A stretch of DNA of 64,000 bases from Exiguobacterium sp. Leaf196 (GTDB taxonomy: Bacteria; Bacillota; Bacilli; Exiguobacteriales; Exiguobacteriaceae): the NCBI RefSeq assembly GCF_001423965.1, contig NZ_LMPV01000001.1:943908-1007907 (forward strand), read 5' to 3'. Both the position numbers and the translations under genes were made by a program. The notes below the pieces were generated by a model, which was not told the DNA's origin, searched no databases, and saw nothing but the letters and a program-made list of their open reading frames with translations. Positions 1 through 64,000 of this stretch are shown here, piece by piece (within the stretch, counting starts at the first letter, position 1; every line of letters begins with the position of its first letter).

Positions 1-297
1 GATACAAGCTGCTAGGAACAGCGGTCGGTAGAGCGAAATCCGTAAGGCATGGGCGTCATTCGCGCCGCTTGCCTGAGCACTGAATCCTGTCGTACTGACT
101 TTTAAAAAGCCGAACAACCAGTAGATTGTATTAAAGAAGACGGCACCAACAGCTATGCCACCGATCGCGCGCGGATCACCCGATTGACCGATGACGACGG
201 TATCGGTCACACCAAGCAACGGTGTCGCAATACTTGAGAGAATGAGCGGATAGGCAAGTAACCAAAACGTTTTGTGGTTCGGTTGAGTACTCACCAT
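1..297 (-). CDS. MATE family efflux transporter, N-terminal part (runs off the window)
   Basis: The 99 codons present encode the amino end of a multidrug and toxin extrusion (MATE/DinF-type) antiporter, which exports drugs or metabolites in exchange for Na+ or H+. After a short polar start (MVSTQPNHKTF) come a hydrophobic helix and the segment LLGVTDTVVIGQ, a pattern typical of the first MATE helices (P-x-x-x-x-x-D-x-x-x-G), then a second hydrophobic stretch and the loop FSAQASGAND. The ATG at 295-297 has a GAAGGT-type ribosome site just upstream. The gene continues beyond base 1, so its length and substrate cannot be judged. Family assignment is fairly safe; function beyond efflux is inference. 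Confidence 0.85.
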   Translation of the reverse strand, partial: MVSTQPNHKTFWLLAYPLILSSIATPLLGVTDTVVIGQSGDPRAIGGIAVGAVFFNTIYWLFGFLKVSTTGFSAQASGANDAHALRISLYRPLFLAACI

Positions 298-383
298 ACT
301 AGTTGGACCTTCATATGTAAGACAAATGATGTAGTAGTTAGTTCAAAAATCATTGGTTCACATCCCTTCAAAATAATTTTCGA

Positions 384-398
384 ACATACAAGGTATGT
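384..398. repeat. inverted repeat in the leader of the MATE gene
   Basis: ACATAC-AAG-GTATGT forms perfect 6-bp arms with a 3-bp spacer about 85 bp upstream of the MATE start. It could be a regulator binding site or a small leader hairpin. The rest of the 298-681 stretch is A+T-rich and holds no gene I can support, apart from the terminator of the chemoreceptor gene at its right end. I could not match it to a known riboswitch. Confidence 0.35.
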
Positions 399-623
399 AA
401 GCCCTAAGGATATCAAACTCTTTTTCTAAACACTATGGTTTTAGTAGCATGAACCAATTGTATAGATTAAACTTCATGTTGTATCTAATTTTACAAGAAT
501 AAATTTGGTAAGTGAAATAAATAGTGTGATATTTTCTTTATTTGCGATCTTTTCGTATTCTTTTTCTACCTCTATAACAGCATTGCATTGCTAATTGTTT
601 GCCATATTTTTTTGTAAATGCAT

Positions 624-654
624 AAAAAGAAGCCGGACCTAGGGTCTGACTTCT
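624..654 (-). terminator. rho-independent terminator of the chemoreceptor gene
   Basis: On the minus strand a stem GAAGTCAGACC / GGTCCGGCTTC (one G-U pair, one mismatch) with a two-base loop is followed by TTTTT. It lies 28 bases past the stop codon of the PAS/MCP gene. Confidence 0.75.
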
Positions 655-681
655 TAAGTCTATTTAAATAGTGTCACTCGT

Positions 682-1596
682 TCATAAGACATCGACGAAT
701 TGTTTGGCCTGGTGCTCCAGTTGTTTCGCAGAATCAGCCAACTGATCGAACTCACTCACCGTATGTTCAAGCTGACCGGTACTGTCCTTTACCTTGCTTG
801 AAATCCGTTCGATACTGTGCGAGACCTCCTTGATCCGCTCAACGATCCCTTCGATATTCTCCTTGATTTCTCCGATCGAATGCGAGACTTTATTCGACAG
901 GTTTCGGACTTCGGTCGCGACGACATCGAATCCGCGTCCATGTTCTCCAGCACGTGCTGCCTCAATGGCCGCATTCAAGGCGAGTAGATTCGTCTGCGCG
1001 GCAATTTCACGGATCGTCTTGACGATGTCAGTGATCGAGTTTGCATCTTTACGCAAGGCGACAAGACTCGATAAGTTCTCGACGGATTCCGACTCGATTT
1101 GTTGGACAGTCGCAAGAACGTTCAAACCGTCTTGTCGACCACTTTCCGATTTGACCGTCAAGAAGGCTGATGTCTCGTTGAGTTCGGCCGCCATTCGTAA
1201 AACGTCCTGCTGGCGAATCGTGATGTCCGATGCAATTTTCGAGACCCCGACGACCCGGCGTCCGTCATCCGAGTAAATCGGCATATATGTCGCTTCGAGC
1301 CACTTCTGTTGTCCGTCAGCAGCCCGGCGTTCAATCTTATCCTGATACGTGATGCCTTGCATCAATTTTCGCCAAAACAACTCGTAATCTGGACTATTAA
1401 CGAAAGCCGGAAAACAGAGATCACGATGGTATTTACCGATTAACTCTTCCACTTCGTACCCCATCGTCCGGGCAAACAACTCATTTACGTATGCGACTTT
1501 GCGTCGATCATCAAAACGAATGATGGCTAGATTTTGTTCGATTGCCCGAATGACTTGTGTGTCGGTGACCTGTGTTACTTGCTCATGCATCGACAT
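682..1596 (-). CDS. soluble PAS-domain methyl-accepting chemotaxis-type transducer
   Basis: This 304-residue protein has an N-terminal PAS domain (about residues 18-128, ending in the PAC-like DITIRQ) and a C-terminal coiled-coil signalling domain (about 150-300). The latter carries the conserved hairpin tip around residues 197-232, with the core [20 protein letters not shown]. There is no transmembrane segment or HAMP domain, so it is probably a cytoplasmic receptor that senses a ligand or redox state through PAS and signals to CheA/CheW. The signalling domain is short compared with classical membrane receptors. The ATG at 1596 has a well-spaced GGAGG. The gene is monocistronic with its own terminator. 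No chemotaxis genes are adjacent. Confidence 0.9.
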
Positions 1597-1656
1597 GCCG
1601 ATTCCTCCCTGGATTCAAACTGAGGTCATGGTTTACCTATTGTCATATTATCCCTT

Positions 1657-1681
1657 ATATCGACAAGTTCCTGCTATTTTA
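1657..1681 (-). promoter_or_regulatory. possible sigma-D-like promoter of the chemoreceptor gene
   Basis: On the minus strand GTCGATAT (complement of 1657-1664) resembles the sigma-D/FliA -10 element GCCGATAT, and TAAA (1678-1681) lies upstream. The spacer is 13 nt instead of about 15, so this is only suggestive. It would fit a chemotaxis gene, since such genes are usually sigma-D dependent in Bacillales. Confidence 0.3.
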
Positions 1682-1711
1682 AATTAAAATCTAGTAAATA
1701 AAGTATTCATT

Positions 1712-2470
1712 TTAATACGCACTCCATCCCCCATCTGCGACGACGATTGCCCCGTTGATGAAACTCGCCTCGTCGGACACGAGAAACAATGCCAAATTTG
1801 CGATTTCATTCGGCTGACCGGCTCGTGGATTGAGACCCATGCCAAGCATCGCGCGCCCCATCCCGAATTCATTCAGATTCGACATCGATTGTCCGATGTT
1901 CGTCTCGACAGCTCCAGGTGCGATTCCGTTACAGCGAATACCATCTCCGGCATAAAAGAAGGCGGTATTCTTCGTCAGACCGATGACGGCATGTTTGGAA
2001 GCCGTATAGGCTGCTCCTGCTCGGGCACCATTCAGACCGCCAATCGAGATGTTATTCAGAATGACACCACCTTTTACTTCCTTGAAATGTTTGACCGCTT
2101 CGCGCATCAGACGCATTGTTCCTGTCGTATTGACTGCAAGGATATGATCCCAACGTTCATCTGAGATGTCTGCCACGCCCTCCATCCCGTCCATGATCCC
2201 GGCATTATTGACGAGAACGTCCAGTTTACCGAAAGCGTCGATTGCTTGTTTGATGAGTTGTCCTGCTGCCTTTTGTTGTGCGATATCACTCGCAACAGCC
2301 ATCGCTTCTCCGCCCGCTTCCTTGATGTCAGAGACGACCCGTTCAACGGTTTCCAACCGAATGTCCGCTGCGACGATTCGTGCGCCTTCTTGTGCAAACA
2401 ATTTTGCCATGGCTTCACCCATTCCTGAGCCGGCTCCGGTGACGATGATCGTTTTTCCTGTTAGTCGCAT
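1712..2470 (-). CDS. short-chain dehydrogenase/reductase (SDR)
   Basis: This is a classical SDR of 252 residues, a cytoplasmic NAD(P)-dependent oxidoreductase. The cofactor motif TGAGSGMG is at residues 11-18, NNAG at 88-91, the catalytic Ser near 142 and YTASK at 155-159. The C-terminal ADGGWSAY ending is common in the family. An Asp-containing segment at the end of beta-2 (AADIR, 35-39) favours NAD(H) over NADP(H), by family rule. The substrate cannot be told from sequence. The ATG at 2470 is preceded by GAAAGGATGATTCAAG. The gene stands alone between the chemoreceptor and the CPCC gene, all on the minus strand. Confidence 0.9.
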   Translation of the reverse strand: MRLTGKTIIVTGAGSGMGEAMAKLFAQEGARIVAADIRLETVERVVSDIKEAGGEAMAVASDIAQQKAAGQLIKQAIDAFGKLDVLVNNAGIMDGMEGVADISDERWDHILAVNTTGTMRLMREAVKHFKEVKGGVILNNISIGGLNGARAGAAYTASKHAVIGLTKNTAFFYAGDGIRCNGIAPGAVETNIGQSMSNLNEFGMGRAMLGMGLNPRAGQPNEIANLALFLVSDEASFINGAIVVADGGWSAY

Positions 2471-2553
2471 CTTGAATCATCCTTTCGTCTATCATGATAC
2501 TAATCTATTCCCGTTCTCATCATCAAATGTATCAAACGTCATGTCGATTCCAT

Positions 2554-2584
2554 GAAAAAAAGACCCGACGAGTTTCGTCAGGTC
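2554..2584 (-). terminator. terminator overlapping the end of the CPCC gene
   Basis: On the minus strand GACCTGACGA-AAC-TCGTCGGGTC pairs almost perfectly (one U-G) and is followed by TTTTTTT. The TGA stop codon of the upstream gene lies inside the 5' arm of the stem. Confidence 0.85.
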
Positions 2585-2916
2585 CTATAGCTAGTTCGTT
2601 GTAATTGGTTCATCGCGACTTCAGCACGTAGTCGCCGTCCGATTTTCAACGATGCTTGGAATATACTTGGATCAAATAATCTAAAGTGACTATCAATCCA
2701 GTTTTGTCGATAGATTTCATGTGCTTGTCTAACGATTTCTTCATCTGACAACTGTTCCATGTCTATTTCCGCGCAGTCGAAATCATCCACACCGAACTCG
2801 AAACCACAACATGGACAAATTTCGTTACTCCCCGCAAAGTGTTCATAATATGGCGGATTTTCGAGTTTATTCCATCCACATACGGGACACATATAATACG
2901 AATCGTTTTGATTCAA
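2578..2916 (-). CDS. Cys-rich CPCC-type zinc-binding protein
   Basis: This 112-residue protein has an N-terminal MCPVCGW knuckle and a second CPCCGFEFGVDD knuckle about 22 residues later. The pattern matches the small 'Cys-rich CPCC' family, presumed to bind one zinc. The C-terminal part is charged and helical, including RQNWIDSHFRLFDP. The function of the family is unknown to me. The start is a TTG at 2914-2916, chosen because AAGGAGG sits about 10 bases upstream and no ATG is available. A clear paralogue lies at 17023-17337. Confidence 0.8.
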   Translation of the reverse strand: MNQNDSYYMCPVCGWNKLENPPYYEHFAGSNEICPCCGFEFGVDDFDCAEIDMEQLSDEEIVRQAHEIYRQNWIDSHFRLFDPSIFQASLKIGRRLRAEVAMNQLQRTSYRT

Positions 2917-3012
2917 AGATGTGATGCCTCCTTAAACAAATGATCATTCTTATATCTATCGTACCCCATCTAACCGCTACTTTTGAGAATTACGTTATTT
3001 GATGAATACATG

Positions 3013-3040
3013 AAAAAAGACCCGACGAGTTTGTCGGGTC
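3013..3040 (-). terminator. terminator of the asp23 operon
   Basis: GACCCGAC / GTCGGGTC form a perfect 8-bp stem around a 6-base loop, followed on the minus strand by TTTTTT, just after the Asp23-family stop codon. Confidence 0.9.
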
Positions 3041-3051
3041 TTTCGACTTGC

Positions 3052-3489
3052 TTATTGCAGTTCGCGGCTTTTTTCTTCTTGTTCGTTGTTCGATTTATTT
3101 TTAGCTTCGAACTCGGCACGTGTCATGACATCCTCGACATGCATATTGACTTCAACGACTTCAAGGCCTGTCATGTCACTGATTGATTTTTTGATTTTAG
3201 CGACTGTCTCTTGGAAAATTGACGGAATATTTTTGCCGTATTCGACGATGACTTTCAAATCGAGTGCAACTTGACGTTCTCCCACTTCGGCACCAATTCC
3301 TTTTGTGATGTCTTCCGTGCTCCGGAGACGATCCGTCAGTCCACTCATGAATCCACCACTCATTGACAAGATGCCTGTCACTTCGTTCGACGCGATCCCA
3401 GCAATTTTTTTGATGACTTGATCTTCGAATGTCAATTTATTCTCGCGTACCACTTCGTTTTCAGTTGTTGGGTTTACTTCGTTTGCCAT
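3052..3489 (-). CDS. Asp23/Gls24 family envelope stress protein
   Basis: This 145-residue alkaline-shock-protein-23/Gls24 family member shows the core LTFEDQVIKKIAGIASNEV early, then GILSMSGGF, a VALDLKVIVEYG strand and VEVNMHVEDVMT. In Staphylococcus aureus Asp23 is abundant, membrane-associated through AmaP, and sigma-B dependent; its loss triggers cell-wall stress responses. Here it is the last gene of a three-gene unit with DUF2273 and AmaP, the same partners. AAAGGAGAG precedes the ATG at 3489. The sigma-B-like promoter at 4376-4400 probably drives the unit. The charged tail (NEQEEKSRELQ) is likely disordered. Confidence 0.92.
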   Translation of the reverse strand: MANEVNPTTENEVVRENKLTFEDQVIKKIAGIASNEVTGILSMSGGFMSGLTDRLRSTEDITKGIGAEVGERQVALDLKVIVEYGKNIPSIFQETVAKIKKSISDMTGLEVVEVNMHVEDVMTRAEFEAKNKSNNEQEEKSRELQ

Positions 3490-3531
3490 TTGAAATCTCT
3501 CCTTTTAAATGTTTAGTAAGTTATATATGAA

Positions 3532-3738
3532 TCAGTCCCGTTGAAAGAACTGAATCCACCCTTCAATGTCGAGTGCACCATCGCGCCATTTTCCAATTAA
3601 AAATCCAATTGCTGCGAAGGCAACGATAAGGATTGTCGGACCAAAGCCAATCGTCAGGAATAAGATGGCGAGGATTAGACCGGCAAGTCCCCCGATCAGT
3701 CGGAACCGATACGGATAGAGTGCTTCTCTTGTCTTCAT
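3532..3738 (-). CDS. DUF2273 small integral membrane protein
   Basis: This 68-residue protein has two closely spaced hydrophobic helices (about 14-30 and 32-48) and the ending GWIQFFQRD, matching the DUF2273 family that accompanies Asp23 and AmaP. It probably helps anchor or organise Asp23 at the membrane, which is inference from conserved neighbourhood. It lies 15 bases downstream of amaP and 42 bases upstream of asp23, with a GGAGAGG ribosome site before the ATG at 3738. Confidence 0.85.
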   Translation of the reverse strand: MKTREALYPYRFRLIGGLAGLILAILFLTIGFGPTILIVAFAAIGFLIGKWRDGALDIEGWIQFFQRD

Positions 3739-3753
3739 GTTCCCTCTCCTCCT

Positions 3754-4296
3754 TTAGACGACACGTTCCGATGTTTTCGTTTTCGTGTCACTGATCGTGA
3801 CTTTCGTACTCGTTACTGGCAACTCAAGTAAGGATTCGACAGCTTGTTTAGCTCGTTCTTGAATTTCCTTCGCAATCGTCGGTAACCCATCTTGTCCAAA
3901 GACCGAGCAGTCGACTTTTAAAGCGACCGTTTCTTTTTTCGAATGGATATCGGCATGGACACGCGGTGTCCGTACACCACCGATTCCACGAATCGACTCT
4001 AAAGCCGTCCGTTCGATCGTCTCCTTCGAAATCGTAATCGTTCCGTCACCCGTTTGAATCAACAGTCGTTGACCTTTCGAGCGGCTAAATAATCCTGTGA
4101 ATAATAGAATGACGAATACGAATGCTAAAAATCCTCCAATGGATAGAACGGTATAGCTATACCATTGCTGATCCTGCCACTGCTCGATTAACGAACTAAG
4201 CCGTGGAACATCATACACACCGAGCACAAGCAGCCCGACACTGATTAGTCCGAGTATGCCTATGATGACGAGTAAGAATCGATTGAACCCATTCAT
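3754..4296 (-). CDS. amaP: alkaline shock response membrane anchor protein AmaP
   Basis: This 180-residue protein has two N-terminal transmembrane helices (about residues 7-27 and 47-68) and a cytoplasmic domain with GDGTITISKETIERTA, the AmaP signature, followed by an Asp23-like fold (VALKVDCSVFG). In S. aureus AmaP anchors Asp23 to the membrane. The ATG at 4294-4296 was chosen because AAAGGAGAGG lies at ideal distance; a longer frame to 4332 has no ribosome site. It is the first gene of the unit, downstream of the sigma-B-like promoter. Confidence 0.88.
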   Translation of the reverse strand: MNGFNRFLLVIIGILGLISVGLLVLGVYDVPRLSSLIEQWQDQQWYSYTVLSIGGFLAFVFVILLFTGLFSRSKGQRLLIQTGDGTITISKETIERTALESIRGIGGVRTPRVHADIHSKKETVALKVDCSVFGQDGLPTIAKEIQERAKQAVESLLELPVTSTKVTISDTKTKTSERVV

Positions 4297-4375
4297 CTGC
4301 ACCTCTCCTTTACGATTATTGACTTCTTTCACCTAGGTGATTCAACACATGAAATATTATGTGTATGGTGTGTTT

Positions 4376-4400
4376 ATTCCCGTTCATTAGAACCCGAAAC
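4376..4400 (-). promoter_or_regulatory. sigma-B-like promoter of the amaP-DUF2273-asp23 unit
   Basis: On the minus strand GTTTCG (complement of 4395-4400) and GGGAAT (complement of 4376-4381) are separated by 13 bases. This agrees with the general-stress sigma-B consensus GTTT-N12-15-GGGWAW. It lies about 80 bases upstream of the amaP start. Sigma-B control of asp23 is established in S. aureus, so the context supports the call. Confidence 0.65.
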
Positions 4401-4490
4401 ATTTAAATACACTTTCGTTCAAATGTTCATATATTCTGTTTATTCAGACTAAATAAGTCGAAACTAATACTTTATTTACTATATTTCACG

Positions 4491-4520
4491 AAAAAAACCT
4501 CTTCTACCTTAAGAAGAGGT
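4491..4520 (-). terminator. terminator after the 149-aa anchored protein gene
   Basis: ACCTCTTCT and AGAAGAGGT form a perfect 9-bp stem with a 6-base loop. The minus-strand transcript continues with TTTTTTT. Confidence 0.85.
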
Positions 4521-4580
4521 CAGCATTCGAATTATTTACCACTAAACATATATCCTGTCAATATGTTTTTATTCCATTAT

Positions 4581-5030
4581 TCATTTCACATCAATTGGAA
4601 AGGCAAAATCGCCATTACCTTCTTTCCAATCGGCTTTAATCTGATAGACATACTTTCCGGGAGTCGAAGGAACGGTAATCCGCTCAATCTTCTTATATGT
4701 TTCCATCTTTTTATGATCTTTGACCGACCATAAGACAATCGCGACGGACTTCGGAGCTGGTCCGTCTTCAAAACGAATCGTCAATCGATCTTCAGGATTT
4801 GCTCGCGTACTCGAATCACCTTTTACTAAATCGACGGCTTCGGCCTTTGCATCAGCTGTTTCTCCGCGAAACATGCCTGACCAACTATAGGTACCTCTAT
4901 ATACCTTTACTTCACGGTTTTCGATTGTCACGGTAGGTTCTGGTGGTTGATGTCGAAATGGATCACGTGAAAAAAACCATCCGACTGCAATCGCAATCAC
5001 AATCAATCCAATAAATAAAAAAGGTTTCAT
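4581..5030 (-). CDS. hypothetical membrane-anchored extracytoplasmic protein
   Basis: The family of this 149-residue protein is not recognised. An N-terminal hydrophobic helix (about residues 4-18) followed by FFSRDPFRHQPPEP suggests an uncleaved signal anchor. The exported domain is beta-rich and contains GTYSWSGMF and a C-terminal VPSTPGKYVYQIKADW segment, reminiscent of small Ig-like folds. ATG at 5028-5030 is preferred over the in-frame TTG two codons upstream because AGGAGG is 7 bases before the ATG. It is monocistronic, with its own terminator, and divergent from the SDR gene at 5116. Confidence 0.7.
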   Translation of the reverse strand: MKPFLFIGLIVIAIAVGWFFSRDPFRHQPPEPTVTIENREVKVYRGTYSWSGMFRGETADAKAEAVDLVKGDSSTRANPEDRLTIRFEDGPAPKSVAIVLWSVKDHKKMETYKKIERITVPSTPGKYVYQIKADWKEGNGDFAFPIDVK

Positions 5031-5115
5031 AGACAAACCTCCTACGTGATGTTTTTAAATCAACAAAAGCGGCAATATCTCTCAAGGAGTACGTTATTCA
5101 GAAGGAGGAGTTCAG

Positions 5116-5844
5116 ATGATTCAAGATAAAGTCGTCATCATTACAGGGGCATCAAGCGGTATTGGGGAAGCAACCGCGAAAGAGCTTGCGAAACAAGGAG
5201 CAAAACTCGTTCTTGCTGCACGTCGGGAAGATCGTTTGCAAGAGCTTGTCAAAGCGGTTGAAGCTGAAGGTGGTCAAGCCGTTTATCAAGTGACGGATGT
5301 TACCGATCGTGAGCAAATTGATGCACTCGCAAAACTTGCGAAAGACAAGTATGGTTCTGTTGATGTCATCGTCAACAACGCTGGATTAATGCCACTATCG
5401 CACCTCCATAAGAATCAGCAGGACGAATGGAACACGATGGTCGACGTCAACATTAAAGGCGTACTCCATGGAATCGGAGCAGTCCTGCCGTATATGCGCG
5501 AACAAAAAAGCGGACATGTCATCAACATCTCTTCTGTCGCCGGTCATGAAGTCATGCCGTCGAGCGCCGTCTACAGCGGTACGAAATTCGCGGTGCGCGC
5601 CATCACGGAAGGTCTTCGTAAGGAAGAATCGGTCGACAATCACATCCGTGCAACAATCATCTCACCGGGAGCGGTCGATACGGAATTGAAGGACCATATC
5701 TCGGATGAAGAGATCAAACAAGGAATTGGTGACTTGAAAGCCATTGATGCAAGCGCGATTGCGCGTGCTATCGCATATGCTGTCAACGAACCAGAAGATG
5801 TCGCGGTCAACGAGATCTTAATTCGTCCGACAGCGCAACTTTAA
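5116..5844 (+). CDS. short-chain dehydrogenase/reductase (SDR)
   Basis: This is a classical SDR of 242 residues: TGASSGIG at 10-17, NNAG at 87-90, Ser 139/140 in NISS, and YSGTK at 153-157. The AARRED stretch after beta-2 has basic residues that in this family usually indicate NADP(H). It resembles the YdfG-like subgroup, but the substrate is unknown. AAGGAGGAG lies 6 bases upstream of the ATG. It is a single-gene unit ending at a strong hairpin shared with the convergent oxidoreductase. It is only distantly similar to the SDR at 1712. Confidence 0.9.
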   Translation: MIQDKVVIITGASSGIGEATAKELAKQGAKLVLAARREDRLQELVKAVEAEGGQAVYQVTDVTDREQIDALAKLAKDKYGSVDVIVNNAGLMPLSHLHKNQQDEWNTMVDVNIKGVLHGIGAVLPYMREQKSGHVINISSVAGHEVMPSSAVYSGTKFAVRAITEGLRKEESVDNHIRATIISPGAVDTELKDHISDEEIKQGIGDLKAIDASAIARAIAYAVNEPEDVAVNEILIRPTAQL

Positions 5845-5854
5845 TTGAATGTAG

Positions 5855-5903
5855 ACAGGACCCCTCATTAGCAAAACAGCTAATGAGGGGTCCTGTTTTG
5901 TTT
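5855..5903 (+). terminator. strong terminator between convergent genes
   Basis: An 18-bp perfect stem (5855-5872 with 5879-5896) with loop AAAACA is followed by TTTTGTTT on the plus strand. It sits between the stops of the SDR and the luciferase-like gene and may also stop minus-strand transcripts. Confidence 0.9.
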
Positions 5904-6870
5904 AAAGAAGTCGCTCCGCGATGAGCTGGTACGACTGCAATCGCTTTTCTTGATCAAAGGCATTGTTGATGAGTAAAAACTGATCTGTTTGATAACGCGT
6001 TGCTAATGCTTCAAGCTCCTGCGCAACAACGTCCGGTGTACCGACAATCGCTCGCCGTCGATCTTTATGGATACGTTCCGCTTGAACGTCATTCCAGATT
6101 TTTGCTTCAGTCGAGGCAAACGACGGAACGATTGAATTTCCGAGTCGAACGCCTTGAATCCAGGCATCTTGAGTTCGAGCGAGACGTTCTGCTTCTTCTT
6201 GCGTCGGGGCACAGATGACGAAAATGCAGACGATGACGTCTGTTCCTCCTGCCTCACGATAAGTGGAAAGTGTCTCTTCCCAACGATCTGGATTAATAAA
6301 GTGACCAAAAACGAGACCACGGTCTTGTTCTGCAGCAATTTGCGCACTACGTGGCGACAGACCAAGGATTGAGATCGGAGACGCTTGTCGATCACGCGGT
6401 GTCGTCTTGACGATCCGGTATGGGTGTCGATTTGATAGACTATCTGTCAAGAATCCAGCCGTTTCCTGAACGAGTCGATTAAACTCAGCTGCTCGATTTT
6501 TTTCACCATCTGTCAAAGCAAGTCGTGTCCGCTCACTTCCACCTGGAGAATTGCCAATCCCAAGTTCGATCCGTCCCGGATAAAAGGCGTCGAGTGTTGC
6601 AAAACTCTCGGCCACTTTTAGCGGATGATATTGCGGTAACAACACTCCACCTGAACCAAGTTTGATTTTTGAAGTCTGCGCACCCATTCGGGCAATGAAC
6701 AACTCCGGTGATGCACTGAGCAAACCGTTCGTATTATGGTGTTCTGCGAACCAGTACCGTTCGTAACCGAGTCGCTCGGCTTCTAAGACGAGTCGTTCCG
6801 TCGCTTCCATCGTCGCTTCGACCGTATCGCCCTCATGCAATGGTACTTGATCCAGTATTCCTAGTCGCAT
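5902..6870 (-). CDS. LLM class flavin-dependent oxidoreductase (luciferase-like)
   Basis: This 322-residue luciferase-like monooxygenase-fold enzyme uses reduced FMN or F420 in the family; in Bacillales, FMNH2. Hallmarks are LGILDQVPL at the N-terminus, YWFAEHHNTNGL (about residues 37-48), GSGGVLLPQYHPLKVAE, and PGRIELGIGNSPGG. It resembles the MsnO8/YwcH subgroup. ATG at 6868-6870 is chosen because AGGAGG lies 8 bases upstream; the in-frame extension to 6924 lacks a ribosome site. The substrate is unknown. The upstream ABC ATPase is on the same strand, 63 bases away. Confidence 0.88.
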   Translation of the reverse strand: MRLGILDQVPLHEGDTVEATMEATERLVLEAERLGYERYWFAEHHNTNGLLSASPELFIARMGAQTSKIKLGSGGVLLPQYHPLKVAESFATLDAFYPGRIELGIGNSPGGSERTRLALTDGEKNRAAEFNRLVQETAGFLTDSLSNRHPYRIVKTTPRDRQASPISILGLSPRSAQIAAEQDRGLVFGHFINPDRWEETLSTYREAGGTDVIVCIFVICAPTQEEAERLARTQDAWIQGVRLGNSIVPSFASTEAKIWNDVQAERIHKDRRRAIVGTPDVVAQELEALATRYQTDQFLLINNAFDQEKRLQSYQLIAERLL

Positions 6871-6933
6871 CACGCATTCCTCCTCTACCCTCTTAAGTGT
6901 AAAGGGTGGAGGAACGGAGTTCAAAAACGAGGC

Positions 6934-7623
6934 TCAGAAACGGACGAGACGATCTTCGATAATAACGCCGTCTCGCATCTCGATCGTTCGATTCGCCCGT
7001 TCCGCAAGTGCCGGGTCGTGGGTGACAAACAAGACGCCACACCCTTTCTCTTCGTTTAATGACCGTAAAAGATTGAAGATGATTTCTCCCGTATCTGTAT
7101 CGAGGTTCCCTGTTGGCTCATCGGCAAGCAACCATTTCGGTTCATGAACGAGTGCTCGGGCAACGGCGACCCGTTGTTGTTGTCCACCGGAAAGTTGCGA
7201 CGGCAAACTGCCTGCTTTATCGGCGAGACCGACTTGCGCGAGTAACTGCTCGGCGCGTTCTTTTTTATCATACGGTACTTTCCGACCGAACAGTGGCGCC
7301 ATGACATTTTCAAGCGCCGTCAGCGTCGGAATCAAGTGAAACTGCTGGAAGATGAAGCCGATGTTTTCGAAGCGAAAGTCGGATAATTCTTTACTGTTCA
7401 ATTTGTTGATTGGTTTCCCGTCATAATGCAACTCCCCGCTCGTCGGTCGATCGAGCGTGCCGATTAGACTGAGTAACGTTGATTTTCCAGATCCCGAAGG
7501 TCCGATGATCGAAATGAAGTCGCCCGCCTCAAGTGTCACGTCGATGTCTTGTAACGCATGTGTCTCGACGCCGTCTCCTGAAAATGATTTTCCCATCTGT
7601 TTGCATTGAAATGTTCCTTCCAT
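6934..7623 (-). CDS. ABC transporter ATP-binding protein, MacB/LolD type, without adjacent permease
   Basis: This 229-residue ATPase of the MacB/LolD/FtsE class has Walker [10 protein letters not shown] at 41-49, Q-loop [14 protein letters not shown], signature LSGGQQQR, and Walker [13 protein letters not shown], followed by FVTHD. Such ATPases normally pair with FtsX-like permeases, but no permease flanks it: the neighbours are a luciferase-like enzyme and a small membrane protein. It is closely similar to the ATPase at 17882 (both have GFIFQQFHL and CGVLFVTHD), so it may be a displaced duplicate or may serve a permease elsewhere. The ATG at 7623 has GGAGGGGT upstream. Confidence 0.88.
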   Translation of the reverse strand: MEGTFQCKQMGKSFSGDGVETHALQDIDVTLEAGDFISIIGPSGSGKSTLLSLIGTLDRPTSGELHYDGKPINKLNSKELSDFRFENIGFIFQQFHLIPTLTALENVMAPLFGRKVPYDKKERAEQLLAQVGLADKAGSLPSQLSGGQQQRVAVARALVHEPKWLLADEPTGNLDTDTGEIIFNLLRSLNEEKGCGVLFVTHDPALAERANRTIEMRDGVIIEDRLVRF

Positions 7624-7696
7624 ATGTACCCCTCCATTATTCTTGATAACGTACTATTCAAGAATAGATTGGTAATTCCTTCTAAATGAAAGGAAA

Positions 7697-7731
7697 TAAA
7701 AAACAGTACTCTTATGGAACAAGAATACTGT
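7697..7731 (-). terminator. terminator of the small membrane protein gene
   Basis: ACAGTATTCTT / AAGAGTACTGT (minus strand, one U-G pair) is followed by TTTTTTATTT. It abuts the stop codon of the gene ending at 7731. Confidence 0.8.
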
Positions 7732-8123
7732 CAGGAAACTCTCGGTTGAATAGAAACGAAATTTTTACGATAGACGATCTCATACGGTAAGACGAACAAT
7801 ATACATGCAAGAGTCGTGAACTGAATCATGCTACCGATTGATGGTAGTGGAGACAGCGATGCTTCGTGCCACACTTCATATAGACCAATGAACAAAAACA
7901 GAACGACGCTACTCGTCGTCACGTAGATAAGCAGCCGAAGGGGCAATGGATAATGTCGGACAATCCATAACATCGGTAACCCAAAGATAAAATAGGATAA
8001 CGTCATCGCAAACGTCCCGAACTGATAGACGATCTCAAAGTCAATCGTCGTCAGGAACGAATACGCCGTGAACGCTAAGAACGAAAGAATCGTCACAACA
8101 GCCGCATAACTGATCCAGCGCAT
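7731..8123 (-). CDS. hypothetical four-helix membrane protein
   Basis: This 130-residue protein has four predicted transmembrane helices (about residues 4-22, 33-55, 62-84 and 93-115), a short charged connection (VRHYPLP) and a basic C-terminus. I do not recognise the family; small 4-TM proteins of this kind (DUF3021-like) occur beside regulators and transporters, but no motif fixes it. ATG at 8121-8123 is used because GGAGAGGAG lies upstream at good distance; the longer in-frame start has none. It has its own promoter (8193-8221) and terminator. Confidence 0.7.
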   Translation of the reverse strand: MRWISYAAVVTILSFLAFTAYSFLTTIDFEIVYQFGTFAMTLSYFIFGLPMLWIVRHYPLPLRLLIYVTTSSVVLFLFIGLYEVWHEASLSPLPSIGSMIQFTTLACILFVLPYEIVYRKNFVSIQPRVS

Positions 8124-8192
8124 ACGGTTGGCTCCTCTCCTGAATGTTATTCCTGTACACGCGATCGTGACAGAAACCAAATATGTACAATT

Positions 8193-8221
8193 AGTGTAGG
8201 TAGTTCGATTTCATTTGTCAA
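8193..8221 (-). promoter_or_regulatory. sigma-A promoter for the 4-TM protein gene
   Basis: On the minus strand TTGACA (complement of 8216-8221), a 17-base spacer and TACACT (complement of 8193-8198) give a perfect -35 with a reasonable -10, about 70 bases upstream of the start codon. Confidence 0.55.
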
Positions 8222-8319
8222 TTATCTTCAGATTGACTTATTCAGTCTATGTACGATTGCAATGAGAACGAATTCATAGAATAATGAAAAAAACGGACTA
8301 AGAAAGTGAGGTTTTATCG

Positions 8320-8838
8320 ATGGATGAACAATTAACGGTGTTTCGTGATCGCTTTGAAGCTACACCTGATTACCACGATGGTCTTTCGTTTATTGAGGTC
8401 GAGTCACGCCTGACACCTTCAAAACGAGAAGCACTCGCTTGGATGGAACAAACAGGAGGAGAACCGAATATCGTAAACCTTGATGGACGATTCGTCATCA
8501 TCGATACGGTCAAAGAGAGTCCAGCTGGTCGACGAAGCGTTTGTTTTGACGAAGTCGCTCGACTCGGTCGAAAGAAAAATGCGCCCGAAGCTAGCGTCGA
8601 GTCAATGATTGAAGCACTTGATCTCGACCTGTTGACACCAGAACAATATCAAGAACTTCAGACACAGTTTTCGTTTGACGAAAAGACCTCCAGTTGGCTC
8701 GCAACACCAGACGTGATTCGTCAAAAAGGTGGCGCTTTGTTTGGAGATCGTCGTTATGAGACGACATTCATCTATCACAACGGAGTGGATTCCTATTATG
8801 CGAGCCGCGGATTCCGTGTTTTACTTGAATTGGAATAA
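8320..8838 (+). CDS. DUF4256 family protein
   Basis: This 172-residue protein matches DUF4256 over its whole length. Typical blocks are GRFVIIDTVKESPAGRRSVCFDE, the RKKNAPE segment, LLTPEQYQELQ, TSSWLATP and the C-terminal GDRRYETTFIYHNGVDSYYASRGFR. It is a cytoplasmic protein of unknown function, common in Bacillota and Bacteroidota. AAAGTGAGGT precedes the ATG at 8320. It is monocistronic and followed by a strong terminator. Confidence 0.85.
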   Translation: MDEQLTVFRDRFEATPDYHDGLSFIEVESRLTPSKREALAWMEQTGGEPNIVNLDGRFVIIDTVKESPAGRRSVCFDEVARLGRKKNAPEASVESMIEALDLDLLTPEQYQELQTQFSFDEKTSSWLATPDVIRQKGGALFGDRRYETTFIYHNGVDSYYASRGFRVLLELE

Positions 8839-8841
8839 ACC

Positions 8842-8876
8842 AAAAACCGCTTCGTAGTCTAAACGAAGCGGTTTTT
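8842..8876 (+). terminator. terminator after the DUF4256 gene
   Basis: AAACCGCTTCG / CGAAGCGGTTT is a perfect stem with a 9-base loop followed by TTT on the plus strand; the A-run on its left makes it potentially bidirectional. Confidence 0.9.
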
Positions 8877-8931
8877 CACAATAATAGGGAATAATACCCA
8901 ATCGTGATATGATGGACGTTGAGTACAGGAG

Positions 8932-9840
8932 GTGGACGTCATATTTGTATTGGGATTGGTTATAGGTAGTCTTTTAATGTTGCTCAGTTTCCGGTTATTC
9001 CACCAGCAACAACCGGATACAATTGCGTTATGTAAAGATATCTTCTACGTGTTTGAAGTCCATCCGGAATATCGATTCCGATATATCAGTCCGTCCCTCG
9101 ATGACCATATCGGCAAGGGAGTGGCAGCAGCCAGCTATATGGATCCGGATCAGTGTTTCGCGCGGATTCATCCGGAAGACATCGAAGTCTTGATGTCGAA
9201 GATTTCGGGCGACTGTGACTACGATCAGCCGTTTCGGCAACGCTGGCGGACAAATGACGGGACGTACGTCTGGTTCGAAGAATATGCGACACCGATTCGC
9301 GAAAATGGACAGATCGTTGCCATCCAAGGGGTGATCCGTAACATTGACGAACAGTTGAAATCACAACAGGCATTACTCGATCAATACCGTATCGATGCCT
9401 TGACACGGCTTGGGAATCGCCATGCCTTCAACGAAGCTGTCCGCGATCTCGATCAAAAGAAGGCGACGTATGGATTGATTCTGCTTGACTTGAATGAACT
9501 AAAGGATCTTAACGACCGGTTCGGTCACGCGGTCGGTGACGCCTTGCTTGAACAAACAGGACTTTGCATCCGCCGCTTAACAGATCATGGTTACCGGATC
9601 GGTGGTGATGAATTCGTCTTGATCGACGATAGTCCGTCGATTGACACGTTTGAGGCATTCGTCGAACACGTCCGCTCGACGTTCGCGACGCACGAGATTG
9701 GACTCGCGATCGGTGCCGTTCATGCGACAACAGGACGCCGGATCGACGACGTCCTGCATGAGGCAGATGCACGGATGTATCAAGAGAAGATGAAAAAACG
9801 CTTAGGTCGCCAGCATGGATTGATGCGCTTGAAGCAGTAA
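8932..9840 (+). CDS. PAS-GGDEF diguanylate cyclase
   Basis: The protein has about 302 residues: an N-terminal hydrophobic anchor (about 4-22), a PAS/PAC domain (about 35-145, with RNIDEQL at its end) and a GGDEF domain (from about 152) with the intact active site GGDEF at 224-228 and LDLNELKDLNDRFGH upstream. It should synthesise cyclic di-GMP from GTP. No EAL domain is attached. The start is ambiguous: AGGAGG (8927-8932) directly overlaps the GTG at 8932, while the properly spaced codon is ATA at 8941, and the next in-frame TTG is at 8950. Its last 39 bases overlap the convergent hydrolase gene. Confidence 0.88.
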   Translation: MDVIFVLGLVIGSLLMLLSFRLFHQQQPDTIALCKDIFYVFEVHPEYRFRYISPSLDDHIGKGVAAASYMDPDQCFARIHPEDIEVLMSKISGDCDYDQPFRQRWRTNDGTYVWFEEYATPIRENGQIVAIQGVIRNIDEQLKSQQALLDQYRIDALTRLGNRHAFNEAVRDLDQKKATYGLILLDLNELKDLNDRFGHAVGDALLEQTGLCIRRLTDHGYRIGGDEFVLIDDSPSIDTFEAFVEHVRSTFATHEIGLAIGAVHATTGRRIDDVLHEADARMYQEKMKKRLGRQHGLMRLKQ

Positions 9841-10491
9841 GGCGTTGAAGCGTTCTGGTTGATCGAGATTTGCCGTATGCCCTGCTTCCTCGACCGGTAA
9901 GACGATGACGTTCGGCACGTGTTCCGCAACGAACGCGGTTGCGTCGACTTCGTACGTTTCATTCGTTCCGTTTAGGATGACGACCGGCAAGGTGATCGAC
10001 TGCAACATCATTTCCGTCAGTGCCGGGAAACGGAACGTCATCAAATCGAGGACTGCCCGTGCTGTCGTTTTCCAGGCAGGACCATGCAACTGTTCAAATT
10101 GGTCGGCAATTTCCGGTGCTTGCTGATCGATGTTAAGGAAAAACTCTCGTTGTTCGCGCATCAGCGGTTCCATCGCTTTAGGAATGAATGGTGAAAAACC
10201 CGTGATACATACACCTTCGAGTTCGTCCGGTGGGTCGAGTGCCAGTTGCATCGCAAGCGTCGCGCCGAGCGACAACCCGAGAATCCATCCTGGACCTTCC
10301 TGTGCCATCCGTTCGCGGATGGCACGTGTTGCTTGTGATAAGTAATCCTCCGTTGCCGGCTCCGTCGTCATTCCGTGACCAGGCAGATCAATCGGAATGA
10401 ACGTAAAATCATCCGCTAAAGCGGATAGCTGTGGTGCAAAGTGTGTTGCTGCCGTCCCCATTAAACCATGCAATACGTACATACGTGTCAT
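9802..10491 (-). CDS. alpha/beta hydrolase
   Basis: This is a 229-residue alpha/beta-hydrolase-fold enzyme with oxyanion segment LHGLMG near the N-terminus, DLPGHG at 35-40, nucleophile elbow GLSLG at 72-76 (Ser74) and C-terminal EAGHT carrying the catalytic His. The family includes esterases and MenH-like enzymes; the substrate is unknown. Its start overlaps the stop of the next hydrolase by 4 bases (ATGA at 10488-10491), implying translational coupling. The 3' end overlaps the convergent GGDEF gene by 39 bp. Confidence 0.88.
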   Translation of the reverse strand: MTRMYVLHGLMGTAATHFAPQLSALADDFTFIPIDLPGHGMTTEPATEDYLSQATRAIRERMAQEGPGWILGLSLGATLAMQLALDPPDELEGVCITGFSPFIPKAMEPLMREQREFFLNIDQQAPEIADQFEQLHGPAWKTTARAVLDLMTFRFPALTEMMLQSITLPVVILNGTNETYEVDATAFVAEHVPNVIVLPVEEAGHTANLDQPERFNALLLQAHQSMLAT

Positions 10492-11333
10492 ACGGTAAAC
10501 TCCTTAAATTGATGTAGTGTCAATATCGCGTTTGCGATGACGTCCGGACGATCGCGATTCATCAGGTGCGATGTTCCCGGAACGAACGTCACGTTCGCCT
10601 GATAGGATAGATTCGCCTGTCGCCGTATTAATTCCTGCCATTTATTTTCCATTCGTTCGAGTTCATCTTCCGGAAAACCGGCTGCTATCATCGTCTGGAT
10701 TGAGTTCGTTTTATCCCGACCGAGAACGGTCATCGGGAACCCAAGGTCACGCATGAGTGGCTGAAGCGCCTTCGCATCACTCTTCCACTTTGAAATGATC
10801 GCATGCATCGCCCGGTAATACGCTGGGTTCCAATCCGTACGGTCATCCCCGTCCGGGAAACGGTCACGTAAATCAGTTGCTGTCGCTAATTCCGCGAATC
10901 GTTCGATCCAGACGGCGTCGTCCCCTTCCTTATCGAGCGTCGGTGTATCGAGCTGATCAAGTTCTTCTAAGTCAACGGACGTCGCCTCAACAAGGACGAG
11001 ACCGGCGACACGTTCCGGATAATGTAAAGCGAAAGCTTGTGCGACGAGACCACCGTAGGAATGTCCGACGAGTGTGACCGGGATCGTGATATTCGTTGCG
11101 CTGAGAAACTGGTCGATTTGGCGTAAGATGCCGGTCGTTCCGTCCATATAATCGTCCGACCATTCGTGCGGATGGAAGCTGACGACTCGGTAGTCTGGCA
11201 CTAAATTTGTCAAAATGTCCGACCAGTCCTGATACGTCCCACCGAGCGAGGGTAATAACAACAATGGTCGACCTGTTGAACCGTTATCATAGTACGTCAC
11301 TTGTTTCTCTTGTTGCTGAATCATTCGTTCCAA
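10488..11333 (-). CDS. alpha/beta hydrolase
   Basis: This 281-residue alpha/beta hydrolase has nucleophile elbow GHSYGG (Ser about 92), HPHEWSDDY in the N-terminal part and GTSHLMNRDRPD, holding the likely catalytic His, near the end. It is a second, divergent hydrolase upstream of and coupled to the one at 9802. The start is taken as TTG at 11331-11333 because GAGGAG lies 8 bases before it. The in-frame GTG at 11342 overlaps the ribosome site and the ATG three codons downstream is too far. It is divergent from the HAD gene with only about 33 bases between starts. Confidence 0.85.
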   Translation of the reverse strand: MERMIQQQEKQVTYYDNGSTGRPLLLLPSLGGTYQDWSDILTNLVPDYRVVSFHPHEWSDDYMDGTTGILRQIDQFLSATNITIPVTLVGHSYGGLVAQAFALHYPERVAGLVLVEATSVDLEELDQLDTPTLDKEGDDAVWIERFAELATATDLRDRFPDGDDRTDWNPAYYRAMHAIISKWKSDAKALQPLMRDLGFPMTVLGRDKTNSIQTMIAAGFPEDELERMENKWQELIRRQANLSYQANVTFVPGTSHLMNRDRPDVIANAILTLHQFKEFTV

Positions 11334-11366
11334 TGAAATCACTCCTCTATAGTATGAAAGGTGTTG

Positions 11367-12041
11367 TTGATCTTGATTCGTGCGCTATTGTTTGATTTAG
11401 ACGAGACATTACATGACCGGAGCGGGTCTCTTCCCTCCTTTCTCGAGAACCAATATGAGCGTTTTTCAGCTCAAATCTCGCCTATTGCGCTAGACGAATA
11501 CGTCAGCGTCTTCTTAGAGCTTGATCAAGGCGGACGGGTTTGGAAGGATGTCGTTTACGCCGAAATGATTACTCGCTTTCAGTTGTCACTTTCTATTGAA
11601 GTACTGCTACACGACTACGTGACGCGTTATCCGACTTTCGCACGGAGCTTTCCTGGCGTTACTACCTTTTTTGCGCAATTACCGCCCGAGCTACCGATTG
11701 GTTTGCTCTCGAACGGTAGAACGTTGTTTCAACGTGCCGTCCTTGACGCGATTGGACTCACTTCTGCCTTTACGCAGATCGGAACCTCGGAGCAAGAAGG
11801 CTTACGTAAACCGGATCCGGGGTTTTTCTTACGTGTGACAGAACGTTTAAGTGTTCGTCCAGAAGAGGTGCTGTTTGTTGGAGACAACTACGATCACGAT
11901 ATCTTACCGGCGCGAGCGCTCGGTATGCAGACGATTTGGAAGCGCACGGGCGATGTTGCGTTGACCGACACTCAATTTTCGGACTGGCACCAGTTGCCGC
12001 TTCCGTTACACAATCTTATTCCAAAGGAGACTCATCTATGA
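11367..12041 (+). CDS. HAD family hydrolase
   Basis: This is a haloacid-dehalogenase superfamily phosphatase of about 224 residues: motif I FDLDET near the N-terminus, motif II GLLSNGRT, the KPDPGFF Lys motif III and motif IV GDNYDHDI. It has the YjjG/GS1-like subfamily layout with a helical cap. The natural phosphate ester is unknown. The start is uncertain: AAAGG (11357-11361) points to TTG 11367 or TTG 11373 rather than the GTG at 11361. The stop overlaps the GNAT start by 4 bases, so the two are co-translated. Confidence 0.85.
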   Translation: MILIRALLFDLDETLHDRSGSLPSFLENQYERFSAQISPIALDEYVSVFLELDQGGRVWKDVVYAEMITRFQLSLSIEVLLHDYVTRYPTFARSFPGVTTFFAQLPPELPIGLLSNGRTLFQRAVLDAIGLTSAFTQIGTSEQEGLRKPDPGFFLRVTERLSVRPEEVLFVGDNYDHDILPARALGMQTIWKRTGDVALTDTQFSDWHQLPLPLHNLIPKETHL

Positions 12042-12421
12042 CTGAACAGATTCGCCGTTTCCAACCTGAAGATTTTGAGCAGATTCATCGCTTGAACGAA
12101 TTAGAAGGGTGGCAGGATCTCGTCGCTGAGAAAGAGCGGACGCGTGAAGCATGGATCAATGCGAATGCCGCTTACGTCCTCGAGTGCGACGGACAAGTCC
12201 TTGCTTATGTCCGTGCTTTGACGGACGGTTCGGTGACAACGTTTGTCTGCGAGCTCCTCGTCAGCCGCGAGGCACGCAGGCGTGGGTACGGACAACGGTT
12301 GCTCGATCACCTGAAGCACACCTACCCGACACGAATTGATTTACTGGCAACTCGTCAATCCGCTACTTTCTATGAAGAGCAAGGATTTCGTGCTTTCTAT
12401 GGATTCCGTCAATCTCGATGA
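12038..12421 (+). CDS. GNAT family N-acetyltransferase
   Basis: This 127-residue GCN5-related acetyltransferase has the acetyl-CoA-binding motif A region VCELLVSREARRRGYGQRLL (R-R-x-G-Y-G) in the middle and ATRQSATFYEEQGFRAFYGF at the C-terminus. It acetylates an unknown small molecule or protein amine. The ATG at 12038 has AAAGGAGA upstream and overlaps the HAD stop (ATGA), so the two form a coupled operon. Confidence 0.88.
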   Translation: MTEQIRRFQPEDFEQIHRLNELEGWQDLVAEKERTREAWINANAAYVLECDGQVLAYVRALTDGSVTTFVCELLVSREARRRGYGQRLLDHLKHTYPTRIDLLATRQSATFYEEQGFRAFYGFRQSR

Positions 12422-12459
12422 CGTGAACGACTTCGATTAACTCGTGCTCGTCACGTTAT

Positions 12460-12492
12460 AGCCCATCTCCTGATAAAAGTGATGGGCTGTTT
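12460..12492 (+). terminator. weak terminator after the HAD-GNAT operon
   Basis: AGCCCATC / GATGGGCT forms an 8-bp stem with a 13-base loop followed by GTTTCGTGTT. The U-run is poor, so efficiency is uncertain. Confidence 0.5.
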
Positions 12493-12520
12493 CGTGTTCC
12501 AGTCGAATGCCACTGTTCAC

Positions 12521-12976
12521 TTACTGTGTTGGCGACAAAATCATTACCCGTTCTCGGCCCTCTTCCTCACCAACGACCAGCACGTGCTCGGATACCGGAT
12601 CGACCTTGATTTGATAGACGGTAAACGCATCAAGGTTCGACGCAAAATCAGATGTGTCCTGTTCCAGTTGCGTATCGGTCAAGACATCGTCAGTAACGCC
12701 AATTCGCTTCCCTTTCAGCTGTTGCCAGTCTGGATCCGTGATTCTTTTTGCTATTGTGTAAAACTGTTCATCATAATACATGCCGACTACCATCGATTGC
12801 GACGATTGCTCGGGAACGGTCTCATGCAAGGAACTAAAGCCGATGATCGTCAGACCTGCTGCGAGGCAAACAGCTTGTACCGAGCGCCGGCGCCGTTTCG
12901 CTTTGCGGATACCCTGAATTGTTCGTTGCCTGACGGATGACGGTACGTCGATCAAGAATTTTGGCTCGTGATTCAT
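12521..12976 (-). CDS. putative membrane partner (anti-sigma-like) of the ECF sigma factor
   Basis: This 151-residue protein has a basic cytoplasmic N-terminus (QGIRKAKRRRR), one hydrophobic segment (about residues 33-50) and an extracytoplasmic C-terminal domain (about 100 residues). It follows the ECF sigma gene with a 4-base ATGA overlap. That is the usual position and topology of an anti-sigma factor, but no zinc anti-sigma motif (HxxxCxxC) is present and I do not recognise the family. Alternative: an accessory membrane protein of the regulon. Confidence 0.65.
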   Translation of the reverse strand: MNHEPKFLIDVPSSVRQRTIQGIRKAKRRRRSVQAVCLAAGLTIIGFSSLHETVPEQSSQSMVVGMYYDEQFYTIAKRITDPDWQQLKGKRIGVTDDVLTDTQLEQDTSDFASNLDAFTVYQIKVDPVSEHVLVVGEEEGRERVMILSPTQ

Positions 12977-13467
12977 AGACTCATCCCCTTCTGTCGTCGT
13001 ACTTTCTCGAGTGCGCGGTACAACGTACTTTTGATCGTACTCAGTGGCACATTGAAGGTTTGCGCAATCTCTTGCAATGACAAATCTTCTTCATACCGGA
13101 AGTAGACGATCGAGCGCTCGGTCGGCTCAAGGACATCCAGTAAATCGTCCAAGTACAAGCGATCGACGAGACGCTCTTCAAACGACGTCGTTTGACTCGG
13201 TTCGATCGCGAGTGGCTGAAACGACGCTCGATGTTGCTGGAAAGCGCAATTCATCGTGATGCGCGTCAACCATGTCTTAAAATACGAAGCATCCCGTAAA
13301 CTCTTTCGCCCACGCCATGCCCGGTACGCGACCTCTTGGACGTTCTCAAGCGCTGCCGTCTCCTCTTTCAGATAAATGAAGGAAATGCGATACACATAGT
13401 CTTCTTCTGCGAATAAAGCTGCTTCAAAAGCAGCATCGGATAATGCTGCACCTGACTTTCGAAACAC
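12973..13467 (-). CDS. ECF-type sigma-70 family RNA polymerase sigma factor
   Basis: This 164-residue protein has sigma region 2 (AEEDYVYRISFIYLKEETAA to FKTWLTRITMNCA) and region 4 (LEPTERSIVYFRYEEDLSLQ, then FNVPLSTIKSTLYRALEKV with the helix-turn-helix). It lacks regions 1 and 3, so it is an extracytoplasmic-function sigma factor, probably for envelope stress. Start GTG at 13465-13467 is chosen because GAGGAGG lies 8 bases upstream; the in-frame GTG at 13494 lacks a usable site. It is coupled to the downstream membrane protein, and a candidate autoregulated promoter lies at 13506-13530. Confidence 0.9.
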   Translation of the reverse strand: MFRKSGAALSDAAFEAALFAEEDYVYRISFIYLKEETAALENVQEVAYRAWRGRKSLRDASYFKTWLTRITMNCAFQQHRASFQPLAIEPSQTTSFEERLVDRLYLDDLLDVLEPTERSIVYFRYEEDLSLQEIAQTFNVPLSTIKSTLYRALEKVRRQKGMSL

Positions 13468-13505
13468 ATCGGCATCCTCCTCTTTTGCAATCACCCCTTA
13501 TTAGA

Positions 13506-13530
13506 TACGCAACACATTTAAAAAGTTTCA
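13506..13530 (-). promoter_or_regulatory. ECF-sigma-type promoter upstream of the sigma gene
   Basis: On the minus strand TGAAAC (complement of 13525-13530) and CGTA (complement of 13506-13509) are separated by 15 bases, close to the Bacillus ECF consensus TGAAAC-N16-CGTA/CGTC. It lies about 39 bases upstream of the chosen GTG start. ECF sigma genes commonly transcribe themselves. The spacer is one base shorter than consensus. Confidence 0.5.
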
Positions 13531-13624
13531 TTTTTTTCAAATTTTTCTTATAATTCCCTTTTCTTGAGTGAATGAATTCGATAGGATGGGACACAGAGAG
13601 ATAAAAAAGGAGGATGTACGACGA

Positions 13625-14035
13625 ATGAAACTCTATATCGCTTCTCGCTTTGACCACATTTTGACCGTCCGCTGGCTCCGGGATGAACTCCGCTTGCGTG
13701 GTCACGATTTAACATACGACTGGACGAAGAACGACCGGGCAGAAGATTCTGAAGCATTAAGAAAAATTGGTCTTGCGGAATTCGAGGCTGTCAAGCAAGC
13801 GGACGCCTTCGTCCTCGTGTTACCAGCAGGAAAAAGTAGTCACGTCGAACTCGGGATTGCGCTCGCGACGAATCGCCCGATTTACTTATGTATGCCGAAT
13901 GCGACCTACTTCACCGGACCATTGGCCAGTACGTTTTATCATATCGGGCGAACGACTCCTTGCTTCGGAACGAAAGAAGACTGGCTCGCGCAGATTCTCG
14001 CCGATCGCTTACCGGAAGAACAACTGACGTCATGA
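13625..14035 (+). CDS. nucleoside 2-deoxyribosyltransferase-like protein
   Basis: This 136-residue Rossmann-like protein opens with MKLYIASRF and has an Asp-containing ADAFVLVLPAGKSSHVELG segment; in the nucleoside 2-deoxyribosyltransferase family the Glu of this block is the catalytic nucleophile. Related Bacillales proteins are annotated as NDT-like or group-specific, so transferase activity is unproven. The ATG at 13625 is 11 bases after GGAGG, slightly long. The stop overlaps the start of the P-loop kinase gene (ATGA, 14032-14035), suggesting a joint role in nucleotide or nucleoside modification. Confidence 0.75.
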   Translation: MKLYIASRFDHILTVRWLRDELRLRGHDLTYDWTKNDRAEDSEALRKIGLAEFEAVKQADAFVLVLPAGKSSHVELGIALATNRPIYLCMPNATYFTGPLASTFYHIGRTTPCFGTKEDWLAQILADRLPEEQLTS

Positions 14036-14592
14036 GGACCGTCCTGTTGACGATTGGACCGACCCATGCCGGGAAAACGACGTTCGCACGACAGCTTGCT
14101 CAACGTCTACCAGCAAGCCTTGTCATCGATCAGGATCTTCAAGCACGTTTTTTGCTCGAACATTATCCAGACCTCGTTCCAACAGAAGGATCGAATCAGA
14201 TCAAACATGACTTGACGGGATGGTTGATCGAGAAGGCGATTACTTCCTCCTTTGAGACAATCATTTTATGTAATGCCAACACTACACGGACCGGTCGGAA
14301 ACAGCTGTTAAATCAATTTCCCCGTTCGACGTTCCGCTCGATCCTCGTCTGGTTCGATTTACCCGAAGCCATCCTTTCAAACCGACTGACTCACTCCAAA
14401 CGCGATGGACGAGAAATTCGTGGCGACTCGTCGTACTACGACATCTATCAGCGTCAACGAATCGAGCCGCCAGTTTCCGGTGAAGCGGACAAAATCGTTC
14501 GTCTTCGTTCGACGGAAGACGTTGACACATTCCTCGACCATGTCACGAATCCGACGCTTGATGCTCTCTTCGATGCGGTGTCGACTGATTGA
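14032..14592 (+). CDS. P-loop kinase-like ATPase
   Basis: This 186-residue protein has Walker A GPTHAGKT at residues 9-16, followed by VIDQDLQARFLLEHYPD and a Walker-B-like ETIILCNAN. The layout resembles small AAA/zeta-toxin- or polynucleotide-kinase-like kinases that phosphorylate small molecules or nucleic acid ends. A lid-type basic stretch is present (RLTHSKRDGREIR). The target is unknown. It is translated from an ATG overlapping the upstream stop. Confidence 0.72.
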   Translation: MRTVLLTIGPTHAGKTTFARQLAQRLPASLVIDQDLQARFLLEHYPDLVPTEGSNQIKHDLTGWLIEKAITSSFETIILCNANTTRTGRKQLLNQFPRSTFRSILVWFDLPEAILSNRLTHSKRDGREIRGDSSYYDIYQRQRIEPPVSGEADKIVRLRSTEDVDTFLDHVTNPTLDALFDAVSTD

Positions 14593-14691
14593 AGAACATG
14601 ACAATCGTGCGTAAAGCACTCGCTTCTTCATCAACGCATGCAAAAAGACTAGCCGATATGTAACCGATTACAAAAGAAAGAAGGAACACTC

Positions 14692-15498
14692 ATGTCTGAA
14701 GAACAACGATTGACTGGCGGAAATGTCTCTGCTGTCTATCAAAAAGGCAACTATGTCTATCGTACACAAAATGAGAACAGTCCAAATGTTCACCGTCTAT
14801 TACGCCATTTAGAAGCGAAACATCTATCCGGTGTTCCGCGTTTCGTCGGCATCGATGAACAAAATCGAGAGATCCTGACCTTCCTCCCTGGCGAAACGGC
14901 CGATTATCCGCTAAAAGCATACATGTGGCAAGACGATGTGTTGGACGATGTCGCACATCTGATGCGCCAGTATCATGACGCTACAGTCGACTTCGAAACC
15001 AGTGACTGGGAGCCATTGATCAACACCCCTATTCCATACGAAGTCATCTGTCACAATGATTTTGCTGTCTATAATACGATTTTTCAGAATCAACGTCTAA
15101 GTGGCGTGATCGACTTTGATTTTGCAGCACCCGGACCACGTGCATGGGATATCGTCTACGCGCTCTATACGTTCGTCCCGCTCAGCAGTAGACGCCAAGC
15201 ACCTGACGGATCCGTTCTTGCCTATTCACCGGAGCAAGATGATGCACGCTTCGCCGAACGAGTGAGTCGATTCCTTGATGCTTATGGTTATGAAGGTCCG
15301 CGTTCCGAATTGCTACCGATGTTATTGTTGCGCGTCGAAGCGCTATATCTGTTGATTGATCAACGAGCTGTCGACGGCGATGTTGCCTTCATGAAGATGA
15401 AAGAAGAGGGTCACGATACACATTATCGAGCAGAACATCGTTTCATCGCGGAACATGGTACGAAATGGTTCATCGATAAAGATTCATCAGAAAAATAA
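14692..15498 (+). CDS. APH/choline-kinase-like phosphotransferase
   Basis: This 268-residue kinase-fold protein has the APH catalytic loop CHNDFAVYN (about residues 120-128) and the Mg-binding IDFDFAAPGPRAWDI. N-terminal GGNVSAVYQKGNYVYR forms the nucleotide-binding strand pair. It is probably an ATP- or GTP-dependent phosphotransferase acting on a small hydroxylated compound; a resistance role is possible but not shown. GAAGGAACACTC precedes the ATG. It stands alone. Confidence 0.85.
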   Translation: MSEEQRLTGGNVSAVYQKGNYVYRTQNENSPNVHRLLRHLEAKHLSGVPRFVGIDEQNREILTFLPGETADYPLKAYMWQDDVLDDVAHLMRQYHDATVDFETSDWEPLINTPIPYEVICHNDFAVYNTIFQNQRLSGVIDFDFAAPGPRAWDIVYALYTFVPLSSRRQAPDGSVLAYSPEQDDARFAERVSRFLDAYGYEGPRSELLPMLLLRVEALYLLIDQRAVDGDVAFMKMKEEGHDTHYRAEHRFIAEHGTKWFIDKDSSEK

Positions 15499-15551
15499 CA
15501 GTTTATCTTTCACGTTAGATGTCCGTGATCTTCATAGAGGAGTGATTTCCC

Positions 15552-15983
15552 GTGAAAACGATTGATCTTGATTTTTTACTGACGACTGAAGAATACGAAC
15601 TTGAACTGGATAAGATGTCGCTAAAGGCAAATGATCATTATGCGATTGATTTCTATTTTTATGGGGCTGACGAAGCGTTCAAGCTTATAATCAACGATCC
15701 TTCGCGTGATTACTTTTTGATGCGTTTTAAAAAGTACGCCGTCTTCCTAGGAACGTTACAAGAGCATGGCATCATCGACGAGAAACTTCGGAACCCGTAT
15801 CCAGTCGTGAAGTCAAAAGAATCGATGTTCGGTGATTTTGCTGCGAAGTTTATGAAAACGGATGAAGTCTATACTGAACGGGGAGACTTGCACTTATTTG
15901 CTGTCAGGACGCATGAACAGGATTTTTACATTTTGTCCTACAGCGATCCGATCGTCGTTGATCATATGACGAAAGAGTATTGA
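15552..15983 (+). CDS. hypothetical cytoplasmic protein
   Basis: This 143-residue, acidic and aromatic-rich protein has no signal peptide or transmembrane segment. Blocks such as YAIDFYFYGADEAF and HEQDFYILSYSDPI suggest a compact alpha/beta domain. I do not recognise the family. The start is GTG at 15552 with GAGGAG 9-10 bases upstream. It could be co-transcribed with the phosphotransferase gene 53 bases before it. Confidence 0.65.
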   Translation: MKTIDLDFLLTTEEYELELDKMSLKANDHYAIDFYFYGADEAFKLIINDPSRDYFLMRFKKYAVFLGTLQEHGIIDEKLRNPYPVVKSKESMFGDFAAKFMKTDEVYTERGDLHLFAVRTHEQDFYILSYSDPIVVDHMTKEY

Positions 15984-16029
15984 TATAGAAAGCAGTTGTT
16001 ACATCATAAAAAAGGAGGATGAACGTATA

Positions 16030-17013
16030 TTGAATAAATCACTGATATTACTTTTAACTGCTCCCCTTCTGCTTTTATCTGCTTGTACAGAGGAGCAAAA
16101 GACAACACAACCCACTACTGAACTGTTATCAAAGAGTACAAAAGTAAAATACGAATCTGTAAAAATCGATGCCGAAAGTAAATTGAACATTGTTTTTCTT
16201 TATGAACCATACAAACAATATCTACAATCGTCCTTAAAAAACAATGATCCTGAAGAAGATAAAAAGAATTATGCGAAATATATCTTAAGCTATATCGACA
16301 AAATCGGGGAAAAGGAGCAGTTTGCGACAGCCGACTTGAAAGGTTTCCCAATGTTGCAATCAACCGTGTACGAACAAGAGCTACTCGACAAAATCGAGAA
16401 CTTGATGAAACAACAAGATGACATTACAAAAATCATTAAAAAAAATTACATCGCTTCTCATAAGATCCTTCCCAAAAAGAAAAGTACCATCATCGTCGCT
16501 CCGGTTAATCCTGAATCCTCTTTCGATCTTCAGTCAATGAAAGGTGTTACAGGAGCAGCCTATAAAGATGCATTCATTCTCTATCTGGATACAAACTACG
16601 ATAAAGACATCCTGGCATATTCGACGGCACACGAATATCATCACTTAGTCCTCAAGGATACACCTGATTTTAGTTTAAGTACGACTCTTAATTCCGTCAT
16701 CGTCGAAGGAAAGGCAGATGCCTTTGCCGACCGAATCGTCAAAGGCGTCTCGCCTCCATGGAATGTCGAAATGGATGAAGCAACGAAGAAACATGTCGTA
16801 CATCTGGTCAACAGCTATGAAGTATCACAACTCGACTTCGTCGTAGGTAACAAACAAAAAGAGATTCCTCGCTGGAGTAACTACATTTTGGGACGTGATA
16901 TCCTCAATCACTATTTTGAGTCGCATCCAGATCAGTCCATTGCTGACTGGACCTATACGAATCAAGCAGATATCTTAAAAGGGTACACGTATCAAAAGAT
17001 TCTTGAACAATGA
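16030..17013 (+). CDS. DUF2268-type zinc metalloprotease lipoprotein
   Basis: This 327-residue protein has a lipoprotein signal peptide ending in LLSAC (Cys19), a Lys-rich N-terminal helical region and a C-terminal peptidase domain with HEYHH (His201, Glu202, His205) and EGKADAFAD about 28 residues later, supplying the likely third ligand. This matches the DUF2268 family of predicted Zn-dependent proteases. It should act at the outer face of the membrane. TTG start at 16030 with AAAAGGAGG upstream. A CPCC gene follows after 9 bases and is probably co-transcribed. Confidence 0.85.
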   Translation: MNKSLILLLTAPLLLLSACTEEQKTTQPTTELLSKSTKVKYESVKIDAESKLNIVFLYEPYKQYLQSSLKNNDPEEDKKNYAKYILSYIDKIGEKEQFATADLKGFPMLQSTVYEQELLDKIENLMKQQDDITKIIKKNYIASHKILPKKKSTIIVAPVNPESSFDLQSMKGVTGAAYKDAFILYLDTNYDKDILAYSTAHEYHHLVLKDTPDFSLSTTLNSVIVEGKADAFADRIVKGVSPPWNVEMDEATKKHVVHLVNSYEVSQLDFVVGNKQKEIPRWSNYILGRDILNHYFESHPDQSIADWTYTNQADILKGYTYQKILEQ

Positions 17014-17022
17014 GGTGCTTTC

Positions 17023-17337
17023 ATGAAATACATATGTCCCGTCTGCGGATATGCGCAAATGGACGACGTTGCTTATGACGAAAATGGTGACGCTTCGTTT
17101 GAAATTTGTTCTTGCTGCGGCTTTCAGTTCGGAGTAGACGATAATGTCGAAATCGAGGACGGTATCTTTTTATCGAGAAGTGAGACACATGACTTGTATC
17201 GCTCAAACTGGCTCAAAGAAGGTGCTAAAGTCTTTAGCCCTTATGCCTTTGAGCCTGGTACAGGAAAGGGTGAACCTTTAGCGAGAACGGCTTTGAAAAA
17301 ACAATTACGAGCAATTCATATCAGACTAGAAACATAA
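17023..17337 (+). CDS. Cys-rich CPCC-type zinc-binding protein
   Basis: This 104-residue paralogue of the protein at 2578 has YICPVCGYAQM and EICSCCGFQFGVDD (Ser replaces Pro in the second knuckle), then YRSNWLKEGAKVFSP. Four knuckle Cys are retained, so zinc binding is likely. The function is unknown. ATG at 17023 follows GAGGTGCTTTC, 9 bases after the stop of the DUF2268 lipoprotein. Confidence 0.8.
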   Translation: MKYICPVCGYAQMDDVAYDENGDASFEICSCCGFQFGVDDNVEIEDGIFLSRSETHDLYRSNWLKEGAKVFSPYAFEPGTGKGEPLARTALKKQLRAIHIRLET

Positions 17338-17395
17338 AAAAGGAGCGCTGCTTTTCACGATGACTCGTGTGAGTTCGTGCTTCTTTTTTATGTCA

Positions 17396-17724
17396 TCATG
17401 CTTGAAGCTCGTGCATCATCAACATAATTGTCATGCTAGTTCCTTGATCCGGATGATTTTCAATCGTTACCTCATCTTCAGGTGAAGCGATAATTCGTTT
17501 GAGGATCGACGGACACGCCAAGTAAATCAAGGACAAGTCGAAGTAATTTCTTCGTCCACTGTCGTTCCTGAGAAGTAGAAGAATATTTTTAATGTCTTCG
17601 ACTCCACTACTCTTTTCGTTCCTTACGCCTCTCATCGTCCTAAAAAGATGGTGGTATCAATTCACAGGAGCTTCAGCATGATTCTTCTACTAATGCATAG
17701 CCATTTCTTACGTCTTCGTTTCAT
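17396..17724 (-). pseudogene. relic of a sensor histidine kinase gene
   Basis: On the minus strand the last 79 codons (17396-17635) end in ILKRIIASPEDEVTIENHPDQGTSMTIMLM (given in pieces: ILKRIIAS, EDEVTIEN, GTSMTIMLM). This strongly resembles the G2-box end of a HATPase_c domain. About 90 bases upstream, an ATG at 17722-17724 with AGGGAG begins a basic 20-residue start (MKRRRKKW) that ends at a TGA, like a kinase N-terminus. H-box, N-box and sensor are missing, so this looks like an internally deleted gene. It lies just before an MacB-type ABC operon, where a two-component system is often found. The 17338-17881 stretch otherwise holds only a small hairpin (17739-17763) and the promoter. Confidence 0.45.
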
Positions 17725-17818
17725 TTTAAATATCTCCCTAGATTGGGGTTAATCCAATCTTAGAGAGAAGTTATAAGAAAAACATAAATGAGTAAGGATT
17801 TCGAAAATAAAAACACAA

Positions 17819-17847
17819 TAGACAAAATTTTCTAAAAATAATACACT
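17819..17847 (+). promoter_or_regulatory. sigma-A promoter of the MacB/FtsX-type ABC operon
   Basis: TAGACA (17819-17824), a 17-base A+T-rich spacer and TACACT (17842-17847) lie 35 bases upstream of the ATPase start. Confidence 0.55.
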
Positions 17848-17881
17848 ATATTTAACCAAATTATGTAAAAGGAGTGGTCAC

Positions 17882-18577
17882 ATGAATATTACCTTTCAAG
17901 ATGTTTCGCACTCGTTCGAGCGAAGCGGTGCCCGGACCGATGTCTTGCATCAACTAAACGGACAATTTTTGCAATCGGAAGTAACGGCACTCGTCGGTCC
18001 GTCCGGGTCCGGAAAATCGACGTTCCTTAGTCTCCTTGGTTCGCTCGATCGTCCGTCGTCCGGTCAGATTCTCTATGACAGACAGGACATTACGTCTTGG
18101 AAAAACAAACGGTTATCACAATTCCGCTCGCAAGAGATCGGCTTCATCTTCCAGCAGTTTCATCTCCTACCGTCACTGACGGTGTCTGAAAACCTAAAGG
18201 TCGCCTTGTTAAAACAAAAGACGTCGTTTAATCAAGACGAGCGAATCCTCGAGCTGCTCGATCGGGTCGGACTCGACGACAAACGAAATGCTTTACCTGC
18301 TCAACTATCCGGCGGGCAACAACAAAGGGTGGCAATCGCCCGCGCCTTGTTGCATCATCCGCAATGGATTCTTGCAGATGAGCCGACTGGTAATCTTGAT
18401 TCCATGACCGGTGACGCGATTTTTGAACTGTTGCTAGAACTGCATCGTGAAGCCAAATGTGGCGTTTTATTTGTCACACACGACTTAGAACTCGCCGAAC
18501 GCGCTGACCGAATTCTCTTCATGCAGGATGGTCGGATCGTCGAAGACCGCCGAAAACGCACGGTGCAAAGTGTCTAA
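17882..18577 (+). CDS. ABC transporter ATP-binding protein, MacB/LolD type
   Basis: This 231-residue ATPase has Walker [10 protein letters not shown] at 39-47, Q-loop [14 protein letters not shown], signature LSGGQQQR and Walker [13 protein letters not shown], then FVTHD. It heads a three-gene unit with a two-TM protein and an 879-aa FtsX-like permease, so it powers a mechanotransmission-type exporter or lipoprotein/peptide-handling complex. AAAGGAGTGG precedes the ATG. The closest relative in the window is the orphan ATPase at 6934. Confidence 0.92.
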
Positions 18578-18603
18578 GTACTGTTTATGAGGAGGTGTCT
18601 GCG

Positions 18604-19374
18604 ATGCAAACGTTTCGAAGCAAACTGATTGCGAGTTTCATTGGCTCTATTGTCGTTTTTCTATTGTTGTCCGTATCGACGCAGTCTGCGTATGAAGCGT
18701 TTCGGAATGCGGACTTCTCGGAACAAGAGACGACGATCGTGAGGGGATGTAATCATAACGACTTATCCAATTTATTCTTCACAAAAAATAGTTGTAATTT
18801 CGATGACAAAATCGATGAGAGAGAAGACGGCATCGATTTAGGTGAGTCCGATGATCAAAATAAAAGTACGGGTGGCACACCACGCGATCGAAAAGTAAAG
18901 GACCTTCCTCCATTTTCGATTATGAATGTTGTAGAAAGCACATCCTCCTCTAACAAAATGATATTCTTCACCGCTGTACTTGTACTGGTTGCTTTCGTAG
19001 GATACCGGATTTTTCATCGTCGGCGACGTTCATCACTACCACGAGAATTTGAAAGTGAATCAACCCGCTGGATCCAAGCATCGTCTGAAACGTCCATTCG
19101 GCAAACAAATCTTCAGTCGGTACTCACTCCGCCAGAACAATCACTACGCCTGATGCTATTTGATTTTAATCAACGCTTACCACTCGCCCTCAAGCGACGA
19201 AGCCATGAATCGTTGACAGACTGGACAGATCGCATTCACCTGGTGACGCCACTCTCACCTTATTTCGTCACCCGCTACGCGGCGCAAGCAGAAGTAGAAG
19301 CACTCGATGCACAAGCGATTCATCATTTCGAACAAGATCTTGCGCGTTATTTAAAGACAAAGCTCTCCCACTAA
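18604..19374 (+). CDS. two-TM protein with DUF4129-like C-terminal domain, ABC-associated
   Basis: This 256-residue protein has one TM near the N-terminus (about 9-25), an extracytoplasmic acidic loop of about 90 residues with two Cys (GCNHND and SCNFDD), a second TM (about 118-134), a basic patch (RRRRS) and a cytoplasmic helical domain. That domain, with LMLFDFNQRLPLALKRRSHESLTDW, is homologous to the end of the protein at 28622 and resembles DUF4129. It is encoded between ATPase and permease, so it is probably a subunit or regulator of that transporter. ATG 18604 is chosen (GGAGG 8 bases before); the upstream GTG overlaps the ribosome site. Confidence 0.7.
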   Translation: MQTFRSKLIASFIGSIVVFLLLSVSTQSAYEAFRNADFSEQETTIVRGCNHNDLSNLFFTKNSCNFDDKIDEREDGIDLGESDDQNKSTGGTPRDRKVKDLPPFSIMNVVESTSSSNKMIFFTAVLVLVAFVGYRIFHRRRRSSLPREFESESTRWIQASSETSIRQTNLQSVLTPPEQSLRLMLFDFNQRLPLALKRRSHESLTDWTDRIHLVTPLSPYFVTRYAAQAEVEALDAQAIHHFEQDLARYLKTKLSH

Positions 19375-19393
19375 ACTACAAAGGAGACTACAT

Positions 19394-22033
19394 ATGTTAC
19401 GCTTCGTCATCAATCAATGGCTTCGGCAGCGCGGGAAATTCACCCTGACGCTCGTCGGTGCCCTGATCATCAGTGCCGGGCTCAGTTTAATGTTCAACTT
19501 GACCGACTCCAGTCAAGGAACGGTCGAACAGACGTTACAAAAGAAATGGTCGTCTGCTTATGATATCGTTGTGCGACCAAAAGGCAGCCAGATGTCGACG
19601 GAATCAAATAATTTACTCGAACCGAATTATCTCAATGGGATCAATGGTGGGATTTCGTTTAAACAATACGAAACCATCAAGAAAATGAACGACATTGAAA
19701 TTGCAGCTCCGGTCGCTGTCATGGGGCATGTCATGTCTAACGTTTCCTTTGAAAAAGCGATTAAAATTCCTTCCACACCGGGAATCTATCGTTTTACAGA
19801 AACCACTTATATTCAAAACGGCTTCAAGAAAGAGCAACAATCAAAAACTGTGCTTCATCTTGCTCAAGGAACAAAAGTTCAAGTTCCTGAGAACGCTTCA
19901 TTCATTTCTGAACAAATTGATGGTTTTTCAACGGCTGTCGCTAGAAATCCAGTCCTGATCGTCGGTATTGATCCAAAAGAAGAAGCACGGTTGGTCGGTC
20001 TGGACAAGAGTGTACGTACGACGAACAAATCCCGATACTTCAATTCGACTGATCACCATGAGTCAGACGCGGCTAATAATCAAAATATCATCCCGATCTT
20101 AGTGAATCCGAACTCTTTTAATAAGGGAGGAAGTTACGACTATGATATCGAACGTCTCGATGCTCCTTATCAAACCGAACAAGACCAGCAAAAACTAATT
20201 GATAAGGTCATCAAAACACAACCAAAACGGTCTATTATCAATTCTCCTCTTGCCTCTTATCCCGCTAAGAGTATTCAACACCTTTCCATCCCAACCGCTA
20301 AAGTAGAAGAAACCTATCTGCGAACGATGGTTGAAAAAACGAACAGCTTACAAACGGATTCTGAATATGCAGAAGGAGGACAATTGGTTTATCAATCTGG
20401 CCCTCTTCAATTCCAATCAACGCTTAGTCCATTTACAAGCCGATGGAGCAACGCTTTCGAAGTATCCGCGACGTCGACACGAATTTCAGGAATCGGTGTT
20501 GAGAAGGAACTTATTTCAGATAAAGGATTTCGCTCCCTCACATCGATGGGACAAAAGGTTAAAAAACCAGAACCAGGCTCATCTAATGTCCGCTTTCCAT
20601 TTTTACAATTTAAAGTCGTTGGTCTGTACGATCCGAAAAACATCAAGGTCTCAAAAGACCCGCTGAACGAGTTACCAATGGAAACTTATCGTCCTTCGTC
20701 TGCCGATCTTGTTTTAGATGCGAAGGGGGAACCTGTCAACCCAGCGAAATCGATTGATACGTCTGGTAATCCCGTCGGACTGTTGACGAGTTCTCCAAAC
20801 ATCCTGACGACGATTGACAGCGCGCGAGCAGTCAATGGTGAACAAGCCATTTCTTCGATTCGCCTTAAAATCAAAGGCGCTTCGACCGTCAGTGAAGCAT
20901 CGGAGCAACTACTCCAAGACGTGAAACAACAAATTGAACAGCAAACTGGCTTAATGGTCACGATCACTAAAGGTTCCTCTCCGCAACCGGTCGTCACGAA
21001 AGTCGTTGATGACGGCAAGACACTCGGCTGGATCGAACAGCCGTGGATCCATATCGGTGCCGCGATGACGATTTTCCGTGAGACGAGTGTCGGTTTCTCA
21101 GGAGTCATCTTTGCGATGCTCGCAGTCGCCATCGTTTATGTCCTTGCAACGAGCTACGTCTCGATGCTCGCGCGCCGGAAAGAGTTTGCTGTTTTGCTCG
21201 CACTCGGTTGGCGGACGAAGGATCTCTATAAAATCATCTTGATTGAGGCAGCCATCCTAGCCGGATTCGTCTCGACGATTGCCTTAATCGTCGAAGGCAT
21301 TTTCTCGCTCGTTCGGAACGAAGCGATGAACGGCTGGAGTCTTGTTTGGATTGCCCTATTCAGTCTCGTCATCTACCTTGCAGGTGCTGTCTGGTCGGCG
21401 TGGACGATTCGCCGGATCTCACCATATGAAGCGATCAAGACCGGTGAATATGCGAAGGCAGCTCGCGTCGGACTGAAGCTCCGCTCGACGATGACGCTCG
21501 CACTGAAGGAACTGATCGGGAAATGGAAACGCAATAGCTTGTCCGTTCTCTCGATCGCTCTCCCAACGGCTTTGCTGACGTTCTTCCTGTACGTCACGTT
21601 CCATTTACAAGGTGTTCTCTATACATCATGGCTCGGTCAATTCGTCGCTCTGCAAGTCGGACCAATGCATTATGTGACGATGGGTGTTGCGATCACGATC
21701 GCTATTTTAACGACGGGAGAGATCATGTGGCAAAACGTCACCGATCGCCGCGCATCTCTCGCCGTCTTAAAAGCACTCGGCTGGACGAACGGCGCAATCC
21801 GGCAGTTGATCGTGCTCGAAGGATTCCTTGTTGGTCTGATTTCCGGCATCGTCGGACTGATTGTCGCTTATACGACGATTTACTTCCTGTATGATCTCGT
21901 CCCGTGGAATGAACCGTTGCTGATTGGCGTGTCGCTTGCCTTACCGATTTTGTTCGGTGTCATCGCCGCCTTCATCCCAGCACAATTGGCAGCACGTGTT
22001 CAACCGTACCAAGAACTGAAAGATGCTTCGTAA
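19394..22033 (+). CDS. FtsX-like ABC transporter permease
   Basis: This 879-residue permease has a TM helix at about 16-36, a very large extracytoplasmic domain (about 40-550), three TMs in a first FtsX domain (around GVIFAMLAVAIVYVLATSYV, then ARRKEFAVLLALGWRTKDL), a further TM, and a second FtsX domain (DRRASLAVLKALGWTNGAI) ending PAQLAARVQPYQELKDA. The two LKALGW-type coupling motifs are the contact sites for the MacB-class ATPase encoded at 17882. The cargo is unknown; the large periplasm-side domain suggests binding of peptide, lipid or antibiotic. AAAGGAGACTACAT precedes the ATG. Confidence 0.9.
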   Translation: MLRFVINQWLRQRGKFTLTLVGALIISAGLSLMFNLTDSSQGTVEQTLQKKWSSAYDIVVRPKGSQMSTESNNLLEPNYLNGINGGISFKQYETIKKMNDIEIAAPVAVMGHVMSNVSFEKAIKIPSTPGIYRFTETTYIQNGFKKEQQSKTVLHLAQGTKVQVPENASFISEQIDGFSTAVARNPVLIVGIDPKEEARLVGLDKSVRTTNKSRYFNSTDHHESDAANNQNIIPILVNPNSFNKGGSYDYDIERLDAPYQTEQDQQKLIDKVIKTQPKRSIINSPLASYPAKSIQHLSIPTAKVEETYLRTMVEKTNSLQTDSEYAEGGQLVYQSGPLQFQSTLSPFTSRWSNAFEVSATSTRISGIGVEKELISDKGFRSLTSMGQKVKKPEPGSSNVRFPFLQFKVVGLYDPKNIKVSKDPLNELPMETYRPSSADLVLDAKGEPVNPAKSIDTSGNPVGLLTSSPNILTTIDSARAVNGEQAISSIRLKIKGASTVSEASEQLLQDVKQQIEQQTGLMVTITKGSSPQPVVTKVVDDGKTLGWIEQPWIHIGAAMTIFRETSVGFSGVIFAMLAVAIVYVLATSYVSMLARRKEFAVLLALGWRTKDLYKIILIEAAILAGFVSTIALIVEGIFSLVRNEAMNGWSLVWIALFSLVIYLAGAVWSAWTIRRISPYEAIKTGEYAKAARVGLKLRSTMTLALKELIGKWKRNSLSVLSIALPTALLTFFLYVTFHLQGVLYTSWLGQFVALQVGPMHYVTMGVAITIAILTTGEIMWQNVTDRRASLAVLKALGWTNGAIRQLIVLEGFLVGLISGIVGLIVAYTTIYFLYDLVPWNEPLLIGVSLALPILFGVIAAFIPAQLAARVQPYQELKDAS

Positions 22034-22050
22034 ACTAAGGAGTTGTGCAC

Positions 22051-22578
22051 ATGAATTCTATTCAAGCAATATTTTTTGACCGAGACGGAACGATTGGTGG
22101 AGATAACACCGTCCACTATCCCGGAACGTTTACGTTATTCCCTCACGTCGCTTCACTAATAGAACGCTTACGTAACCAAGGTATGTTATTGATTGCGTTT
22201 ACGAATCAACCTGGTATCTCAAAAGGATTCGCGCGTGAAGAGGATTTTCGAACAGAATTACAGGGCTTCGGCTTTGATGATACGCTGATTTGTCCGCATG
22301 CAGCGGAAGATCACTGCACCTGTCGCAAACCATCACCAAATTTATTATGGCAAGCACAAGCAAAACACGATCTCCGACTCGAGCAATGTGTCGTCATTGG
22401 GGACCGCTGGAGTGATATGGTGGCAGCTGCACACGCCGGATGTATCAAAATCTTAGTCCGAACCGGTGCCGGAGAGAGCTCCATTCGTGATTACGCTGAC
22501 CGGATGGATCAAGCAAACGTCGACTATATCACCGACGACTTGGCAGAGGCAATCGCTTGGCTCGACAAGCAAAACTGA
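22051..22578 (+). CDS. HAD-IIIA phosphatase, GmhB-like
   Basis: This 175-residue HAD-IIIA phosphatase has FFDRDGT (Asp10, Asp12), TNQPGISKG, the zinc-loop Cys/His set C81-x-H83...C89-x-C91 (CPHAAEDHCTCRKP) and GDRWSDM. This pattern is that of histidinol-phosphate/heptose-bisphosphate phosphatases (GmhB type). ATG at 22051 fits AAGGAG at 8 bases better than the GTG at 22045. It lies 17 bases after the FtsX permease and could be co-transcribed, although no functional link is evident. A strong terminator follows. Confidence 0.88.
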   Translation: MNSIQAIFFDRDGTIGGDNTVHYPGTFTLFPHVASLIERLRNQGMLLIAFTNQPGISKGFAREEDFRTELQGFGFDDTLICPHAAEDHCTCRKPSPNLLWQAQAKHDLRLEQCVVIGDRWSDMVAAAHAGCIKILVRTGAGESSIRDYADRMDQANVDYITDDLAEAIAWLDKQN

Positions 22579-22583
22579 ATAAA

Positions 22584-22626
22584 CGAAAAGGCGCAATTCC
22601 GTAAACGGAAGTCGCGCCTTTTGTTA
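22584..22626 (+). terminator. terminator after the GmhB-like gene
   Basis: AAAAGGCGC / GCGCCTTTT outer stem with an inner TTCCG-TAAA-CGGAA hairpin, ending in TTTTG on the plus strand. It also faces the microprotein genes read from the other strand. Confidence 0.85.
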
Positions 22627-22641
22627 TTTCTTGGAACGTTT

Positions 22642-22710
22642 CTATTGAGAAGCTACGAAGATACTGTTCGCTAACACAAATAAGATTGCAAACCATGTCC
22701 AAAATGACAT
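22642..22710 (-). CDS. 22-residue membrane microprotein
   Basis: The open frame runs from ATG (22708-22710) to TAG (22642-22644). It encodes a single hydrophobic helix: MSFWTWFAILF followed by VLANSIFVASQ. AAAGGAG lies 8 bases upstream of the ATG, as good a ribosome site as any large gene here. It follows the 40-aa microprotein gene on the same strand by 71 bases, and they probably form one transcript. Single-TM peptides of this size often act as subunits or regulators of membrane complexes (KdpF- or CydX-like), or as toxins, but there is no sequence match I can name. Confidence 0.6.
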   Translation of the reverse strand: MSFWTWFAILFVLANSIFVASQ

Positions 22711-22781
22711 GCTACCGTCTCCTTTTGATGATGCGAGGGTACTTAAACTGTCTTCTTGTTCTTACCAAAAAGTTCCTGCAA

Positions 22782-22904
22782 TCATTTGTTAGCGATTTTT
22801 CGTAATAGATAGAGTGCATAGATGATTGATGGGATCGCCATCGCCATAAGAATGAGATGGACACTCCCAAATAAAAGATTCATTGCTAGACTAAAATCTG
22901 ACAC
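22782..22904 (-). CDS. 40-residue membrane microprotein
   Basis: A GTG start at 22902-22904 with GGAGG 8 bases upstream opens a 40-codon frame ending in TGA at 22782. The product starts MSDFSLAMNLLFGSV, has one long hydrophobic helix, and ends with a basic tail (LLRKIANK), typical of an N-out/C-in or cytosolic-tail single-pass protein. A candidate -10 (TATAGT) lies about 50 bases upstream. Together with the 22-aa gene it accounts for most of the space between the GmhB-like gene and the tandem paralogues. Confidence 0.6.
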   Translation of the reverse strand: MSDFSLAMNLLFGSVHLILMAMAIPSIIYALYLLRKIANK

Positions 22905-23063
22905 TTTTGTTTCCTCCTACGTTTCAATGGTCCTTATATTTATTTCACTATAATATTACATTAATCTATATTCTAAGCCTTACAATTATGTAATAATTTT
23001 CAATTCCGCTTCATCACAAGGAGATTCACGTTACACTGAACGTACGAAATAGAGGTGAATACG

Positions 23064-24320
23064 ATGCATGCTTTAACGAAACAGCTGACTGATTATATGC
23101 TCGAGAAATATCATTTAACTGATTATGTGCTCTATGAATCGTCCTACACGCAAAACAAAATGAACGACCAAACCGGTTACTCTTTCGAAACGTTCTGGAT
23201 TCCGCGTGGTACATCGGTCATCGAGGAAGAGGATGGCACGATGCTTCCTGAAGGAACGGTGCAGATTGCGATAAATCCTGTCACGAAACGAACGACAACG
23301 TTATCCTTACACGGTCAGATCCTGGTTCATTCCGTACCGAACGACTTACGTGATATCAGCACTCGTATCGCTTGGCTCGAGTCAGAAACCAGCATGATCC
23401 ATGGTACACATTTCATACTCGAAAAAGACGACGAAACTTTTTTCAGTTATGTGAGTTGTTACGACGGAGTCCGGCTGTCTCCCGGTTGCTTCATCCATCT
23501 GACGTTAACGGAAAATGGTCAACTCGACGAGTTGTTCATATACGGTCCTCATCCGCTTGATCACCGAGTGGAATCAAAATCTTTCACCTTAACACTTGAG
23601 GAAATTGAATCGCTAACCAAACAACAAATAAAATGGTTTTCCTACCCTAAAACAGGAAATCAATACGCGCATACCGTCGCTGAGGCGTTCGTGACGCAAG
23701 AAGCGTCTATCCTTGTTCCAAGTAAACTAGATTTCACATCATCCATCGAAGTGAATGATGTGTTATCTTGGACAGGTTTATCGTCTAAGACGCATGAACG
23801 GTATCCGTTTCAATCTGGAGAAACCGTGACCGCGAATGACGTGATCACGCAGACCGAACATCCGGATTTTCGTCCGATTCCGCAGGAGACTGCGGACGCT
23901 TGTCGCGCCGTGATCAAAGACATCATACAAAACGAGTATTCTGCCGATTCCGGACAATGGATGCTTCGGCACATTTACCGACAAGATCCCTACCTTGCTG
24001 TCACGTTGTCACACGCGCATCCGACGTCCTATGTCGATCAGCATCGACGCATCACGATTCTCCTTGACGCAAAAACACTTCACTGGATTGACTTGGTCGA
24101 CAATCAGGAACTCCAAACCGTGTTTGCTTCCGTTACCGTACCGGAGCTCGAAGATCATCAGCAAGACATCATTTTCAACGCACTACATCCGTACTTGTCT
24201 CTCACACCGCGTTATGTATTTGACGCTTCAAAAGGTCACTATGTTCTTTGTGGCTTGCTCAACTCGAATCATGTTTTCTTACCCGCAACAAATAAGGTCA
24301 TTTTATTACGAGATCTTTAA
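23064..24320 (+). CDS. unrecognised 418-aa protein, first of a tandem paralogous pair
   Basis: This 418-residue protein is about as long as its downstream neighbour and alignable with it throughout: shared blocks include LHGQILVHSVPNDLRD, YVSCYDGVRLSPG, THPD/EHPDFRPI and the terminus NHVFLPATNKVILLRDL. There is no signal peptide or TM; the profile is acidic and beta-rich. Two repeat-like halves (about 20-210 and 270-418) loosely recall YcdB/YcdC-type (DUF4901) repeats, but I cannot confirm this. ATG at 23064 is chosen over GTG 23055, which overlaps the AGAGGTG ribosome site. Cytoplasmic function unknown. Confidence 0.7.
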   Translation: MHALTKQLTDYMLEKYHLTDYVLYESSYTQNKMNDQTGYSFETFWIPRGTSVIEEEDGTMLPEGTVQIAINPVTKRTTTLSLHGQILVHSVPNDLRDISTRIAWLESETSMIHGTHFILEKDDETFFSYVSCYDGVRLSPGCFIHLTLTENGQLDELFIYGPHPLDHRVESKSFTLTLEEIESLTKQQIKWFSYPKTGNQYAHTVAEAFVTQEASILVPSKLDFTSSIEVNDVLSWTGLSSKTHERYPFQSGETVTANDVITQTEHPDFRPIPQETADACRAVIKDIIQNEYSADSGQWMLRHIYRQDPYLAVTLSHAHPTSYVDQHRRITILLDAKTLHWIDLVDNQELQTVFASVTVPELEDHQQDIIFNALHPYLSLTPRYVFDASKGHYVLCGLLNSNHVFLPATNKVILLRDL

Positions 24321-24351
24321 AGTGAATTCATATAATAAAGGAGTGAACACA

Positions 24352-25605
24352 TTGCATCCATTAACGAAAGATTTAATCTCCCATATCCAAGATAAATATC
24401 AACTGAACGATTATTTCCTACATGAATCCTTCTATCACCGCGAAAAAATTCATGGTGAAACTCAGTATTCGTTTGAGACATGTTGGTTCCCAATTCTGCA
24501 CGGTCCATGGTCTGAAGACGAGAGTTATCCAGACGGTACGATTGAGATCCAAGTCGATACAGCTACACGACGAACGACATCAATCAACAAACATGGTGAT
24601 GTCACGATTCATTCGGTTCCAGATGATTTACGTGATTCAGACATCCGGATTGATTGGCTTGAGCAAGAATTAGGAATGACATTCGACCAGCAATTCATGT
24701 TACTTACGCATCAAGATTCGCTGTATCAGTATGTCAGCTGTCATAACGGGATTCGCCTCTTCCCTGGTCTTATCATTTCGCTTGAATTGACGGACGACGG
24801 AGCGCTTGATTTTTTCAGTGTGTATGGAACCCCCGCCCTGAGCAACAATTATCCGACTGAATCGTTTTCACTGTCACCTGTTCAAATCACACCGATCATT
24901 ACAGAACAGATACGGTTCTTTTCAGCTCCTGGTGAGCAACAACGAATACAGGCGCATACAATCGAAGAAATCTTTGTTTCTCAAGATGGCTCGCATACGT
25001 ATCCCTTTAGTGATCCAGACACTTCGTCCGTTGCCCTGAACGAGATCGTGACATGGGACAAGCCATCTATGTTCTCCTACACGCGCAAATTGATTAAGCG
25101 GAGAGACGCCGCCACGGCACTCGATGCCGAAGCTCAAACATCACATCCGGATTACCGACCGTTGACCGATGAGACACTGACGACTTGTCAATCAATTGCT
25201 AAAGACGTCATCGCCGCGGAGTATCCTGAAGAGTCAGGAGCGTGGACGATTCAGGAAATCTATCGGGATTTTCCATTCATTAACGTGAAAGTACGCTGGA
25301 CACATGACGACCCAAATCTCGCTCATAAACGTCGTTTGACGATTCTCCTGATTGAAGAAACTTACGAAGTCAGCTTACTCGTTGATAACGAGTCGATTAT
25401 CGCGCTCTACCATGACTCGTCACAACCGTTGCCTAATAGCGTGCCCAAAGAAGCCATACGTGACGCACTCATGCCTTATGTGACATTAAAGCCCTATTAT
25501 GTTTTCGACCAGACGCTCGATCAGTACGTTCTCTGCGGACTGCTTGACTCGAATCATGCCTACTTACCGGCAACGAACGAAGTCGTTTTAATGCGCGACT
25601 TATGA
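24352..25605 (+). CDS. unrecognised 417-aa protein, second of the tandem pair
   Basis: This 417-residue paralogue of the preceding gene product shares HPLTKDLISHIQDKYQLNDY at the start, GDVTIHSVPDDLRDSDI, YVSCHNGIRLFPG, HPDYRPLTDET and NHAYLPATNEVVLMRDL at the end. TTG start at 24352-24354 with AAGGAG 8 bases upstream; the open frame continues back to 23995 inside the first gene, but that part is a shadow. The gap between the pair is only 31 bases, so one transcript is likely. It arose by local duplication followed by clear divergence. Confidence 0.7.
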   Translation: MHPLTKDLISHIQDKYQLNDYFLHESFYHREKIHGETQYSFETCWFPILHGPWSEDESYPDGTIEIQVDTATRRTTSINKHGDVTIHSVPDDLRDSDIRIDWLEQELGMTFDQQFMLLTHQDSLYQYVSCHNGIRLFPGLIISLELTDDGALDFFSVYGTPALSNNYPTESFSLSPVQITPIITEQIRFFSAPGEQQRIQAHTIEEIFVSQDGSHTYPFSDPDTSSVALNEIVTWDKPSMFSYTRKLIKRRDAATALDAEAQTSHPDYRPLTDETLTTCQSIAKDVIAAEYPEESGAWTIQEIYRDFPFINVKVRWTHDDPNLAHKRRLTILLIEETYEVSLLVDNESIIALYHDSSQPLPNSVPKEAIRDALMPYVTLKPYYVFDQTLDQYVLCGLLDSNHAYLPATNEVVLMRDL

Positions 25606-25606
25606 G

Positions 25607-26137
25607 TCAGTTCAGCCATTGATCTATCCGATTGTTTACGTCTTGCGGGAGATTAAGTCGTCTCAGTTGTTCGAGTCGTTCTCGGTCCACTTCCTGATCA
25701 GCAAGACAGTGCTCAATCATCACGACTTTTTGTTCTCGTCCTGGGATTAATTGATAGATGACATACCAATCGACGAGTGACATAAATGGAGGTCCGGTCT
25801 CATTAATCGTTTGTTCAGCAAATGGATAGACGAAGATTCCCTCATCATGGCGAATCCGCAGTCCGCTCATCAGATCGAGATCAATATCATGAATGATGAA
25901 TTCCTGAAACACTTGTGTCGCGTACAATGACGTCTCATCGTGTTCGACGACAGTTCCCATCTCCGATAACAATTGAATGGCTCGTTCAACGTCTTCTAGT
26001 GCGACGACGAGATCGATGTCGCGCGGAGTGACAGGCAGTCCATGATGTGCTAACAGCAATGAACCACCGATGCCGAAGCGAATTTGCTCTTGTTGTAATG
26101 CCTTGACGATATAGGCTAATACTTCCTGTAAGTTCAT
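25607..26137 (-). CDS. nucleotidyltransferase-fold protein
   Basis: This 176-residue protein has an N-terminal nucleotidyltransferase core: IGGSLLLAHHGLP (GGS motif) then TPRDIDLVVALE (DxD pair) at about 23-48, and a third strand with DIDLDLMSG around residue 87. This fits the minimal NTase/AbiEii-like superfamily. The target is unknown, and no obvious antitoxin is adjacent, although the TetR gene is co-directional and overlaps by 4 bases (ATGA, 26134-26137). The stop codon lies 1 base from the stop of the convergent 417-aa gene. Confidence 0.75.
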   Translation of the reverse strand: MNLQEVLAYIVKALQQEQIRFGIGGSLLLAHHGLPVTPRDIDLVVALEDVERAIQLLSEMGTVVEHDETSLYATQVFQEFIIHDIDLDLMSGLRIRHDEGIFVYPFAEQTINETGPPFMSLVDWYVIYQLIPGREQKVVMIEHCLADQEVDRERLEQLRRLNLPQDVNNRIDQWLN

Positions 26138-26721
26138 CGCCGGAACCCTGCCGCTCGAAACGGTCCTTCCATCGAAATCGTAAAGATGATCCGGGCAATC
26201 TCTTCCGGGGTCGTCTCATTCGGATGACTCAACCACGATTCAATGACACCGAGATGGGCAGCAGAAAGATAGGCGATGAGATAGTCTTCTGGAACGAGTC
26301 GTTCCCCCTGTTCGTGTAACCCTGAAAAAAGAATCTGTTGCATGTAATCACGGACGCGCTTCCGAAACATCCCGTCACTCGTCGGACTGAGCAAGATTCG
26401 CATCAGCGTCCGATTCTCATAGAGGAAGATCAAAAACGGAATGATTCGCCGGTACGGAGAGTCCTCCGTTTTGTTGATTAGGACAAAGGGAATCTCCCGT
26501 TCAAATGTCGCTTCGATCTTTTCAAAGATTTCATTCGTCATCCGTTCGAGCAATTCGTATTTATCGGCGTAATGGTGATAGAATGTCCCGCGATTGACTT
26601 CAGCGCGGTCCGTCAATAACTTGATTGTCACGGCGTCAAAGCCGACTTCGTCGATCAGCTGAAGGAACGTCTCGCGTATCCTCCGGTCGGTCCGGATAAC
26701 GCGTAAATCCTGTTTTTTCAT
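26134..26721 (-). CDS. TetR/AcrR family transcriptional regulator
   Basis: This 195-residue regulator has an N-terminal TetR helix-turn-helix (residues about 8-55: RRIRETFLQLIDEVGFDAVT, then VNRGTFYHHYADKYELL) and a C-terminal ligand domain of the TetR_C type with a predicted core FLIFLYENRTLMRILLSP. It is divergent from an ABC-2 exporter and very probably represses it through the imperfect palindrome at 26825-26849. ATG at 26719-26721 follows AAAGAGGCG. Its stop overlaps the nucleotidyltransferase gene. Confidence 0.9.
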   Translation of the reverse strand: MKKQDLRVIRTDRRIRETFLQLIDEVGFDAVTIKLLTDRAEVNRGTFYHHYADKYELLERMTNEIFEKIEATFEREIPFVLINKTEDSPYRRIIPFLIFLYENRTLMRILLSPTSDGMFRKRVRDYMQQILFSGLHEQGERLVPEDYLIAYLSAAHLGVIESWLSHPNETTPEEIARIIFTISMEGPFRAAGFRR

Positions 26722-26824
26722 CGAAATCGCCTCTTTCTTCAACAGTTTGTCAGGATATGTCGCTTAAGCAACAGATGGACTTCAATTGGTCATTGCTCCC
26801 AGTTTCTCTCCCTTTTATAATGAA

Positions 26825-26849
26825 ATTAATCAACACGTTGTTCAATAAT
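26825..26849. promoter_or_regulatory. candidate TetR operator
   Basis: An imperfect palindrome centred on 26837 (ATTAATCAACAC-G-TTGTTCAATAAT, 9 of 12 positions paired) lies in the divergent region, about 28 bases before the ABC ATPase start. The position is right for repression of the exporter. Confidence 0.4.
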
Positions 26850-26876
26850 TATTTTATAAAAAGGAGGGAGAATACG

Positions 26877-27593
26877 ATGGATTTACAACTACACGGTGTA
26901 TCGAAATCGTTTCATCAACAGGACGTCCTCCAAAAAATTGATCTTTTGATTCCGTCTGGTGAGATTTGTGGCTTGCTTGGTCCGTCAGGTTCCGGTAAGA
27001 CGACGTTGATTCGCTTGATGATCGGCGCGATTCAAGCAGATGCTGGGACGATTCAAGTCGGTGACACCTTGATGCCGAACTTTAAGATGTTATCAGAGAT
27101 CGGTTTCATGCCACAAAACGATGCTTTGTACGAGGATTTATCTGGTCTTGCGAACCTACAGTTTTTCGGTTCCTTATACAACATGTCTCGTCAGGACTTA
27201 GCAAAACGAATCGAAGAAGTGTTGACGCTCGTCGATTTGACGAATGATCAAAAAAAGCTCGTCCGTCATTATTCCGGTGGGATGAAGAAACGATTGTCCC
27301 TTGCCATCTCAATCCTACATCGTCCAAGTATTCTATTTCTGGATGAGCCGACCGTCGGGATTGATCCCGTGTTACGCCGACAGATTTGGAATCAATTCCA
27401 AGCGATTCGTGCGAAAGGTACGACGATTGTCGTCTCGACCCACGTCATGGATGAAATCAATGAATGTGACCGGGCGGCATTGATCTATAACGGTCGAATC
27501 ATCGCTTATGATCCGCTCGACCGTTTGCTCGCACAGACGGAAAACGGAAAAGTTGAAGAACTATTCCTGCTCGCTGGAAAGGACGTGACGTGA
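26877..27593 (+). CDS. ABC-2 type exporter ATP-binding protein
   Basis: This 238-residue ATPase of the drug/Na+ exporter (DrrA/NatA-like) class has Walker A GPSGSGKTT (about 37-45), signature YSGGMKKR, Walker B ILFLDEPTVGIDP and STHVMDE. It partners the ABC-2 permease whose start overlaps its stop. ATG at 26877 with AAAAGGAGGGAG upstream. It is likely controlled by the divergent TetR protein. The substrate may be a drug or other hydrophobic compound, by family. Confidence 0.9.
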   Translation: MDLQLHGVSKSFHQQDVLQKIDLLIPSGEICGLLGPSGSGKTTLIRLMIGAIQADAGTIQVGDTLMPNFKMLSEIGFMPQNDALYEDLSGLANLQFFGSLYNMSRQDLAKRIEEVLTLVDLTNDQKKLVRHYSGGMKKRLSLAISILHRPSILFLDEPTVGIDPVLRRQIWNQFQAIRAKGTTIVVSTHVMDEINECDRAALIYNGRIIAYDPLDRLLAQTENGKVEELFLLAGKDVT

Positions 27594-28621
27594 TGTGGCA
27601 ACTCGCACGACGGGTCATCCGTCAAACGTTGAACGATAAACGAAGCGTCGGACTGATTTTGCTTGCTCCGTTATTAATTTTCACCTTGATCTATTTCCTA
27701 CTTGGAAACAATGACTACACGCCAGTCGTCGCCATTGACCAGGATGTACCAGCTCCAGTCTCACAAGCGATCGAAAAGCAGGATCTGTCGCTTAAAACGT
27801 ATAACGGTAGTGATGCGGACGTCTATCTTAAAGATCACGAAACGGTCGACGTCGTCTTAGAGATGAGCGACAATCAGCTGTCCTTAAGTCTCCGCGAACC
27901 ATCGACGAAAAGTTCGAAAGCACTACGCGAGATTCAAGCTGGACTGGCATCGCTGCAACCGACGATGCAACTCGAGACGAACTATCTGTACGGAGATGTC
28001 GATCAATCGACCTTTGATGCGCTTGGCTTCGTCTTTTTATCGCTGTTCTCATTCTTCTTCGTCTTTATCTTGTCAGCAATGGCACTCGTCAAGGAACGCA
28101 GTGGTGGCACACTCGAGCGCTTGATGATGACACCGATTCGCCAAACCGACGTCATCTTCGGCTATACGCTCGGTTATAGCGTTTTTGCTTCCATCCAAGC
28201 CATTCTTGTCGTCCTGTACGCGACAATCGTTCTTGATCTTCCATCTGAAGGCTCGATCATCTGGGTCTTTCTGACGATGCTTGGACTTGCCGTTGTCGCA
28301 GTCTTGTTCGGGGCAACGATTTCGATCTTTGCCCAGTCTGAATTACAAGTCGTCCAGTTGATTCCTTTTACGATCATTCCGCAGATCTTCTTCTCGGGTT
28401 TGATTCCGCTCGATTTAATCCCGTACGGACTCGGTAACATCGGATATATCACACCGATTTTCTACGGAGCGAGTGCGATCAAAGAGGTGCTCGTCTACGG
28501 CAACGGGTGGTCAGGCATCTGGCCGTACTGGCTCGGATTATTCCTTTACGGCGCAGCACTGTTCCTCTTAAATATGCTCGCCCTCAACAAGTATCGCGGA
28601 CACCAAAAAAGACACGGCTGA
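27593..28621 (+). CDS. ABC-2 type exporter permease
   Basis: This is an ABC-2 membrane protein of about 342 residues with the layout of NatB/YhgE-like permeases: TM near 20-38, a long extracytoplasmic domain (about 40-145), then five TMs with the conserved ERSGGTLERLMMTPI loop between TM2 and TM3. It is translated from ATG 27593 or GTG 27590, both overlapping the ATPase stop. It works with the ATPase at 26877. Its stop codon sits inside the terminator hairpin shared with the convergent gene. Confidence 0.9.
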   Translation: MWQLARRVIRQTLNDKRSVGLILLAPLLIFTLIYFLLGNNDYTPVVAIDQDVPAPVSQAIEKQDLSLKTYNGSDADVYLKDHETVDVVLEMSDNQLSLSLREPSTKSSKALREIQAGLASLQPTMQLETNYLYGDVDQSTFDALGFVFLSLFSFFFVFILSAMALVKERSGGTLERLMMTPIRQTDVIFGYTLGYSVFASIQAILVVLYATIVLDLPSEGSIIWVFLTMLGLAVVAVLFGATISIFAQSELQVVQLIPFTIIPQIFFSGLIPLDLIPYGLGNIGYITPIFYGASAIKEVLVYGNGWSGIWPYWLGLFLYGAALFLLNMLALNKYRGHQKRHG

Positions 28622-28637
28622 TTACACGAGCCGTGTC
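28605..28637. terminator. bidirectional terminator spanning two abutting stop codons
   Basis: GACACGGCT (28611-28619) pairs with AGCCGTGTC (28629-28637). The minus-strand transcript ends in TTTTTT. The stops of the convergent genes (TGA 28619-28621 and TAA 28622-28624) fall at the loop, so no non-coding base separates the two genes. Confidence 0.8.
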
Positions 28638-29326
28638 TGATTTTGCTTAAGCTGTTCGAGGAAAGCAGTCCGTCGAGAGGGATCGAGTGTCTGCTCTTCC
28701 ACGTCGGCATAGCGGACGAGCTGATACATCTCACTCGGAACCGTGACTTCTAAGCGTGTCAACCACTCCTTCAGCGTCTCATGTGTCCGCCGTCGCTGCG
28801 CTGGAGCAAGTGACCGATTGAACGTACGCACCGCTTCACGAATTTCCGAATCAAGAATACTGTCTTCTAAGGAGAGCTGGACTTCAGGCGTTAGCGGAAG
28901 CGATAGATCGGTTCGCTTCCTTTGATGCCCCGAGGGGAATGACCACTGCATGCGGTTGAATCGTTGTCTACGATAGAGATAAATGATCATCACTAGAGCG
29001 ACAATCCAAGGAGCCACGCGAGTGATTTGATTGATTGCATCCGTCCATGATTCCTTTCCCACTTTAACAACAGGTTTCTTATCCGGCTCTTTCCGATATC
29101 CTTTGTGCCCATTTTTCGAAGAGCTCAGTGCCTTTGTGATCAAATCTTTTTTCGCATAGATGACTTTTTTAGTCGGTAAGATCGTGCTCGGGACATGTAC
29201 CCAGTTTCCCGTCGACTGATCGATCGGAGGATCGACTAATGCTTGATACGACAGTTTTACACCAACGACGCCTAAAAATAGCAATACGCATATCATGAAA
29301 GTCATTCCAATCATTCGACGTCTCAT
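28622..29326 (-). CDS. two-TM protein with DUF4129-like C-terminal domain
   Basis: This 234-residue protein has an N-terminal TM (about residues 5-24), an extracytoplasmic Lys-rich region (about 25-100), a second TM (about 108-124), a basic stretch (RRQRFNRM) and a C-terminal helical domain (VRTFNRSLAPAQRRRTHETL, EWLTRLEV). That domain is homologous to the end of the 18604 product. Its neighbour here is a TetR-controlled ABC-2 exporter read in the opposite direction. ATG at 29324-29326 follows GGAGGTGCAGG; the open frame beyond it has no ribosome site. Confidence 0.7.
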   Translation of the reverse strand: MRRRMIGMTFMICVLLFLGVVGVKLSYQALVDPPIDQSTGNWVHVPSTILPTKKVIYAKKDLITKALSSSKNGHKGYRKEPDKKPVVKVGKESWTDAINQITRVAPWIVALVMIIYLYRRQRFNRMQWSFPSGHQRKRTDLSLPLTPEVQLSLEDSILDSEIREAVRTFNRSLAPAQRRRTHETLKEWLTRLEVTVPSEMYQLVRYADVEEQTLDPSRRTAFLEQLKQNQTRLV

Positions 29327-29409
29327 TTCATCCTGCACCTCCAAAAGGAAATCGAAATCCTTAACACAAGATCTTTTCCCATATGTTACCATGAAAGGAG
29401 GCGATTCAG

Positions 29410-29754
29410 ATGAGTTATGAAAAAGTATTTCAAATGCCGATGCAACAGCTGTACAACGTATACCTACAAAAAGTAGAGCGCAAGCAACGGACGCAAGAGG
29501 AGCTCGATGAAGTTCTGTTCTGGTTAACGGGGCATTCGCACTCTTCACTCGAACAAGCAAAACAAACCCAAACCGTCGCAGCTTTTTTTGAGCACGCACC
29601 CGATTTGAACGAACGTCGATTTTTAGTCACTGGTGTCATCTGCGGGATTCGAGTCGAGAACTTAACGGATCCACACATCCGTAACATCCGGATTCTCGAT
29701 AAACTTGTCGATGAACTGGCAAAAGGAAAAGCATTATCTAAGATTTTACGATAA
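29410..29754 (+). CDS. DUF2200 family protein
   Basis: This 114-residue protein is a full-length DUF2200 match: VFQMPMQQLYNVYLQKVERKQRT..., LFWLTGHS, RRFLVTGVICGIRVE and the ending LDKLVDELAKGKALSKILR (pieces quoted separately). It is a cytoplasmic protein of unknown function, often a single gene in Bacillota and other phyla. AAAGGAGGCGATTCAG precedes the ATG. A 56-aa membrane protein gene follows 12 bases after the stop. Confidence 0.85.
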   Translation: MSYEKVFQMPMQQLYNVYLQKVERKQRTQEELDEVLFWLTGHSHSSLEQAKQTQTVAAFFEHAPDLNERRFLVTGVICGIRVENLTDPHIRNIRILDKLVDELAKGKALSKILR

Positions 29755-29766
29755 GGAGGAATGCTG

Positions 29767-29937
29767 ATGTCTACGATACTCAGTACACTAGCCATCCTCA
29801 TCATAGTGATCAGTGTGGCTTATTTCATCGTCTATCAAGTGAAACGAAACAAAGGTACCCATCGTTCACCTGTCTATCGACTCGTCTTTAGTGGTCTGTT
29901 AGTCGGTTTGATGGTCAGTTATTTTTTGTTGACGTGA
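29767..29937 (+). CDS. 56-residue two-TM membrane protein
   Basis: ATG at 29767 is 7 bases after AAGGAGG, directly downstream of the DUF2200 gene. The 56-residue product has two hydrophobic helices (about 4-24 and 38-55) joined by a basic loop (VKRNKGTHRSP) and ends SYFLLT. I do not recognise a family. The coupling to DUF2200 by short spacing suggests one transcript. It is too short for routine gene callers, but coding is well supported by the ribosome site and hydrophobic pattern. Confidence 0.65.
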   Translation: MSTILSTLAILIIVISVAYFIVYQVKRNKGTHRSPVYRLVFSGLLVGLMVSYFLLT

Positions 29938-30012
29938 GTCGCGATTTTTATTTTTTGACTCAAACAATAAAATCATTAATATAGTATTTGAAATAATAAA
30001 GGAGGTATACGG

Positions 30013-30222
30013 TTGAAGATTCGAAAATGGCTCCTTCCGCTTTTACTACTCATCTGTCTCGCCTCACCAAATGCCGCAACATCCTATGTGAAGTGGACAG
30101 TCGCTCCGACTGGTCACTATCTTGAGCGTCTTCAAGCGGCTGACATTCCTTATAAAGTCCGTCAACACACGCTTTACATTCAAGAAAAGAATTTGCGCCG
30201 CGTCACGTCGTGTTGTACATGA
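30013..30222 (+). CDS. small secreted hypothetical protein
   Basis: The product has 69 residues. TTG start at 30013 with AAAGGAGG 7 bases before. A basic start (MKIRKW) and hydrophobic core LLPLLLLICLASP form a signal peptide, probably cleaved near PNAATS. The mature part of about 45 residues ends in VTSCCT. It may be the truncated remains of a longer cell-wall protein or a true small secreted protein. A strong terminator follows. Confidence 0.55.
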   Translation: MKIRKWLLPLLLLICLASPNAATSYVKWTVAPTGHYLERLQAADIPYKVRQHTLYIQEKNLRRVTSCCT

Positions 30223-30231
30223 CAACGATAA

Positions 30232-30270
30232 AAAACCCCCTCATTTCAGCTCGAAATGAGGGGGTTTTCT
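30232..30270. terminator. bidirectional terminator between convergent genes
   Basis: A 16-bp perfect stem (AAAACCCCCTCATTTC / GAAATGAGGGGGTTTT) with a 5-base loop is flanked by T-runs on both strands. It separates the small secreted protein gene and the FMN reductase gene. Confidence 0.92.
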
Positions 30271-30284
30271 GGATCAATCACGAT

Positions 30285-30827
30285 TTAGCGGATTGTTTTT
30301 AACGCCGTTGCCCACGGGATGACTTGATCGAGCATTTGGTTGACCGACGTTTCTTGAACGGCTGCCGCTTTTAAGTTCGATCCGTTCTCGAAATCAGTGA
30401 ACAACGATAACGCCGGGTGCACCCGAACGTCGGCAATCAATAACTCTCCTAAGATGCCGCGCAAATGTTCAGCTGCCCGCGCTCCACCGACGGAACCATA
30501 AGAGACAATCCCTGCCGCTTTATTGTTCCATTCGACGCGTAGATAATCGAGCGCGTTCTTGAGTGACGCTGCGATGGAATGGTTGTATTCCTGGACGATG
30601 AAGACGAAGCCGTCCTGCACCGCGACATCCTTCGACCAAGCAGCAGCACCTGACGCATCCCCATCTTTTTCACCAAGGAGTGGTAATTTGTAATCGGCGA
30701 TATCAAGAATCGTGTAGTTTGCGTCACCCCGTTGATAAGCGACTTGTTTGACCCAGTTCCCGACTTGTGGGCTGAGGCGTCCTTCACGTGTTGATCCTAA
30801 GATGATCCCAATGTTTAATTTCTCCAT
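30285..30827 (-). CDS. NADPH-dependent FMN reductase family protein
   Basis: This 180-residue flavodoxin-fold reductase has LGSTREGRLSPQVGNW near the N-terminus (FMN phosphate loop) and VQEYNHSIAASLKNALDYL, typical of the NADPH:FMN/quinone reductase family. It is likely to reduce quinones or azo compounds to protect the cell. It is the last gene of an MhqR-type unit, 45 bases after the ring-cleaving dioxygenase. The second ATG (30825-30827) is preferred because GGAGG is 8 bases away; the first is only 2 bases away. Confidence 0.88.
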   Translation of the reverse strand: MEKLNIGIILGSTREGRLSPQVGNWVKQVAYQRGDANYTILDIADYKLPLLGEKDGDASGAAAWSKDVAVQDGFVFIVQEYNHSIAASLKNALDYLRVEWNNKAAGIVSYGSVGGARAAEHLRGILGELLIADVRVHPALSLFTDFENGSNLKAAAVQETSVNQMLDQVIPWATALKTIR

Positions 30828-30872
30828 TTTCATTTCCTCCTCATGTTTAGATGCTGTCAGCTTACTTTTCTT

Positions 30873-31856
30873 TTAAAGATATTCTTTTTCGATCGTCCGA
30901 GTGCTCCGGACCGTATCGATTGGACGGACCATTTGTTCGATCTGTGCGCGTTGTGGCTCAAGGAATGGTGGTAACGACAATTTCTCCCCGACCGTTTCGT
31001 AAGGTTCGTCACCCATGAAACCAGGACCATCCGTTGCCCACTCGAACAAGACACCGCGCGCGACGCGAGCATAAAGGGACTCGAAGAAGAACCGATCGAC
31101 GTAGCCCGATGTGTTGAAGCGTAGCTGTTGCATCCGCTCGATCCATTCCTGTAAGGCAGCCGTATCTTCAACGCGGAAGGCGACGTGGTGGACTGTTCCG
31201 AATCCTTGACGTCCACTCGGCAGGACGACGTTATGCTCGACGATGACTTGGGCACCGTTTCCGCCCTCACCCATCTCGAACAAATGCAGTGAACCAGCTT
31301 GATCGACTTCGCGCATCAACATTGCTTGTTCGAGTACCGCTTTTAAGTTGTCGAATTCCGCGATCCGGATGTGGATTGGACCAAGTCCCGTGATTGCGAA
31401 CTCGAGTGGCACCGGACCGTTTTGCCACGGTGTGCCGGATGCGATGCCTTGATTGTGCTCGTCAGAAATCAACATATATTGTTGTTCATCGAAATCGACG
31501 AATGAGAGCGTCTGTTTACCGAACTGTTCTTTGATACCACGGTGCTTGACGTCGTATTTGTCAAACCGTTTGATCCAGTACTCGAGTGCGGCATCCGTTG
31601 GGACACGGAACGCCGTCTTGAAGATTTCATTCGTCCCGTGTGATCCTTTTTGGATACCAGGGAAATCAAAGAATGTCATATCCGTGCCGGCAGATCCTTT
31701 ATCATCGGCGAAGAATAAGTGATACGTCTGGATGTCATCCTGATTGACGGTCTTCTTGACCAATCGCATACCTAAGACATTGGTAAAGAAGTCATAATTC
31801 TTCTCAGCACTGCTCGTAATCGCTGTAACGTGGTGGATACCTTTTAGTTCATTCAT
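30873..31856 (-). CDS. mhqO: ring-cleaving dioxygenase, MhqO-like (VOC family)
   Basis: This 327-residue two-module vicinal-oxygen-chelate protein starts with LKGIHHVTAITS (metal His) and has a second module beginning VHHVAFRVED at about residue 214. It is of the MhqO/MhqA group of hydroquinone-specific extradiol dioxygenases, which in Bacillus subtilis open rings of quinone-type stress compounds. It lies downstream of an MhqR-like repressor and directly behind a perfect MhqR-type palindrome, which fixes the pathway better than sequence alone. AGAGGAGCG precedes the ATG. Confidence 0.88.
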   Translation of the reverse strand: MNELKGIHHVTAITSSAEKNYDFFTNVLGMRLVKKTVNQDDIQTYHLFFADDKGSAGTDMTFFDFPGIQKGSHGTNEIFKTAFRVPTDAALEYWIKRFDKYDVKHRGIKEQFGKQTLSFVDFDEQQYMLISDEHNQGIASGTPWQNGPVPLEFAITGLGPIHIRIAEFDNLKAVLEQAMLMREVDQAGSLHLFEMGEGGNGAQVIVEHNVVLPSGRQGFGTVHHVAFRVEDTAALQEWIERMQQLRFNTSGYVDRFFFESLYARVARGVLFEWATDGPGFMGDEPYETVGEKLSLPPFLEPQRAQIEQMVRPIDTVRSTRTIEKEYL

Positions 31857-31881
31857 GAAAAATCGCTCCTCTAATCATTAT

Positions 31882-31899
31882 TATCTCGAATTCGAGATA
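31882..31899. promoter_or_regulatory. MhqR-type operator of the dioxygenase gene
   Basis: TATCTCGAATTCGAGATA is a perfect 18-bp palindrome that matches the known B. subtilis MhqR box. It covers the spacer and -10 (GATAAT) of a minus-strand promoter whose weak -35 is TTTAGA, so binding should block transcription of the dioxygenase-reductase pair. Confidence 0.85.
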
Positions 31900-31914
31900 T
31901 CAGTCTAAAAAAAT

Positions 31915-32358
31915 TTATTTACCTTTTGCTTGATAACCGATTGTTTTGGCTGTCTCGATGAAAGCTTCAAGATCAGACGGGTCTATCCCTTGAAATACTT
32001 GATTAATCGCTTGCTCGTGCTCCGGAAAAATCGTTTCCATCAGTTGTTGCCCTTTAGAGGTCAGTTCCGCAAATGTCACGCGCCGATCTTCTGGACATGC
32101 TTTACGGAAGACATAATTCTTTTTTTCGAGCTTATCGATGACATAGGTGATGCTACTGCTCGTAATCAAGACTTTTTTTCCGATCAATTGAATCGGTTGC
32201 CTGCCCCTGTGAAACAGCAACTCAAGAACCGAAAAATCCGTCGGGTTCAGTCCCCACTGCGCAACGTCCTTCTTGATGACTTCATGTAACGCGTCGACTG
32301 CGCGCACCATGACCATTAATGCTTTCAAGTTCGGGTTCGGTCGTGTCATTTCGTTCAC
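31915..32358 (-). CDS. mhqR: MarR family repressor, MhqR-like
   Basis: This 147-residue MarR winged-helix protein has LNPTDFSVLELLFHRGRQPI, IGKKVLITSSSITYVIDKLEKK (recognition helix) and the wing around CPEDRRVTFAELTSKG. Its sequence and neighbourhood point to MhqR, the repressor of quinone-detoxification genes inactivated by quinone-like electrophiles. It is encoded upstream of the dioxygenase on the same strand. Two or more operator-like sites sit immediately upstream of its own start, suggesting autoregulation. A single Cys (KACPEDR) lies in the wing region. Confidence 0.88.
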   Translation of the reverse strand: MNEMTRPNPNLKALMVMVRAVDALHEVIKKDVAQWGLNPTDFSVLELLFHRGRQPIQLIGKKVLITSSSITYVIDKLEKKNYVFRKACPEDRRVTFAELTSKGQQLMETIFPEHEQAINQVFQGIDPSDLEAFIETAKTIGYQAKGK

Positions 32359-32366
32359 CTCTTTTG

Positions 32367-32399
32367 TATCTTTAATTCATATATCTTTAATTCGAGATA
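32367..32399. promoter_or_regulatory. two MhqR-like operator sites upstream of mhqR
   Basis: TATCTTTAATTCGAGATA (32382-32399) matches the perfect box at 31882 in all but three positions. A half-matching copy, TATCTTTAATTC, starts at 32367, exactly 15 bases away. Together they lie 9-41 bases before the mhqR start codon. Confidence 0.7.
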
Positions 32400-32491
32400 A
32401 ATATACCATCTCAATTTTTTTTCGTCAACTGTTTTGATTTACTTTATATCATGATGATAAACACAACGGATTTTCGAAGCGTTCATCATCA

Positions 32492-33112
32492 TTAAAAGCA
32501 AAACACGTGCCCTTCTCCTAATAGATAGTGATCTGTCTCCGATTGAATATACGCCGTATCGTCAGGTAAACCGATCGCATTATCCATTTGAGACAAATGT
32601 TCCTGAAAACGGGCTGCCCTTCTTTCTTGATTTAAATGCGGACAGAGACAGCCACTCAGCCAGCTTTGTCCTGTATCAAGACAGTAATCGTTACCACTTT
32701 CTGTCGTGCGAATCCCGGATTCCATCGGATAGATTGCCCCAGCACTGACACCTACGTACCAGGCGCCGCGATCGATGGCTTGCTTGAGGAGTACATTTAT
32801 TCCAGAGTTCTCAAGTGTCTTGGCGAGTAGCGGATAATTACCACCGCCGACATAGATGATGTCGGCGTGCTGTAATAGTTGTCGTTGTGTATCAATCGTT
32901 TGGTTATCGTCAAACAATGTGACGATCGAGACAGTCGCTCCAAGCGCTTCATATGTATCTCGAAATTGTTGTTGGTACAATCGCTCGTCCCGACTTGCCG
33001 TCGGCAGGAAGACGATATGCGGTACGTGTGACGTCAGTTGAAAGACATGACGATTGATGACTTGATGAGACGGCGCAATCAGTTGTCCGCCACCGATTAG
33101 CATGAGGTTCAT
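32492..33112 (-). CDS. peptidase S51 family protein (dipeptidase E-like)
   Basis: This 206-residue class-I glutamine-amidotransferase-like fold has LIGGGQL at the N-terminus, IIYVGGGNYP and the nucleophile elbow GVSAGAI (catalytic Ser). It fits aspartyl dipeptidase/cyanophycinase-like S51 peptidases. ATG at 33110-33112 follows AAAGGAG; the longer frame to 33274 overlaps the upstream gene and lacks a site. A second, divergent S51 protein is encoded at 36638. Confidence 0.82.
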   Translation of the reverse strand: MNLMLIGGGQLIAPSHQVINRHVFQLTSHVPHIVFLPTASRDERLYQQQFRDTYEALGATVSIVTLFDDNQTIDTQRQLLQHADIIYVGGGNYPLLAKTLENSGINVLLKQAIDRGAWYVGVSAGAIYPMESGIRTTESGNDYCLDTGQSWLSGCLCPHLNQERRAARFQEHLSQMDNAIGLPDDTAYIQSETDHYLLGEGHVFCF

Positions 33113-33137
33113 CTTATTTCTCCTTTGCAGTGTCTTT

Positions 33138-33902
33138 TTAGAAAAAGGTGTACAGTCCTTGTTCATAATAATCAAATTCTGATCTGGGCAGTTGCTCAAA
33201 GCGATAGCCTTCAAAAAAGGCATTAAGGGCTTTTCTATCATTGATGATCGTACTGATGGCGAGTGCGATATCATACCGTCGATCGCCTGGTCTCATCGCT
33301 CCGACATCGATGAACGACATCGTTCCGTTCGTCGCGACCAACAGGTTGTCCGTCGTACAGTCACCATGTATCCAGCACACATCGATCGGTTGTGGACGAG
33401 TCTCTTTTAGACGATCGAGTAAATCCATCGTTCCGGACGCCAAACCAGACGCGACATAACGTTCTGCCGTCATGAGTCGTTCCGTTAACCAAACATCCGA
33501 CATTCCTACTGTCGCTCGCTGATGAAAATGGAAGAGATAGGTTCCAAACGCTTGCCACAGCTAAATCCGTTGTTCGCTTGTCGCCTGTTTTAATGCTCTC
33601 GTCAACGTGATTCCATCCCGCCACCCCATCAAGAGATGACTGTGCGGTGCTGTTCTGTCTTTGAAAAAGCCGACGTACTCAGGTAGGAACCCTGGTTCTC
33701 GTTGTATCCATTCTTCTAAGACGATTGCTTCTTCAGCGAGCCATTCTTGATATCTCGCTTTCGTTGCAGTTTTTAGTAAGTATGTTCCTGTTTTCGTTTC
33801 AACTCGGTAGACCGTCGATGTCCCCCCTTGCTCATCGAGTTTTTCGACGTCCTCGATTGTTCCCGTCATTTGCTCGATGCTTAGACGGGTCTCCTCCGTC
33901 AT
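33138..33902 (-). pseudogene. APH-family phosphotransferase interrupted by an in-frame TAG
   Basis: One continuous reading frame of about 255 codons encodes an aminoglycoside-phosphotransferase-fold kinase, but TAG at 33561-33563 (about codon 114) stops it. Upstream are the start MTEETRLSIEQ and the nucleotide-binding GTSTVYRVETKTGTYLLK. Downstream, in the same frame, are LWQAF, the intact catalytic loop HGDCTTDN and IDVGAMRPGDRRYD. A CAG-to-TAG change would explain it. Translation starts by overlap with the Lrp gene stop (ATGA, 33899-33902). The downstream part has no good ribosome site at its first ATG (33503), so the product is probably inactive. Confidence 0.75.
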
Positions 33903-34324
33903 ATCGTATACCCCGTGAACGGAACCGGTGTCGACAATCGAATCCAGGTCGATGGTTTTCCGTAAACCGACGCGTCATCGAGAAAACGTTCTAGTGTTGC
34001 AACAGACGCGGTTTGCAACTTGACCATGAAGTTATAGCTACCCGTCAGTCGGTGACACTCGACGACTTCCGGATGCCCTTTGCAAAATTCAATCAAACCC
34101 GCACACCGCGTCTCTTCAAACATGACGATCGCGAGTAACTCTTGTGCGAGTGCTTCTGGATTAATGACAGCGCGAAATCCTTCGATGATTCCCGCGTCCT
34201 CCATTTTTCGGACCCGTTCGATGACGGCTGGTGCCGATAACCCGATCTGTCGTCCGAGTTCCGACCATGGGATCCGTGCATCATCTTGCAGAATCCGGAC
34301 AATCTGTTGATCAATTTGGTCCAT
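33899..34324 (-). CDS. Lrp/AsnC family transcriptional regulator
   Basis: This 141-residue protein has an N-terminal helix-turn-helix (QIVRILQDDARIPWSELGRQ, then SAPAVIERVRKMEDAGII) and a C-terminal RAM/ligand domain (LAIVMFEETRCAGLIEFCKG, HRLTGSYNFMVKL). It is a DNA-binding feast/famine-type regulator. It heads a two-gene unit with the broken phosphotransferase. AGAAGGAGGAT precedes the ATG at 34324. Confidence 0.9.
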   Translation of the reverse strand: MDQIDQQIVRILQDDARIPWSELGRQIGLSAPAVIERVRKMEDAGIIEGFRAVINPEALAQELLAIVMFEETRCAGLIEFCKGHPEVVECHRLTGSYNFMVKLQTASVATLERFLDDASVYGKPSTWIRLSTPVPFTGYTI

Positions 34325-34460
34325 TTTCCATCCTCCTTCTGATTCAAAACCACTTTCTTCAAATTAACATGGAATCAAAGGAAAATATAGCCTTTTACTT
34401 TGTTCTGCTGCTGTGTTCATTGAATAGTATTTCTTATACTACTAATAGGAGATGATACGC

Positions 34461-34619
34461 ATGGAACCAACCTGTGTCCGGTGCCAAGAAACGATTGAAA
34501 CGACGGTCTATCAATGTTCACATGCTTGTACGTTTTGCGAACCGTGTACAAAAACGCTCGATCATATTTGTCAAAACTGTGGGGAGCTGCTCGAACCCGC
34601 CACGCCAGTCACTATATAA
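34461..34619 (+). CDS. DUF1272-type small zinc protein
   Basis: This 52-residue protein has four Cys pairs: CVRC near the start, CSHACTFCEPC in the middle and CQNC later, followed by GELLEPAT. The Cys pattern and length match DUF1272, predicted to bind zinc; function unknown. ATG 34461 is 9 bases after GGAG, whereas the ATG at 34452 is too close to it. It lies alone between divergent/convergent neighbours and ends directly at a terminator hairpin. Confidence 0.78.
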   Translation: MEPTCVRCQETIETTVYQCSHACTFCEPCTKTLDHICQNCGELLEPATPVTI

Positions 34620-34648
34620 AAAGACGGATGCCTCGGCACCCGTCTTTT
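34619..34648. terminator. bidirectional terminator
   Basis: AAAAGACGG-A-TGCC-TC-GGCA-C-CCGTCTTTT forms a long stem with one internal mismatch, between the DUF1272 gene and the convergent DUF4188 gene. Confidence 0.8.
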
Positions 34649-34654
34649 GTCTAT

Positions 34655-35119
34655 TCAGATCGTCTCTTGCGACTGTCGTTCGGCTAATCGTCCTTTCGCT
34701 TGTTCTTGATGCGGTTTGATCGCCGACTCGCCAAGTGCTTTCGCAAGACCACGTGTCGGAAGATTGACATACATCGACTCATAATTGCTGACTTCGAACG
34801 TCTCGTGAAAGATCCCGACCGCTTCTGATGTCCGTGCCTTCTGATTGAATCGTTTCCACGCCGTCAAATGGCGCGAACCATGGGCATATGCCACCAACTC
34901 TTCCGTTGAACGCCAGTATTGAATCAACGTCACGGATCGCCAGCCGACAAGGGACTCATGCGAAATCAGTCCGACATCGTTCGCATAACACTCTTGCAGC
35001 ATCGGTCCCATCGCTTGGACCGTCGGCAACCATTGCCGGACGGAGCGCAGGCGATTGATCCGTAACCCGATGATGAACACGACGACGTCTTTGTTCGGAG
35101 TCGCAATGATCCGTTTCAT
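34655..35119 (-). CDS. DUF4188 domain protein (monooxygenase-like)
   Basis: This 154-residue protein matches DUF4188: DVVVFIIGLRINRLRSVRQW, TLIQYWRSTEELVAYAHGSR and GIFHETFEV, an arrangement related to dimeric alpha/beta-barrel monooxygenases. ATG at 35117-35119 follows AAGGAGG. It begins 1 base after the PadR stop and is surely co-transcribed, so it is probably the target enzyme whose expression PadR controls. Confidence 0.85.
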   Translation of the reverse strand: MKRIIATPNKDVVVFIIGLRINRLRSVRQWLPTVQAMGPMLQECYANDVGLISHESLVGWRSVTLIQYWRSTEELVAYAHGSRHLTAWKRFNQKARTSEAVGIFHETFEVSNYESMYVNLPTRGLAKALGESAIKPHQEQAKGRLAERQSQETI

Positions 35120-35120
35120 G

Positions 35121-35657
35121 TCAATTTCCTCCTTCATGGGTCTCAAGAGAAGCGTCACACCAGTCGAGTAACGCCCGTGTTTTTCGAATGCCATAATCAA
35201 GCGTCAGCAACCAATAAACGGCGTCGTTTGAGTCAGGATAAGAACGAATCATCGCATCAATTGCTTGATACGTCTCGAGCCGCTCTTCGAGCAAGCGTGC
35301 ATGCTCCTGAATCTTCTGCATCGTGACGTCTTTTGAAACATGGCGGGCAAAATAAAGCTTCAACAATAAGTCGTTTCGTTGCACTGGCAAATCAACGGAC
35401 GGTTCAGCGACCCAACGCTCGAGCTCCACATGTCCGTTTTCCGTCAGGGAGAATTGTTTTCGTTCCCCATCCGTAACCTCTTCCACGATCAATCCTTCCG
35501 CTTCTAACCGTTTCAGTGTCGGGTAGACTTGGCCGAAACTGATCTTCCAAAAGTGGTTCAAACTCGTGTCGATCGTATGCTTCATCTCATAACCAGACGT
35601 ACAACCACTTGCGAGGAGTCCAAGAATCGCATAACGTGTCATGTTTTCTTTTGGCAT
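35121..35657 (-). CDS. PadR family transcriptional regulator
   Basis: This 178-residue protein has the PadR winged helix-turn-helix (RYAILGLLASGCTSGYEMKH, SFGQVYPTLKRLEAEGLI, RKQFSLTENG) and a C-terminal Vir-type dimerisation helix region. By family it represses genes until a phenolic or cationic ligand binds. A perfect 31-bp palindrome lies 10 bases upstream of its start, so autoregulation of the PadR-DUF4188 operon is likely. The ribosome site AGGAGGG overlaps the edge of that palindrome. Confidence 0.92.
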   Translation of the reverse strand: MPKENMTRYAILGLLASGCTSGYEMKHTIDTSLNHFWKISFGQVYPTLKRLEAEGLIVEEVTDGERKQFSLTENGHVELERWVAEPSVDLPVQRNDLLLKLYFARHVSKDVTMQKIQEHARLLEERLETYQAIDAMIRSYPDSNDAVYWLLTLDYGIRKTRALLDWCDASLETHEGGN

Positions 35658-35667
35658 CGTTCCCTCC

Positions 35668-35698
35668 TATATCTAAAAGATAGTATCTTTTAGATATA
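35668..35698. promoter_or_regulatory. perfect palindromic operator of the PadR-DUF4188 operon
   Basis: TATATCTAAAAGATA and its exact complement TATCTTTTAGATATA flank a single G at 35683, giving 15-bp perfect arms. Each arm itself contains an ATCT-AAA-AGAT inner palindrome. Size, position and A+T content fit PadR/LmrR operators. Confidence 0.8.
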
Positions 35699-35805
35699 GT
35701 TCCCGTTCATGTATAAGACAAACTGGAAATTTACTGGTGAGAGCAGGATTTTGTGTCTGTGATTCGAATTCCTTGTTTACAGACTTAACTAAAAGGAGTT
35801 CTCAC

Positions 35806-36078
35806 ATGACATATGCTAAAGCCTCTATCTTCTTCAGTCTACTCGGCTTGTTCATTGCTTATATGATTTTCCCACCGATTAACTGGCCATTCGGTCTAAA
35901 CTCGATGATTACGATTCCGATCGGACTTGCCATCTATCTGTTCGGAATCGGTCTCGGGATCGTCGCCTTCAGACGACGGGAGCCCGGGATTCTTAAATAT
36001 GTCAGTCTCGCCTGTGCCATTCCGCTCGGCGTGCTGCTACTACTCTTTCTCGGTTACATCTTCAGCGGTCAAATTTAA
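35806..36078 (+). CDS. hypothetical three-TM membrane protein
   Basis: This 90-residue protein has three hydrophobic helices (about 5-24, 33-54 and 66-86) and a basic loop FRRREPGILKY. No family is recognised. ATG at 35806 follows AAAAGGAG by 7 bases. It is divergent from the padR operon and might share its operator region, though about 107 bases separate them. Confidence 0.68.
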   Translation: MTYAKASIFFSLLGLFIAYMIFPPINWPFGLNSMITIPIGLAIYLFGIGLGIVAFRRREPGILKYVSLACAIPLGVLLLLFLGYIFSGQI

Positions 36079-36086
36079 TCGTCTTT

Positions 36087-36641
36087 CTATAGTTGTTCAT
36101 GAGACGCTTTCCCGAGGGCATCGAATGTCAACCGGTGAATCGCTGGACTCGACATGGCATCTAACCATTCGTTCGCCGCTCGCCCAGTATATTTTTCAAG
36201 AACTAACGCCAATACAAGTCCATGTGTCGCGACAACCACTTGTTGATTCGGATGCATGTCATGGAGCTTTTCGATGGCTGCTACAGCACGATCAAGTGTC
36301 ATGCGATTCGACTCTCCACCAACTTCAGAGTAATCGGCGTCTAAAAATGACTGTCTCAATACTTCCTCGAGTCTCTCAGTCGTTAATCGTTCATCGATTA
36401 GTTGAAAAAGTCGCTCTTGAAATGGAACCGTTATGACCTGCATGTTCCTCTGATTTGCAAGTGGACGAACGGAATCCATCGCCCGTCGCATTGGACTCGA
36501 ATAAATGGCGTCAATCGGTATCGTTCTAAAGAACACCACTAGTTTCTGTGCTTGCTGTTGACCTGCATCGGTTAAACCTCGTTCACGATCACTCCCCGTT
36601 TTGACCGATTCACAATGTCGGACGAAATAAATCGTTGTCAT
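36087..36641 (-). CDS. histidine phosphatase family protein
   Basis: This 184-residue phosphoglycerate-mutase-like phosphatase has FVRHCES at residues 6-12 (RH motif with Cys in place of the usual Gly), ERGLTDAG, YSSPMRRAMDS and VVVATHGLVL (second catalytic His). The substrate is unknown. The start overlaps the stop of the S51 gene by 4 bases, so the pair is translationally coupled. A second, more canonical family member is at 45414. Confidence 0.85.
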   Translation of the reverse strand: MTTIYFVRHCESVKTGSDRERGLTDAGQQQAQKLVVFFRTIPIDAIYSSPMRRAMDSVRPLANQRNMQVITVPFQERLFQLIDERLTTERLEEVLRQSFLDADYSEVGGESNRMTLDRAVAAIEKLHDMHPNQQVVVATHGLVLALVLEKYTGRAANEWLDAMSSPAIHRLTFDALGKASHEQL

Positions 36642-37300
36642 TGCAATTTGACCCAATTTCCTTCGGATATCACGTCGACGTTTGAACCAATGACACGGAT
36701 CGCTGTCGTGTCGTCGATCGCGTACGCTGGATTCGTCAGTCTCTTTGCCCACTCTTTTGCTGCTTGCATGTGATTGTCTGGTAACTGCGGGTGATCGAGA
36801 TGCGGGAAGATCGAAAAATCAACGAGACCGAGTGTTGCGTCCGATTGCTCCGGGGTCTTCTGCCATTCGACGAACTCCGTTCCGATACGGGGAGTGAGCA
36901 CCATGCTACCGGCACTCATCCCGACATAAACACCGGTCAGTTGCGGTAATAGTCGATCAAAGCCCGATTCGACGAACCAGTGATGTAGAAATAGCGGATC
37001 CCCACCATTGACGAGGATGACATCCGCTTGTTCGACCGCTGGTTGCCAAATTGCTGGATCAACCACTGAAACCGCTGATAATTCCAACAGACCGACTGAC
37101 TTCCATCCTACATCGACCATTGGTGCCTCATCTTTTCCTTGAATGAAGTTGACAGCGAGGTCCATCCCCCTTTTTAGTGCGTAAGACGCTGTCGTGATTG
37201 CAATGGCATGACATTCTTCAATCGGTTTTCCGAGCATCTCCAGTAACACTTGATGAATCGATGCATTTTGTACCCCACCTGAAGTTAAGAGATACTTCAT
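36638..37300 (-). CDS. peptidase S51 family protein (dipeptidase E-like)
   Basis: This 220-residue protein has YLLTSGGVQN at the N-terminus, VILVNGGDPLFLHHW, nucleophile elbow GMSAGSM (Ser) and a downstream FPHLDHPQLPDN block with the likely catalytic His. It belongs to the S51 dipeptidase-like group. ATG at 37298-37300 (second of two adjacent ATGs) fits AGGAGG spacing best. It is coupled to the downstream histidine phosphatase gene. Confidence 0.83.
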   Translation of the reverse strand: MKYLLTSGGVQNASIHQVLLEMLGKPIEECHAIAITTASYALKRGMDLAVNFIQGKDEAPMVDVGWKSVGLLELSAVSVVDPAIWQPAVEQADVILVNGGDPLFLHHWFVESGFDRLLPQLTGVYVGMSAGSMVLTPRIGTEFVEWQKTPEQSDATLGLVDFSIFPHLDHPQLPDNHMQAAKEWAKRLTNPAYAIDDTTAIRVIGSNVDVISEGNWVKLQ

Positions 37301-37452
37301 CATGACACCTCCTGTTCTTTGCTTCAGTTTACAATATTTAAGCGTTTTTGATATGCTTACTTTTATTAACAAATCACTTATTAAGGAACTTTTATCCAAT
37401 TTTATTCGTATAAAAATAGACAGCATCATATTTTTATGAACGGGAGGCACAT

Positions 37453-38160
37453 ATGTACTCGATTCCTAGCTACTTCATACTTTACTTAAAAATCATGCTG
37501 ACGGATAAGATTCCGGTCTTTTGGTCGTTGATCTTCCCATTGATTCTCGCGTTCGTCTTCGGGTCACGACTCGATTTCACAGAGAGCAGTTTCCTATCAT
37601 TTCTTGCACTCTTTTGGGGCTATATCTTACTTTCGATTTATGTCAACGGCATTGGTCTCCAACTTGCCAGGATGCGGGAACATGGTTTGATGAAGACGTA
37701 TATCATGATTTCCGGTAGTAAGATTGGTTGTATTCTCGCACTCGTTCTCGTTCAGCTCGTATTTGCAGCCGTTAGTTTAACGGTCTTTACGACGATTCTG
37801 ATGCTTGTGTTCGACTTCTTCTCACCTTTAACGTTGTTACTCGCTTATCTCGTCTTGGTGCTAAGCATCCCGCTCGCCTTCGCGAGCATCGCTTTGACAA
37901 TGCTGCCGGCAAAGATTTCGAGTATGTCGACATTGCTCAACATCGTCATGTATCCACTGTTCTTGTTCGCGAGTAGTCAACCGGATCGTTGGTACAGTTA
38001 CTTGAATCCTTTTTATGTCATGAAAACACTCGGTCTCGCTGTCTCTGAGCACGTTACGGGAGCATCGTTCCTTATCTTGAGCGTCGTACTCGTCGTTTAT
38101 CTGTTACTTGGTCTATTCTCTGTCAAACGTTTTAATCTCATGTCATTGCTGACTCGATAG
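37453..38160 (+). CDS. ABC-2 type transporter permease
   Basis: This 235-residue protein with six predicted TM helices has the simple ABC-2 layout (TM1 about 22-38 and TM2 about 47-65, ending at the C-terminal FSVKRFNLMS). The loop RMREHGLMKTYIMISGSK between TM2 and TM3 corresponds to the conserved ABC-2 coupling loop. It forms an exporter with the ATPase at 38171, 10 bases downstream. CGGGAGGCACAT precedes the ATG. The substrate is unknown; such pairs often export peptides or drugs. Confidence 0.82.
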   Translation: MYSIPSYFILYLKIMLTDKIPVFWSLIFPLILAFVFGSRLDFTESSFLSFLALFWGYILLSIYVNGIGLQLARMREHGLMKTYIMISGSKIGCILALVLVQLVFAAVSLTVFTTILMLVFDFFSPLTLLLAYLVLVLSIPLAFASIALTMLPAKISSMSTLLNIVMYPLFLFASSQPDRWYSYLNPFYVMKTLGLAVSEHVTGASFLILSVVLVVYLLLGLFSVKRFNLMSLLTR

Positions 38161-38170
38161 GAGGATTCAG

Positions 38171-38875
38171 ATGCACGTCCAACACATACGCTTCAACTAT
38201 CCGAAATCACCAGACCTGTTACATGATGTCTCCTTTTCGCTCATTCCCGGAAAACTGAACGTCTTGATCGGGATGAATGGTGCCGGCAAAACGACACTGT
38301 TTGATTGCATGACCGGTGCCTTACCGATTACATCTGGTGAACTTGATTTACCTCATATTTCAGACATTCTGTATCTCACACAATTCATCTATTACTCGGA
38401 TGAACTAAAAGGCAAGGATGTCGCCGTCTTCGTCGGTCGGCTCGCCCGCTTGAAAGCATATCGCAAGCAAGAGACCTATACGCACCATCTGAAACAGCCA
38501 CGAGAGCTCGATCTATTCGCTCATCTTTGGGAGATGAAAATCGGCAAGATGTCCGCTGGCGAAAAGAAATGGTTGTTCGTCACACTGTTGACGACAATTC
38601 CACGTTCGCTCTACATCTTTGACGAGCCGACGAGCGGAGTTGATCCGGCAACACGACTTCATATCATGCGACGCTTCGAGCAGATGACCGCAAGTGGACA
38701 AACGTGTCTCTTCTCGACCCATCAATTACACGATCTATTACATACCGATGCCCACGTCATCTTCCTCCATCAAGGTCGTATTTTGTATGAAGGTGACTTC
38801 AAGGAGTGGTTGAATCGATTTGAGACGACTGATCCAGACGTCGCGTTCGTTCAAATGCTTGAACTGGCAGGATAA
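38171..38875 (+). CDS. ABC transporter ATP-binding protein, degenerate signature
   Basis: This 234-residue ATPase has Walker A GMNGAGKTT (about 35-43), Walker B LYIFDEPTSGVDP and the STHQL switch. The signature motif reads KMSAGEKKW instead of LSGGQ, a common variation in bacteriocin- and peptide-export ATPases. It is encoded directly after its ABC-2 permease. GGAGGATTCAG precedes the ATG. A terminator closes the operon. Confidence 0.87.
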   Translation: MHVQHIRFNYPKSPDLLHDVSFSLIPGKLNVLIGMNGAGKTTLFDCMTGALPITSGELDLPHISDILYLTQFIYYSDELKGKDVAVFVGRLARLKAYRKQETYTHHLKQPRELDLFAHLWEMKIGKMSAGEKKWLFVTLLTTIPRSLYIFDEPTSGVDPATRLHIMRRFEQMTASGQTCLFSTHQLHDLLHTDAHVIFLHQGRILYEGDFKEWLNRFETTDPDVAFVQMLELAG

Positions 38876-38878
38876 CGC

Positions 38879-38909
38879 AAACCATCTCTTTATTGAGGTG
38901 GTTTTTTTG
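38879..38909 (+). terminator. terminator after the ABC-2 operon
   Basis: AAACCATCTC / GAGGTGGTTT (one G-U) with a 6-base loop is followed by TTTT on the plus strand. Confidence 0.85.
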
Positions 38910-38978
38910 TAATATTTGAAATACAGGTTTTCAATAAACATGTACAGGATATACATAGTTAAAGGAGGTGTGGGTGTT

Positions 38979-39302
38979 ATGAAGTTTTTTAGTGGTGCCC
39001 ACTTTGTCAATCTTGTCGAGCACCATTTCTCAGAAGAGAATTTCGGAATGCACATTGATTACATGACTGCCAATTCTGCTAAATTGACGCTTACTTTTAA
39101 AGAGACGGTATCTCCGATGGATAGTGCGTCGGTCAGTCAGGTTGGAGAAATTCATTATCAACTCCATTTACCAACACTCGAAAAACGTATATTGATTCAT
39201 GGTCCTTACATTCGGACTTACCAGCTATTTCTTGGACCAGGTGAGTCCATGCAAGAGTTCACGGATCTTCTGCATGACATCGCGCAACACCATCAATGTT
39301 AG
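38979..39302 (+). CDS. hypothetical cytoplasmic protein
   Basis: This 107-residue protein has no TM or signal peptide. Its middle is beta-rich (KLTLTFKETVSP, GEIHYQLHLPTLEKRILIHG) and its end is helical and His-rich (HDIAQHHQC). I do not recognise the family. ATG at 38979 is about 10 bases after AAAGGAGG. It precedes the sugar-type ABC importer by 55 bases and could be transcribed with it, but no functional relation is evident. Confidence 0.62.
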   Translation: MKFFSGAHFVNLVEHHFSEENFGMHIDYMTANSAKLTLTFKETVSPMDSASVSQVGEIHYQLHLPTLEKRILIHGPYIRTYQLFLGPGESMQEFTDLLHDIAQHHQC

Positions 39303-39357
39303 TTGAAAACATGTATTTATTGCATTTGTTCTTATTTTGTAGAAGGAGTGATGAAAC

Positions 39358-40608
39358 ATGCGTACTCATAAAATATTTCCACTGCTTTTATTAAGCGGTT
39401 TATTGTTACCGCTTACAGGATGTGGTGACGGTAAGAATGCAGATGGCAAGATTGAGATTAAGTTCATCAATGGATTCACAGGTGGCGATGGTCAATATAT
39501 GACGAAAATCGTCAAAGGATTCAATGCAAGTCAGAAAAAGTATAAATTGGTCCAATCGCAAGAGAAAGATCATTATACGAAATTCAAATCAGGAAAATAC
39601 GATTTAGTTGTCATTCATGAAGCAAGTTTACGAACGTATCAGTCGGATCAAATGATTCAGCCTGTTACCGATTATATGAAACAAGCAAACATCAAAGAGA
39701 ATGATTTCTTAACATCTGGAGTGGACTCTGCCAAAGTTGGCAATAAAATGTACGCCCTGCCGTTAGACATTCATCCACTCACGATGTTTTATAACAAAAA
39801 TTTAGTTAAATCTATGCCTAAAACATATGCTGATCTCGAACAATTGAATGAACAACTTCAAAAGAAAGATGATCATCTCTACGCATTCGGTCTTCCATCA
39901 AGTGGACTGACACCATTCTATCTAACTGTCGCGGCTGCACAAAATGACATTCAACTCGAACGTGATGGCTACCTTGATTTTGCGCAACCTGCCTATGCAG
40001 ATGCGTTGATGAAATATCATGATATGATATTCGTCGATCAAAGTTCACCTAAAAAATTAGGTCTAGATGGCGAATTCCAATCTTTCATGAAAACTGCATC
40101 GAATAACGCCAATCAGACCGCCGTATCATTTACGGGTCCTTGGTATTATTCGGCAGTCAAGGATAAATATAAAGATCAATTAGGCATTGGACCAATGCCC
40201 CTCTTATTCAAATCAAAAGCTACGACAGGAAATGCCCATACGATCGCCGTCAGTTCTTCTGTTCAGGATCAAGAGGTCAAGAAAGGAATCTCTTCTTTCT
40301 TTAAATACCTCTACACTCCGAAACACTTAGCCAATTGGGCTGAATCGGGTCAAACCCCTTCTCACAAAGAGACATTAAAATTGATTACTGATGATCCATC
40401 CCGGTATGCACTCGCAGCTGAAAATCAAAAGCAATTGAAAGATTATGTTCGTGCACCCCGGGTCTATCAGTTTGATGAGCAGATGCGGTATATGAACGAA
40501 GTCGTGTTCGCAAAATTAACGAGTGATCGTAATCTGACGAAAGATGCCTTGATGACAGAACTGAAAAAAGCGACCAAACAGGCTCAAGAAATTGCTAAAT
40601 CCAAGTGA
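39358..40608 (+). CDS. carbohydrate-type ABC transporter substrate-binding lipoprotein
   Basis: This 416-residue type-1 extracellular solute-binding protein has signal peptide LLLLSGLLLPLTGC with lipidated Cys at residue 22, IKFINGFTGGDGQYM (sugar-binding-protein start), YALPLDIHPLTMFYNK and AVSFTGPWYYSAV. These are characteristic of MalE/UgpB-like proteins for sugars or glycerol-phosphate compounds. It is the first of three importer genes. GAAGGAGTGATGAAAC precedes the ATG. The specific sugar is not deducible. Confidence 0.9.
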   Translation: MRTHKIFPLLLLSGLLLPLTGCGDGKNADGKIEIKFINGFTGGDGQYMTKIVKGFNASQKKYKLVQSQEKDHYTKFKSGKYDLVVIHEASLRTYQSDQMIQPVTDYMKQANIKENDFLTSGVDSAKVGNKMYALPLDIHPLTMFYNKNLVKSMPKTYADLEQLNEQLQKKDDHLYAFGLPSSGLTPFYLTVAAAQNDIQLERDGYLDFAQPAYADALMKYHDMIFVDQSSPKKLGLDGEFQSFMKTASNNANQTAVSFTGPWYYSAVKDKYKDQLGIGPMPLLFKSKATTGNAHTIAVSSSVQDQEVKKGISSFFKYLYTPKHLANWAESGQTPSHKETLKLITDDPSRYALAAENQKQLKDYVRAPRVYQFDEQMRYMNEVVFAKLTSDRNLTKDALMTELKKATKQAQEIAKSK

Positions 40609-40625
40609 GTTAAAGGAGGAGACCA

Positions 40626-41624
40626 ATGTATTTGACACGACGATCACGTTGGTTCGGATTGCTCTTTTTACTTCCGTTCCTTATCTGTTTCGTTTTATTT
40701 TGGTTACTCCCGCTAGTGTATGGCATCTGGATGAGTCTACATGATTTCAGACTGTCTTTTGGAGAAAATGGTTTCGTCGGTCTCTCGAACTATCGGGATT
40801 TACTTGTTAATGAGACCGTACATCAACGTCTCTTTTTAGCAACGTTAACGAACACATTATGGTTCATGGTTTACAGCGTACCGTTACTTGTTATCTGTAG
40901 TTTATTGCTCGCGCTCTTAATCCGTCATCTTCCACGACGATTTAAAACATTCTTTCGGACGATTTTCTTCATGTCCTACTCCATCTCGGTGACAGCAGTA
41001 TCTGCCATTTATCTTTGGTTGTTTGCGACGAATGGTGGATTCATCAATCGATTATTACTTGATCTCCACCTCATCAACTCACCAGTCAATTGGACGAGTG
41101 ATCAACCGTTTGCCTGGGTCGTCATCGTCATTGCGACTGTATGGTGGACGGTCGGCTTCAATATGTTACTCTTCTTGAATGCACTGGAAGAAGTGGATCA
41201 CACGTTATACGAAGCAGCTAGCTTAGACGGCGCGTCTCCCTGGCATCAGTTTATAAGCATTACATTACCGACGATTCGACCAATTACATTTTTTGTCCTC
41301 ATTACGACGTTAATCGCTTCTTTTAATTTGTATGGACAGACGCTTTTGATTACCCGAGGAGGACCAGAGCAATCGACGACCTCATTGATCATGGGAATCA
41401 ATACGACCGTATTCGGTCAGAATCAGTTAGGAATGGGAGCAGCGATGGCACTTTTAATGGGATTCATTATGATGATCATTACCGGTATGCAGTTCTTTGT
41501 ATCCTATATGGCAACAAAAAAAGAACCTGTCTTATCGAAATCCGTTGCCCAAAAGAAGTCAACTTCTTCAGCTACAGACATTACTATCAAGAGCGATGCT
41601 GAAAAGGAGCGGAAGATCACATGA
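40626..41624 (+). CDS. carbohydrate ABC transporter permease (MalF-like)
   Basis: This 332-residue permease has six TMs, N-terminal LLFLLPFLICFVLFWLLP and the EAA coupling loop YEAASLDGASPWHQF (about residues 197-211) facing a shared ATPase. An unusual Lys/Ser-rich tail of about 35 residues (after KKEPVLSK) extends beyond the last helix. It pairs with the permease at 41621, whose start overlaps its stop. AAAGGAGGAG precedes the ATG. Confidence 0.9.
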   Translation: MYLTRRSRWFGLLFLLPFLICFVLFWLLPLVYGIWMSLHDFRLSFGENGFVGLSNYRDLLVNETVHQRLFLATLTNTLWFMVYSVPLLVICSLLLALLIRHLPRRFKTFFRTIFFMSYSISVTAVSAIYLWLFATNGGFINRLLLDLHLINSPVNWTSDQPFAWVVIVIATVWWTVGFNMLLFLNALEEVDHTLYEAASLDGASPWHQFISITLPTIRPITFFVLITTLIASFNLYGQTLLITRGGPEQSTTSLIMGINTTVFGQNQLGMGAAMALLMGFIMMIITGMQFFVSYMATKKEPVLSKSVAQKKSTSSATDITIKSDAEKERKIT

Positions 41625-42451
41625 GACACAAAAAAACGACGACGATCCTGTTGTTGACCGTAGCCAGCTTATTATCGATCATTTTTTTACTTCCGCTTGT
41701 CTGGATGATATTAACATCATTTAAAACGTTAAGTGATTCACTGGAAAGCGCCAGCCTACTACCGAAATCTTGGACGCTTGAAAATTACCGTCTCATCTTA
41801 AACGCTAGTAGCGAGTCTCCATTACTTCGATGGTTGTTAAACACGACGATCGTCACTGTCCTAGGAACATTACTTGTTTTATTTGTCGACGTGTTAGCCG
41901 CATACGCTCTAGCACGCCTTCAGATTCCAGGTCGTAAAATCATTCTTGCCATCGTCGTCATCGCTTTGACGATTCCAGGCATCGTGACATTATTCCCAGC
42001 GTTTTATCTCTTTAGACAAGCAGAATTACTTGATTCCTATGTTCCTCTCATCGTGCCCTATGCTGCAGGAACACTTGGCGTTTTTTTGATTTATAACTTT
42101 CTGCGGACATTTCCGAAAGATTTAGAAGAAGCCGCTTATCTCGATGGGGCGAGTCAATGGCAGGTGTTGACGAAAGTCATCCTACCTACCTTGCGCCCTA
42201 TCATCACGACGCTTGGAATCGTCACTTTCCTTGCGATCTATAATGATTTTCTGTGGCCATCGCTTGTAACGAATGAAGCAGAAATGAAAACGATGACACT
42301 TGGCATCGCTACACTCGTCCAAGGATCGAACTTTGTCAATCCAGCAGCCATGATGGCTTCAACTGTCATCGCAACCTTGCCAGCGCTATTACTCTTTATC
42401 TGGGCAAATCGTTTTTTCGTCAAGGGAATCACCCATTCTGGTCTGAAATGA
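41621..42451 (+). CDS. carbohydrate ABC transporter permease (MalG-like)
   Basis: This 276-residue permease has six TMs, start LLLTVASLLSIIFLLPLVWM and EAA loop EEAAYLDGASQWQVL (about residues 168-182). It completes the importer with the binding protein and the MalF-like subunit. No ATPase gene is nearby; in Bacillota such systems are energised by a common MsmX/MsmK-type ATPase encoded elsewhere. ATG overlaps the previous stop by 4 bases. Confidence 0.9.
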   Translation: MRHKKTTTILLLTVASLLSIIFLLPLVWMILTSFKTLSDSLESASLLPKSWTLENYRLILNASSESPLLRWLLNTTIVTVLGTLLVLFVDVLAAYALARLQIPGRKIILAIVVIALTIPGIVTLFPAFYLFRQAELLDSYVPLIVPYAAGTLGVFLIYNFLRTFPKDLEEAAYLDGASQWQVLTKVILPTLRPIITTLGIVTFLAIYNDFLWPSLVTNEAEMKTMTLGIATLVQGSNFVNPAAMMASTVIATLPALLLFIWANRFFVKGITHSGLK

Positions 42452-42474
42452 CCTTAAAGAGGAGCTGCTATATC

Positions 42475-42702
42475 ATGCGAGCATTACGACATATAAACAT
42501 GGAACAACGCATGAATGCCGTCCTCGATTGTTTGGCAGCCGCAAAGGACTACCAACGTATCGCCGGACGGCATGATGTATCGTATCAACAATTGTATAGC
42601 TGGGTTCAGCGGTACGAGAGCGGCGGTATTCCCGCCCTGACGGACCGTCGTGGTCGGAAGTTACGAAGCGAACGACTTATTTCGACTCAGCATACGCCTT
42701 AA
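42475..42702 (+). pseudogene. truncated IS3-type helix-turn-helix (OrfA-like) fragment
   Basis: The ATG at 42475 follows GAGGAG by 10 bases. The 75 residues carry a transposase-type helix-turn-helix: MEQRMNAVLDCLAAAKDY, then RHDVSYQQLYSWVQRYESGG and ALTDRRGRK. Intact members continue into a leucine-zipper region after the DRRG motif. Here the frame ends after about 15 more residues, overlapping the convergent SRPBCC gene by 26 bp. This suggests the 3' part was lost by a deletion or insertion boundary near 42660. An alternative is a small stand-alone HTH protein. Confidence 0.55.
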
Positions 42703-43087
42703 ACTGATCAAGAATCGCTTGCCAACCCGCTTGTTGCATCTCAGGCGGGTTGATTGTTTCGGCATCAAACGATTCAACAATCTCTGTTTGGTCTCCGTTT
42801 CGAGAAAAGTCGATTGTCACCTGTCGACCATCCTCAAGGACATAGGCGATATGTTCATGGGGCACAATTGACTCATATGTACCCGTGAAATCAAATCCCA
42901 TGCTACCGTCTTTTGCTTCCATTCGATTCGTGAATTGACCACCGACCGTCAAATCATTTTTTGACGCCGTCGTATGCCAATCGTCAGACGCTGCGTTCCA
43001 GCGTTTGATGTCTTCCGGCGCGTTCCAAAGCTCCCATACTGTCTCGACCGGACGGTCAATCACAGCTTGAATCGTTAGTTTCGTCAT
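42677..43087 (-). CDS. SRPBCC/AHSA1 family protein
   Basis: This 136-residue START-like domain protein has IDRPVETVWELWNAPEDIKRWN at the start, GGQFTNRMEAKDG, FDFTGTYESIVPHEHIAY and the C-terminal AGWQAILDQFKAYAE. This is the AHSA1 subgroup, which binds hydrophobic ligands; function unknown. AAGGAGGAAGAA precedes the ATG. The 3' end overlaps the truncated HTH frame. Confidence 0.88.
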   Translation of the reverse strand: MTKLTIQAVIDRPVETVWELWNAPEDIKRWNAASDDWHTTASKNDLTVGGQFTNRMEAKDGSMGFDFTGTYESIVPHEHIAYVLEDGRQVTIDFSRNGDQTEIVESFDAETINPPEMQQAGWQAILDQFKAYAESK

Positions 43088-43165
43088 TATTCTTCCTCCT
43101 TATAATTTAAGTTCCCTCCTTTTTTCGAGAACGCCTAAACAAATTCCTTGTTTCAACCAATTAAT

Positions 43166-43390
43166 TCAGAGGTGATTTTGGCTCTTTGTTTTCCATATCA
43201 CAAACAAAAGAATTGCCGGTATGAGACAGATGATTGCATCGGTAAAGGTCGGGAGGCGTAATGTTGGACTTGTTAAAAAACGAATGCCCTCGATCGTCCA
43301 AACCGTTAATAAGAAGGCTGTCAACGTTGCGAGCCGCCAGTGTCTCGGAATATTGATCCAGTAAGCGAGGAGTCGCTCCGAAAGTTTCAT
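43166..43390 (-). CDS. small two-TM membrane protein
   Basis: This 74-residue protein has two hydrophobic segments (about 21-41 and 48-66) and ends KTKSQNHL. No family is recognised. ATG 43388-43390 is chosen for spacing from AAAGGGGG; the ATG two codons upstream overlaps the stop of the beta-helix gene. Coupling to that gene suggests shared transcription and perhaps a role in its membrane handling (inference). Confidence 0.62.
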   Translation of the reverse strand: MKLSERLLAYWINIPRHWRLATLTAFLLTVWTIEGIRFLTSPTLRLPTFTDAIICLIPAILLFVIWKTKSQNHL

Positions 43391-43392
43391 CC

Positions 43393-44673
43393 TCATTCCC
43401 CCTTTCGAACTGCTTTCAAGAAGCTTTGTTCCGTTTTATAGGAGTTGTCGCGCCACATGAAACGTTTCGTATGGTTGAACGTATTTTTTTCAAACTGATT
43501 TCCAGAACTCGTCTTAAAGTAATGGGCGACACTTAAAAGACCGTCGAATGTGTTTCTGATGATCATGTTGTCATGGACGTCATGCTGGACAAGCAATTGA
43601 CCACCCTCGAGTCCCTTTGTATCATTCCCGATCAACTGATTTTGCTCGATCCGGACACGTTTTGTACCACCCCGCTTCGTGTCATAACCACCGATCGCAA
43701 TCCCGGTGTAGATGTTTCGCCGTACATCATTCTGGCGGACGATGACATCTTCTGCATACCGTCCCGCGTGTTCACTCGTCACTTCAATCCCGATATCACT
43801 CGCTTCGATGAGATTCTTCTCGATTGTTAGGTGTTTACCACCATCGACATAGATACCGGCTGCATTGTATTCCTTCCCGTAAGCAGGATTCCCGTAGCTC
43901 GACGTATGGTAGACACGATTTTCCGATACGATGCCCTCGCGGACATAGTCGTCTTTCTTCGACTGGGCGATGCCTTCATACCCGATCAAATCAATACCGA
44001 TATTGTTGTTATCCCGTAAGACGTTCTTTGTCACACGAAAATGTTTGACATTTCCATTTAAAACAAGTGCTTCGCTGAAACCAAGGCGATTCTGTTCGAC
44101 TCGATTTCCGGAGATCGTCAGGTGACGAATCGCTCCCGATCCGTAGACGGCGATCCCGTGTGCATTTCCTTCTTTCGCGAGCGTCTTAATGTGGCGAACC
44201 GTATTGTTTTTTAACGTGATGTGTGACCCTGATCCCGTGACCAAAATGCCGATTGGCGTCGCGTCCGTTCGTTTCGACTGAACGGCTACGATCGTCAGCC
44301 CTTGAATGGTCACGTATTGCCGATTCTTGATTTTTATGATCGGTAAAACGTCATCTCGATCTTTGATGTTTTTCCCACTTAAGACGACCCGTTCTTGTTT
44401 GTAATTACGAAAGATAATCGGATGTTGTTTCGTTCCGCTCTGTGTAACATTCAGAGCTTCGTGATACGTTCCCTTACGCAGATAGACGGTCGTTCCGGCC
44501 GTCGCTTTTTTTGTCGCTTGTCGTACCGTTTTAAGCGGATGCTTTAGTGTTCCTGCATTTTCGTCACTGCCGTTCGGTGCGACGTATAACGATTTTGCCG
44601 TCGATTCGGCCTCATCACTCGTCGAGGCACAACCGACGAGCAGTATGGTCGCTAATAACCATTTCCCTTTCAT
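43393..44673 (-). CDS. right-handed parallel beta-helix lipoprotein
   Basis: This 426-residue lipoprotein has signal peptide WLLATILLVGC (Cys about 15), then SLYVAPNGSDENAGTLKHPL (DUF1565/pectate-lyase-like start) and at least eight beta-helix coils with repeated HLTISGNRVEQN-, HFRVTKNVLRDN-, HLTIEKNLIEAS- and VRIEQNQLIGN-like turns. The fold is that of polysaccharide lyases and epimerases, so it probably binds or modifies a polysaccharide at the cell surface. AAAGGAGGAAAAC precedes the ATG. Confidence 0.88.
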   Translation of the reverse strand: MKGKWLLATILLVGCASTSDEAESTAKSLYVAPNGSDENAGTLKHPLKTVRQATKKATAGTTVYLRKGTYHEALNVTQSGTKQHPIIFRNYKQERVVLSGKNIKDRDDVLPIIKIKNRQYVTIQGLTIVAVQSKRTDATPIGILVTGSGSHITLKNNTVRHIKTLAKEGNAHGIAVYGSGAIRHLTISGNRVEQNRLGFSEALVLNGNVKHFRVTKNVLRDNNNIGIDLIGYEGIAQSKKDDYVREGIVSENRVYHTSSYGNPAYGKEYNAAGIYVDGGKHLTIEKNLIEASDIGIEVTSEHAGRYAEDVIVRQNDVRRNIYTGIAIGGYDTKRGGTKRVRIEQNQLIGNDTKGLEGGQLLVQHDVHDNMIIRNTFDGLLSVAHYFKTSSGNQFEKNTFNHTKRFMWRDNSYKTEQSFLKAVRKGE

Positions 44674-44800
44674 GTTTTCCTCCTTTATTTGACATATTTG
44701 ACAGTATGATTCCTGGTACAATATAGGCATCATTTCTAATTTTTTGAATATTTTTAATTTTAACCCGATTTACTATGACTATGGAAAAGAGGAACACGTC

Positions 44801-45376
44801 ATGAAATATGCGCTTTTATTTACTCTTCCCTTCTTGCTTGCTGGTTGTGCAACGGAAGCAACCGTCCTTCCCAAAAAAACTGTCGAGATCAAAAAGTCTT
44901 CTTTCTCGATTACTCCAGCTACCTCTAAGGAAGAGGCGTTCCAACAACAGACTTTTTTCTTTACTGGTACACTTGATCGTCCGCTACATCTTAAGGCGGT
45001 ACAATTCGATGACGCAGCATCACCCGAAGTGCTGATCGACAAATCGATTCCTGCCGGTACATACGACCAGACACCGTTCCAATTAACATATGATTTGAAT
45101 CTGTTAAATGATTCGCATGCCTTCACCTATTCTCTTGAGGCGAAAAATGGCTTTCCTGAGAAGAAAACGATATACACTTTACCAAAGCATGTTCAAACTG
45201 ACAGCGGTCAATTTAATGATCAAAAACAGACGAATGTTTCGTTCTATCCCTTACTACTGAAACGCTATACGACCGGCGAGACGATCATCAGTCGCTCGAT
45301 CGACACGTTATCTTCCCCTCACCTAAACGTCAGAAAACAGGAAGGTGCGATATTAATCTATTTGACGAAGTCATGA
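44801..45376 (+). CDS. hypothetical lipoprotein
   Basis: This 191-residue protein has lipoprotein signal peptide MKYALLFTLPFLLAGC (Cys16). The mature part is beta-rich (FFTGTLDRPLHLKAVQFDD, YSLEAKNGFPEKK) and shows no family motif that I recognise. ATG at 44801 follows AGAGGAACACGTC. It is divergent from the beta-helix lipoprotein; the two promoters share the 127-bp gap. Confidence 0.7.
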   Translation: MKYALLFTLPFLLAGCATEATVLPKKTVEIKKSSFSITPATSKEEAFQQQTFFFTGTLDRPLHLKAVQFDDAASPEVLIDKSIPAGTYDQTPFQLTYDLNLLNDSHAFTYSLEAKNGFPEKKTIYTLPKHVQTDSGQFNDQKQTNVSFYPLLLKRYTTGETIISRSIDTLSSPHLNVRKQEGAILIYLTKS

Positions 45377-45413
45377 TAAATCGAATGGCGAACCGAAAAA
45401 AATCCGCCGTCTT

Positions 45414-46028
45414 TTAGTTCTCTATGACATGTGACATGTCGGCTTCTAGTTGAATTAACGCTTCACCATCCGTGTATTCGACGATCGTCAAACTGGTTCC
45501 ATGAATGAAGGGCGGATCCCATAATGTCGCGAATGGTTTCTGATGGAGATGTGTTAGCAAAATATTCAGGAAGATGCCATGCGTAACGATCAAGATGTTC
45601 TCGTCTTCCTTATGGTCAGCCAGTCGTTCCAAAAACGATAGGATGCGCTCACGAACCTCGTCAAACGACTCCCCGGATTCCGGTATGTATGCGTGTGGAG
45701 TTTGCCAAAACGAAGTATGAGCGATGGGGTGCGCCACTTCAATTTCCGCTGCCGTCCGTCCTTCCCAAGTACCCATGTGCATTTCTCGTAATCGATCATC
45801 GACGGTGACTGGAATCGACGGATCAAGATCCATCATCCGAACTGTTTCTCGGACGCGGCCAATCGGACTGATATAAAGGTGATCTAAATGTACTTCACGT
45901 AAGCGGTGACCGAGGTCCCGTGCATTCTGTCTGCCTTTCGCTGTTAAGGGAGAGTCTTCCCAGCCTTGCATTCGTTTTTCTAAGTTCCATTCCGTCTCGC
46001 CATGACGCGTCATGTAAAGTGTTGGCAT
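45414..46028 (-). CDS. histidine phosphatase (phosphoglycerate mutase family)
   Basis: This 204-residue protein has the canonical TRHGETEWN motif (about residues 7-15), YISPIGRVRETVRM, MGTWEGRTAAEIE and ILIVTHGIFLN. It is a cofactor-dependent phosphoglycerate-mutase-fold phosphatase, probably acting on a small phosphorylated metabolite. Compared with the protein at 36087 it keeps the usual RHG triad. It is convergent with the hypothetical lipoprotein gene. Confidence 0.88.
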   Translation of the reverse strand: MPTLYMTRHGETEWNLEKRMQGWEDSPLTAKGRQNARDLGHRLREVHLDHLYISPIGRVRETVRMMDLDPSIPVTVDDRLREMHMGTWEGRTAAEIEVAHPIAHTSFWQTPHAYIPESGESFDEVRERILSFLERLADHKEDENILIVTHGIFLNILLTHLHQKPFATLWDPPFIHGTSLTIVEYTDGEALIQLEADMSHVIEN

Positions 46029-46172
46029 CTATTTCATCCTTTCGGTTTCTAGTTTCTTTCAAAAGTGTATCAAAACCTGGCTGTTTTTTCCTGTACCTAG
46101 AGAAAACAAATCCAAAAGAGAAATCAACCAATCCGTTCGGTATGATGAAGATAGACATAAAGGAGGAATTCG

Positions 46173-47060
46173 ATGAATCGTCAACAAATGATTGACCTTG
46201 CCGAACAGATTCGCTCGGGAGAGGAACGTCCTAAAGTCACACCCCCTCAACCACCGCAAGCTATAACGAGTACGTTACAGGTGCCGACATCGATCGGCGA
46301 TGTCCGAGTATTGCTGCACTCGCCGATCGATGCAGCAGACATATTACCTGGATTCATCAGTTTCCATGGTGGCGGTTTTATCACAGGAACGCCAGAGATG
46401 GACAAACCATGGAATCTGTTTCTTGCTGAGACCGTCAACTGTCATGTTTTTAATATCGAGTACCCATTAGCACCGGAGCATCCATTCCCCATTCCAGTCC
46501 ACGTCACCTATGAGGTCGTCCAGTGGATTTTTCAACATGCTGATACGCTACACCTCGATGCTGCGCGCATCGCGATCGGGGGACATAGTGCTGGTGGGAA
46601 CCTCGCTACTGCCATATCGTTATGGAACGCCGAGCAGACACATCCGGTTCCGCTCATCGCTCAAATCCTTGACTATCCTCCGCTCGATCTCGCAACGGAC
46701 CCAGCGGACAAACCGTTTTTTGAAGAAGCCATACCTACTGAGCAGGCACGCCAGTTCAATGCGATGTACATCGCTCGTGCGGAAGATGCGTATCATCACC
46801 TTGCTTCGCCACTCTATGCGGCTCAACTTGAAGCACTACCGCGGACACTCATTTTGACGGCTGAGCACGACTCACTGGCGCAGGAAGCTCAGCAGTATGC
46901 TAATCGACTTCAAGCAGCAGGTGTTCACGTCGTACACCAGGAATTTGCCGGACAACCCCATGCCTTTACGCATCACGGTGACGCAAACGTAGCGCTTCAG
47001 GCTTGGCAACGGATTGCTGATTTTCTTAGACATGTCTTTCAGTCTGCTAAACGTTCGTAA
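46173..47060 (+). CDS. alpha/beta hydrolase, HSL/GDXG esterase family
   Basis: This 295-residue esterase has the HSL oxyanion motif FHGGGF (about residues 70-75), nucleophile elbow GGHSAGG (Ser about 140), and the C-terminal QPHAFTHH block with the catalytic His; ILTAEHDSL supplies the acid. It hydrolyses short acyl or carboxyl esters by family. AAAGGAGGAATTCG precedes the ATG. It is closed by a bidirectional terminator facing the MFS gene. Confidence 0.88.
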   Translation: MNRQQMIDLAEQIRSGEERPKVTPPQPPQAITSTLQVPTSIGDVRVLLHSPIDAADILPGFISFHGGGFITGTPEMDKPWNLFLAETVNCHVFNIEYPLAPEHPFPIPVHVTYEVVQWIFQHADTLHLDAARIAIGGHSAGGNLATAISLWNAEQTHPVPLIAQILDYPPLDLATDPADKPFFEEAIPTEQARQFNAMYIARAEDAYHHLASPLYAAQLEALPRTLILTAEHDSLAQEAQQYANRLQAAGVHVVHQEFAGQPHAFTHHGDANVALQAWQRIADFLRHVFQSAKRS

Positions 47061-47080
47061 CGTTGCATCACAAATTCATG

Positions 47081-47120
47081 AAAAACAACAGTCCCTCACT
47101 CCATCGAGTAAGGGACTGTT
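47081..47120. terminator. terminator between the esterase and MFS genes
   Basis: AACAGTCCCT (47087-47096) pairs with AGGGACTGTT (47111-47120). The minus-strand transcript runs into GTTTTT, so it mainly ends the MFS gene. Confidence 0.8.
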
Positions 47121-47130
47121 CGTATTATCG

Positions 47131-48531
47131 TCATTCTTTTTTGTCGTCTTCTTTCCACCACAGCGCATCTTCCGGATTTTTTGCGACTTCATGTACTTCC
47201 TGTTCCGAAGCAACCGTCGGATGTGATCCTTTGAGCGCCTTACCTGCTGTGTTCTCAAAGAAAAAGAAGAATGTGATGAAGCCAATGACGCTGACGGCTG
47301 TCAGGTAATAGGCTGGAGCGAGTGGATCTTCTGTCGTGTGCACAAGCCAGGTCGAGACGAGTGGGGTCGTCCCACCAAAGATCGACACTGCGATATTAAA
47401 GGTAACGGAAAGCGTCCGGTACCGCACATCTGAATAAAAAATACTTGGCAACAGACTTGGCATTGTCCCCTCGAAAATTGACAAAAAGAAACCAATAATG
47501 AAGATCCCGATGCCGACGAATAACAACCAGTCTTGCCCGATTAGGAAGAATGAGAGGATTGATGTTAAGGCTAACCCCGTCAATCCAAGCAGTACCAATC
47601 GTCGATTGCCGCGCCGATCGCTCAAGCGCCCGAACGATAAAGCAAGCGGAATCATAATGATCATGACACCGGTGATTAACATCGTACTCGTTGCACTCGG
47701 TAGACCGATGATTTCATCCAGATAAGACGGCATATAGGATAACAACATATAGTTCGTGATGTTATAGAAAGCAACGGCGATAAAGCAGACGATGATGTCT
47801 TTCCGGTGTTCTTGGATGATCGTCCGAAACGTCGCTTGTTCCTGTTCACTCTCATCAATCTCATTCTCGAAAATCGGTGACTCATCCAGGTGTCGCCGAA
47901 GATAAAGACCAAATAATCCGAGTGGTGCGCCTAAGATGAAGGGAATACGCCATCCCCAAGATGACATTTGGTCGTCTGATAGAGAGACGAACAAGATCGT
48001 CGCTAATACGGAAGCAAGAATATACCCGGCTAACGTTCCGATTTCAAGACCACTACCGTACGCGCTCCGGTGTTTATCGGGTGAAGACTCGGCGATATAG
48101 ACCATCGCACCAGCATATTCACCACCGGTCGAAAAGCCTTGCAAGATCCTTGCTAACAGTAAAAGAATCGGTGCCCAGACACCGATTTGATCGTAGGTCG
48201 GTAGCAGACCAATTAACAAAGTCGAAAATGCCATCATGACGATCGTCGTCGTCAAGACGACTTTTCGTCCCAGACGGTCGCCCATTCGTCCAAAGATCAA
48301 TCCGCCGAGTGGTCGCATCAAAAAGGCGATCGCAAACGTCGCAAACGTAAAGACCAGCTTCAGTTCATCATTTTCTACACCACTAAAGAAATTTTGACTG
48401 ATAATGACAGCGAGGTAGGAGTACAACCCAAAATCAAACCACTCCATCGCATTGCCGATTCCGGTCGCATAAACACTTTTTTTCGTTTGCGCCGGATCAA
48501 CGACATTGACATGTTCCCTTCTGAATCGCAT
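47131..48531 (-). CDS. MFS transporter, ProP-like metabolite:H+ symporter family
   Basis: This 466-residue transporter with 12 predicted TMs has the metabolite:H+ symporter signatures: [16 protein letters not shown] at the N-terminus, [18 protein letters not shown] (loop 2-3), [17 protein letters not shown], and [11 protein letters not shown] in the second half. This group imports osmolytes or organic acids (ProP, KgtP). The C-terminus carries a charged tail after the last TM. AGGAAGTGAGAACTTC precedes the ATG. Confidence 0.9.
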
Positions 48532-48709
48532 GAAGTTCTCACTTCCTTTTCTATGAATGCGTTACGATTAACAACTCACCTCACCTGTACGACCATCGAT
48601 CGCTTTCATTATTTTCAACATATGATTGCATGAATAAGATTCCCTCTATGCTTCACAGATAAACGCTCCTCGACCTCAACCATGTACAATTTCCAACCGG
48701 GTCATAAAA

Positions 48710-48737
48710 ATAAAAAAAGATCCCCCATGGCGGATCT
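48710..48737 (-). terminator. terminator after the frameshifted lipoprotein gene
   Basis: The minus strand reads AGATCCGCCATGGGGGATCT, which pairs as AGATCC/GGATCT with an inner CC/GG, then TTTTTTTATTTTT. The stop codon of the upstream frame overlaps the stem. Confidence 0.75.
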
Positions 48738-49005
48738 AAAAGTCATCGGATAGCTTCGAAATCGGACTGTCTGGAGATGCCGTGATGAGTCGAAGCAGAA
48801 CTTTTTCTGGTCGATCACTGATGAGCCAGATGACGGAGGTCCCGTTTCGATAGGCAAGATTAAGTTGTTTCCCTGGCTTTTGAATATGTACTTTCAACCC
48901 ATTGATAGTGCGTGTTCGTTCTCCGAATCGAGCTGGAATACGCTCATTTTCCAGTCGAGTCTCAATCACTGTATAATGACGATTCGTTACAAGTTTCGTC
49001 GCCAT
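48736..49005 (-). CDS. C-terminal part of the lipoprotein below, or an overlapping separate gene
   Basis: This 89-codon frame starts with ATG at 49003-49005, in the -1 frame relative to the lipoprotein and overlapping it by 19 bases. The product (RHYTVIETRLENERIP, TINGLKVHIQKPGKQLN, SVIWLISDRPEKVLL) continues the beta-rich, charge-balanced character of the upstream protein and looks like the second half of a single domain. The junction lies at a run of six A (minus strand 49005-49010). A weak AAGGGAA precedes the ATG, so coupled translation is also possible. Confidence 0.55.
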   Translation of the reverse strand: MATKLVTNRHYTVIETRLENERIPARFGERTRTINGLKVHIQKPGKQLNLAYRNGTSVIWLISDRPEKVLLRLITASPDSPISKLSDDF

Positions 49006-49424
49006 TTTTTCTTATTCCCTTCCCACGATAGACTCCCTGCGATCGTCTCACCTTTTGTTGGTTGATCTCGAATGAGTTCCATCGAACTTCTTAATATCCA
49101 GTTCGACTTCTTTTCATAAATCATCAGCGTATCGTATCGTCCTTCGATTATGCTTGCTAGCAGTAGACTATAGTCGCCGAATCGCGCGTCCACTCGGAAA
49201 TCACCTTTCTTTAACGTATAGGTTGACTTGTCACTCAAGTCATACTTAAATTGATGCTCGGCCGTCTCTGCAGCAGTCGGATAGGATCCACCATCGAACA
49301 AACTCGTGCCATCCACTTGAACTTTTTCTTTCACCTCGACATTTTTTTCCGGTGCGCATCCGCTGATAAAAAGAAGTCCTAACACGAAAAGAGTGATTTG
49401 CTTTTTAGGTTTGAGTCGTTTCAT
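48987..49424 (-). CDS. lipoprotein, probably the N-terminal part of a frameshifted gene
   Basis: This 145-residue protein has a lipoprotein signal (QITLFVLGLLFISGC, Cys about 22) and the domain RVDARFGDYSLLLASIIEG, YEKKSNWILRSSMELIRD, SLSWEGNKKK, then stops after KWRRNL. The abrupt basic end after the A-run suggests that the natural protein continues into the -1 frame ending at 48736. ATG at 49422-49424 lies after AGGAAGG; the open frame to 49481 overlaps the nucleotidyltransferase gene. Downstream hydrophilic strands recall LolA/DUF4367-type lipoprotein domains, which is uncertain. Confidence 0.65.
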   Translation of the reverse strand: MKRLKPKKQITLFVLGLLFISGCAPEKNVEVKEKVQVDGTSLFDGGSYPTAAETAEHQFKYDLSDKSTYTLKKGDFRVDARFGDYSLLLASIIEGRYDTLMIYEKKSNWILRSSMELIRDQPTKGETIAGSLSWEGNKKKWRRNL

Positions 49425-49444
49425 GGCATAAGCTCCTTCCTGTT

Positions 49445-49975
49445 TCATATACAAATATGTAGACCTGTATTGTCTTGCCATCTTTTTTCGATCACCCGTC
49501 GCTGAAAAATCAAATGACGCACGGTATCGATTTGAAAATGGGGTGTCGGGCGAATGATTCGATCCATAAAGTCATCTGCCCCGTATGGAAGATAGAGTTC
49601 AAAGTCTGGTCGTCTCGTCACGCCGATTGCCGTGACGGTTTCTGGAAACTGTGAAATCGCATCTTGTGCAGATGTATAGGGTGGTAACTCGTTAATCGTG
49701 TGCATACGTGCCTGATTTTTGACGGACCACAGTAAATCCATCTGTGAATTCAAGTATTGTTCATGTCGCTTTTCCGTCTCTTCTGACAGATCCGATGGAT
49801 CAAAATAGACGATATCGATATCCGACGTCTCATGTCGTTCGAAATTCCAAATCTTCGAGCGTAAGACGCCAGCACAAATCCACCAATCCGATAAATCGAG
49901 TCGTTCTACGATCTCTAGCATTTGTTGTAATTCATCGTCTTCTCGTAATCGTCGTTCGATATCCACTAGATTCAT
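49445..49975 (-). CDS. nucleotidyltransferase family protein (DUF925)
   Basis: This 176-residue protein matches the COG3575/DUF925 nucleotidyltransferase group: WWICAGVLRSKIWN, ETSDIDIVYFDPSDLSEE (D-x-D), DLLWSVKNQARMH and SAQDAISQFPETVTAIGV. By family it is a predicted nucleotidyltransferase of unknown substrate. GGAGGAGAAATGC precedes the ATG. It lies 20 bases before the lipoprotein start on the same strand. Confidence 0.85.
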   Translation of the reverse strand: MNLVDIERRLREDDELQQMLEIVERLDLSDWWICAGVLRSKIWNFERHETSDIDIVYFDPSDLSEETEKRHEQYLNSQMDLLWSVKNQARMHTINELPPYTSAQDAISQFPETVTAIGVTRRPDFELYLPYGADDFMDRIIRPTPHFQIDTVRHLIFQRRVIEKRWQDNTGLHICI

Positions 49976-50082
49976 GCATTTCTCCTCCGAATCTACTTTC
50001 TAAATGATGACTCTTTCTTCAGTTTACCTCAATTCATCGATTAGGAAATCATTTCCTGCTTTTTATTGAGAACGATTAAACA

Positions 50083-50129
50083 AACAGCTCGTTCTCAACG
50101 TATCTATCCATACGTTCGAACGAGCTGTT
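50083..50129 (-). terminator. long terminator of the DUF606 transporter gene
   Basis: AACAGCTCGTTC / GAACGAGCTGTT with an inner AACGTAT / ATACGTT stem forms an extended hairpin. The minus-strand exit is GTTTAATC, a modest U-run. Confidence 0.75.
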
Positions 50130-50130
50130 C

Positions 50131-51054
50131 TTAAATGCGGATCAACACGATACCTCCAAGCATGACAAGCAGACTGATGATTTGAACACCTGTGACCGGT
50201 TGTTTTTTTGCACCGAACCAACCGAAACGATCAATCAACAGACTGCCGGTCAGTAAGCCAATCGTGACGATCACGACGGCGAGACCTGTACCGACGAGCG
50301 GAACGATGAAGGCATTACCGGCAACGAACAATGCACCGATCAATCCACCGATCCAAATCCAGGCAGGTAATGGTTGCGAGCGATCAATTTGCCACTTCGT
50401 TCGTAAAATCAGATTCAGCAACAACAATGCGATCGTTCCGATGACGAACGAAATCAAGGCACCTTTCACGGCTGAACCGAGAACACTCCCAAGATGACCA
50501 TTGATAGCCGTTTGAGCAGCACCCATCGTACCAGTCAGAATCCCGAGCAGACGCCAGAGAAACAATGATTTTTCTGTTGATACCACCTGTTGCTTGTGGC
50601 GCCGTGCGAAATAATCACCGAGCGCGACTGTTCCGACGACACCGAGTAACACTAGCGCTGCACCGATGATCCGCGTTAATGAAAGTGTCGTGATGTTCGC
50701 TTCAAACAATCCGAAATGATCGATCAACAGTCCCATGATGACTTGACCGAAAATCGGCATGATGACCGTTTGGACACCTCCGAGACGAGGAAACAGCAAG
50801 ATGTTCCCGGTCAAATAGATGACACCGAGTATCCCGCCAGCCCAAATCCAGAACGGTTCATCGGCAACAGCCGTGAGACCTGCGAGGTTCCCGTCGACCA
50901 GCAATACAAGAATCAGTAAGAATAGTGAGCCAATCGAAAAGGAAATCAGCGAAGCGAGGAATGGCGAACCGACGACGCCTCGCAATCGTGTATTGACACT
51001 CGTTTGAACCGGTACGAGCAAACCGATGATAAATCCAATGATGATAGCAAGCAT
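50131..51054 (-). CDS. DMT family transporter with two DUF606 repeats
   Basis: This 307-residue membrane protein is a fused duplication: the first half starts IIIGFIIGLLVPVQTSVNTRL and the second GILTGTMGAAQTAINGHLGS, each with five TMs and a PIFGQVIMGLLIDHFG / IGLLTGSLLIDRFGWFG block. It is of the YdcZ/DUF606 branch of the drug/metabolite transporter superfamily. AAGGAGGTCCTCGT precedes the ATG. The transported compound is unknown. Confidence 0.88.
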   Translation of the reverse strand: MLAIIIGFIIGLLVPVQTSVNTRLRGVVGSPFLASLISFSIGSLFLLILVLLVDGNLAGLTAVADEPFWIWAGGILGVIYLTGNILLFPRLGGVQTVIMPIFGQVIMGLLIDHFGLFEANITTLSLTRIIGAALVLLGVVGTVALGDYFARRHKQQVVSTEKSLFLWRLLGILTGTMGAAQTAINGHLGSVLGSAVKGALISFVIGTIALLLLNLILRTKWQIDRSQPLPAWIWIGGLIGALFVAGNAFIVPLVGTGLAVVIVTIGLLTGSLLIDRFGWFGAKKQPVTGVQIISLLVMLGGIVLIRI

Positions 51055-51125
51055 ACGAGGACCTCCTTATTCATGTGCCCTTTCATCATACGGCAGTCTC
51101 GCACGCTGAAGCGACCGGAATGCTC

Positions 51126-51154
51126 AAAAAGGAGCCGGTTCAACGACCGGCTCC
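51126..51154 (-). terminator. terminator of the 156-aa membrane protein gene
   Basis: GGAGCCGGT / ACCGGCTCC is a perfect 9-bp stem with a 6-base loop, followed on the minus strand by TTTTT. Confidence 0.9.
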
Positions 51155-51159
51155 ACGAA

Positions 51160-51630
51160 TTAAATCTTTTTCCACGACTTCGGATGCGTCCGCAATTCCT
51201 TCTTTGTCGGATGCTCGACATCGAGACGTTTTCCGTTTCGTTCAAGTAGCATATCTGATACGAGCAAAGCGATAGCAAACACGACGTAGACGGCAAAACT
51301 TAGGAAAAATGGTAAATCGAATACGATCAGTATTGGAAAGAATAATCCCATTAAGATGACGAACAGAAAATCCGTTACATACTGCCATTGAATGATTTTC
51401 TTCATCTCTGGTTCTATCGTTAATGCCATATCACGTTCGACTTCTTGCGAGTGGATCCGCGCAATCCAGACTAGTGATACAAATAATAAAAATAGTGGCC
51501 AGTACATATCCCGATTGGCGACGACCAACAGGATGCTAAAGCCGTACAGTAACGAGCTGTACAAACGTGGTTTAACGAGTTGACGTTTTTCTTCTTGAAT
51601 GAACGCGATACGTTCGGCTTTCGTTTTCAT
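51160..51630 (-). CDS. hypothetical four-TM membrane protein
   Basis: This 156-residue protein has two TM pairs (about 25-40, 43-58 and 86-102, 107-125) separated by a polar segment with EVERDMALTIEPEMKK, and a hydrophilic basic C-terminus (KELRTHPKSWKKI). No family is recognised. It is the last gene of a run of four minus-strand genes that begins with the ABC exporter, and it may be co-transcribed with it. Confidence 0.65.
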   Translation of the reverse strand: MKTKAERIAFIQEEKRQLVKPRLYSSLLYGFSILLVVANRDMYWPLFLLFVSLVWIARIHSQEVERDMALTIEPEMKKIIQWQYVTDFLFVILMGLFFPILIVFDLPFFLSFAVYVVFAIALLVSDMLLERNGKRLDVEHPTKKELRTHPKSWKKI

Positions 51631-51661
51631 TTAAATCCCCCAACTGATTCAACGTACCTGT

Positions 51662-51979
51662 TTAATCTGATCGAACGGTTCGTGATCGACCGATGTATTC
51701 GACCTTATTCTGAAATACTCGGTACATCCGGTATTCTCCAGTCGGTGCCGATTTCAATTGAACGGCAATCTGATGACGACGTGATTTCGATGATTCCGAC
51801 GCTACGAAGTACGGTTTGACTGATGCGATATTGTCGCGCCCGAACTGCTTCGTCACGTGCCGAACGACTTGCACTTCAACAATCTGCTCATAGGTTGCAT
51901 CCCGTTCATCTGCGATCATCCACCAACCAACACCGCCAATCACTACAAGTAATAGAATCGCCCCGATCGTTTTTCGCAT
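51662..51979 (-). CDS. hypothetical signal-anchored protein
   Basis: This 105-residue protein has an N-terminal hydrophobic helix (about residues 5-22) and an exported domain of about 80 residues (TYEQIVEVQVVRHVTKQF, GEYRMYRVFQNKVEYIG). The layout suggests an accessory factor of the neighbouring exporter. GGGGGGATCGAA precedes the ATG. It lies 29 bases downstream of the FtsX-like permease gene. The function is not known. Confidence 0.62.
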   Translation of the reverse strand: MRKTIGAILLLVVIGGVGWWMIADERDATYEQIVEVQVVRHVTKQFGRDNIASVKPYFVASESSKSRRHQIAVQLKSAPTGEYRMYRVFQNKVEYIGRSRTVRSD

Positions 51980-52008
51980 TTCGATCCCCCCGGTTCACTT
52001 GCCCATAC

Positions 52009-54453
52009 TTACTGTTTCAATTCGTGAACGAGGTTTTCCTGCTTCCGTCGGGTGACGAACCAAGCGATGGCTAGGACAAGCACCACCAAACCGGCAATAG
52101 TTCCAGCAATCGTCGGGACGTTGAGATAGAATGATCCTGTATCATCAATCCGTGTCACGAAGATTGTCGCACCAAGACCACTGATCAGTCCAAAGATGAT
52201 GCCGCTCCCAATGAACAAGAGCATTTGAATGAGTGTCAATTGACGCAGCCTGTTTCGAGTCAGCGCAATCGTTCGTAGCAAGGCATACTCGCCTCGTTTT
52301 CCACTCACGAAACTGAGTAAGGCGTTTGCAAGTCCGAACCAGACGGATCCACTCATGACGACAAGCGCAATGATGAAGACGAACCAACGTTCCGTCGTTT
52401 GTTGCTCCGCATCATGAAGCGCGTCAGATAGTCGATTCATTTGCAATGTCGGATAACTTTGCGTGATCTCTGATAATTTTTTTGTCACTTGCGCCTTCTT
52501 TAACTCGGATGGAACGTCGATAAAGACATTCAAGATGTGATCGTTTGGTTGCCGTAGCTCCTCGTTCCGCCAATCCACGAGGATGTCTGGTGCTATCTTC
52601 TTTTCGATTCCAACGATTCGGAATTGACCGAGCGAAACACTTCGCTCTTGTTCCCCGTCCCATCGACCGAGCGGCAACGTATCGCCGTTTTGGAGACCGT
52701 GTTTTTTAGCGAAGGTACGTGAGATGATGATTCCGTCTGTGTCACTCGTCTGTTCTCCCTCTAAGACGTCAAGATGACGATAGTCCGTCACTTCGTACTC
52801 GATTGAGACATCTTCTTGAGGCAACTGGTATTCAAAGGAACTTCGAGACGATAGGAAGGTCGCTTTTGCGCCAGGTAGCTCGGTTTCAATTCGTCGAATC
52901 AATTGCAGCGGATTCCCTTGCGATCCTTCATCCAAGCGACTCTGTAAGACGACTTCCGTCGGATATTGGCTGATGATGTAGTTCCGCTCGTTTTGTTGTA
53001 CCGTCTCAAGGAACGTCGATCCAATGACGACGATAATCATCAATACTTGAACGATCAGCATCAACCAGGCGTTTTTCCGTAGTTGTGGCAACACGCCCCG
53101 GAAGGCGACGAAACTCGTCGGTCCCGCTAACCGACGAACGATCGGCTCCGCTCGATGGAGCACTCCCTTCAAGAGCAGTGGCGTCGCAAGATACATCGTT
53201 AGTAAAAAGGCAATGGTTGCACCGATCCAAGTCATCGCCCGCGCCCCTTCTGTGCTTGCGATCACTTCTGCGAACAAGATCAAGCTAGCAGTCAACCCAC
53301 TACTAGCAAGGACGAGACGTTTTCGTCGTGTCGGTCGTGACGCGGTTTTTAGATTTTCTCGTAAGACGTGGAGCGGTAACACATCTCGTTTTCGGTAAGC
53401 AGTGCTCGCGAGCAACATCAAAATCAATAAGGCACTACCTAACGTGATGAGCATCAAGAACGCTCCTTGTTCGATCATGAGGGAGACGATCATTTTCCCT
53501 TCCGTTGGCCATACCAGTTGACCAAGTAACGGTAAGCAAATACCACTCAGGATTGCGAGGACCGTTCCCGATAAGACAATCAAGCCGGATTGAACGAGGA
53601 ATAACTGAAACAGTTGCCCGGTTGTCGCCCCAAGCGTCCGCATGATGGCAAATTGGATAGCATGTTTGCGTAAATACAAGTCGAAGTTCGCCATCAAGAT
53701 GAAGCCGGACACGACAAGGATCAGCAATGACAAGATCCCGATGTAGCCGTTCAGTGTCGGTGAGAGTGCTTGTCCTTCCGAAAGTTCAATACGAAGCTTC
53801 GGATTCGATTGGACGAGTGTATCGGCATAGCGTACGACATCCGTCCCTTCTTTCACATCGAGCAAAATCGCTTTAAATTCGCTTGTGTGATGTTTCTGCA
53901 GATCAGCATACGAAAGTAGGACTTGATCTTGCGCGTTCTTTGATGTTTTGGTGTCCGGTAGAATCTCGCGAATCTGATACGTTTTTTCCCCGACACGCAG
54001 CGATTGCCCGATAGTACGGTCAAGCGCCGTCGCGAGTCTAGCCGATAGGATCGCTTCTCCCCGACTTAAATCGTTTGTGAAATGGTATCGACTTTTCGTT
54101 AACGCATCTGACTGAACACCAATCGTTTCGACGTCGGCCATCGTTTGACCAGAAATCCGCTCTGTCGTCTGTAAGGTCGGCTCTGTTCGTAAGATACCTT
54201 TATCCTTCTTGAGTTGCTCAAGCAAGGTCTGTTCCGTCCGCTCGTCTTCAGATGCATATTTAATTGTCAGATCGACTCGACCGTATGTCAGCTGTCGATC
54301 TGCTTCGATTGTTGCTTGATTATGTAACAAAAAGATCATCATCGTTAAGACGAGACCAATCGAAATCATGACGCTTCCGATTGAGGTCACTAAAATCATA
54401 GGACTTTTACGGTACAATCGGTGGGAAAGACGGAAGAGATGTTGTCGCTTCAT
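52009..54453 (-). CDS. FtsX-like ABC transporter permease
   Basis: This 814-residue permease of the MacB/YvcS class has TM1 at about 18-42, a large extracytoplasmic domain, an FtsX domain with LRKHAIQFAIMRTLGATTGQ, internal TMs around 375-425, a second extracytoplasmic domain and a final FtsX domain with GKRGEYALLRTIALTRNR. It exports peptides, lipids or antibiotics with the ATPase at 54450, whose stop overlaps its start by 4 bases. Confidence 0.9.
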   Translation of the reverse strand: MKRQHLFRLSHRLYRKSPMILVTSIGSVMISIGLVLTMMIFLLHNQATIEADRQLTYGRVDLTIKYASEDERTEQTLLEQLKKDKGILRTEPTLQTTERISGQTMADVETIGVQSDALTKSRYHFTNDLSRGEAILSARLATALDRTIGQSLRVGEKTYQIREILPDTKTSKNAQDQVLLSYADLQKHHTSEFKAILLDVKEGTDVVRYADTLVQSNPKLRIELSEGQALSPTLNGYIGILSLLILVVSGFILMANFDLYLRKHAIQFAIMRTLGATTGQLFQLFLVQSGLIVLSGTVLAILSGICLPLLGQLVWPTEGKMIVSLMIEQGAFLMLITLGSALLILMLLASTAYRKRDVLPLHVLRENLKTASRPTRRKRLVLASSGLTASLILFAEVIASTEGARAMTWIGATIAFLLTMYLATPLLLKGVLHRAEPIVRRLAGPTSFVAFRGVLPQLRKNAWLMLIVQVLMIIVVIGSTFLETVQQNERNYIISQYPTEVVLQSRLDEGSQGNPLQLIRRIETELPGAKATFLSSRSSFEYQLPQEDVSIEYEVTDYRHLDVLEGEQTSDTDGIIISRTFAKKHGLQNGDTLPLGRWDGEQERSVSLGQFRIVGIEKKIAPDILVDWRNEELRQPNDHILNVFIDVPSELKKAQVTKKLSEITQSYPTLQMNRLSDALHDAEQQTTERWFVFIIALVVMSGSVWFGLANALLSFVSGKRGEYALLRTIALTRNRLRQLTLIQMLLFIGSGIIFGLISGLGATIFVTRIDDTGSFYLNVPTIAGTIAGLVVLVLAIAWFVTRRKQENLVHELKQ

Positions 54454-55193
54454 ACGGCCCCCACGAACTGTTCGTATGTCTCTAAGATTGGCGCCACGTC
54501 ACCAGTCGACGGCTGATCGGCGACGATCTGTCCGTCATGGAAATACAGTACACGTTTCGCATGAGCGGCAACGGTCGCATCATGCGTCACGAGCAAGATG
54601 CTCGTCTGTTGTTCCCGATTGAGTTCCTGCAATAACTGCATGATTTCAGCGGATGTCTTAAAATCGAGGTTACCCGTTGGTTCATCAGCTAAGATGATTG
54701 GCGGTCGACTGATCAAGGCACGCGCGATCGCGACGCGCTGTTGTTGTCCACCAGACAGTTCTTGCGGTCGATGGTCTTTCCACTTCGTCAGTCTGACACG
54801 GTTGAGCCAAATTTCTACCTCTTGATTGATCGTTTTTTCATCCATCCCCTTTAACATCAACGGTAAAGCAATATTCTCATGGACCGTCAAGTCATCGAGT
54901 AAATGAAACGACTGAAAGATGAACCCGATGTGTTGCTGACGATACAGCGTGGCTGCTGGTTCAGTGAAGATGTTCCATTGCCGTTTTCCCTTTAGCGTCA
55001 ACGCTCCACCTGTTGGCGCGTCAAGCGCCCCTAAAATATTCAATAAGGTACTTTTTCCAGAGCCACTCGTACCCATGATGGCGATGAAGCCACCTTCTTC
55101 TAACTTGAAGGAAACTTGTTTTAGCGCTTCAACCGTCTCTGTTCCCCGCGTATAGGTTTTTGATAATCGTTCGACTTCTAATAAAGCTGACAC
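54450..55193 (-). CDS. ABC transporter ATP-binding protein, MacB/LolD type
   Basis: This 247-residue ATPase has Walker A GTSGSGKST (about 41-49), Q-loop GFIFQSFHLLDDLT, signature LSGGQQQR and Walker [14 protein letters not shown], followed by LLVTHD. GTG start at 55191-55193 after GAGGAGGGAT. It pairs with the 814-aa permease downstream. This is the second complete MacB/FtsX-type exporter in the window and the third ATPase of this class. Confidence 0.9.
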   Translation of the reverse strand: MSALLEVERLSKTYTRGTETVEALKQVSFKLEEGGFIAIMGTSGSGKSTLLNILGALDAPTGGALTLKGKRQWNIFTEPAATLYRQQHIGFIFQSFHLLDDLTVHENIALPLMLKGMDEKTINQEVEIWLNRVRLTKWKDHRPQELSGGQQQRVAIARALISRPPIILADEPTGNLDFKTSAEIMQLLQELNREQQTSILLVTHDATVAAHAKRVLYFHDGQIVADQPSTGDVAPILETYEQFVGAV

Positions 55194-55258
55194 ATATATC
55201 CCTCCTCATTTATTCCGCCTTCATCATAACCAATATAAGGATTTTTTAGAAGTAAATG

Positions 55259-55289
55259 CAAAAAACTCCTCATCGTTTGATGAAGAGTT
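55259..55289 (-). terminator. terminator of the cytidine-deaminase-like gene
   Basis: AACTCcTCATC / GATGAaGAGTT (one mismatch) with loop GTTT is followed on the minus strand by TTTTTTGC. Confidence 0.8.
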
Positions 55290-55295
55290 CCTGTT

Positions 55296-55718
55296 TCATG
55301 AGCGTACATATTTCATTGGAATCAAGTCGGAAATCTGGACTTTTGTCAACTGATTGTCGATCATCAAGAGAACAAATGCGTCCGATGCATAATCGGAAAT
55401 CAATTCGCGACACATGCCGCACGGACTGACGACACGAATCGTTCGGTCCGCCTCGTCCGAATAGGGGTGTCGAACTGCGACGATCGTTTCAAAATCTGTC
55501 AATCCATCCGTGATGGCGGAACCGATCATGATGGCTTCCGCGCAAACTGTTACCCGCCCGATATAGGCTTCGACGTGAACGCCCACTTTCGTCGCGCCAT
55601 CTTTCGTCCGGAGAGCAGCTGCGACGTGATGTTTGTCGTCAGCATAGCGGCTTTGAATCGTTTCGGTTGCTAGTTCGACCAGTTGCAGGTCGGCTTCTGT
55701 AATAGGATAGGTTTGCAT
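55296..55718 (-). CDS. cytidine deaminase-like protein
   Basis: This 140-residue zinc deaminase has the catalytic CAEA motif (TVCAEAIMIG, about residues 58-67; here Cys is the first zinc ligand) and PCGMCRE at about 99-105. It is of the short blasticidin-S-deaminase/cytidine-deaminase-like branch. It probably deaminates cytidine or a nucleoside analogue. GGAGTATGAC precedes the ATG. It lies 10 bases after fetB and could share its transcript. Confidence 0.82.
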   Translation of the reverse strand: MQTYPITEADLQLVELATETIQSRYADDKHHVAAALRTKDGATKVGVHVEAYIGRVTVCAEAIMIGSAITDGLTDFETIVAVRHPYSDEADRTIRVVSPCGMCRELISDYASDAFVLLMIDNQLTKVQISDLIPMKYVRS

Positions 55719-55728
55719 GTCATACTCC

Positions 55729-56499
55729 TTATGTGTCTTTTTTCTTATAGGTCAATCCAATGAATTGTGCTTTTTCATTGAAGAGTCGGCGGTAGGATAA
55801 AAAGCCGACGAGGACGGATGCCATCGCTGCCGTCGTTAAAATCAGGAATAGAATCAATAGTTGGTAGAGGACTGCTTCCATCGGATCCGCTCCACCGATG
55901 ATCAAACCGCTCATCATCCCCGGTAGTTGAACGAGTCCCATCGTCTTTTGCGCTTCAATCGTCGGAATCATACTCGTCCGGATTGCTCCTTTTAAACTCG
56001 TATCGATCGCAGTCTTCGCATCCCCACCAAGTGAGAGAATCAGTTCGATGACCTCGTCGCTCCGTTCGACCTCGTCCTTGAACTTATTGAGAAACAGTAA
56101 GGAAAGAATCATACAGTTCCCGATGACCATCCCGCTGATTGGAATGACTTGCTGGGCTTCGAATGGAATGATTTGTAACCCAAGCAAAATGCCCATCGTC
56201 AATGCTTCGACGATAATCAGCGTGAACAAAATAATCCACTGGATACCAGGGATCCCGTCCCCTTTACGGATGACGTTCAGTGTCGCTGCACCAATCATCA
56301 ACAAAACCATCAATAGCATGAAGACCGGACTGCCGCTCTCAAAGACGAACGTCAAAATGTAACCGATGATCAAGAGTTGGACGATTGATCGAACGGTTGC
56401 GATGATGATGTCCTTCTCTAAACCAAGCCGTAACGTCCGCGCTAAGACGAGAGGAATCAGAATGAAGATTAGCGAAGTCGCCAGTTGAAGGTAACTCAT
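55729..56499 (-). CDS. fetB: FetB-type ABC iron export permease (UPF0014)
   Basis: This 256-residue membrane protein with about seven TMs matches the FetB/YbbM family: GLEKDIIIATVRSIVQLLIIG, RKGDGIPGIQWIILF and MSGLIIGGADPMEAVLYQLL. In Escherichia coli FetAB exports iron and protects from oxidative stress. Its start overlaps the fetA stop (ATGA, 56496-56499). Confidence 0.88.
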   Translation of the reverse strand: MSYLQLATSLIFILIPLVLARTLRLGLEKDIIIATVRSIVQLLIIGYILTFVFESGSPVFMLLMVLLMIGAATLNVIRKGDGIPGIQWIILFTLIIVEALTMGILLGLQIIPFEAQQVIPISGMVIGNCMILSLLFLNKFKDEVERSDEVIELILSLGGDAKTAIDTSLKGAIRTSMIPTIEAQKTMGLVQLPGMMSGLIIGGADPMEAVLYQLLILFLILTTAAMASVLVGFLSYRRLFNEKAQFIGLTYKKKDT

Positions 56500-57197
56500 A
56501 CCAATTCCCCCTTCAAGAACGCTTGCGTCTCTGCTTGACCACTTGAAGCGAGCTCTTTAAAATCACCAGACTCAATCAATCGCCCGTCCTTTAAAAACCA
56601 GACGTCGTCGCTGACCCGCTTCGCTTGCTCCAAGTCATGGGTAATCCAGATGATCGTCGTCTGTAACTCCTGCTGTAAATCGAGAATCAGCTTCTCAATC
56701 TCCTGCACCATCCGGTAATCAAGGCTTGCCGTGATTTCATCGAGCAACAGGACGTCTGGACGATTGACGAGTGTCCGTGCGATTCCAAGTCGGCTTCGTT
56801 CGCCACCGGACAAATCTTTGACCGGTCGCTCAAGTTCGACGGATAGTTCGACTTGTTGTAGCAAGCGTTCCGCCTCCTCGCGTGGCAACGATTCCCCGAA
56901 GATCGATTTCGGTAAATTGATATTATCGTAGACGGTACCTGGAATCATCGGCGCGCTTTGGAACGCCATTCCGATCCGTTTGCGGACGTCGAGCAGATTC
57001 ATCTGCTCGAGTGGTTCGCCTCGAAAACAAATTTCGCCGCGATCGGGAGAAATAAGTCCGTTGATGTGTTTCAATGTCGTGGATTTTCCGGCACCACTCG
57101 GTCCGACGAGCGTCGTAATGACACCTTCTCGGAACTCACCCGTTATTTCGTGTAAGATGTGTTGATAGCTGACTTCGTGAAACGTAAGAATCGACAT
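56496..57197 (-). CDS. fetA: FetA-type ABC iron export ATPase
   Basis: This 233-residue ATPase has Walker A GPSGAGKST, GMAFQSAPMIPGTVYDN, signature LSGGERSR, Walker B VLLLDEITASLD and WITHD. Coupled to fetB. The upstream ribosome site is weak (AGGTGAACACACAGT), but the ATG at 57195-57197 is the only good start. FetAB would export excess iron. A probable own promoter lies in the 96-bp gap to the Nudix gene. Confidence 0.88.
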   Translation of the reverse strand: MSILTFHEVSYQHILHEITGEFREGVITTLVGPSGAGKSTTLKHINGLISPDRGEICFRGEPLEQMNLLDVRKRIGMAFQSAPMIPGTVYDNINLPKSIFGESLPREEAERLLQQVELSVELERPVKDLSGGERSRLGIARTLVNRPDVLLLDEITASLDYRMVQEIEKLILDLQQELQTTIIWITHDLEQAKRVSDDVWFLKDGRLIESGDFKELASSGQAETQAFLKGELV

Positions 57198-57293
57198 ACT
57201 GTGTGTTCACCTGACTTTCTACAAATTTCGGGTAATGCTTCTGTAGTGTTGTACCCGAAAACCTGTCAACTTAGTACGTCAAGCAACACTTCC

Positions 57294-57734
57294 TTACGCG
57301 TGAATGATCTCTCCGGCAAAATCATACGGTACCGTTCGACCAGCAAAGAGCGATTCTTTTGACGCTTCCGGTAAATTGAGGTGTTTGAACGCTTCTTCAC
57401 GGTCCATCCAGACGAGTCCGGAAATCTCTTCCGGAACATTCGTTTTTAACTGACCGGAAGTGATTTCTCCCGCGAAGAAGAAAAAGAGACAATGTTCCCC
57501 CGCTTGCGGGAAGAATGCTTCTGCCACATGGACGATGTTTCCCGGCGTTAGATGATATCCTGTCTCCTCCAGTACTTCGCGCGTGATTGCCGTATGTAGC
57601 GTTTCGTCTCGTTCGACCGTCCCACCGGGCAATGTATAGTAATCACCGTGATCGCCACGATTCTCGACCATCAATAATTGATCGCCTGTGGCATTGAATA
57701 ATGTCGCATAGACGATGTTTTTACGGATATTCAT
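57294..57734 (-). CDS. Nudix hydrolase
   Basis: This 146-residue Nudix hydrolase has the box GGTVERDETLHTAITREVLEETGY (given in pieces: GGTVERDE, REVLEETGY) at about residues 37-60. It hydrolyses a nucleoside diphosphate linked to another moiety. The substrate cannot be inferred. GGAGGACGAAC precedes the ATG at 57732-57734. Confidence 0.9.
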   Translation of the reverse strand: MNIRKNIVYATLFNATGDQLLMVENRGDHGDYYTLPGGTVERDETLHTAITREVLEETGYHLTPGNIVHVAEAFFPQAGEHCLFFFFAGEITSGQLKTNVPEEISGLVWMDREEAFKHLNLPEASKESLFAGRTVPYDFAGEIIHA

Positions 57735-57790
57735 GTTCGTCCTCCTATCGTTTTGTACTACTGCTGTTCCAGACTGAAGCTTTTCTCTTT

Positions 57791-59389
57791 TTAATATGCC
57801 TTTTCTAACTCATTTGTCCAAATTTCAATTTGACCTTCTAGGAACGTCATCAACTCTTTCATTTCCGCATCACTCGGTAAGAAGGACACACCCGCTCTCG
57901 CATAGATGTCTTGAACCGAATGGGTTTGACTAAGCGCCAAGGCTGCGATGAAGTCTTTCAACGTTTGGTCAGGGTCTTTCGTGAAACGATGATACAACTG
58001 AAGAGCGGCAATCTGAGCAATCGCGTACTCAATGTAATAAAACGGCGTCTCAAAGAGATGGATGACACTCATCCATTCGTGGCCTTTCCAATCGGGTGTT
58101 TCCGACCAATCGATGACGTCCGTATCATACGTCTCCCGGAGACGTGCAAAAGAAGCTTGTCGTTCTTCCGGCAGATGGTCCGGGTGAGCATAGAGCCACG
58201 ACTGAAAACGATCAACGATGATCGTTTGCGGCAAGAACTCCACTATCGAACGGATCTGTTCGAGTTTCGCTCGAGCAACGTCTCTTTTATTTGGAATCAC
58301 TTGGTGCCACTCGTTCATCGTCAACAGCTCAAGTGACATGGCGGCGAATTCCCCTACTTCGAGCGGAATCGGTTGAAGTCCATCATACGTCTCTTTCATT
58401 GCCTCGTGATGGACGGCATGCCCCATCTCGTGCATGAAGATGACGAGATCATCGAATGTCTGCATACGATTCATGAACAAGAATGATTGACGTTCGACGG
58501 GTAAATACTCACAAAATCCTCCTCCAGCTTTGTTTGAACGGGCATCGATATCGAGATGAACCGCTTGGCGCATTTCTTGTAATATGTCAGCAAAAGACGG
58601 ATGAACGCTCTCAAGAATCGCTTGTGCCTTATCTAAAAATGAAGCGTCAGAACCGGTTATGCGATGATCAATCTGCGTATAGGCCGATTGCCGGACGTCC
58701 CACGGATGGAGCGCCTGTTTGCCAAGAAACATTTGTTGCTCGAGCTGAAATTGCTGTTTAACCGGTCGGAAATAAGTTTGAACGATGCTGGCGTAATGAT
58801 CGACATCCTTGCTTGAATAATCGATACGACCAAGCTCCGAAAAAGCCAATTCTTCGTAACCCGCCTGATGGCTTGCAGAAGCACGCACTTGTCGCAAGTC
58901 GACAAGTTGCGAAAATAATCGTTGAATGACGGATTCATTCGTCCGGAATGCTTCTTCAATCGATAAGAATGCTTGTTTCCGTGTCGGCTCATCTGCATCA
59001 AATAAGGCGGCATAGAGATCAGAAACCGCTTCTCCTGATTGTGTCAGCATCGTTGCCTCAATCCGGAGATACTCTTGGACGAGACGCGCTTCCTCTTCCG
59101 TTACACGCGTCGCTCTGAGTGACTGTTTCCAGAGTGCTCGCGTTCGGAGTGCGACATCGTCGCGAGAGATAAGATTCATTTTTACCGAACGTCTTAACGT
59201 ATCGAGTTTGTCTGATAGCTGCTGACGTCCTTGTTCGTATGTATTACTTGCGTCCGAGTCTGTCACGTCTTGGAGATAGGTGATTTTTTGTTTGAGTAGT
59301 GTCTCTTCGATTTGTAGAACCGAAGCGATTCGGCACGCAACATCCTCATCATGATAAAAAACATCGTTTACAGATGACTGAGATTTCAT
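57791..59389 (-). CDS. M3 family oligoendopeptidase
   Basis: This 532-residue zinc metallopeptidase of the PepF/thimet family has the active site HEMGHAVHHE and the preceding FMNRMQTFDDLVIFMHEM block, then PLEVGEFAAMSLELL. It cleaves short intracellular peptides. Somewhat shorter than typical PepF (about 560-600). The ATG at 59389 is 16 bases after AAGGAG, an unusually long spacing. The GTG at 59401 nearer to it is in another frame, so the start is uncertain. Confidence 0.85.
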   Translation of the reverse strand: MKSQSSVNDVFYHDEDVACRIASVLQIEETLLKQKITYLQDVTDSDASNTYEQGRQQLSDKLDTLRRSVKMNLISRDDVALRTRALWKQSLRATRVTEEEARLVQEYLRIEATMLTQSGEAVSDLYAALFDADEPTRKQAFLSIEEAFRTNESVIQRLFSQLVDLRQVRASASHQAGYEELAFSELGRIDYSSKDVDHYASIVQTYFRPVKQQFQLEQQMFLGKQALHPWDVRQSAYTQIDHRITGSDASFLDKAQAILESVHPSFADILQEMRQAVHLDIDARSNKAGGGFCEYLPVERQSFLFMNRMQTFDDLVIFMHEMGHAVHHEAMKETYDGLQPIPLEVGEFAAMSLELLTMNEWHQVIPNKRDVARAKLEQIRSIVEFLPQTIIVDRFQSWLYAHPDHLPEERQASFARLRETYDTDVIDWSETPDWKGHEWMSVIHLFETPFYYIEYAIAQIAALQLYHRFTKDPDQTLKDFIAALALSQTHSVQDIYARAGVSFLPSDAEMKELMTFLEGQIEIWTNELEKAY

Positions 59390-59482
59390 CGATGTGTTTC
59401 ACATCTCCTTTCGACTTATTCTAGTATACAATTTATCCCATCGATATGATTGATTTACATATTAATGACCATCATATTATCT

Positions 59483-59508
59483 TTTTTGACTATTATAGTT
59501 GTCAAAAA
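59483..59508. promoter_or_regulatory. palindromic operator candidate upstream of the XRE-DUF3169 pair
   Basis: TTTTTGAC and GTCAAAAA flank TATTATAGTT, and the centre ACTAT-T-ATAGT is itself palindromic. It lies about 41 bases before the XRE start, around a -35-like TTGACT/TTGTCA. A second GACTATGATAA follows directly. This is the expected place for autoregulation by the XRE protein, but binding is inferred. Confidence 0.5.
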
Positions 59509-59548
59509 GACTATGATAAGTTACATTATATAGGAGGTGAATCCCTAT

Positions 59549-59755
59549 ATGAAATCCCGCTTAAAAGAATTACGTGCTCGTCACGGATGGAATCAGTCTG
59601 AACTGGCGCGGCGTGCAAACATTTCACGCCAGACAATTAGCTTAATCGAGCGTGAAGAATTCATGCCTTCGCTATTGATTGCTGTCAAAATTTCTCGTGT
59701 GTTTGATACGCCGTTAGAAGAAATTTTTTATTTCGAGGAGGAGGAATTAATATGA
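59549..59755 (+). CDS. XRE family transcriptional regulator
   Basis: This 68-residue Cro/CI-type helix-turn-helix protein (LKELRARHGWNQSELARRAN, SRQTISLIEREEFMPSLLIA) ends with EEIFYFEEEEL. It belongs to the small single-domain regulators that accompany DUF3169 or similar membrane proteins. ATG at 59549 was chosen over GTG 59537, which overlaps AGGAGG. The stop overlaps the next start (ATGA), so the two are co-translated. Confidence 0.9.
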   Translation: MKSRLKELRARHGWNQSELARRANISRQTISLIEREEFMPSLLIAVKISRVFDTPLEEIFYFEEEELI

Positions 59756-60450
59756 AAAAAGAAGCAAGCAAAGTCATCATCGCAGCACTGCTCGGTTTCA
59801 TTAGTAGCTATATCGTCATGTCTGTCTTTAAACATACCAGCTTGTCAAAGTTTGAACTATCGCTCTATCTTAATTACATATTCACTGGTCTTTTCGTTAT
59901 CTTGACGGTTCTTACCTTCAGTTATATCGTGCGCTATTTGCAAATTCGTCAATTGACTCGACGCTCTGTTTCTTCAGACGACGAGGATGCGATTGACGGT
60001 CAAGTGAATCGATACTATGCGGATGGCATGATGATGGTTCAGGTTTCTACTCTTCTCAGCATCGGTCTCGCATCTTTTAGCATCATCGAAAATCATTTCG
60101 GACTTCTTTTATTACTAAGTGGTCTCTTTTTCATCATCAGTAGTTTTGCATCCTATTATTATCTTAATCTTATGCGTTACATTTACCCAAACCGTGATTT
60201 CCCAAAGTACTCGGAAACAAACTATGTCAAAAAGCTATTTGCCGCCTCAGATGACGGAGAACGACACGTCATGTTAGAAGGTCTCATTCGTTCACAATCT
60301 TCGTTGCAACTCCTATTGATAGGTGTCATCGTCGTATTGGTCATTTATTCGTATGAAACCGGACAGTCTCAGATCTTCGCAATCAGTTTATTGATTATCG
60401 CCTTGATTTGGAGCAACGCGAAATATTTCCTTTATGTACGCAATCGCTAA
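59752..60450 (+). CDS. DUF3169 family membrane protein
   Basis: This 232-residue protein has six predicted TM helices in three pairs (about 8-26 and 38-60; 96-114 and 119-137; 188-203 and 207-225). The loop YYLNLMRYIYPNRDFPKYSE is typical of DUF3169. It is translationally coupled to the XRE regulator. The function of the family is unknown; the pair resembles a membrane-sensor/regulator cassette. AGGAGGAGGAATTAAT serves as ribosome site inside the XRE gene. Confidence 0.8.
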   Translation: MKKEASKVIIAALLGFISSYIVMSVFKHTSLSKFELSLYLNYIFTGLFVILTVLTFSYIVRYLQIRQLTRRSVSSDDEDAIDGQVNRYYADGMMMVQVSTLLSIGLASFSIIENHFGLLLLLSGLFFIISSFASYYYLNLMRYIYPNRDFPKYSETNYVKKLFAASDDGERHVMLEGLIRSQSSLQLLLIGVIVVLVIYSYETGQSQIFAISLLIIALIWSNAKYFLYVRNR

Positions 60451-60485
60451 AAAGGAGCATACAGTCAATCGACCGGATGCTCCTT
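60448..60485 (-). terminator. terminator of the 49-aa microprotein gene
   Basis: AAGGAGCAT / ATGCTCCTT with a 16-base loop is followed on the minus strand by TTT. It faces the DUF3169 gene end, so it may stop both convergent transcripts. Confidence 0.8.
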
Positions 60486-60494
60486 GACATGCCT

Positions 60495-60644
60495 TCAAAA
60501 ATCACGATGATTTTGCTGCTGATGGACGTCGTGCTGGTTCAGCGTATACTCCTGATCATCGAGCGAACGATGTTTCGACTGACTGCGCGCTGAAATGAAC
60601 CAGACGACTCCACCGACGGCGAGAAAAATAGCAATGAAGATCAT
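60495..60644 (-). CDS. 49-residue single-TM membrane microprotein
   Basis: ATG at 60642-60644 is preceded by AAAGGAAGG. The 49-codon product has one N-terminal TM (MIFIAIFLAVGGVVWFI) and a hydrophilic tail (SARSQSKHRSLDD, ending HQQQNHRDF) rich in His and Gln. Stop TGA at 60495, followed by a good terminator. The position between convergent genes with its own ribosome site and terminator supports a real gene. No family is recognised. Confidence 0.65.
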   Translation of the reverse strand: MIFIAIFLAVGGVVWFISARSQSKHRSLDDQEYTLNQHDVHQQQNHRDF

Positions 60645-60745
60645 AGACACCTTCCTTTATATTCCTTTTTTTACTTTATTCTTCCAACACCCTTAATTTT
60701 CCTTTACGATAAGGTAGAAGATAAAAATATATAGGGAGCGATAGG

Positions 60746-60928
60746 ATGTTTGGTAAAGAACCGACATGCATTCATTGTGGCAAAACGATCGAAGGAAACG
60801 AAAAGGTTTATATCCAGATGCGTTATCCAAAACATCGCGGGATGACGGAAGTAAAAGCTTACTTAAAAAGCGAAGGTCGTTTCATTTGTGAGAAATGTTT
60901 CGCTGAAAAGACGGAGTCAAAGGAGTAA
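60746..60928 (+). CDS. small zinc-ribbon protein
   Basis: This 60-residue protein has two CxxC pairs (PTCIHCGKT at 7-15 and ICEKCF near 47-52), predicted to form one zinc site, with KVYIQMRYPKHRGMTEVKAY between them. Function unknown; proteins like this are found as single small genes in Bacillales. ATG 60746 follows AGGGAG by 7 bases. The epimerase gene starts 5 bases after its stop. Confidence 0.75.
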   Translation: MFGKEPTCIHCGKTIEGNEKVYIQMRYPKHRGMTEVKAYLKSEGRFICEKCFAEKTESKE

Positions 60929-60933
60929 GCATC

Positions 60934-61797
60934 ATGAACTTAAACGAGAGTACGATTTTGATTACAGGGATGACCGGGACGCTTGGCTCACGTGTCGCGC
61001 GACGTTTTCTTAAAGAAGCGTGTGAAGTTCGAGGACTCTATCGTTCTCAGGAACAGGCGGATCACTATTCAACAAATGATGTTATTCCAATCATTGGTGA
61101 GCTCGGTAATCCGGCTTCGCTTCTTGCAGCACTTCAAGGCGTCGATCTCTTGATCCACTGTGCTGCCTACCTTGGGGATGACCCCGACTTAGCGGAAGAA
61201 GCAAACGTCACAGGTGTGAAACATCTCGCCGATGCTGCAACAAATGCTTGTGTCAAGCGCATCATACATATCTCGACGACTTCTGTTTACGGAGAAGTGG
61301 TAAGTGGACACTTTACGGAAACATCGCCGTTACCAGCATCAAAACATGTCTACATCCATACGAAGCAGGCATCCGAGCGGCTGTTACAAAAGCGTACGCC
61401 GCAGTCTGATTTGATCATCCTCCGACCTGGTTCTATTTGTGCCGAGGAACAATCCTACTGGGGGGATCGACAAGTCGAGCGGATGAAAGTGGCAGATCTC
61501 ATTACTTGGGTACACCCGGAAGACGTCGTTCCGTGGATCCATGCGGATAACCTAGTCGAGATGATTGTTCTTGCTGCAACAAATGCGCAAGATGGGGACA
61601 TCTTTAATGCGATTGATGTTAATCTGCCAGAAACAGATTTCCGCATGAAATTGATTGAAGCAAGTGGTAAACCATTTAAAGCACCAGATCGTCCAGCGGA
61701 ACAAGCGACATTTTCGAATGATCGCATCAAGCAATTAGGGTATGTTCCGTTTCGTACTCCTGAATCAACCGTTGAACTTCTAGTCAAGTCGTTTTAA
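60934..61797 (+). CDS. NAD-dependent epimerase/dehydratase (extended SDR)
   Basis: This 287-residue extended-SDR protein has TGMTGTLGSRVARRF (NAD-binding GxxGxxG region, residues 11-25), HCAAYLGDD, STTSVYGE (catalytic Ser/Thr region) and YIHTK at about 142-146 (Tyr/Lys). It is of the NAD-dependent epimerase/UDP-sugar family; exact activity unknown. It is co-directional with the zinc-ribbon gene and probably on one transcript. AAAGGAGTAAGCATC precedes the ATG. Confidence 0.86.
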   Translation: MNLNESTILITGMTGTLGSRVARRFLKEACEVRGLYRSQEQADHYSTNDVIPIIGELGNPASLLAALQGVDLLIHCAAYLGDDPDLAEEANVTGVKHLADAATNACVKRIIHISTTSVYGEVVSGHFTETSPLPASKHVYIHTKQASERLLQKRTPQSDLIILRPGSICAEEQSYWGDRQVERMKVADLITWVHPEDVVPWIHADNLVEMIVLAATNAQDGDIFNAIDVNLPETDFRMKLIEASGKPFKAPDRPAEQATFSNDRIKQLGYVPFRTPESTVELLVKSF

Positions 61798-61801
61798 TAA
61801 C

Positions 61802-61843
61802 GAAAGAGGCATCGAATCGAATGATTCAGTGCCTCTTTCTTAT
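61802..61843. terminator. bidirectional terminator
   Basis: GAAAGAGGCA / TGCCTCTTTC with an inner GAATC-GAAT-GATTC hairpin lies between the epimerase and the convergent phosphotransferase genes; TTTCTTAT follows on the plus strand. Confidence 0.82.
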
Positions 61844-61845
61844 GA

Positions 61846-62850
61846 TCATCTTGCTATTATCCACTTAATCCAGAGATTCCGATCGTGAACCTGTAGTTCT
61901 TTTATCGTCAAAAGAACCTGTTCTGTCCCGAGCATCCGTTCCACTTCAGGTATACCATGTTTCCCGAATGAGCGATCCAGATTGAATCGAAGCCAATCTA
62001 GCTTCCCTTGGACACTGATGTCAATGATGTATACCCAGTCAACGATAGGCAAAGATTGCTCTGTTTGATAGCCGTCAAGGAAAGCAGAAAATCGATCATG
62101 ATCAAACGTGTCGTCTTTACGCTTTGACCAATAACAGGCGGTCTCAAATAAATCGACGGCACGATGAATCAACCCTGCAGACTCCCAGTCGATCAAGACC
62201 GGATCATTTGTTGTCCAGAGAACATTTTTCGGATCAAGATCACGGTGGCTGACGATCCAGTCTGTAGATAGTTGAAGTTTTGCTTCCTGTGCCCATCGTT
62301 CCAGTCGTTGTAGCTGTTCCTGCTCTTCGACTAGCAACTGTAGCCAGTCTGATTGCTGTCGCTTTCCTTCTTCTAGGTAATCGTTCCAATCGATTGGCAT
62401 ACTGGAGGTATCCGGCTGTGAAAAACCAGTCGTCGCCACGGAAAGACCGTGTAACCTTCCTAGTTGAACTCCGATTTGTCGTGCATGTGCCGGTCGAAGT
62501 CGAATTTGATCGGCTGATAACGTCTCGCCATCGACCCAATCAAACAAAAGGTAATCAGAACCATTAATCGTCTGTACCACTTGATCGTTGACGCGACGTG
62601 CTGGTAATGCTGCTAAGTAAAGAGATGCTTGCATCGCAACGTCTTCTGACATTTTAAAGTTGTTTCGTGCTTCAGAGCGTCGCATGATTTCCGGATTCAA
62701 TCGTTTTAAGACATAGAATCCTGTTGTTGTCTGTAGTCGCCACGACTCATGCAGAAGACCACCCGTCAATCGGACAGGTTCGCTGATCGTTTGCCCTAAC
62801 GAAAAACGTTCACATATCAAATTTATGGCATGTTGCATCGTATTCTCCAT
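61846..62850 (-). CDS. APH-family phosphotransferase
   Basis: This 334-residue kinase-fold protein has the catalytic loop SHRDLDPKNVLW, VLIDWESAGLIHRAVDLFE (DFG-equivalent Asp) and N-terminal LTGGLLHESWRL, TTTGFYVLKRLN (nucleotide binding). A small-molecule kinase of the APH/HSK2-like class, substrate unknown. ATG 62850 is 8 bases after GGAG; the ATG four codons later is an alternative. It is the third member of this superfamily in the window (others at 14692 and 33138), and they share little beyond the motifs. Confidence 0.85.
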   Translation of the reverse strand: MENTMQHAINLICERFSLGQTISEPVRLTGGLLHESWRLQTTTGFYVLKRLNPEIMRRSEARNNFKMSEDVAMQASLYLAALPARRVNDQVVQTINGSDYLLFDWVDGETLSADQIRLRPAHARQIGVQLGRLHGLSVATTGFSQPDTSSMPIDWNDYLEEGKRQQSDWLQLLVEEQEQLQRLERWAQEAKLQLSTDWIVSHRDLDPKNVLWTTNDPVLIDWESAGLIHRAVDLFETACYWSKRKDDTFDHDRFSAFLDGYQTEQSLPIVDWVYIIDISVQGKLDWLRFNLDRSFGKHGIPEVERMLGTEQVLLTIKELQVHDRNLWIKWIIAR

Positions 62851-62927
62851 TTCTATCACTCCAACTGATCCGCGAAATGCTACACTAGTTCTGCATGATT
62901 TCATTGAACACGAAGGAAGGTTTTAGT

Positions 62928-63329
62928 ATGAAACAAATTCATCACATCTGTATTCAGACGACGGATTACGTCGCGTCTAAACAATTTTATGAACAGCTCG
63001 GCTTTTCGCTCGTTCAAGAAACACCCGATTTTCATGACCGCGACTTTAACAGCTGGTTACGACTCGGTGATTTCTATATCGAGTTACAGACACCCAAATC
63101 CGGTCAACCGTTCACCGATTACACGAAACAAGCAGCGGGTCCTGTTCATTTCGCCCTTTATGTTGACGACTTGCAAGAGGAAGTAACACGACTGGAACAA
63201 CTCGGGATGCCTTTTTTACCAAAACACGGTGGCAACATCTATTTCGTCGTCGATGGACATCTGAGTAAATTAAAAGCACCGGAAGGAACGATCATTGAAT
63301 TGCGCGATACGTTTGCGATTGAGAGCTAA
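62928..63329 (+). CDS. VOC family protein (glyoxalase-like)
   Basis: This 133-residue vicinal-oxygen-chelate protein has KQIHHICIQTTDYVASKQFY at the start (metal His), YIELQTP, GPVHFALYVDDLQEEVTRLE and APEGTIIELRDT (Glu ligand). Single-domain VOC proteins act as lyases, isomerases, or antibiotic-binding proteins. ATG at 62928 follows GAAGGAAGG. It is divergent from the phosphotransferase gene. Confidence 0.88.
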   Translation: MKQIHHICIQTTDYVASKQFYEQLGFSLVQETPDFHDRDFNSWLRLGDFYIELQTPKSGQPFTDYTKQAAGPVHFALYVDDLQEEVTRLEQLGMPFLPKHGGNIYFVVDGHLSKLKAPEGTIIELRDTFAIES

Positions 63330-63469
63330 ATCTTTATTATTCCTGCTTAGATTTTTTTATAACCATTTAAGAAGGGTTATCGCCTTAATTTATTTTATAG
63401 TTATAGTACCATGCTGTTCACTCTGTTCTAAGAATACTGCAAAAATCTTAATACAAAATACGAATAACA

Positions 63470-63524
63470 CTAAAAAAAGCTAACGATTCGTAATCTAAGC
63501 ATTTCTAGATCCGCATCGTTAGCT
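63470..63524 (-). terminator. terminator of the GH1 gene
   Basis: AGCTAACGAT / ATCGTTAGCT (63478-63487 with 63515-63524) forms a 10-bp stem around a partly paired loop (AATCTA/TAGAT), then TTTTTTT on the minus strand. The 63330-63470 stretch to its left is A+T-rich and holds no gene I can support. Confidence 0.8.
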
Positions 63525-63530
63525 ATACTT

Positions 63531-64000
<470 letters not shown>

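Follow-up and report, generated by a model that had tools for sequence, protein, structure and literature searches.

The window analysed here, i.e., the whole 64,000-nucleotide stretch of Exiguobacterium DNA, carries two adjacent genes, designated A and B, which form a genuine tandem pair under constraint and belong to a family not described in the open-licence literature searched. Sequence profiles and a predicted structure suggest that this family is related by descent to the DUF4901 (YcdB/YcdC) repeat proteins and has a fold of the PepSY type, as in YpeB. We tentatively propose, with a probability of about 0.45, that A and B are cytoplasmic, stand-alone PepSY-type members of a Bacilli-wide family, which would bind another protein inside the cell.

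Gene pair and its products

Gene A starts with ATG and is followed by B in the same direction after a gap of 31 bases (Table 1); both are probably made from one transcript. End-to-end alignment of the two proteins (419 columns, E = 2e-110) gave 40% identity and 60% positives, a likeness far above chance, and both reading frames were recovered as adjacent paralogues of 418 and 417 aa, just as the first-pass annotation of this DNA had described them. An in-frame GTG lies nine bases 5' of each start, at 23055 for A and at 24343 for B; the downstream starts are preferred because of their spacing from the putative ribosome-binding sites. ATG, GTG or TTG occupies the preferred start position in all 15 Exiguobacterium copies, and GGAGTGAAC is found 5' of B in 8 of 8 B copies.

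Peak hydropathy over 19 residues was 0.81 for A and 1.03 for B, the range across 36 family members being 0.69-1.51, and by this measure no hydrophobic export or membrane segment was detected in A, B or any of the 36 members. These low values bear out the earlier prediction of a cytoplasmic location. The conserved blocks noted previously are present in the window pair, though one of them, VHSVPNDLRD, is a motif of the genus only. Family-wide, the 36-row alignment retains 16 invariant residues (Y39, P62, G64, T65, W104, E106, F117, P140, G152, W236, W299, D346, Y384, V385, L395 and C396), mostly aromatic, proline, glycine or aliphatic.

Table 1. Features of the A/B locus and copies of gene C; positions are those of the window unless a locus is named.
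Feature	Position	Strand	Remark
HAD phosphatase gene upstream of A	22045-22578	+	Context
Possible remnant of gene C (3' end)	23038-23058	+	By-eye resemblance to G002, G003 and G011; tentative
Putative ribosome-binding site of A (AGAGGTG)	23051-23057	+	From sequence; overlaps the alternative GTG at 23055
Gene A, candidate distant relative of the DUF4901/PepSY superfamily	23064-24320	+	418 aa; predicted to be cytoplasmic
A unit 1, residues 1-92	23064-23339	+	Predicted helix 3-15, strands 21-33, 36-47, 66-70, 77-82 (AlphaFold/DSSP, limits by eye)
A unit 2, residues 93-172	23340-23579	+	Predicted helix 98-109, strands 117-122, 126-133, 143-148, 154-160 (AlphaFold/DSSP, limits by eye)
A unit 3, residues 173-255	23580-23828	+	Least regular; predicted helix 179-187, strands 189-194, 200-205, 208-211, 227-234 (limits by eye)
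A unit 4, residues 256-358	23829-24137	+	Predicted helix 274-291, strands 299-307, 310-317, 329-335, 341-346 (AlphaFold/DSSP)
A unit 5, residues 359-418	24138-24317	+	Predicted helix 364-377, strands 378-387, 392-401, 403-406, 411-414 (AlphaFold/DSSP)
Putative ribosome-binding site of B (AAAGGAGTG)	24337-24345	+	From sequence; overlaps the alternative GTG at 24343
Gene B, paralogue of A	24352-25605	+	417 aa; TTG start
Nucleotidyltransferase-like gene, convergent	25607-26137	-	176 aa; context of A/B
Gene C copy	L148:6396-7064	+	
Gene C copy	L009:827-1495	+	
Gene C copy	L146:6115-6783	-	

Predicted structure of A

The AlphaFold model of A, computed with the 36-member alignment, had a mean pLDDT of 87.8 and a pTM of 0.78; a first fold with 15 Exiguobacterium sequences reached a pLDDT of 53.2 and was dropped from the fold search. 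The model supports the beta-rich character that had been ascribed to the proteins. Its DSSP elements, divided by eye, form five successive helix-plus-strands units, of which the third is irregular, with pLDDT near 70 in places; instead of the two-part layout supposed earlier, the model suggests five units. Unit 4 is part of the C-terminal half aligning best to DUF4901, while unit 5 holds the invariant Y384, V385, L395 and C396, and its last residues can be aligned with the 'DA-TGE' terminus of DUF4901.

Foldseek returned one PDB match to the model at E 0.001 or better, namely 5boi, the PepSY region of YpeB (E 4.1e-4, probability 1.00, TM 0.25 by query). In VIA-align the same structure gave a Z of 9.4 over 187 residues of 226 at 5.5 Å, a loose superposition, the next row being an unrelated NTF2-like protein (Z 6.0); YycI (2o3o) scored 5.6 and the metallopeptidase chains 3nqy, 3nqz and 4k90 scored 4.7-5.0. 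The metallopeptidase chains are propeptides of PepSY type; the Z values of all four structures, lying at the level of unrelated rows, would alone mean little. Judged on the model, A would thus possess a PepSY-type fold, an assignment that we consider firm enough to build on. The top rank in a viral structure library (E 2.9e-4 but probability 0.28) was treated as noise, and the best sequence matches in the PDB (E 1.4 for A and 0.1 for the profile of the 36-member alignment, A2) were judged to be chance.

Kinship with DUF4901 and PepSY proteins

No model of Pfam, NCBIfam or PADLOC matched A or B, in keeping with the unrecognised status given to the family by the first-pass annotation, and the one PHROGs match, for B at E 0.22, is at chance level. 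Neither protein exceeded the gathering cut-off of DUF4901 (PF16244), 27 bits, and a plain Pfam scan detected this domain in 2 of the 36 family members with a best E of 0.057. DUF4901/YcdB, which had been named as a family to check in Pfam, nevertheless turned out to be the nearest relative, through profile-profile comparison alone. Thirty DUF4901 loci were fetched, of which 24 entered comparisons of separate sets and 19 a combined alignment, the five sigma-fused ones being excluded from the latter. With hhalign, A2 scored 98.1% against the 19 combined proteins (E 1.4e-13, 370 columns), and at the level of sequence profiles the homology is seen to span nearly the whole length, including both repeats. 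Scores were 96.6% for A2 against 12 long DUF4901 proteins, 94.3% for its C-terminal half against seven shorter ones, and only 5.0% for A2 against the five proteins fused to sigma factors. Reversed and column-shuffled versions of A2 stayed at or below 0.2% against the separate DUF4901 sets, and 27 unrelated neighbourhood families, taken as decoys, at or below 1.5%.

Against 28 YpeB sequences (28 of 30 loci used) A2 scored 1.1%, i.e., no direct profile match was obtained. The DUF4901 sets matched YpeB at 95-96%, and one DUF4901 protein (L061) lies above Pfam's PepSY cut-off; consequently, the chain leading from A/B through DUF4901 to PepSY is supported link by link. As to internal repeats, ten profile comparisons among the A/B family's own parts detected none by sequence (at most 1.3%; 0.1% for the N-terminal against the C-terminal half of A2). 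Alternative alignments placed the C-terminal half on the first DUF4901 copy at 93.4% and the N-terminal half on the second at 57.1%, so that at the profile level the supposed two-part layout shows at most indirectly, in these cross-fits, and not in self-comparison.

Among the fetched loci, proteins of about 655 aa were observed in which a sigma factor (Sigma70 region 2 and 4) is fused to two DUF4901 stretches (L039:532-2505 (-), L044:523-2481 (-) and L050:958-2931 (+)); in these fusions DUF4901 may serve as a built-in regulator.

Distribution, duplication and selection

The cassette, meaning A and/or B, was found in 9 of 19 Exiguobacterium genomes and in none of 19 genomes of the sister genus, the order-level search covering the same 38 genomes. 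Six Exiguobacterium genomes possess A and B together, G007 has a single A-type copy, and G010 and G017 have B alone, so that clade A is represented in seven genomes and clade B in eight. In the class sample of 398 Bacilli genomes, 34 matched at E 0.1 or better, nine being Exiguobacterium; full or near-full copies occur in 21 of the 25 other carriers (13 genera, nine families), and homologues outside Exiguobacterium are 23-28% identical. The phylum sample (398 genomes) yielded five matching genomes, one of them (G446) outside the class. Both searches scored the best four candidates per genome, and second copies may be undercounted there. The weak, frame-broken or fragmentary sequences of G102, G126, G148 and G218 were left out of A2, and two partial rows were kept: L021, which has an internal TGA and lacks the N-terminus, and L028, which lacks the usual start codon and was trimmed. 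A search of genome contigs with A alone detected one relative, in E. indicum HHS 31; viral contigs, plasmids and phages gave none. On the sequences sampled, the family is Bacilli-wide, and the tandem duplication is not. In G446 the neighbourhood of the family member includes, at about 0.9 kb, a 583-aa ORF with DUF4901 that looks secreted (L149:849-2600 (+)) and, at 0.2 kb, an ORF of 169 aa that has no Pfam match (L149:2834-3343 (+)).

In the midpoint-rooted tree of 36 members, the A clade (100/100) and the B clade (100/99) are separate and share a long stem that has full support. This topology indicates that the duplication is Exiguobacterium's own and older than the split of the carrier species; the tandem duplication presumably took place in an ancestor of the Exiguobacterium species that carry it. 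The earlier notion of a lineage-specific duplication therefore stands in so far as it is confined to Exiguobacterium within the sample, with the qualifications that it predates the split of its carriers and that the family itself is spread across Bacilli. The dN/dS ratio was 0.21-0.34 within A (21 pairs) and 0.15-0.37 within B (28 pairs), and no in-frame stop was present in the 15 Exiguobacterium copies. Such ratios point to constraint on both copies; purifying selection on A and B means that both are used and says nothing of the separate ligands hinted at by the first-pass annotation. In the six genomes compared, the likeness of A to B is highest in the last 42 columns (64-79% vs 19-52% in other windows of the alignment). 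The single copy of G007 (L004, 3' end) is best read, from its sequence, as an A-B crossover that deleted B, since its last 30 bases and downstream flank are B-like (30/30 identical to B of G011) and the 90 bases opening the compared stretch are A-like.

Genomic surroundings and gene C

In all nine carriers the cassette lies between the HAD phosphatase and the nucleotidyltransferase-like genes. The former is at least 86% identical among these nine genomes, with relatives of 56-60% in three others; the latter, at least 72% identical, occurs in exactly these nine, with 37% relatives in two others. Both flanks track the cassette, which argues for a subclade marker rather than a functional link. 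Cargo of a mobile element was rejected as an explanation on account of these constant flanks and of the lack of relatives in viral contigs, plasmids and phages. In 20 loci of other Bacilli the only neighbours seen in more than one family were transporter-type, ABC and ger-like genes; a conserved partner gene was accordingly rejected, and PADLOC names no anti-phage defence protein here.

The nucleotidyltransferase-like gene has a weak match to aminoglycoside 2''-adenylyltransferase (22.5 vs the Pfam cut-off of 21 bits), which by itself does not imply resistance. Proteins related to one another, 24-34% identical in the main matching parts, are encoded in the window at 18595-19374 (+) and 28622-29599 (-), both without Pfam match, and at L146:7549-8280 (+), between the HAD gene and gene C of G017. 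Upstream of A, window positions 22640-22900 (-) contain two short hydrophobic frames (about 22 and 33 codons), and similar DNA is found in G001, G007 and G016.

A third gene, C, encoding 222 aa and matching no Pfam family, is located directly upstream of A or B in five of the nine cassette genomes, in the order C-A-B in G002, G003 and G011 and C-B in G010 and G017; in G003, 5 bases separate the stop of C from the more probable start of A. Gene C is missing from the window and from G001, G007 and G016. Among the 398 class genomes it was detected in the five Exiguobacterium and in ten others, six of the latter being clear relatives (E 6.5e-10 or better). Two of these six lie within RHS loci, one (L171) on the 3' side of a gene for a 1635-aa RHS protein and adjoining a barstar gene, the other (L167) between RHS pieces; for the remaining four no RHS gene was found in the stretch examined. 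The relatives in RHS loci suggest C as a possible immunity-type protein, a role that A and B might share.

Proposed function and alternatives

We propose that A and B would not be enzymes and that each would bind, stabilise or restrain a protein partner inside the cell, possibly a partner of its own. This binding role is suggested by the lack of an export or membrane segment, by the lack of any enzyme match and by the predominance of aromatic, glycine, proline and aliphatic residues among the invariants. The model for it is YpeB, a spore protein mutually dependent with SleB in the spore (PMC6660665) and one which, according to a further abstract, may keep SleB inactive (PMC13393411). According to the portions of the former source consulted, inhibition of SleB in vitro is strongest with the N-terminal part of YpeB; the PepSY part, from which no cross-link to SleB was obtained, is required for YpeB to be stably incorporated and perhaps for it to form multimers (PMC6660665). 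The analogy is weakened thereby, and 'inhibit' is less secure; to stabilise or restrain a partner can be regarded as a fair analogy from YpeB.

The surroundings of gene C lend themselves to another explanation, in which A, B and C would constitute a three-gene immunity array against the toxins of neighbouring bacteria, every protein of it counteracting one toxin domain and the PepSY-like array serving as toxin-binding surface. Besides the adjacency of C and the RHS and barstar contexts of its relatives, this is favoured by the loss of single array members in different species and by the A-B fusion in G007. We consider it a serious competitor, though less likely than the binding role. A motif rule which flags both Pfam-confirmed RHS proteins recognised no RHS-like gene among 413 ORFs drawn from the window region, from E. 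indicum and from the 20 loci of other Bacilli, and ten scanned window neighbours of A and B likewise included none; C was found in none of those 20 loci and is absent from the window, and four of its six clear relatives have no RHS gene nearby in the stretch examined. Furthermore, carriers of the same genus share the locus (three genomes of g50, where three of five genomes carry it, and three of g73), unlike freely exchanged immunity genes, and to our knowledge PepSY is not an immunity fold. An intermediate scheme, in which PepSY arrays have become cytoplasmic inhibitors and the Exiguobacterium duplication together with an immunity-type gene has given a three-gene protection cassette, appears to us distinctly unlikely; if true, each PepSY-array protein of the cassette would block a different hydrolase, incoming or endogenous.

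The invariance of Cys396, Asp346, Glu106 and Thr65 in the 36-row alignment would fit an enzyme, and Cys396 with Asp346 could conceal unrecognised chemistry, which counts against intracellular binding. These four polar residues are, however, spread over four units, no invariant His or recognised motif accompanies them, no enzyme family rises above chance and no enzyme fold is prominent in VIA-align, so that we regard an enzyme as improbable. A spore or germination function, after the manner of YpeB with SleB, seems to be very improbable, in spite of the fold match of A to YpeB and of the presence of YpeB in all six non-Exiguobacterium carriers falling within an 81-genome YpeB survey. Genes near the relatives of A and B that we take to resemble germination-receptor (ger) genes occur at distances of 0.2-6.3 kb in five of the 20 other-Bacilli loci, from three families, the nearest at 246 bases (L068); yet three of these five loci come from one genus, where the distance is at least about 4 kb, and ger operons are numerous in spore formers. 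Exiguobacterium is non-sporulating, and YpeB is missing from both its genomes in the survey, that of the window included, where the copies are still constrained. That A and B are functionless relics or an annotation artefact can practically be dismissed: the patchy distribution, the fragments in G148 and the frame break in G126 would fit, but dN/dS is 0.15-0.37 over all 49 within-clade pairs and the 15 copies are free of stops.

Implications and comparison with known systems

Intracellular binding by A and B remains our preferred reading, with an immunity role as its main competitor. The open-licence literature searched contains no mention of DUF4901 and never names YcdB, YcdC and Bacillus together, hence no role is assigned there to the relatives; in the portions of articles covered, two of YcdB, YcdC and CwlK are co-mentioned only in E. 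coli work. If the model of A is correct, a fold can be assigned to a family that occurs across Bacilli, escapes recognition by the versions of Pfam and NCBIfam used and reaches 13 genera besides Exiguobacterium in the 398-genome sample. The model would also place PepSY-type modules in proteins without an export signal, to which the usual settings, a propeptide or a spore cortex enzyme, are inapplicable. The C-A-B cassette of Exiguobacterium has undergone natural losses and one A-B fusion, and these variants form a ready-made series for probing the protected or restrained target.

Among known systems, the best fold match to A is the PepSY region of YpeB (5boi; PF14620), with a Z of 9.4 set against a sequence-profile signal of 1.1%. 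YpeB acts in the spore with SleB, whereas A and B have no export segment and occur in a genus without detected YpeB (two members surveyed). YycI and the metallopeptidase propeptides, which are membrane-tethered or secreted, are weaker fold matches (Z 4.7-5.6). The gene C family shares the cassette with A and B in five of nine genomes and is not found beside their relatives in the 20 other-Bacilli loci. DUF4901 proteins differ from A and B in size, 22 of the 30 fetched being at least 582 aa long, and resemble them in that tandem proteins occur there too, as in G102 with four DUF4901 matches in two adjacent frames of 466 codons.
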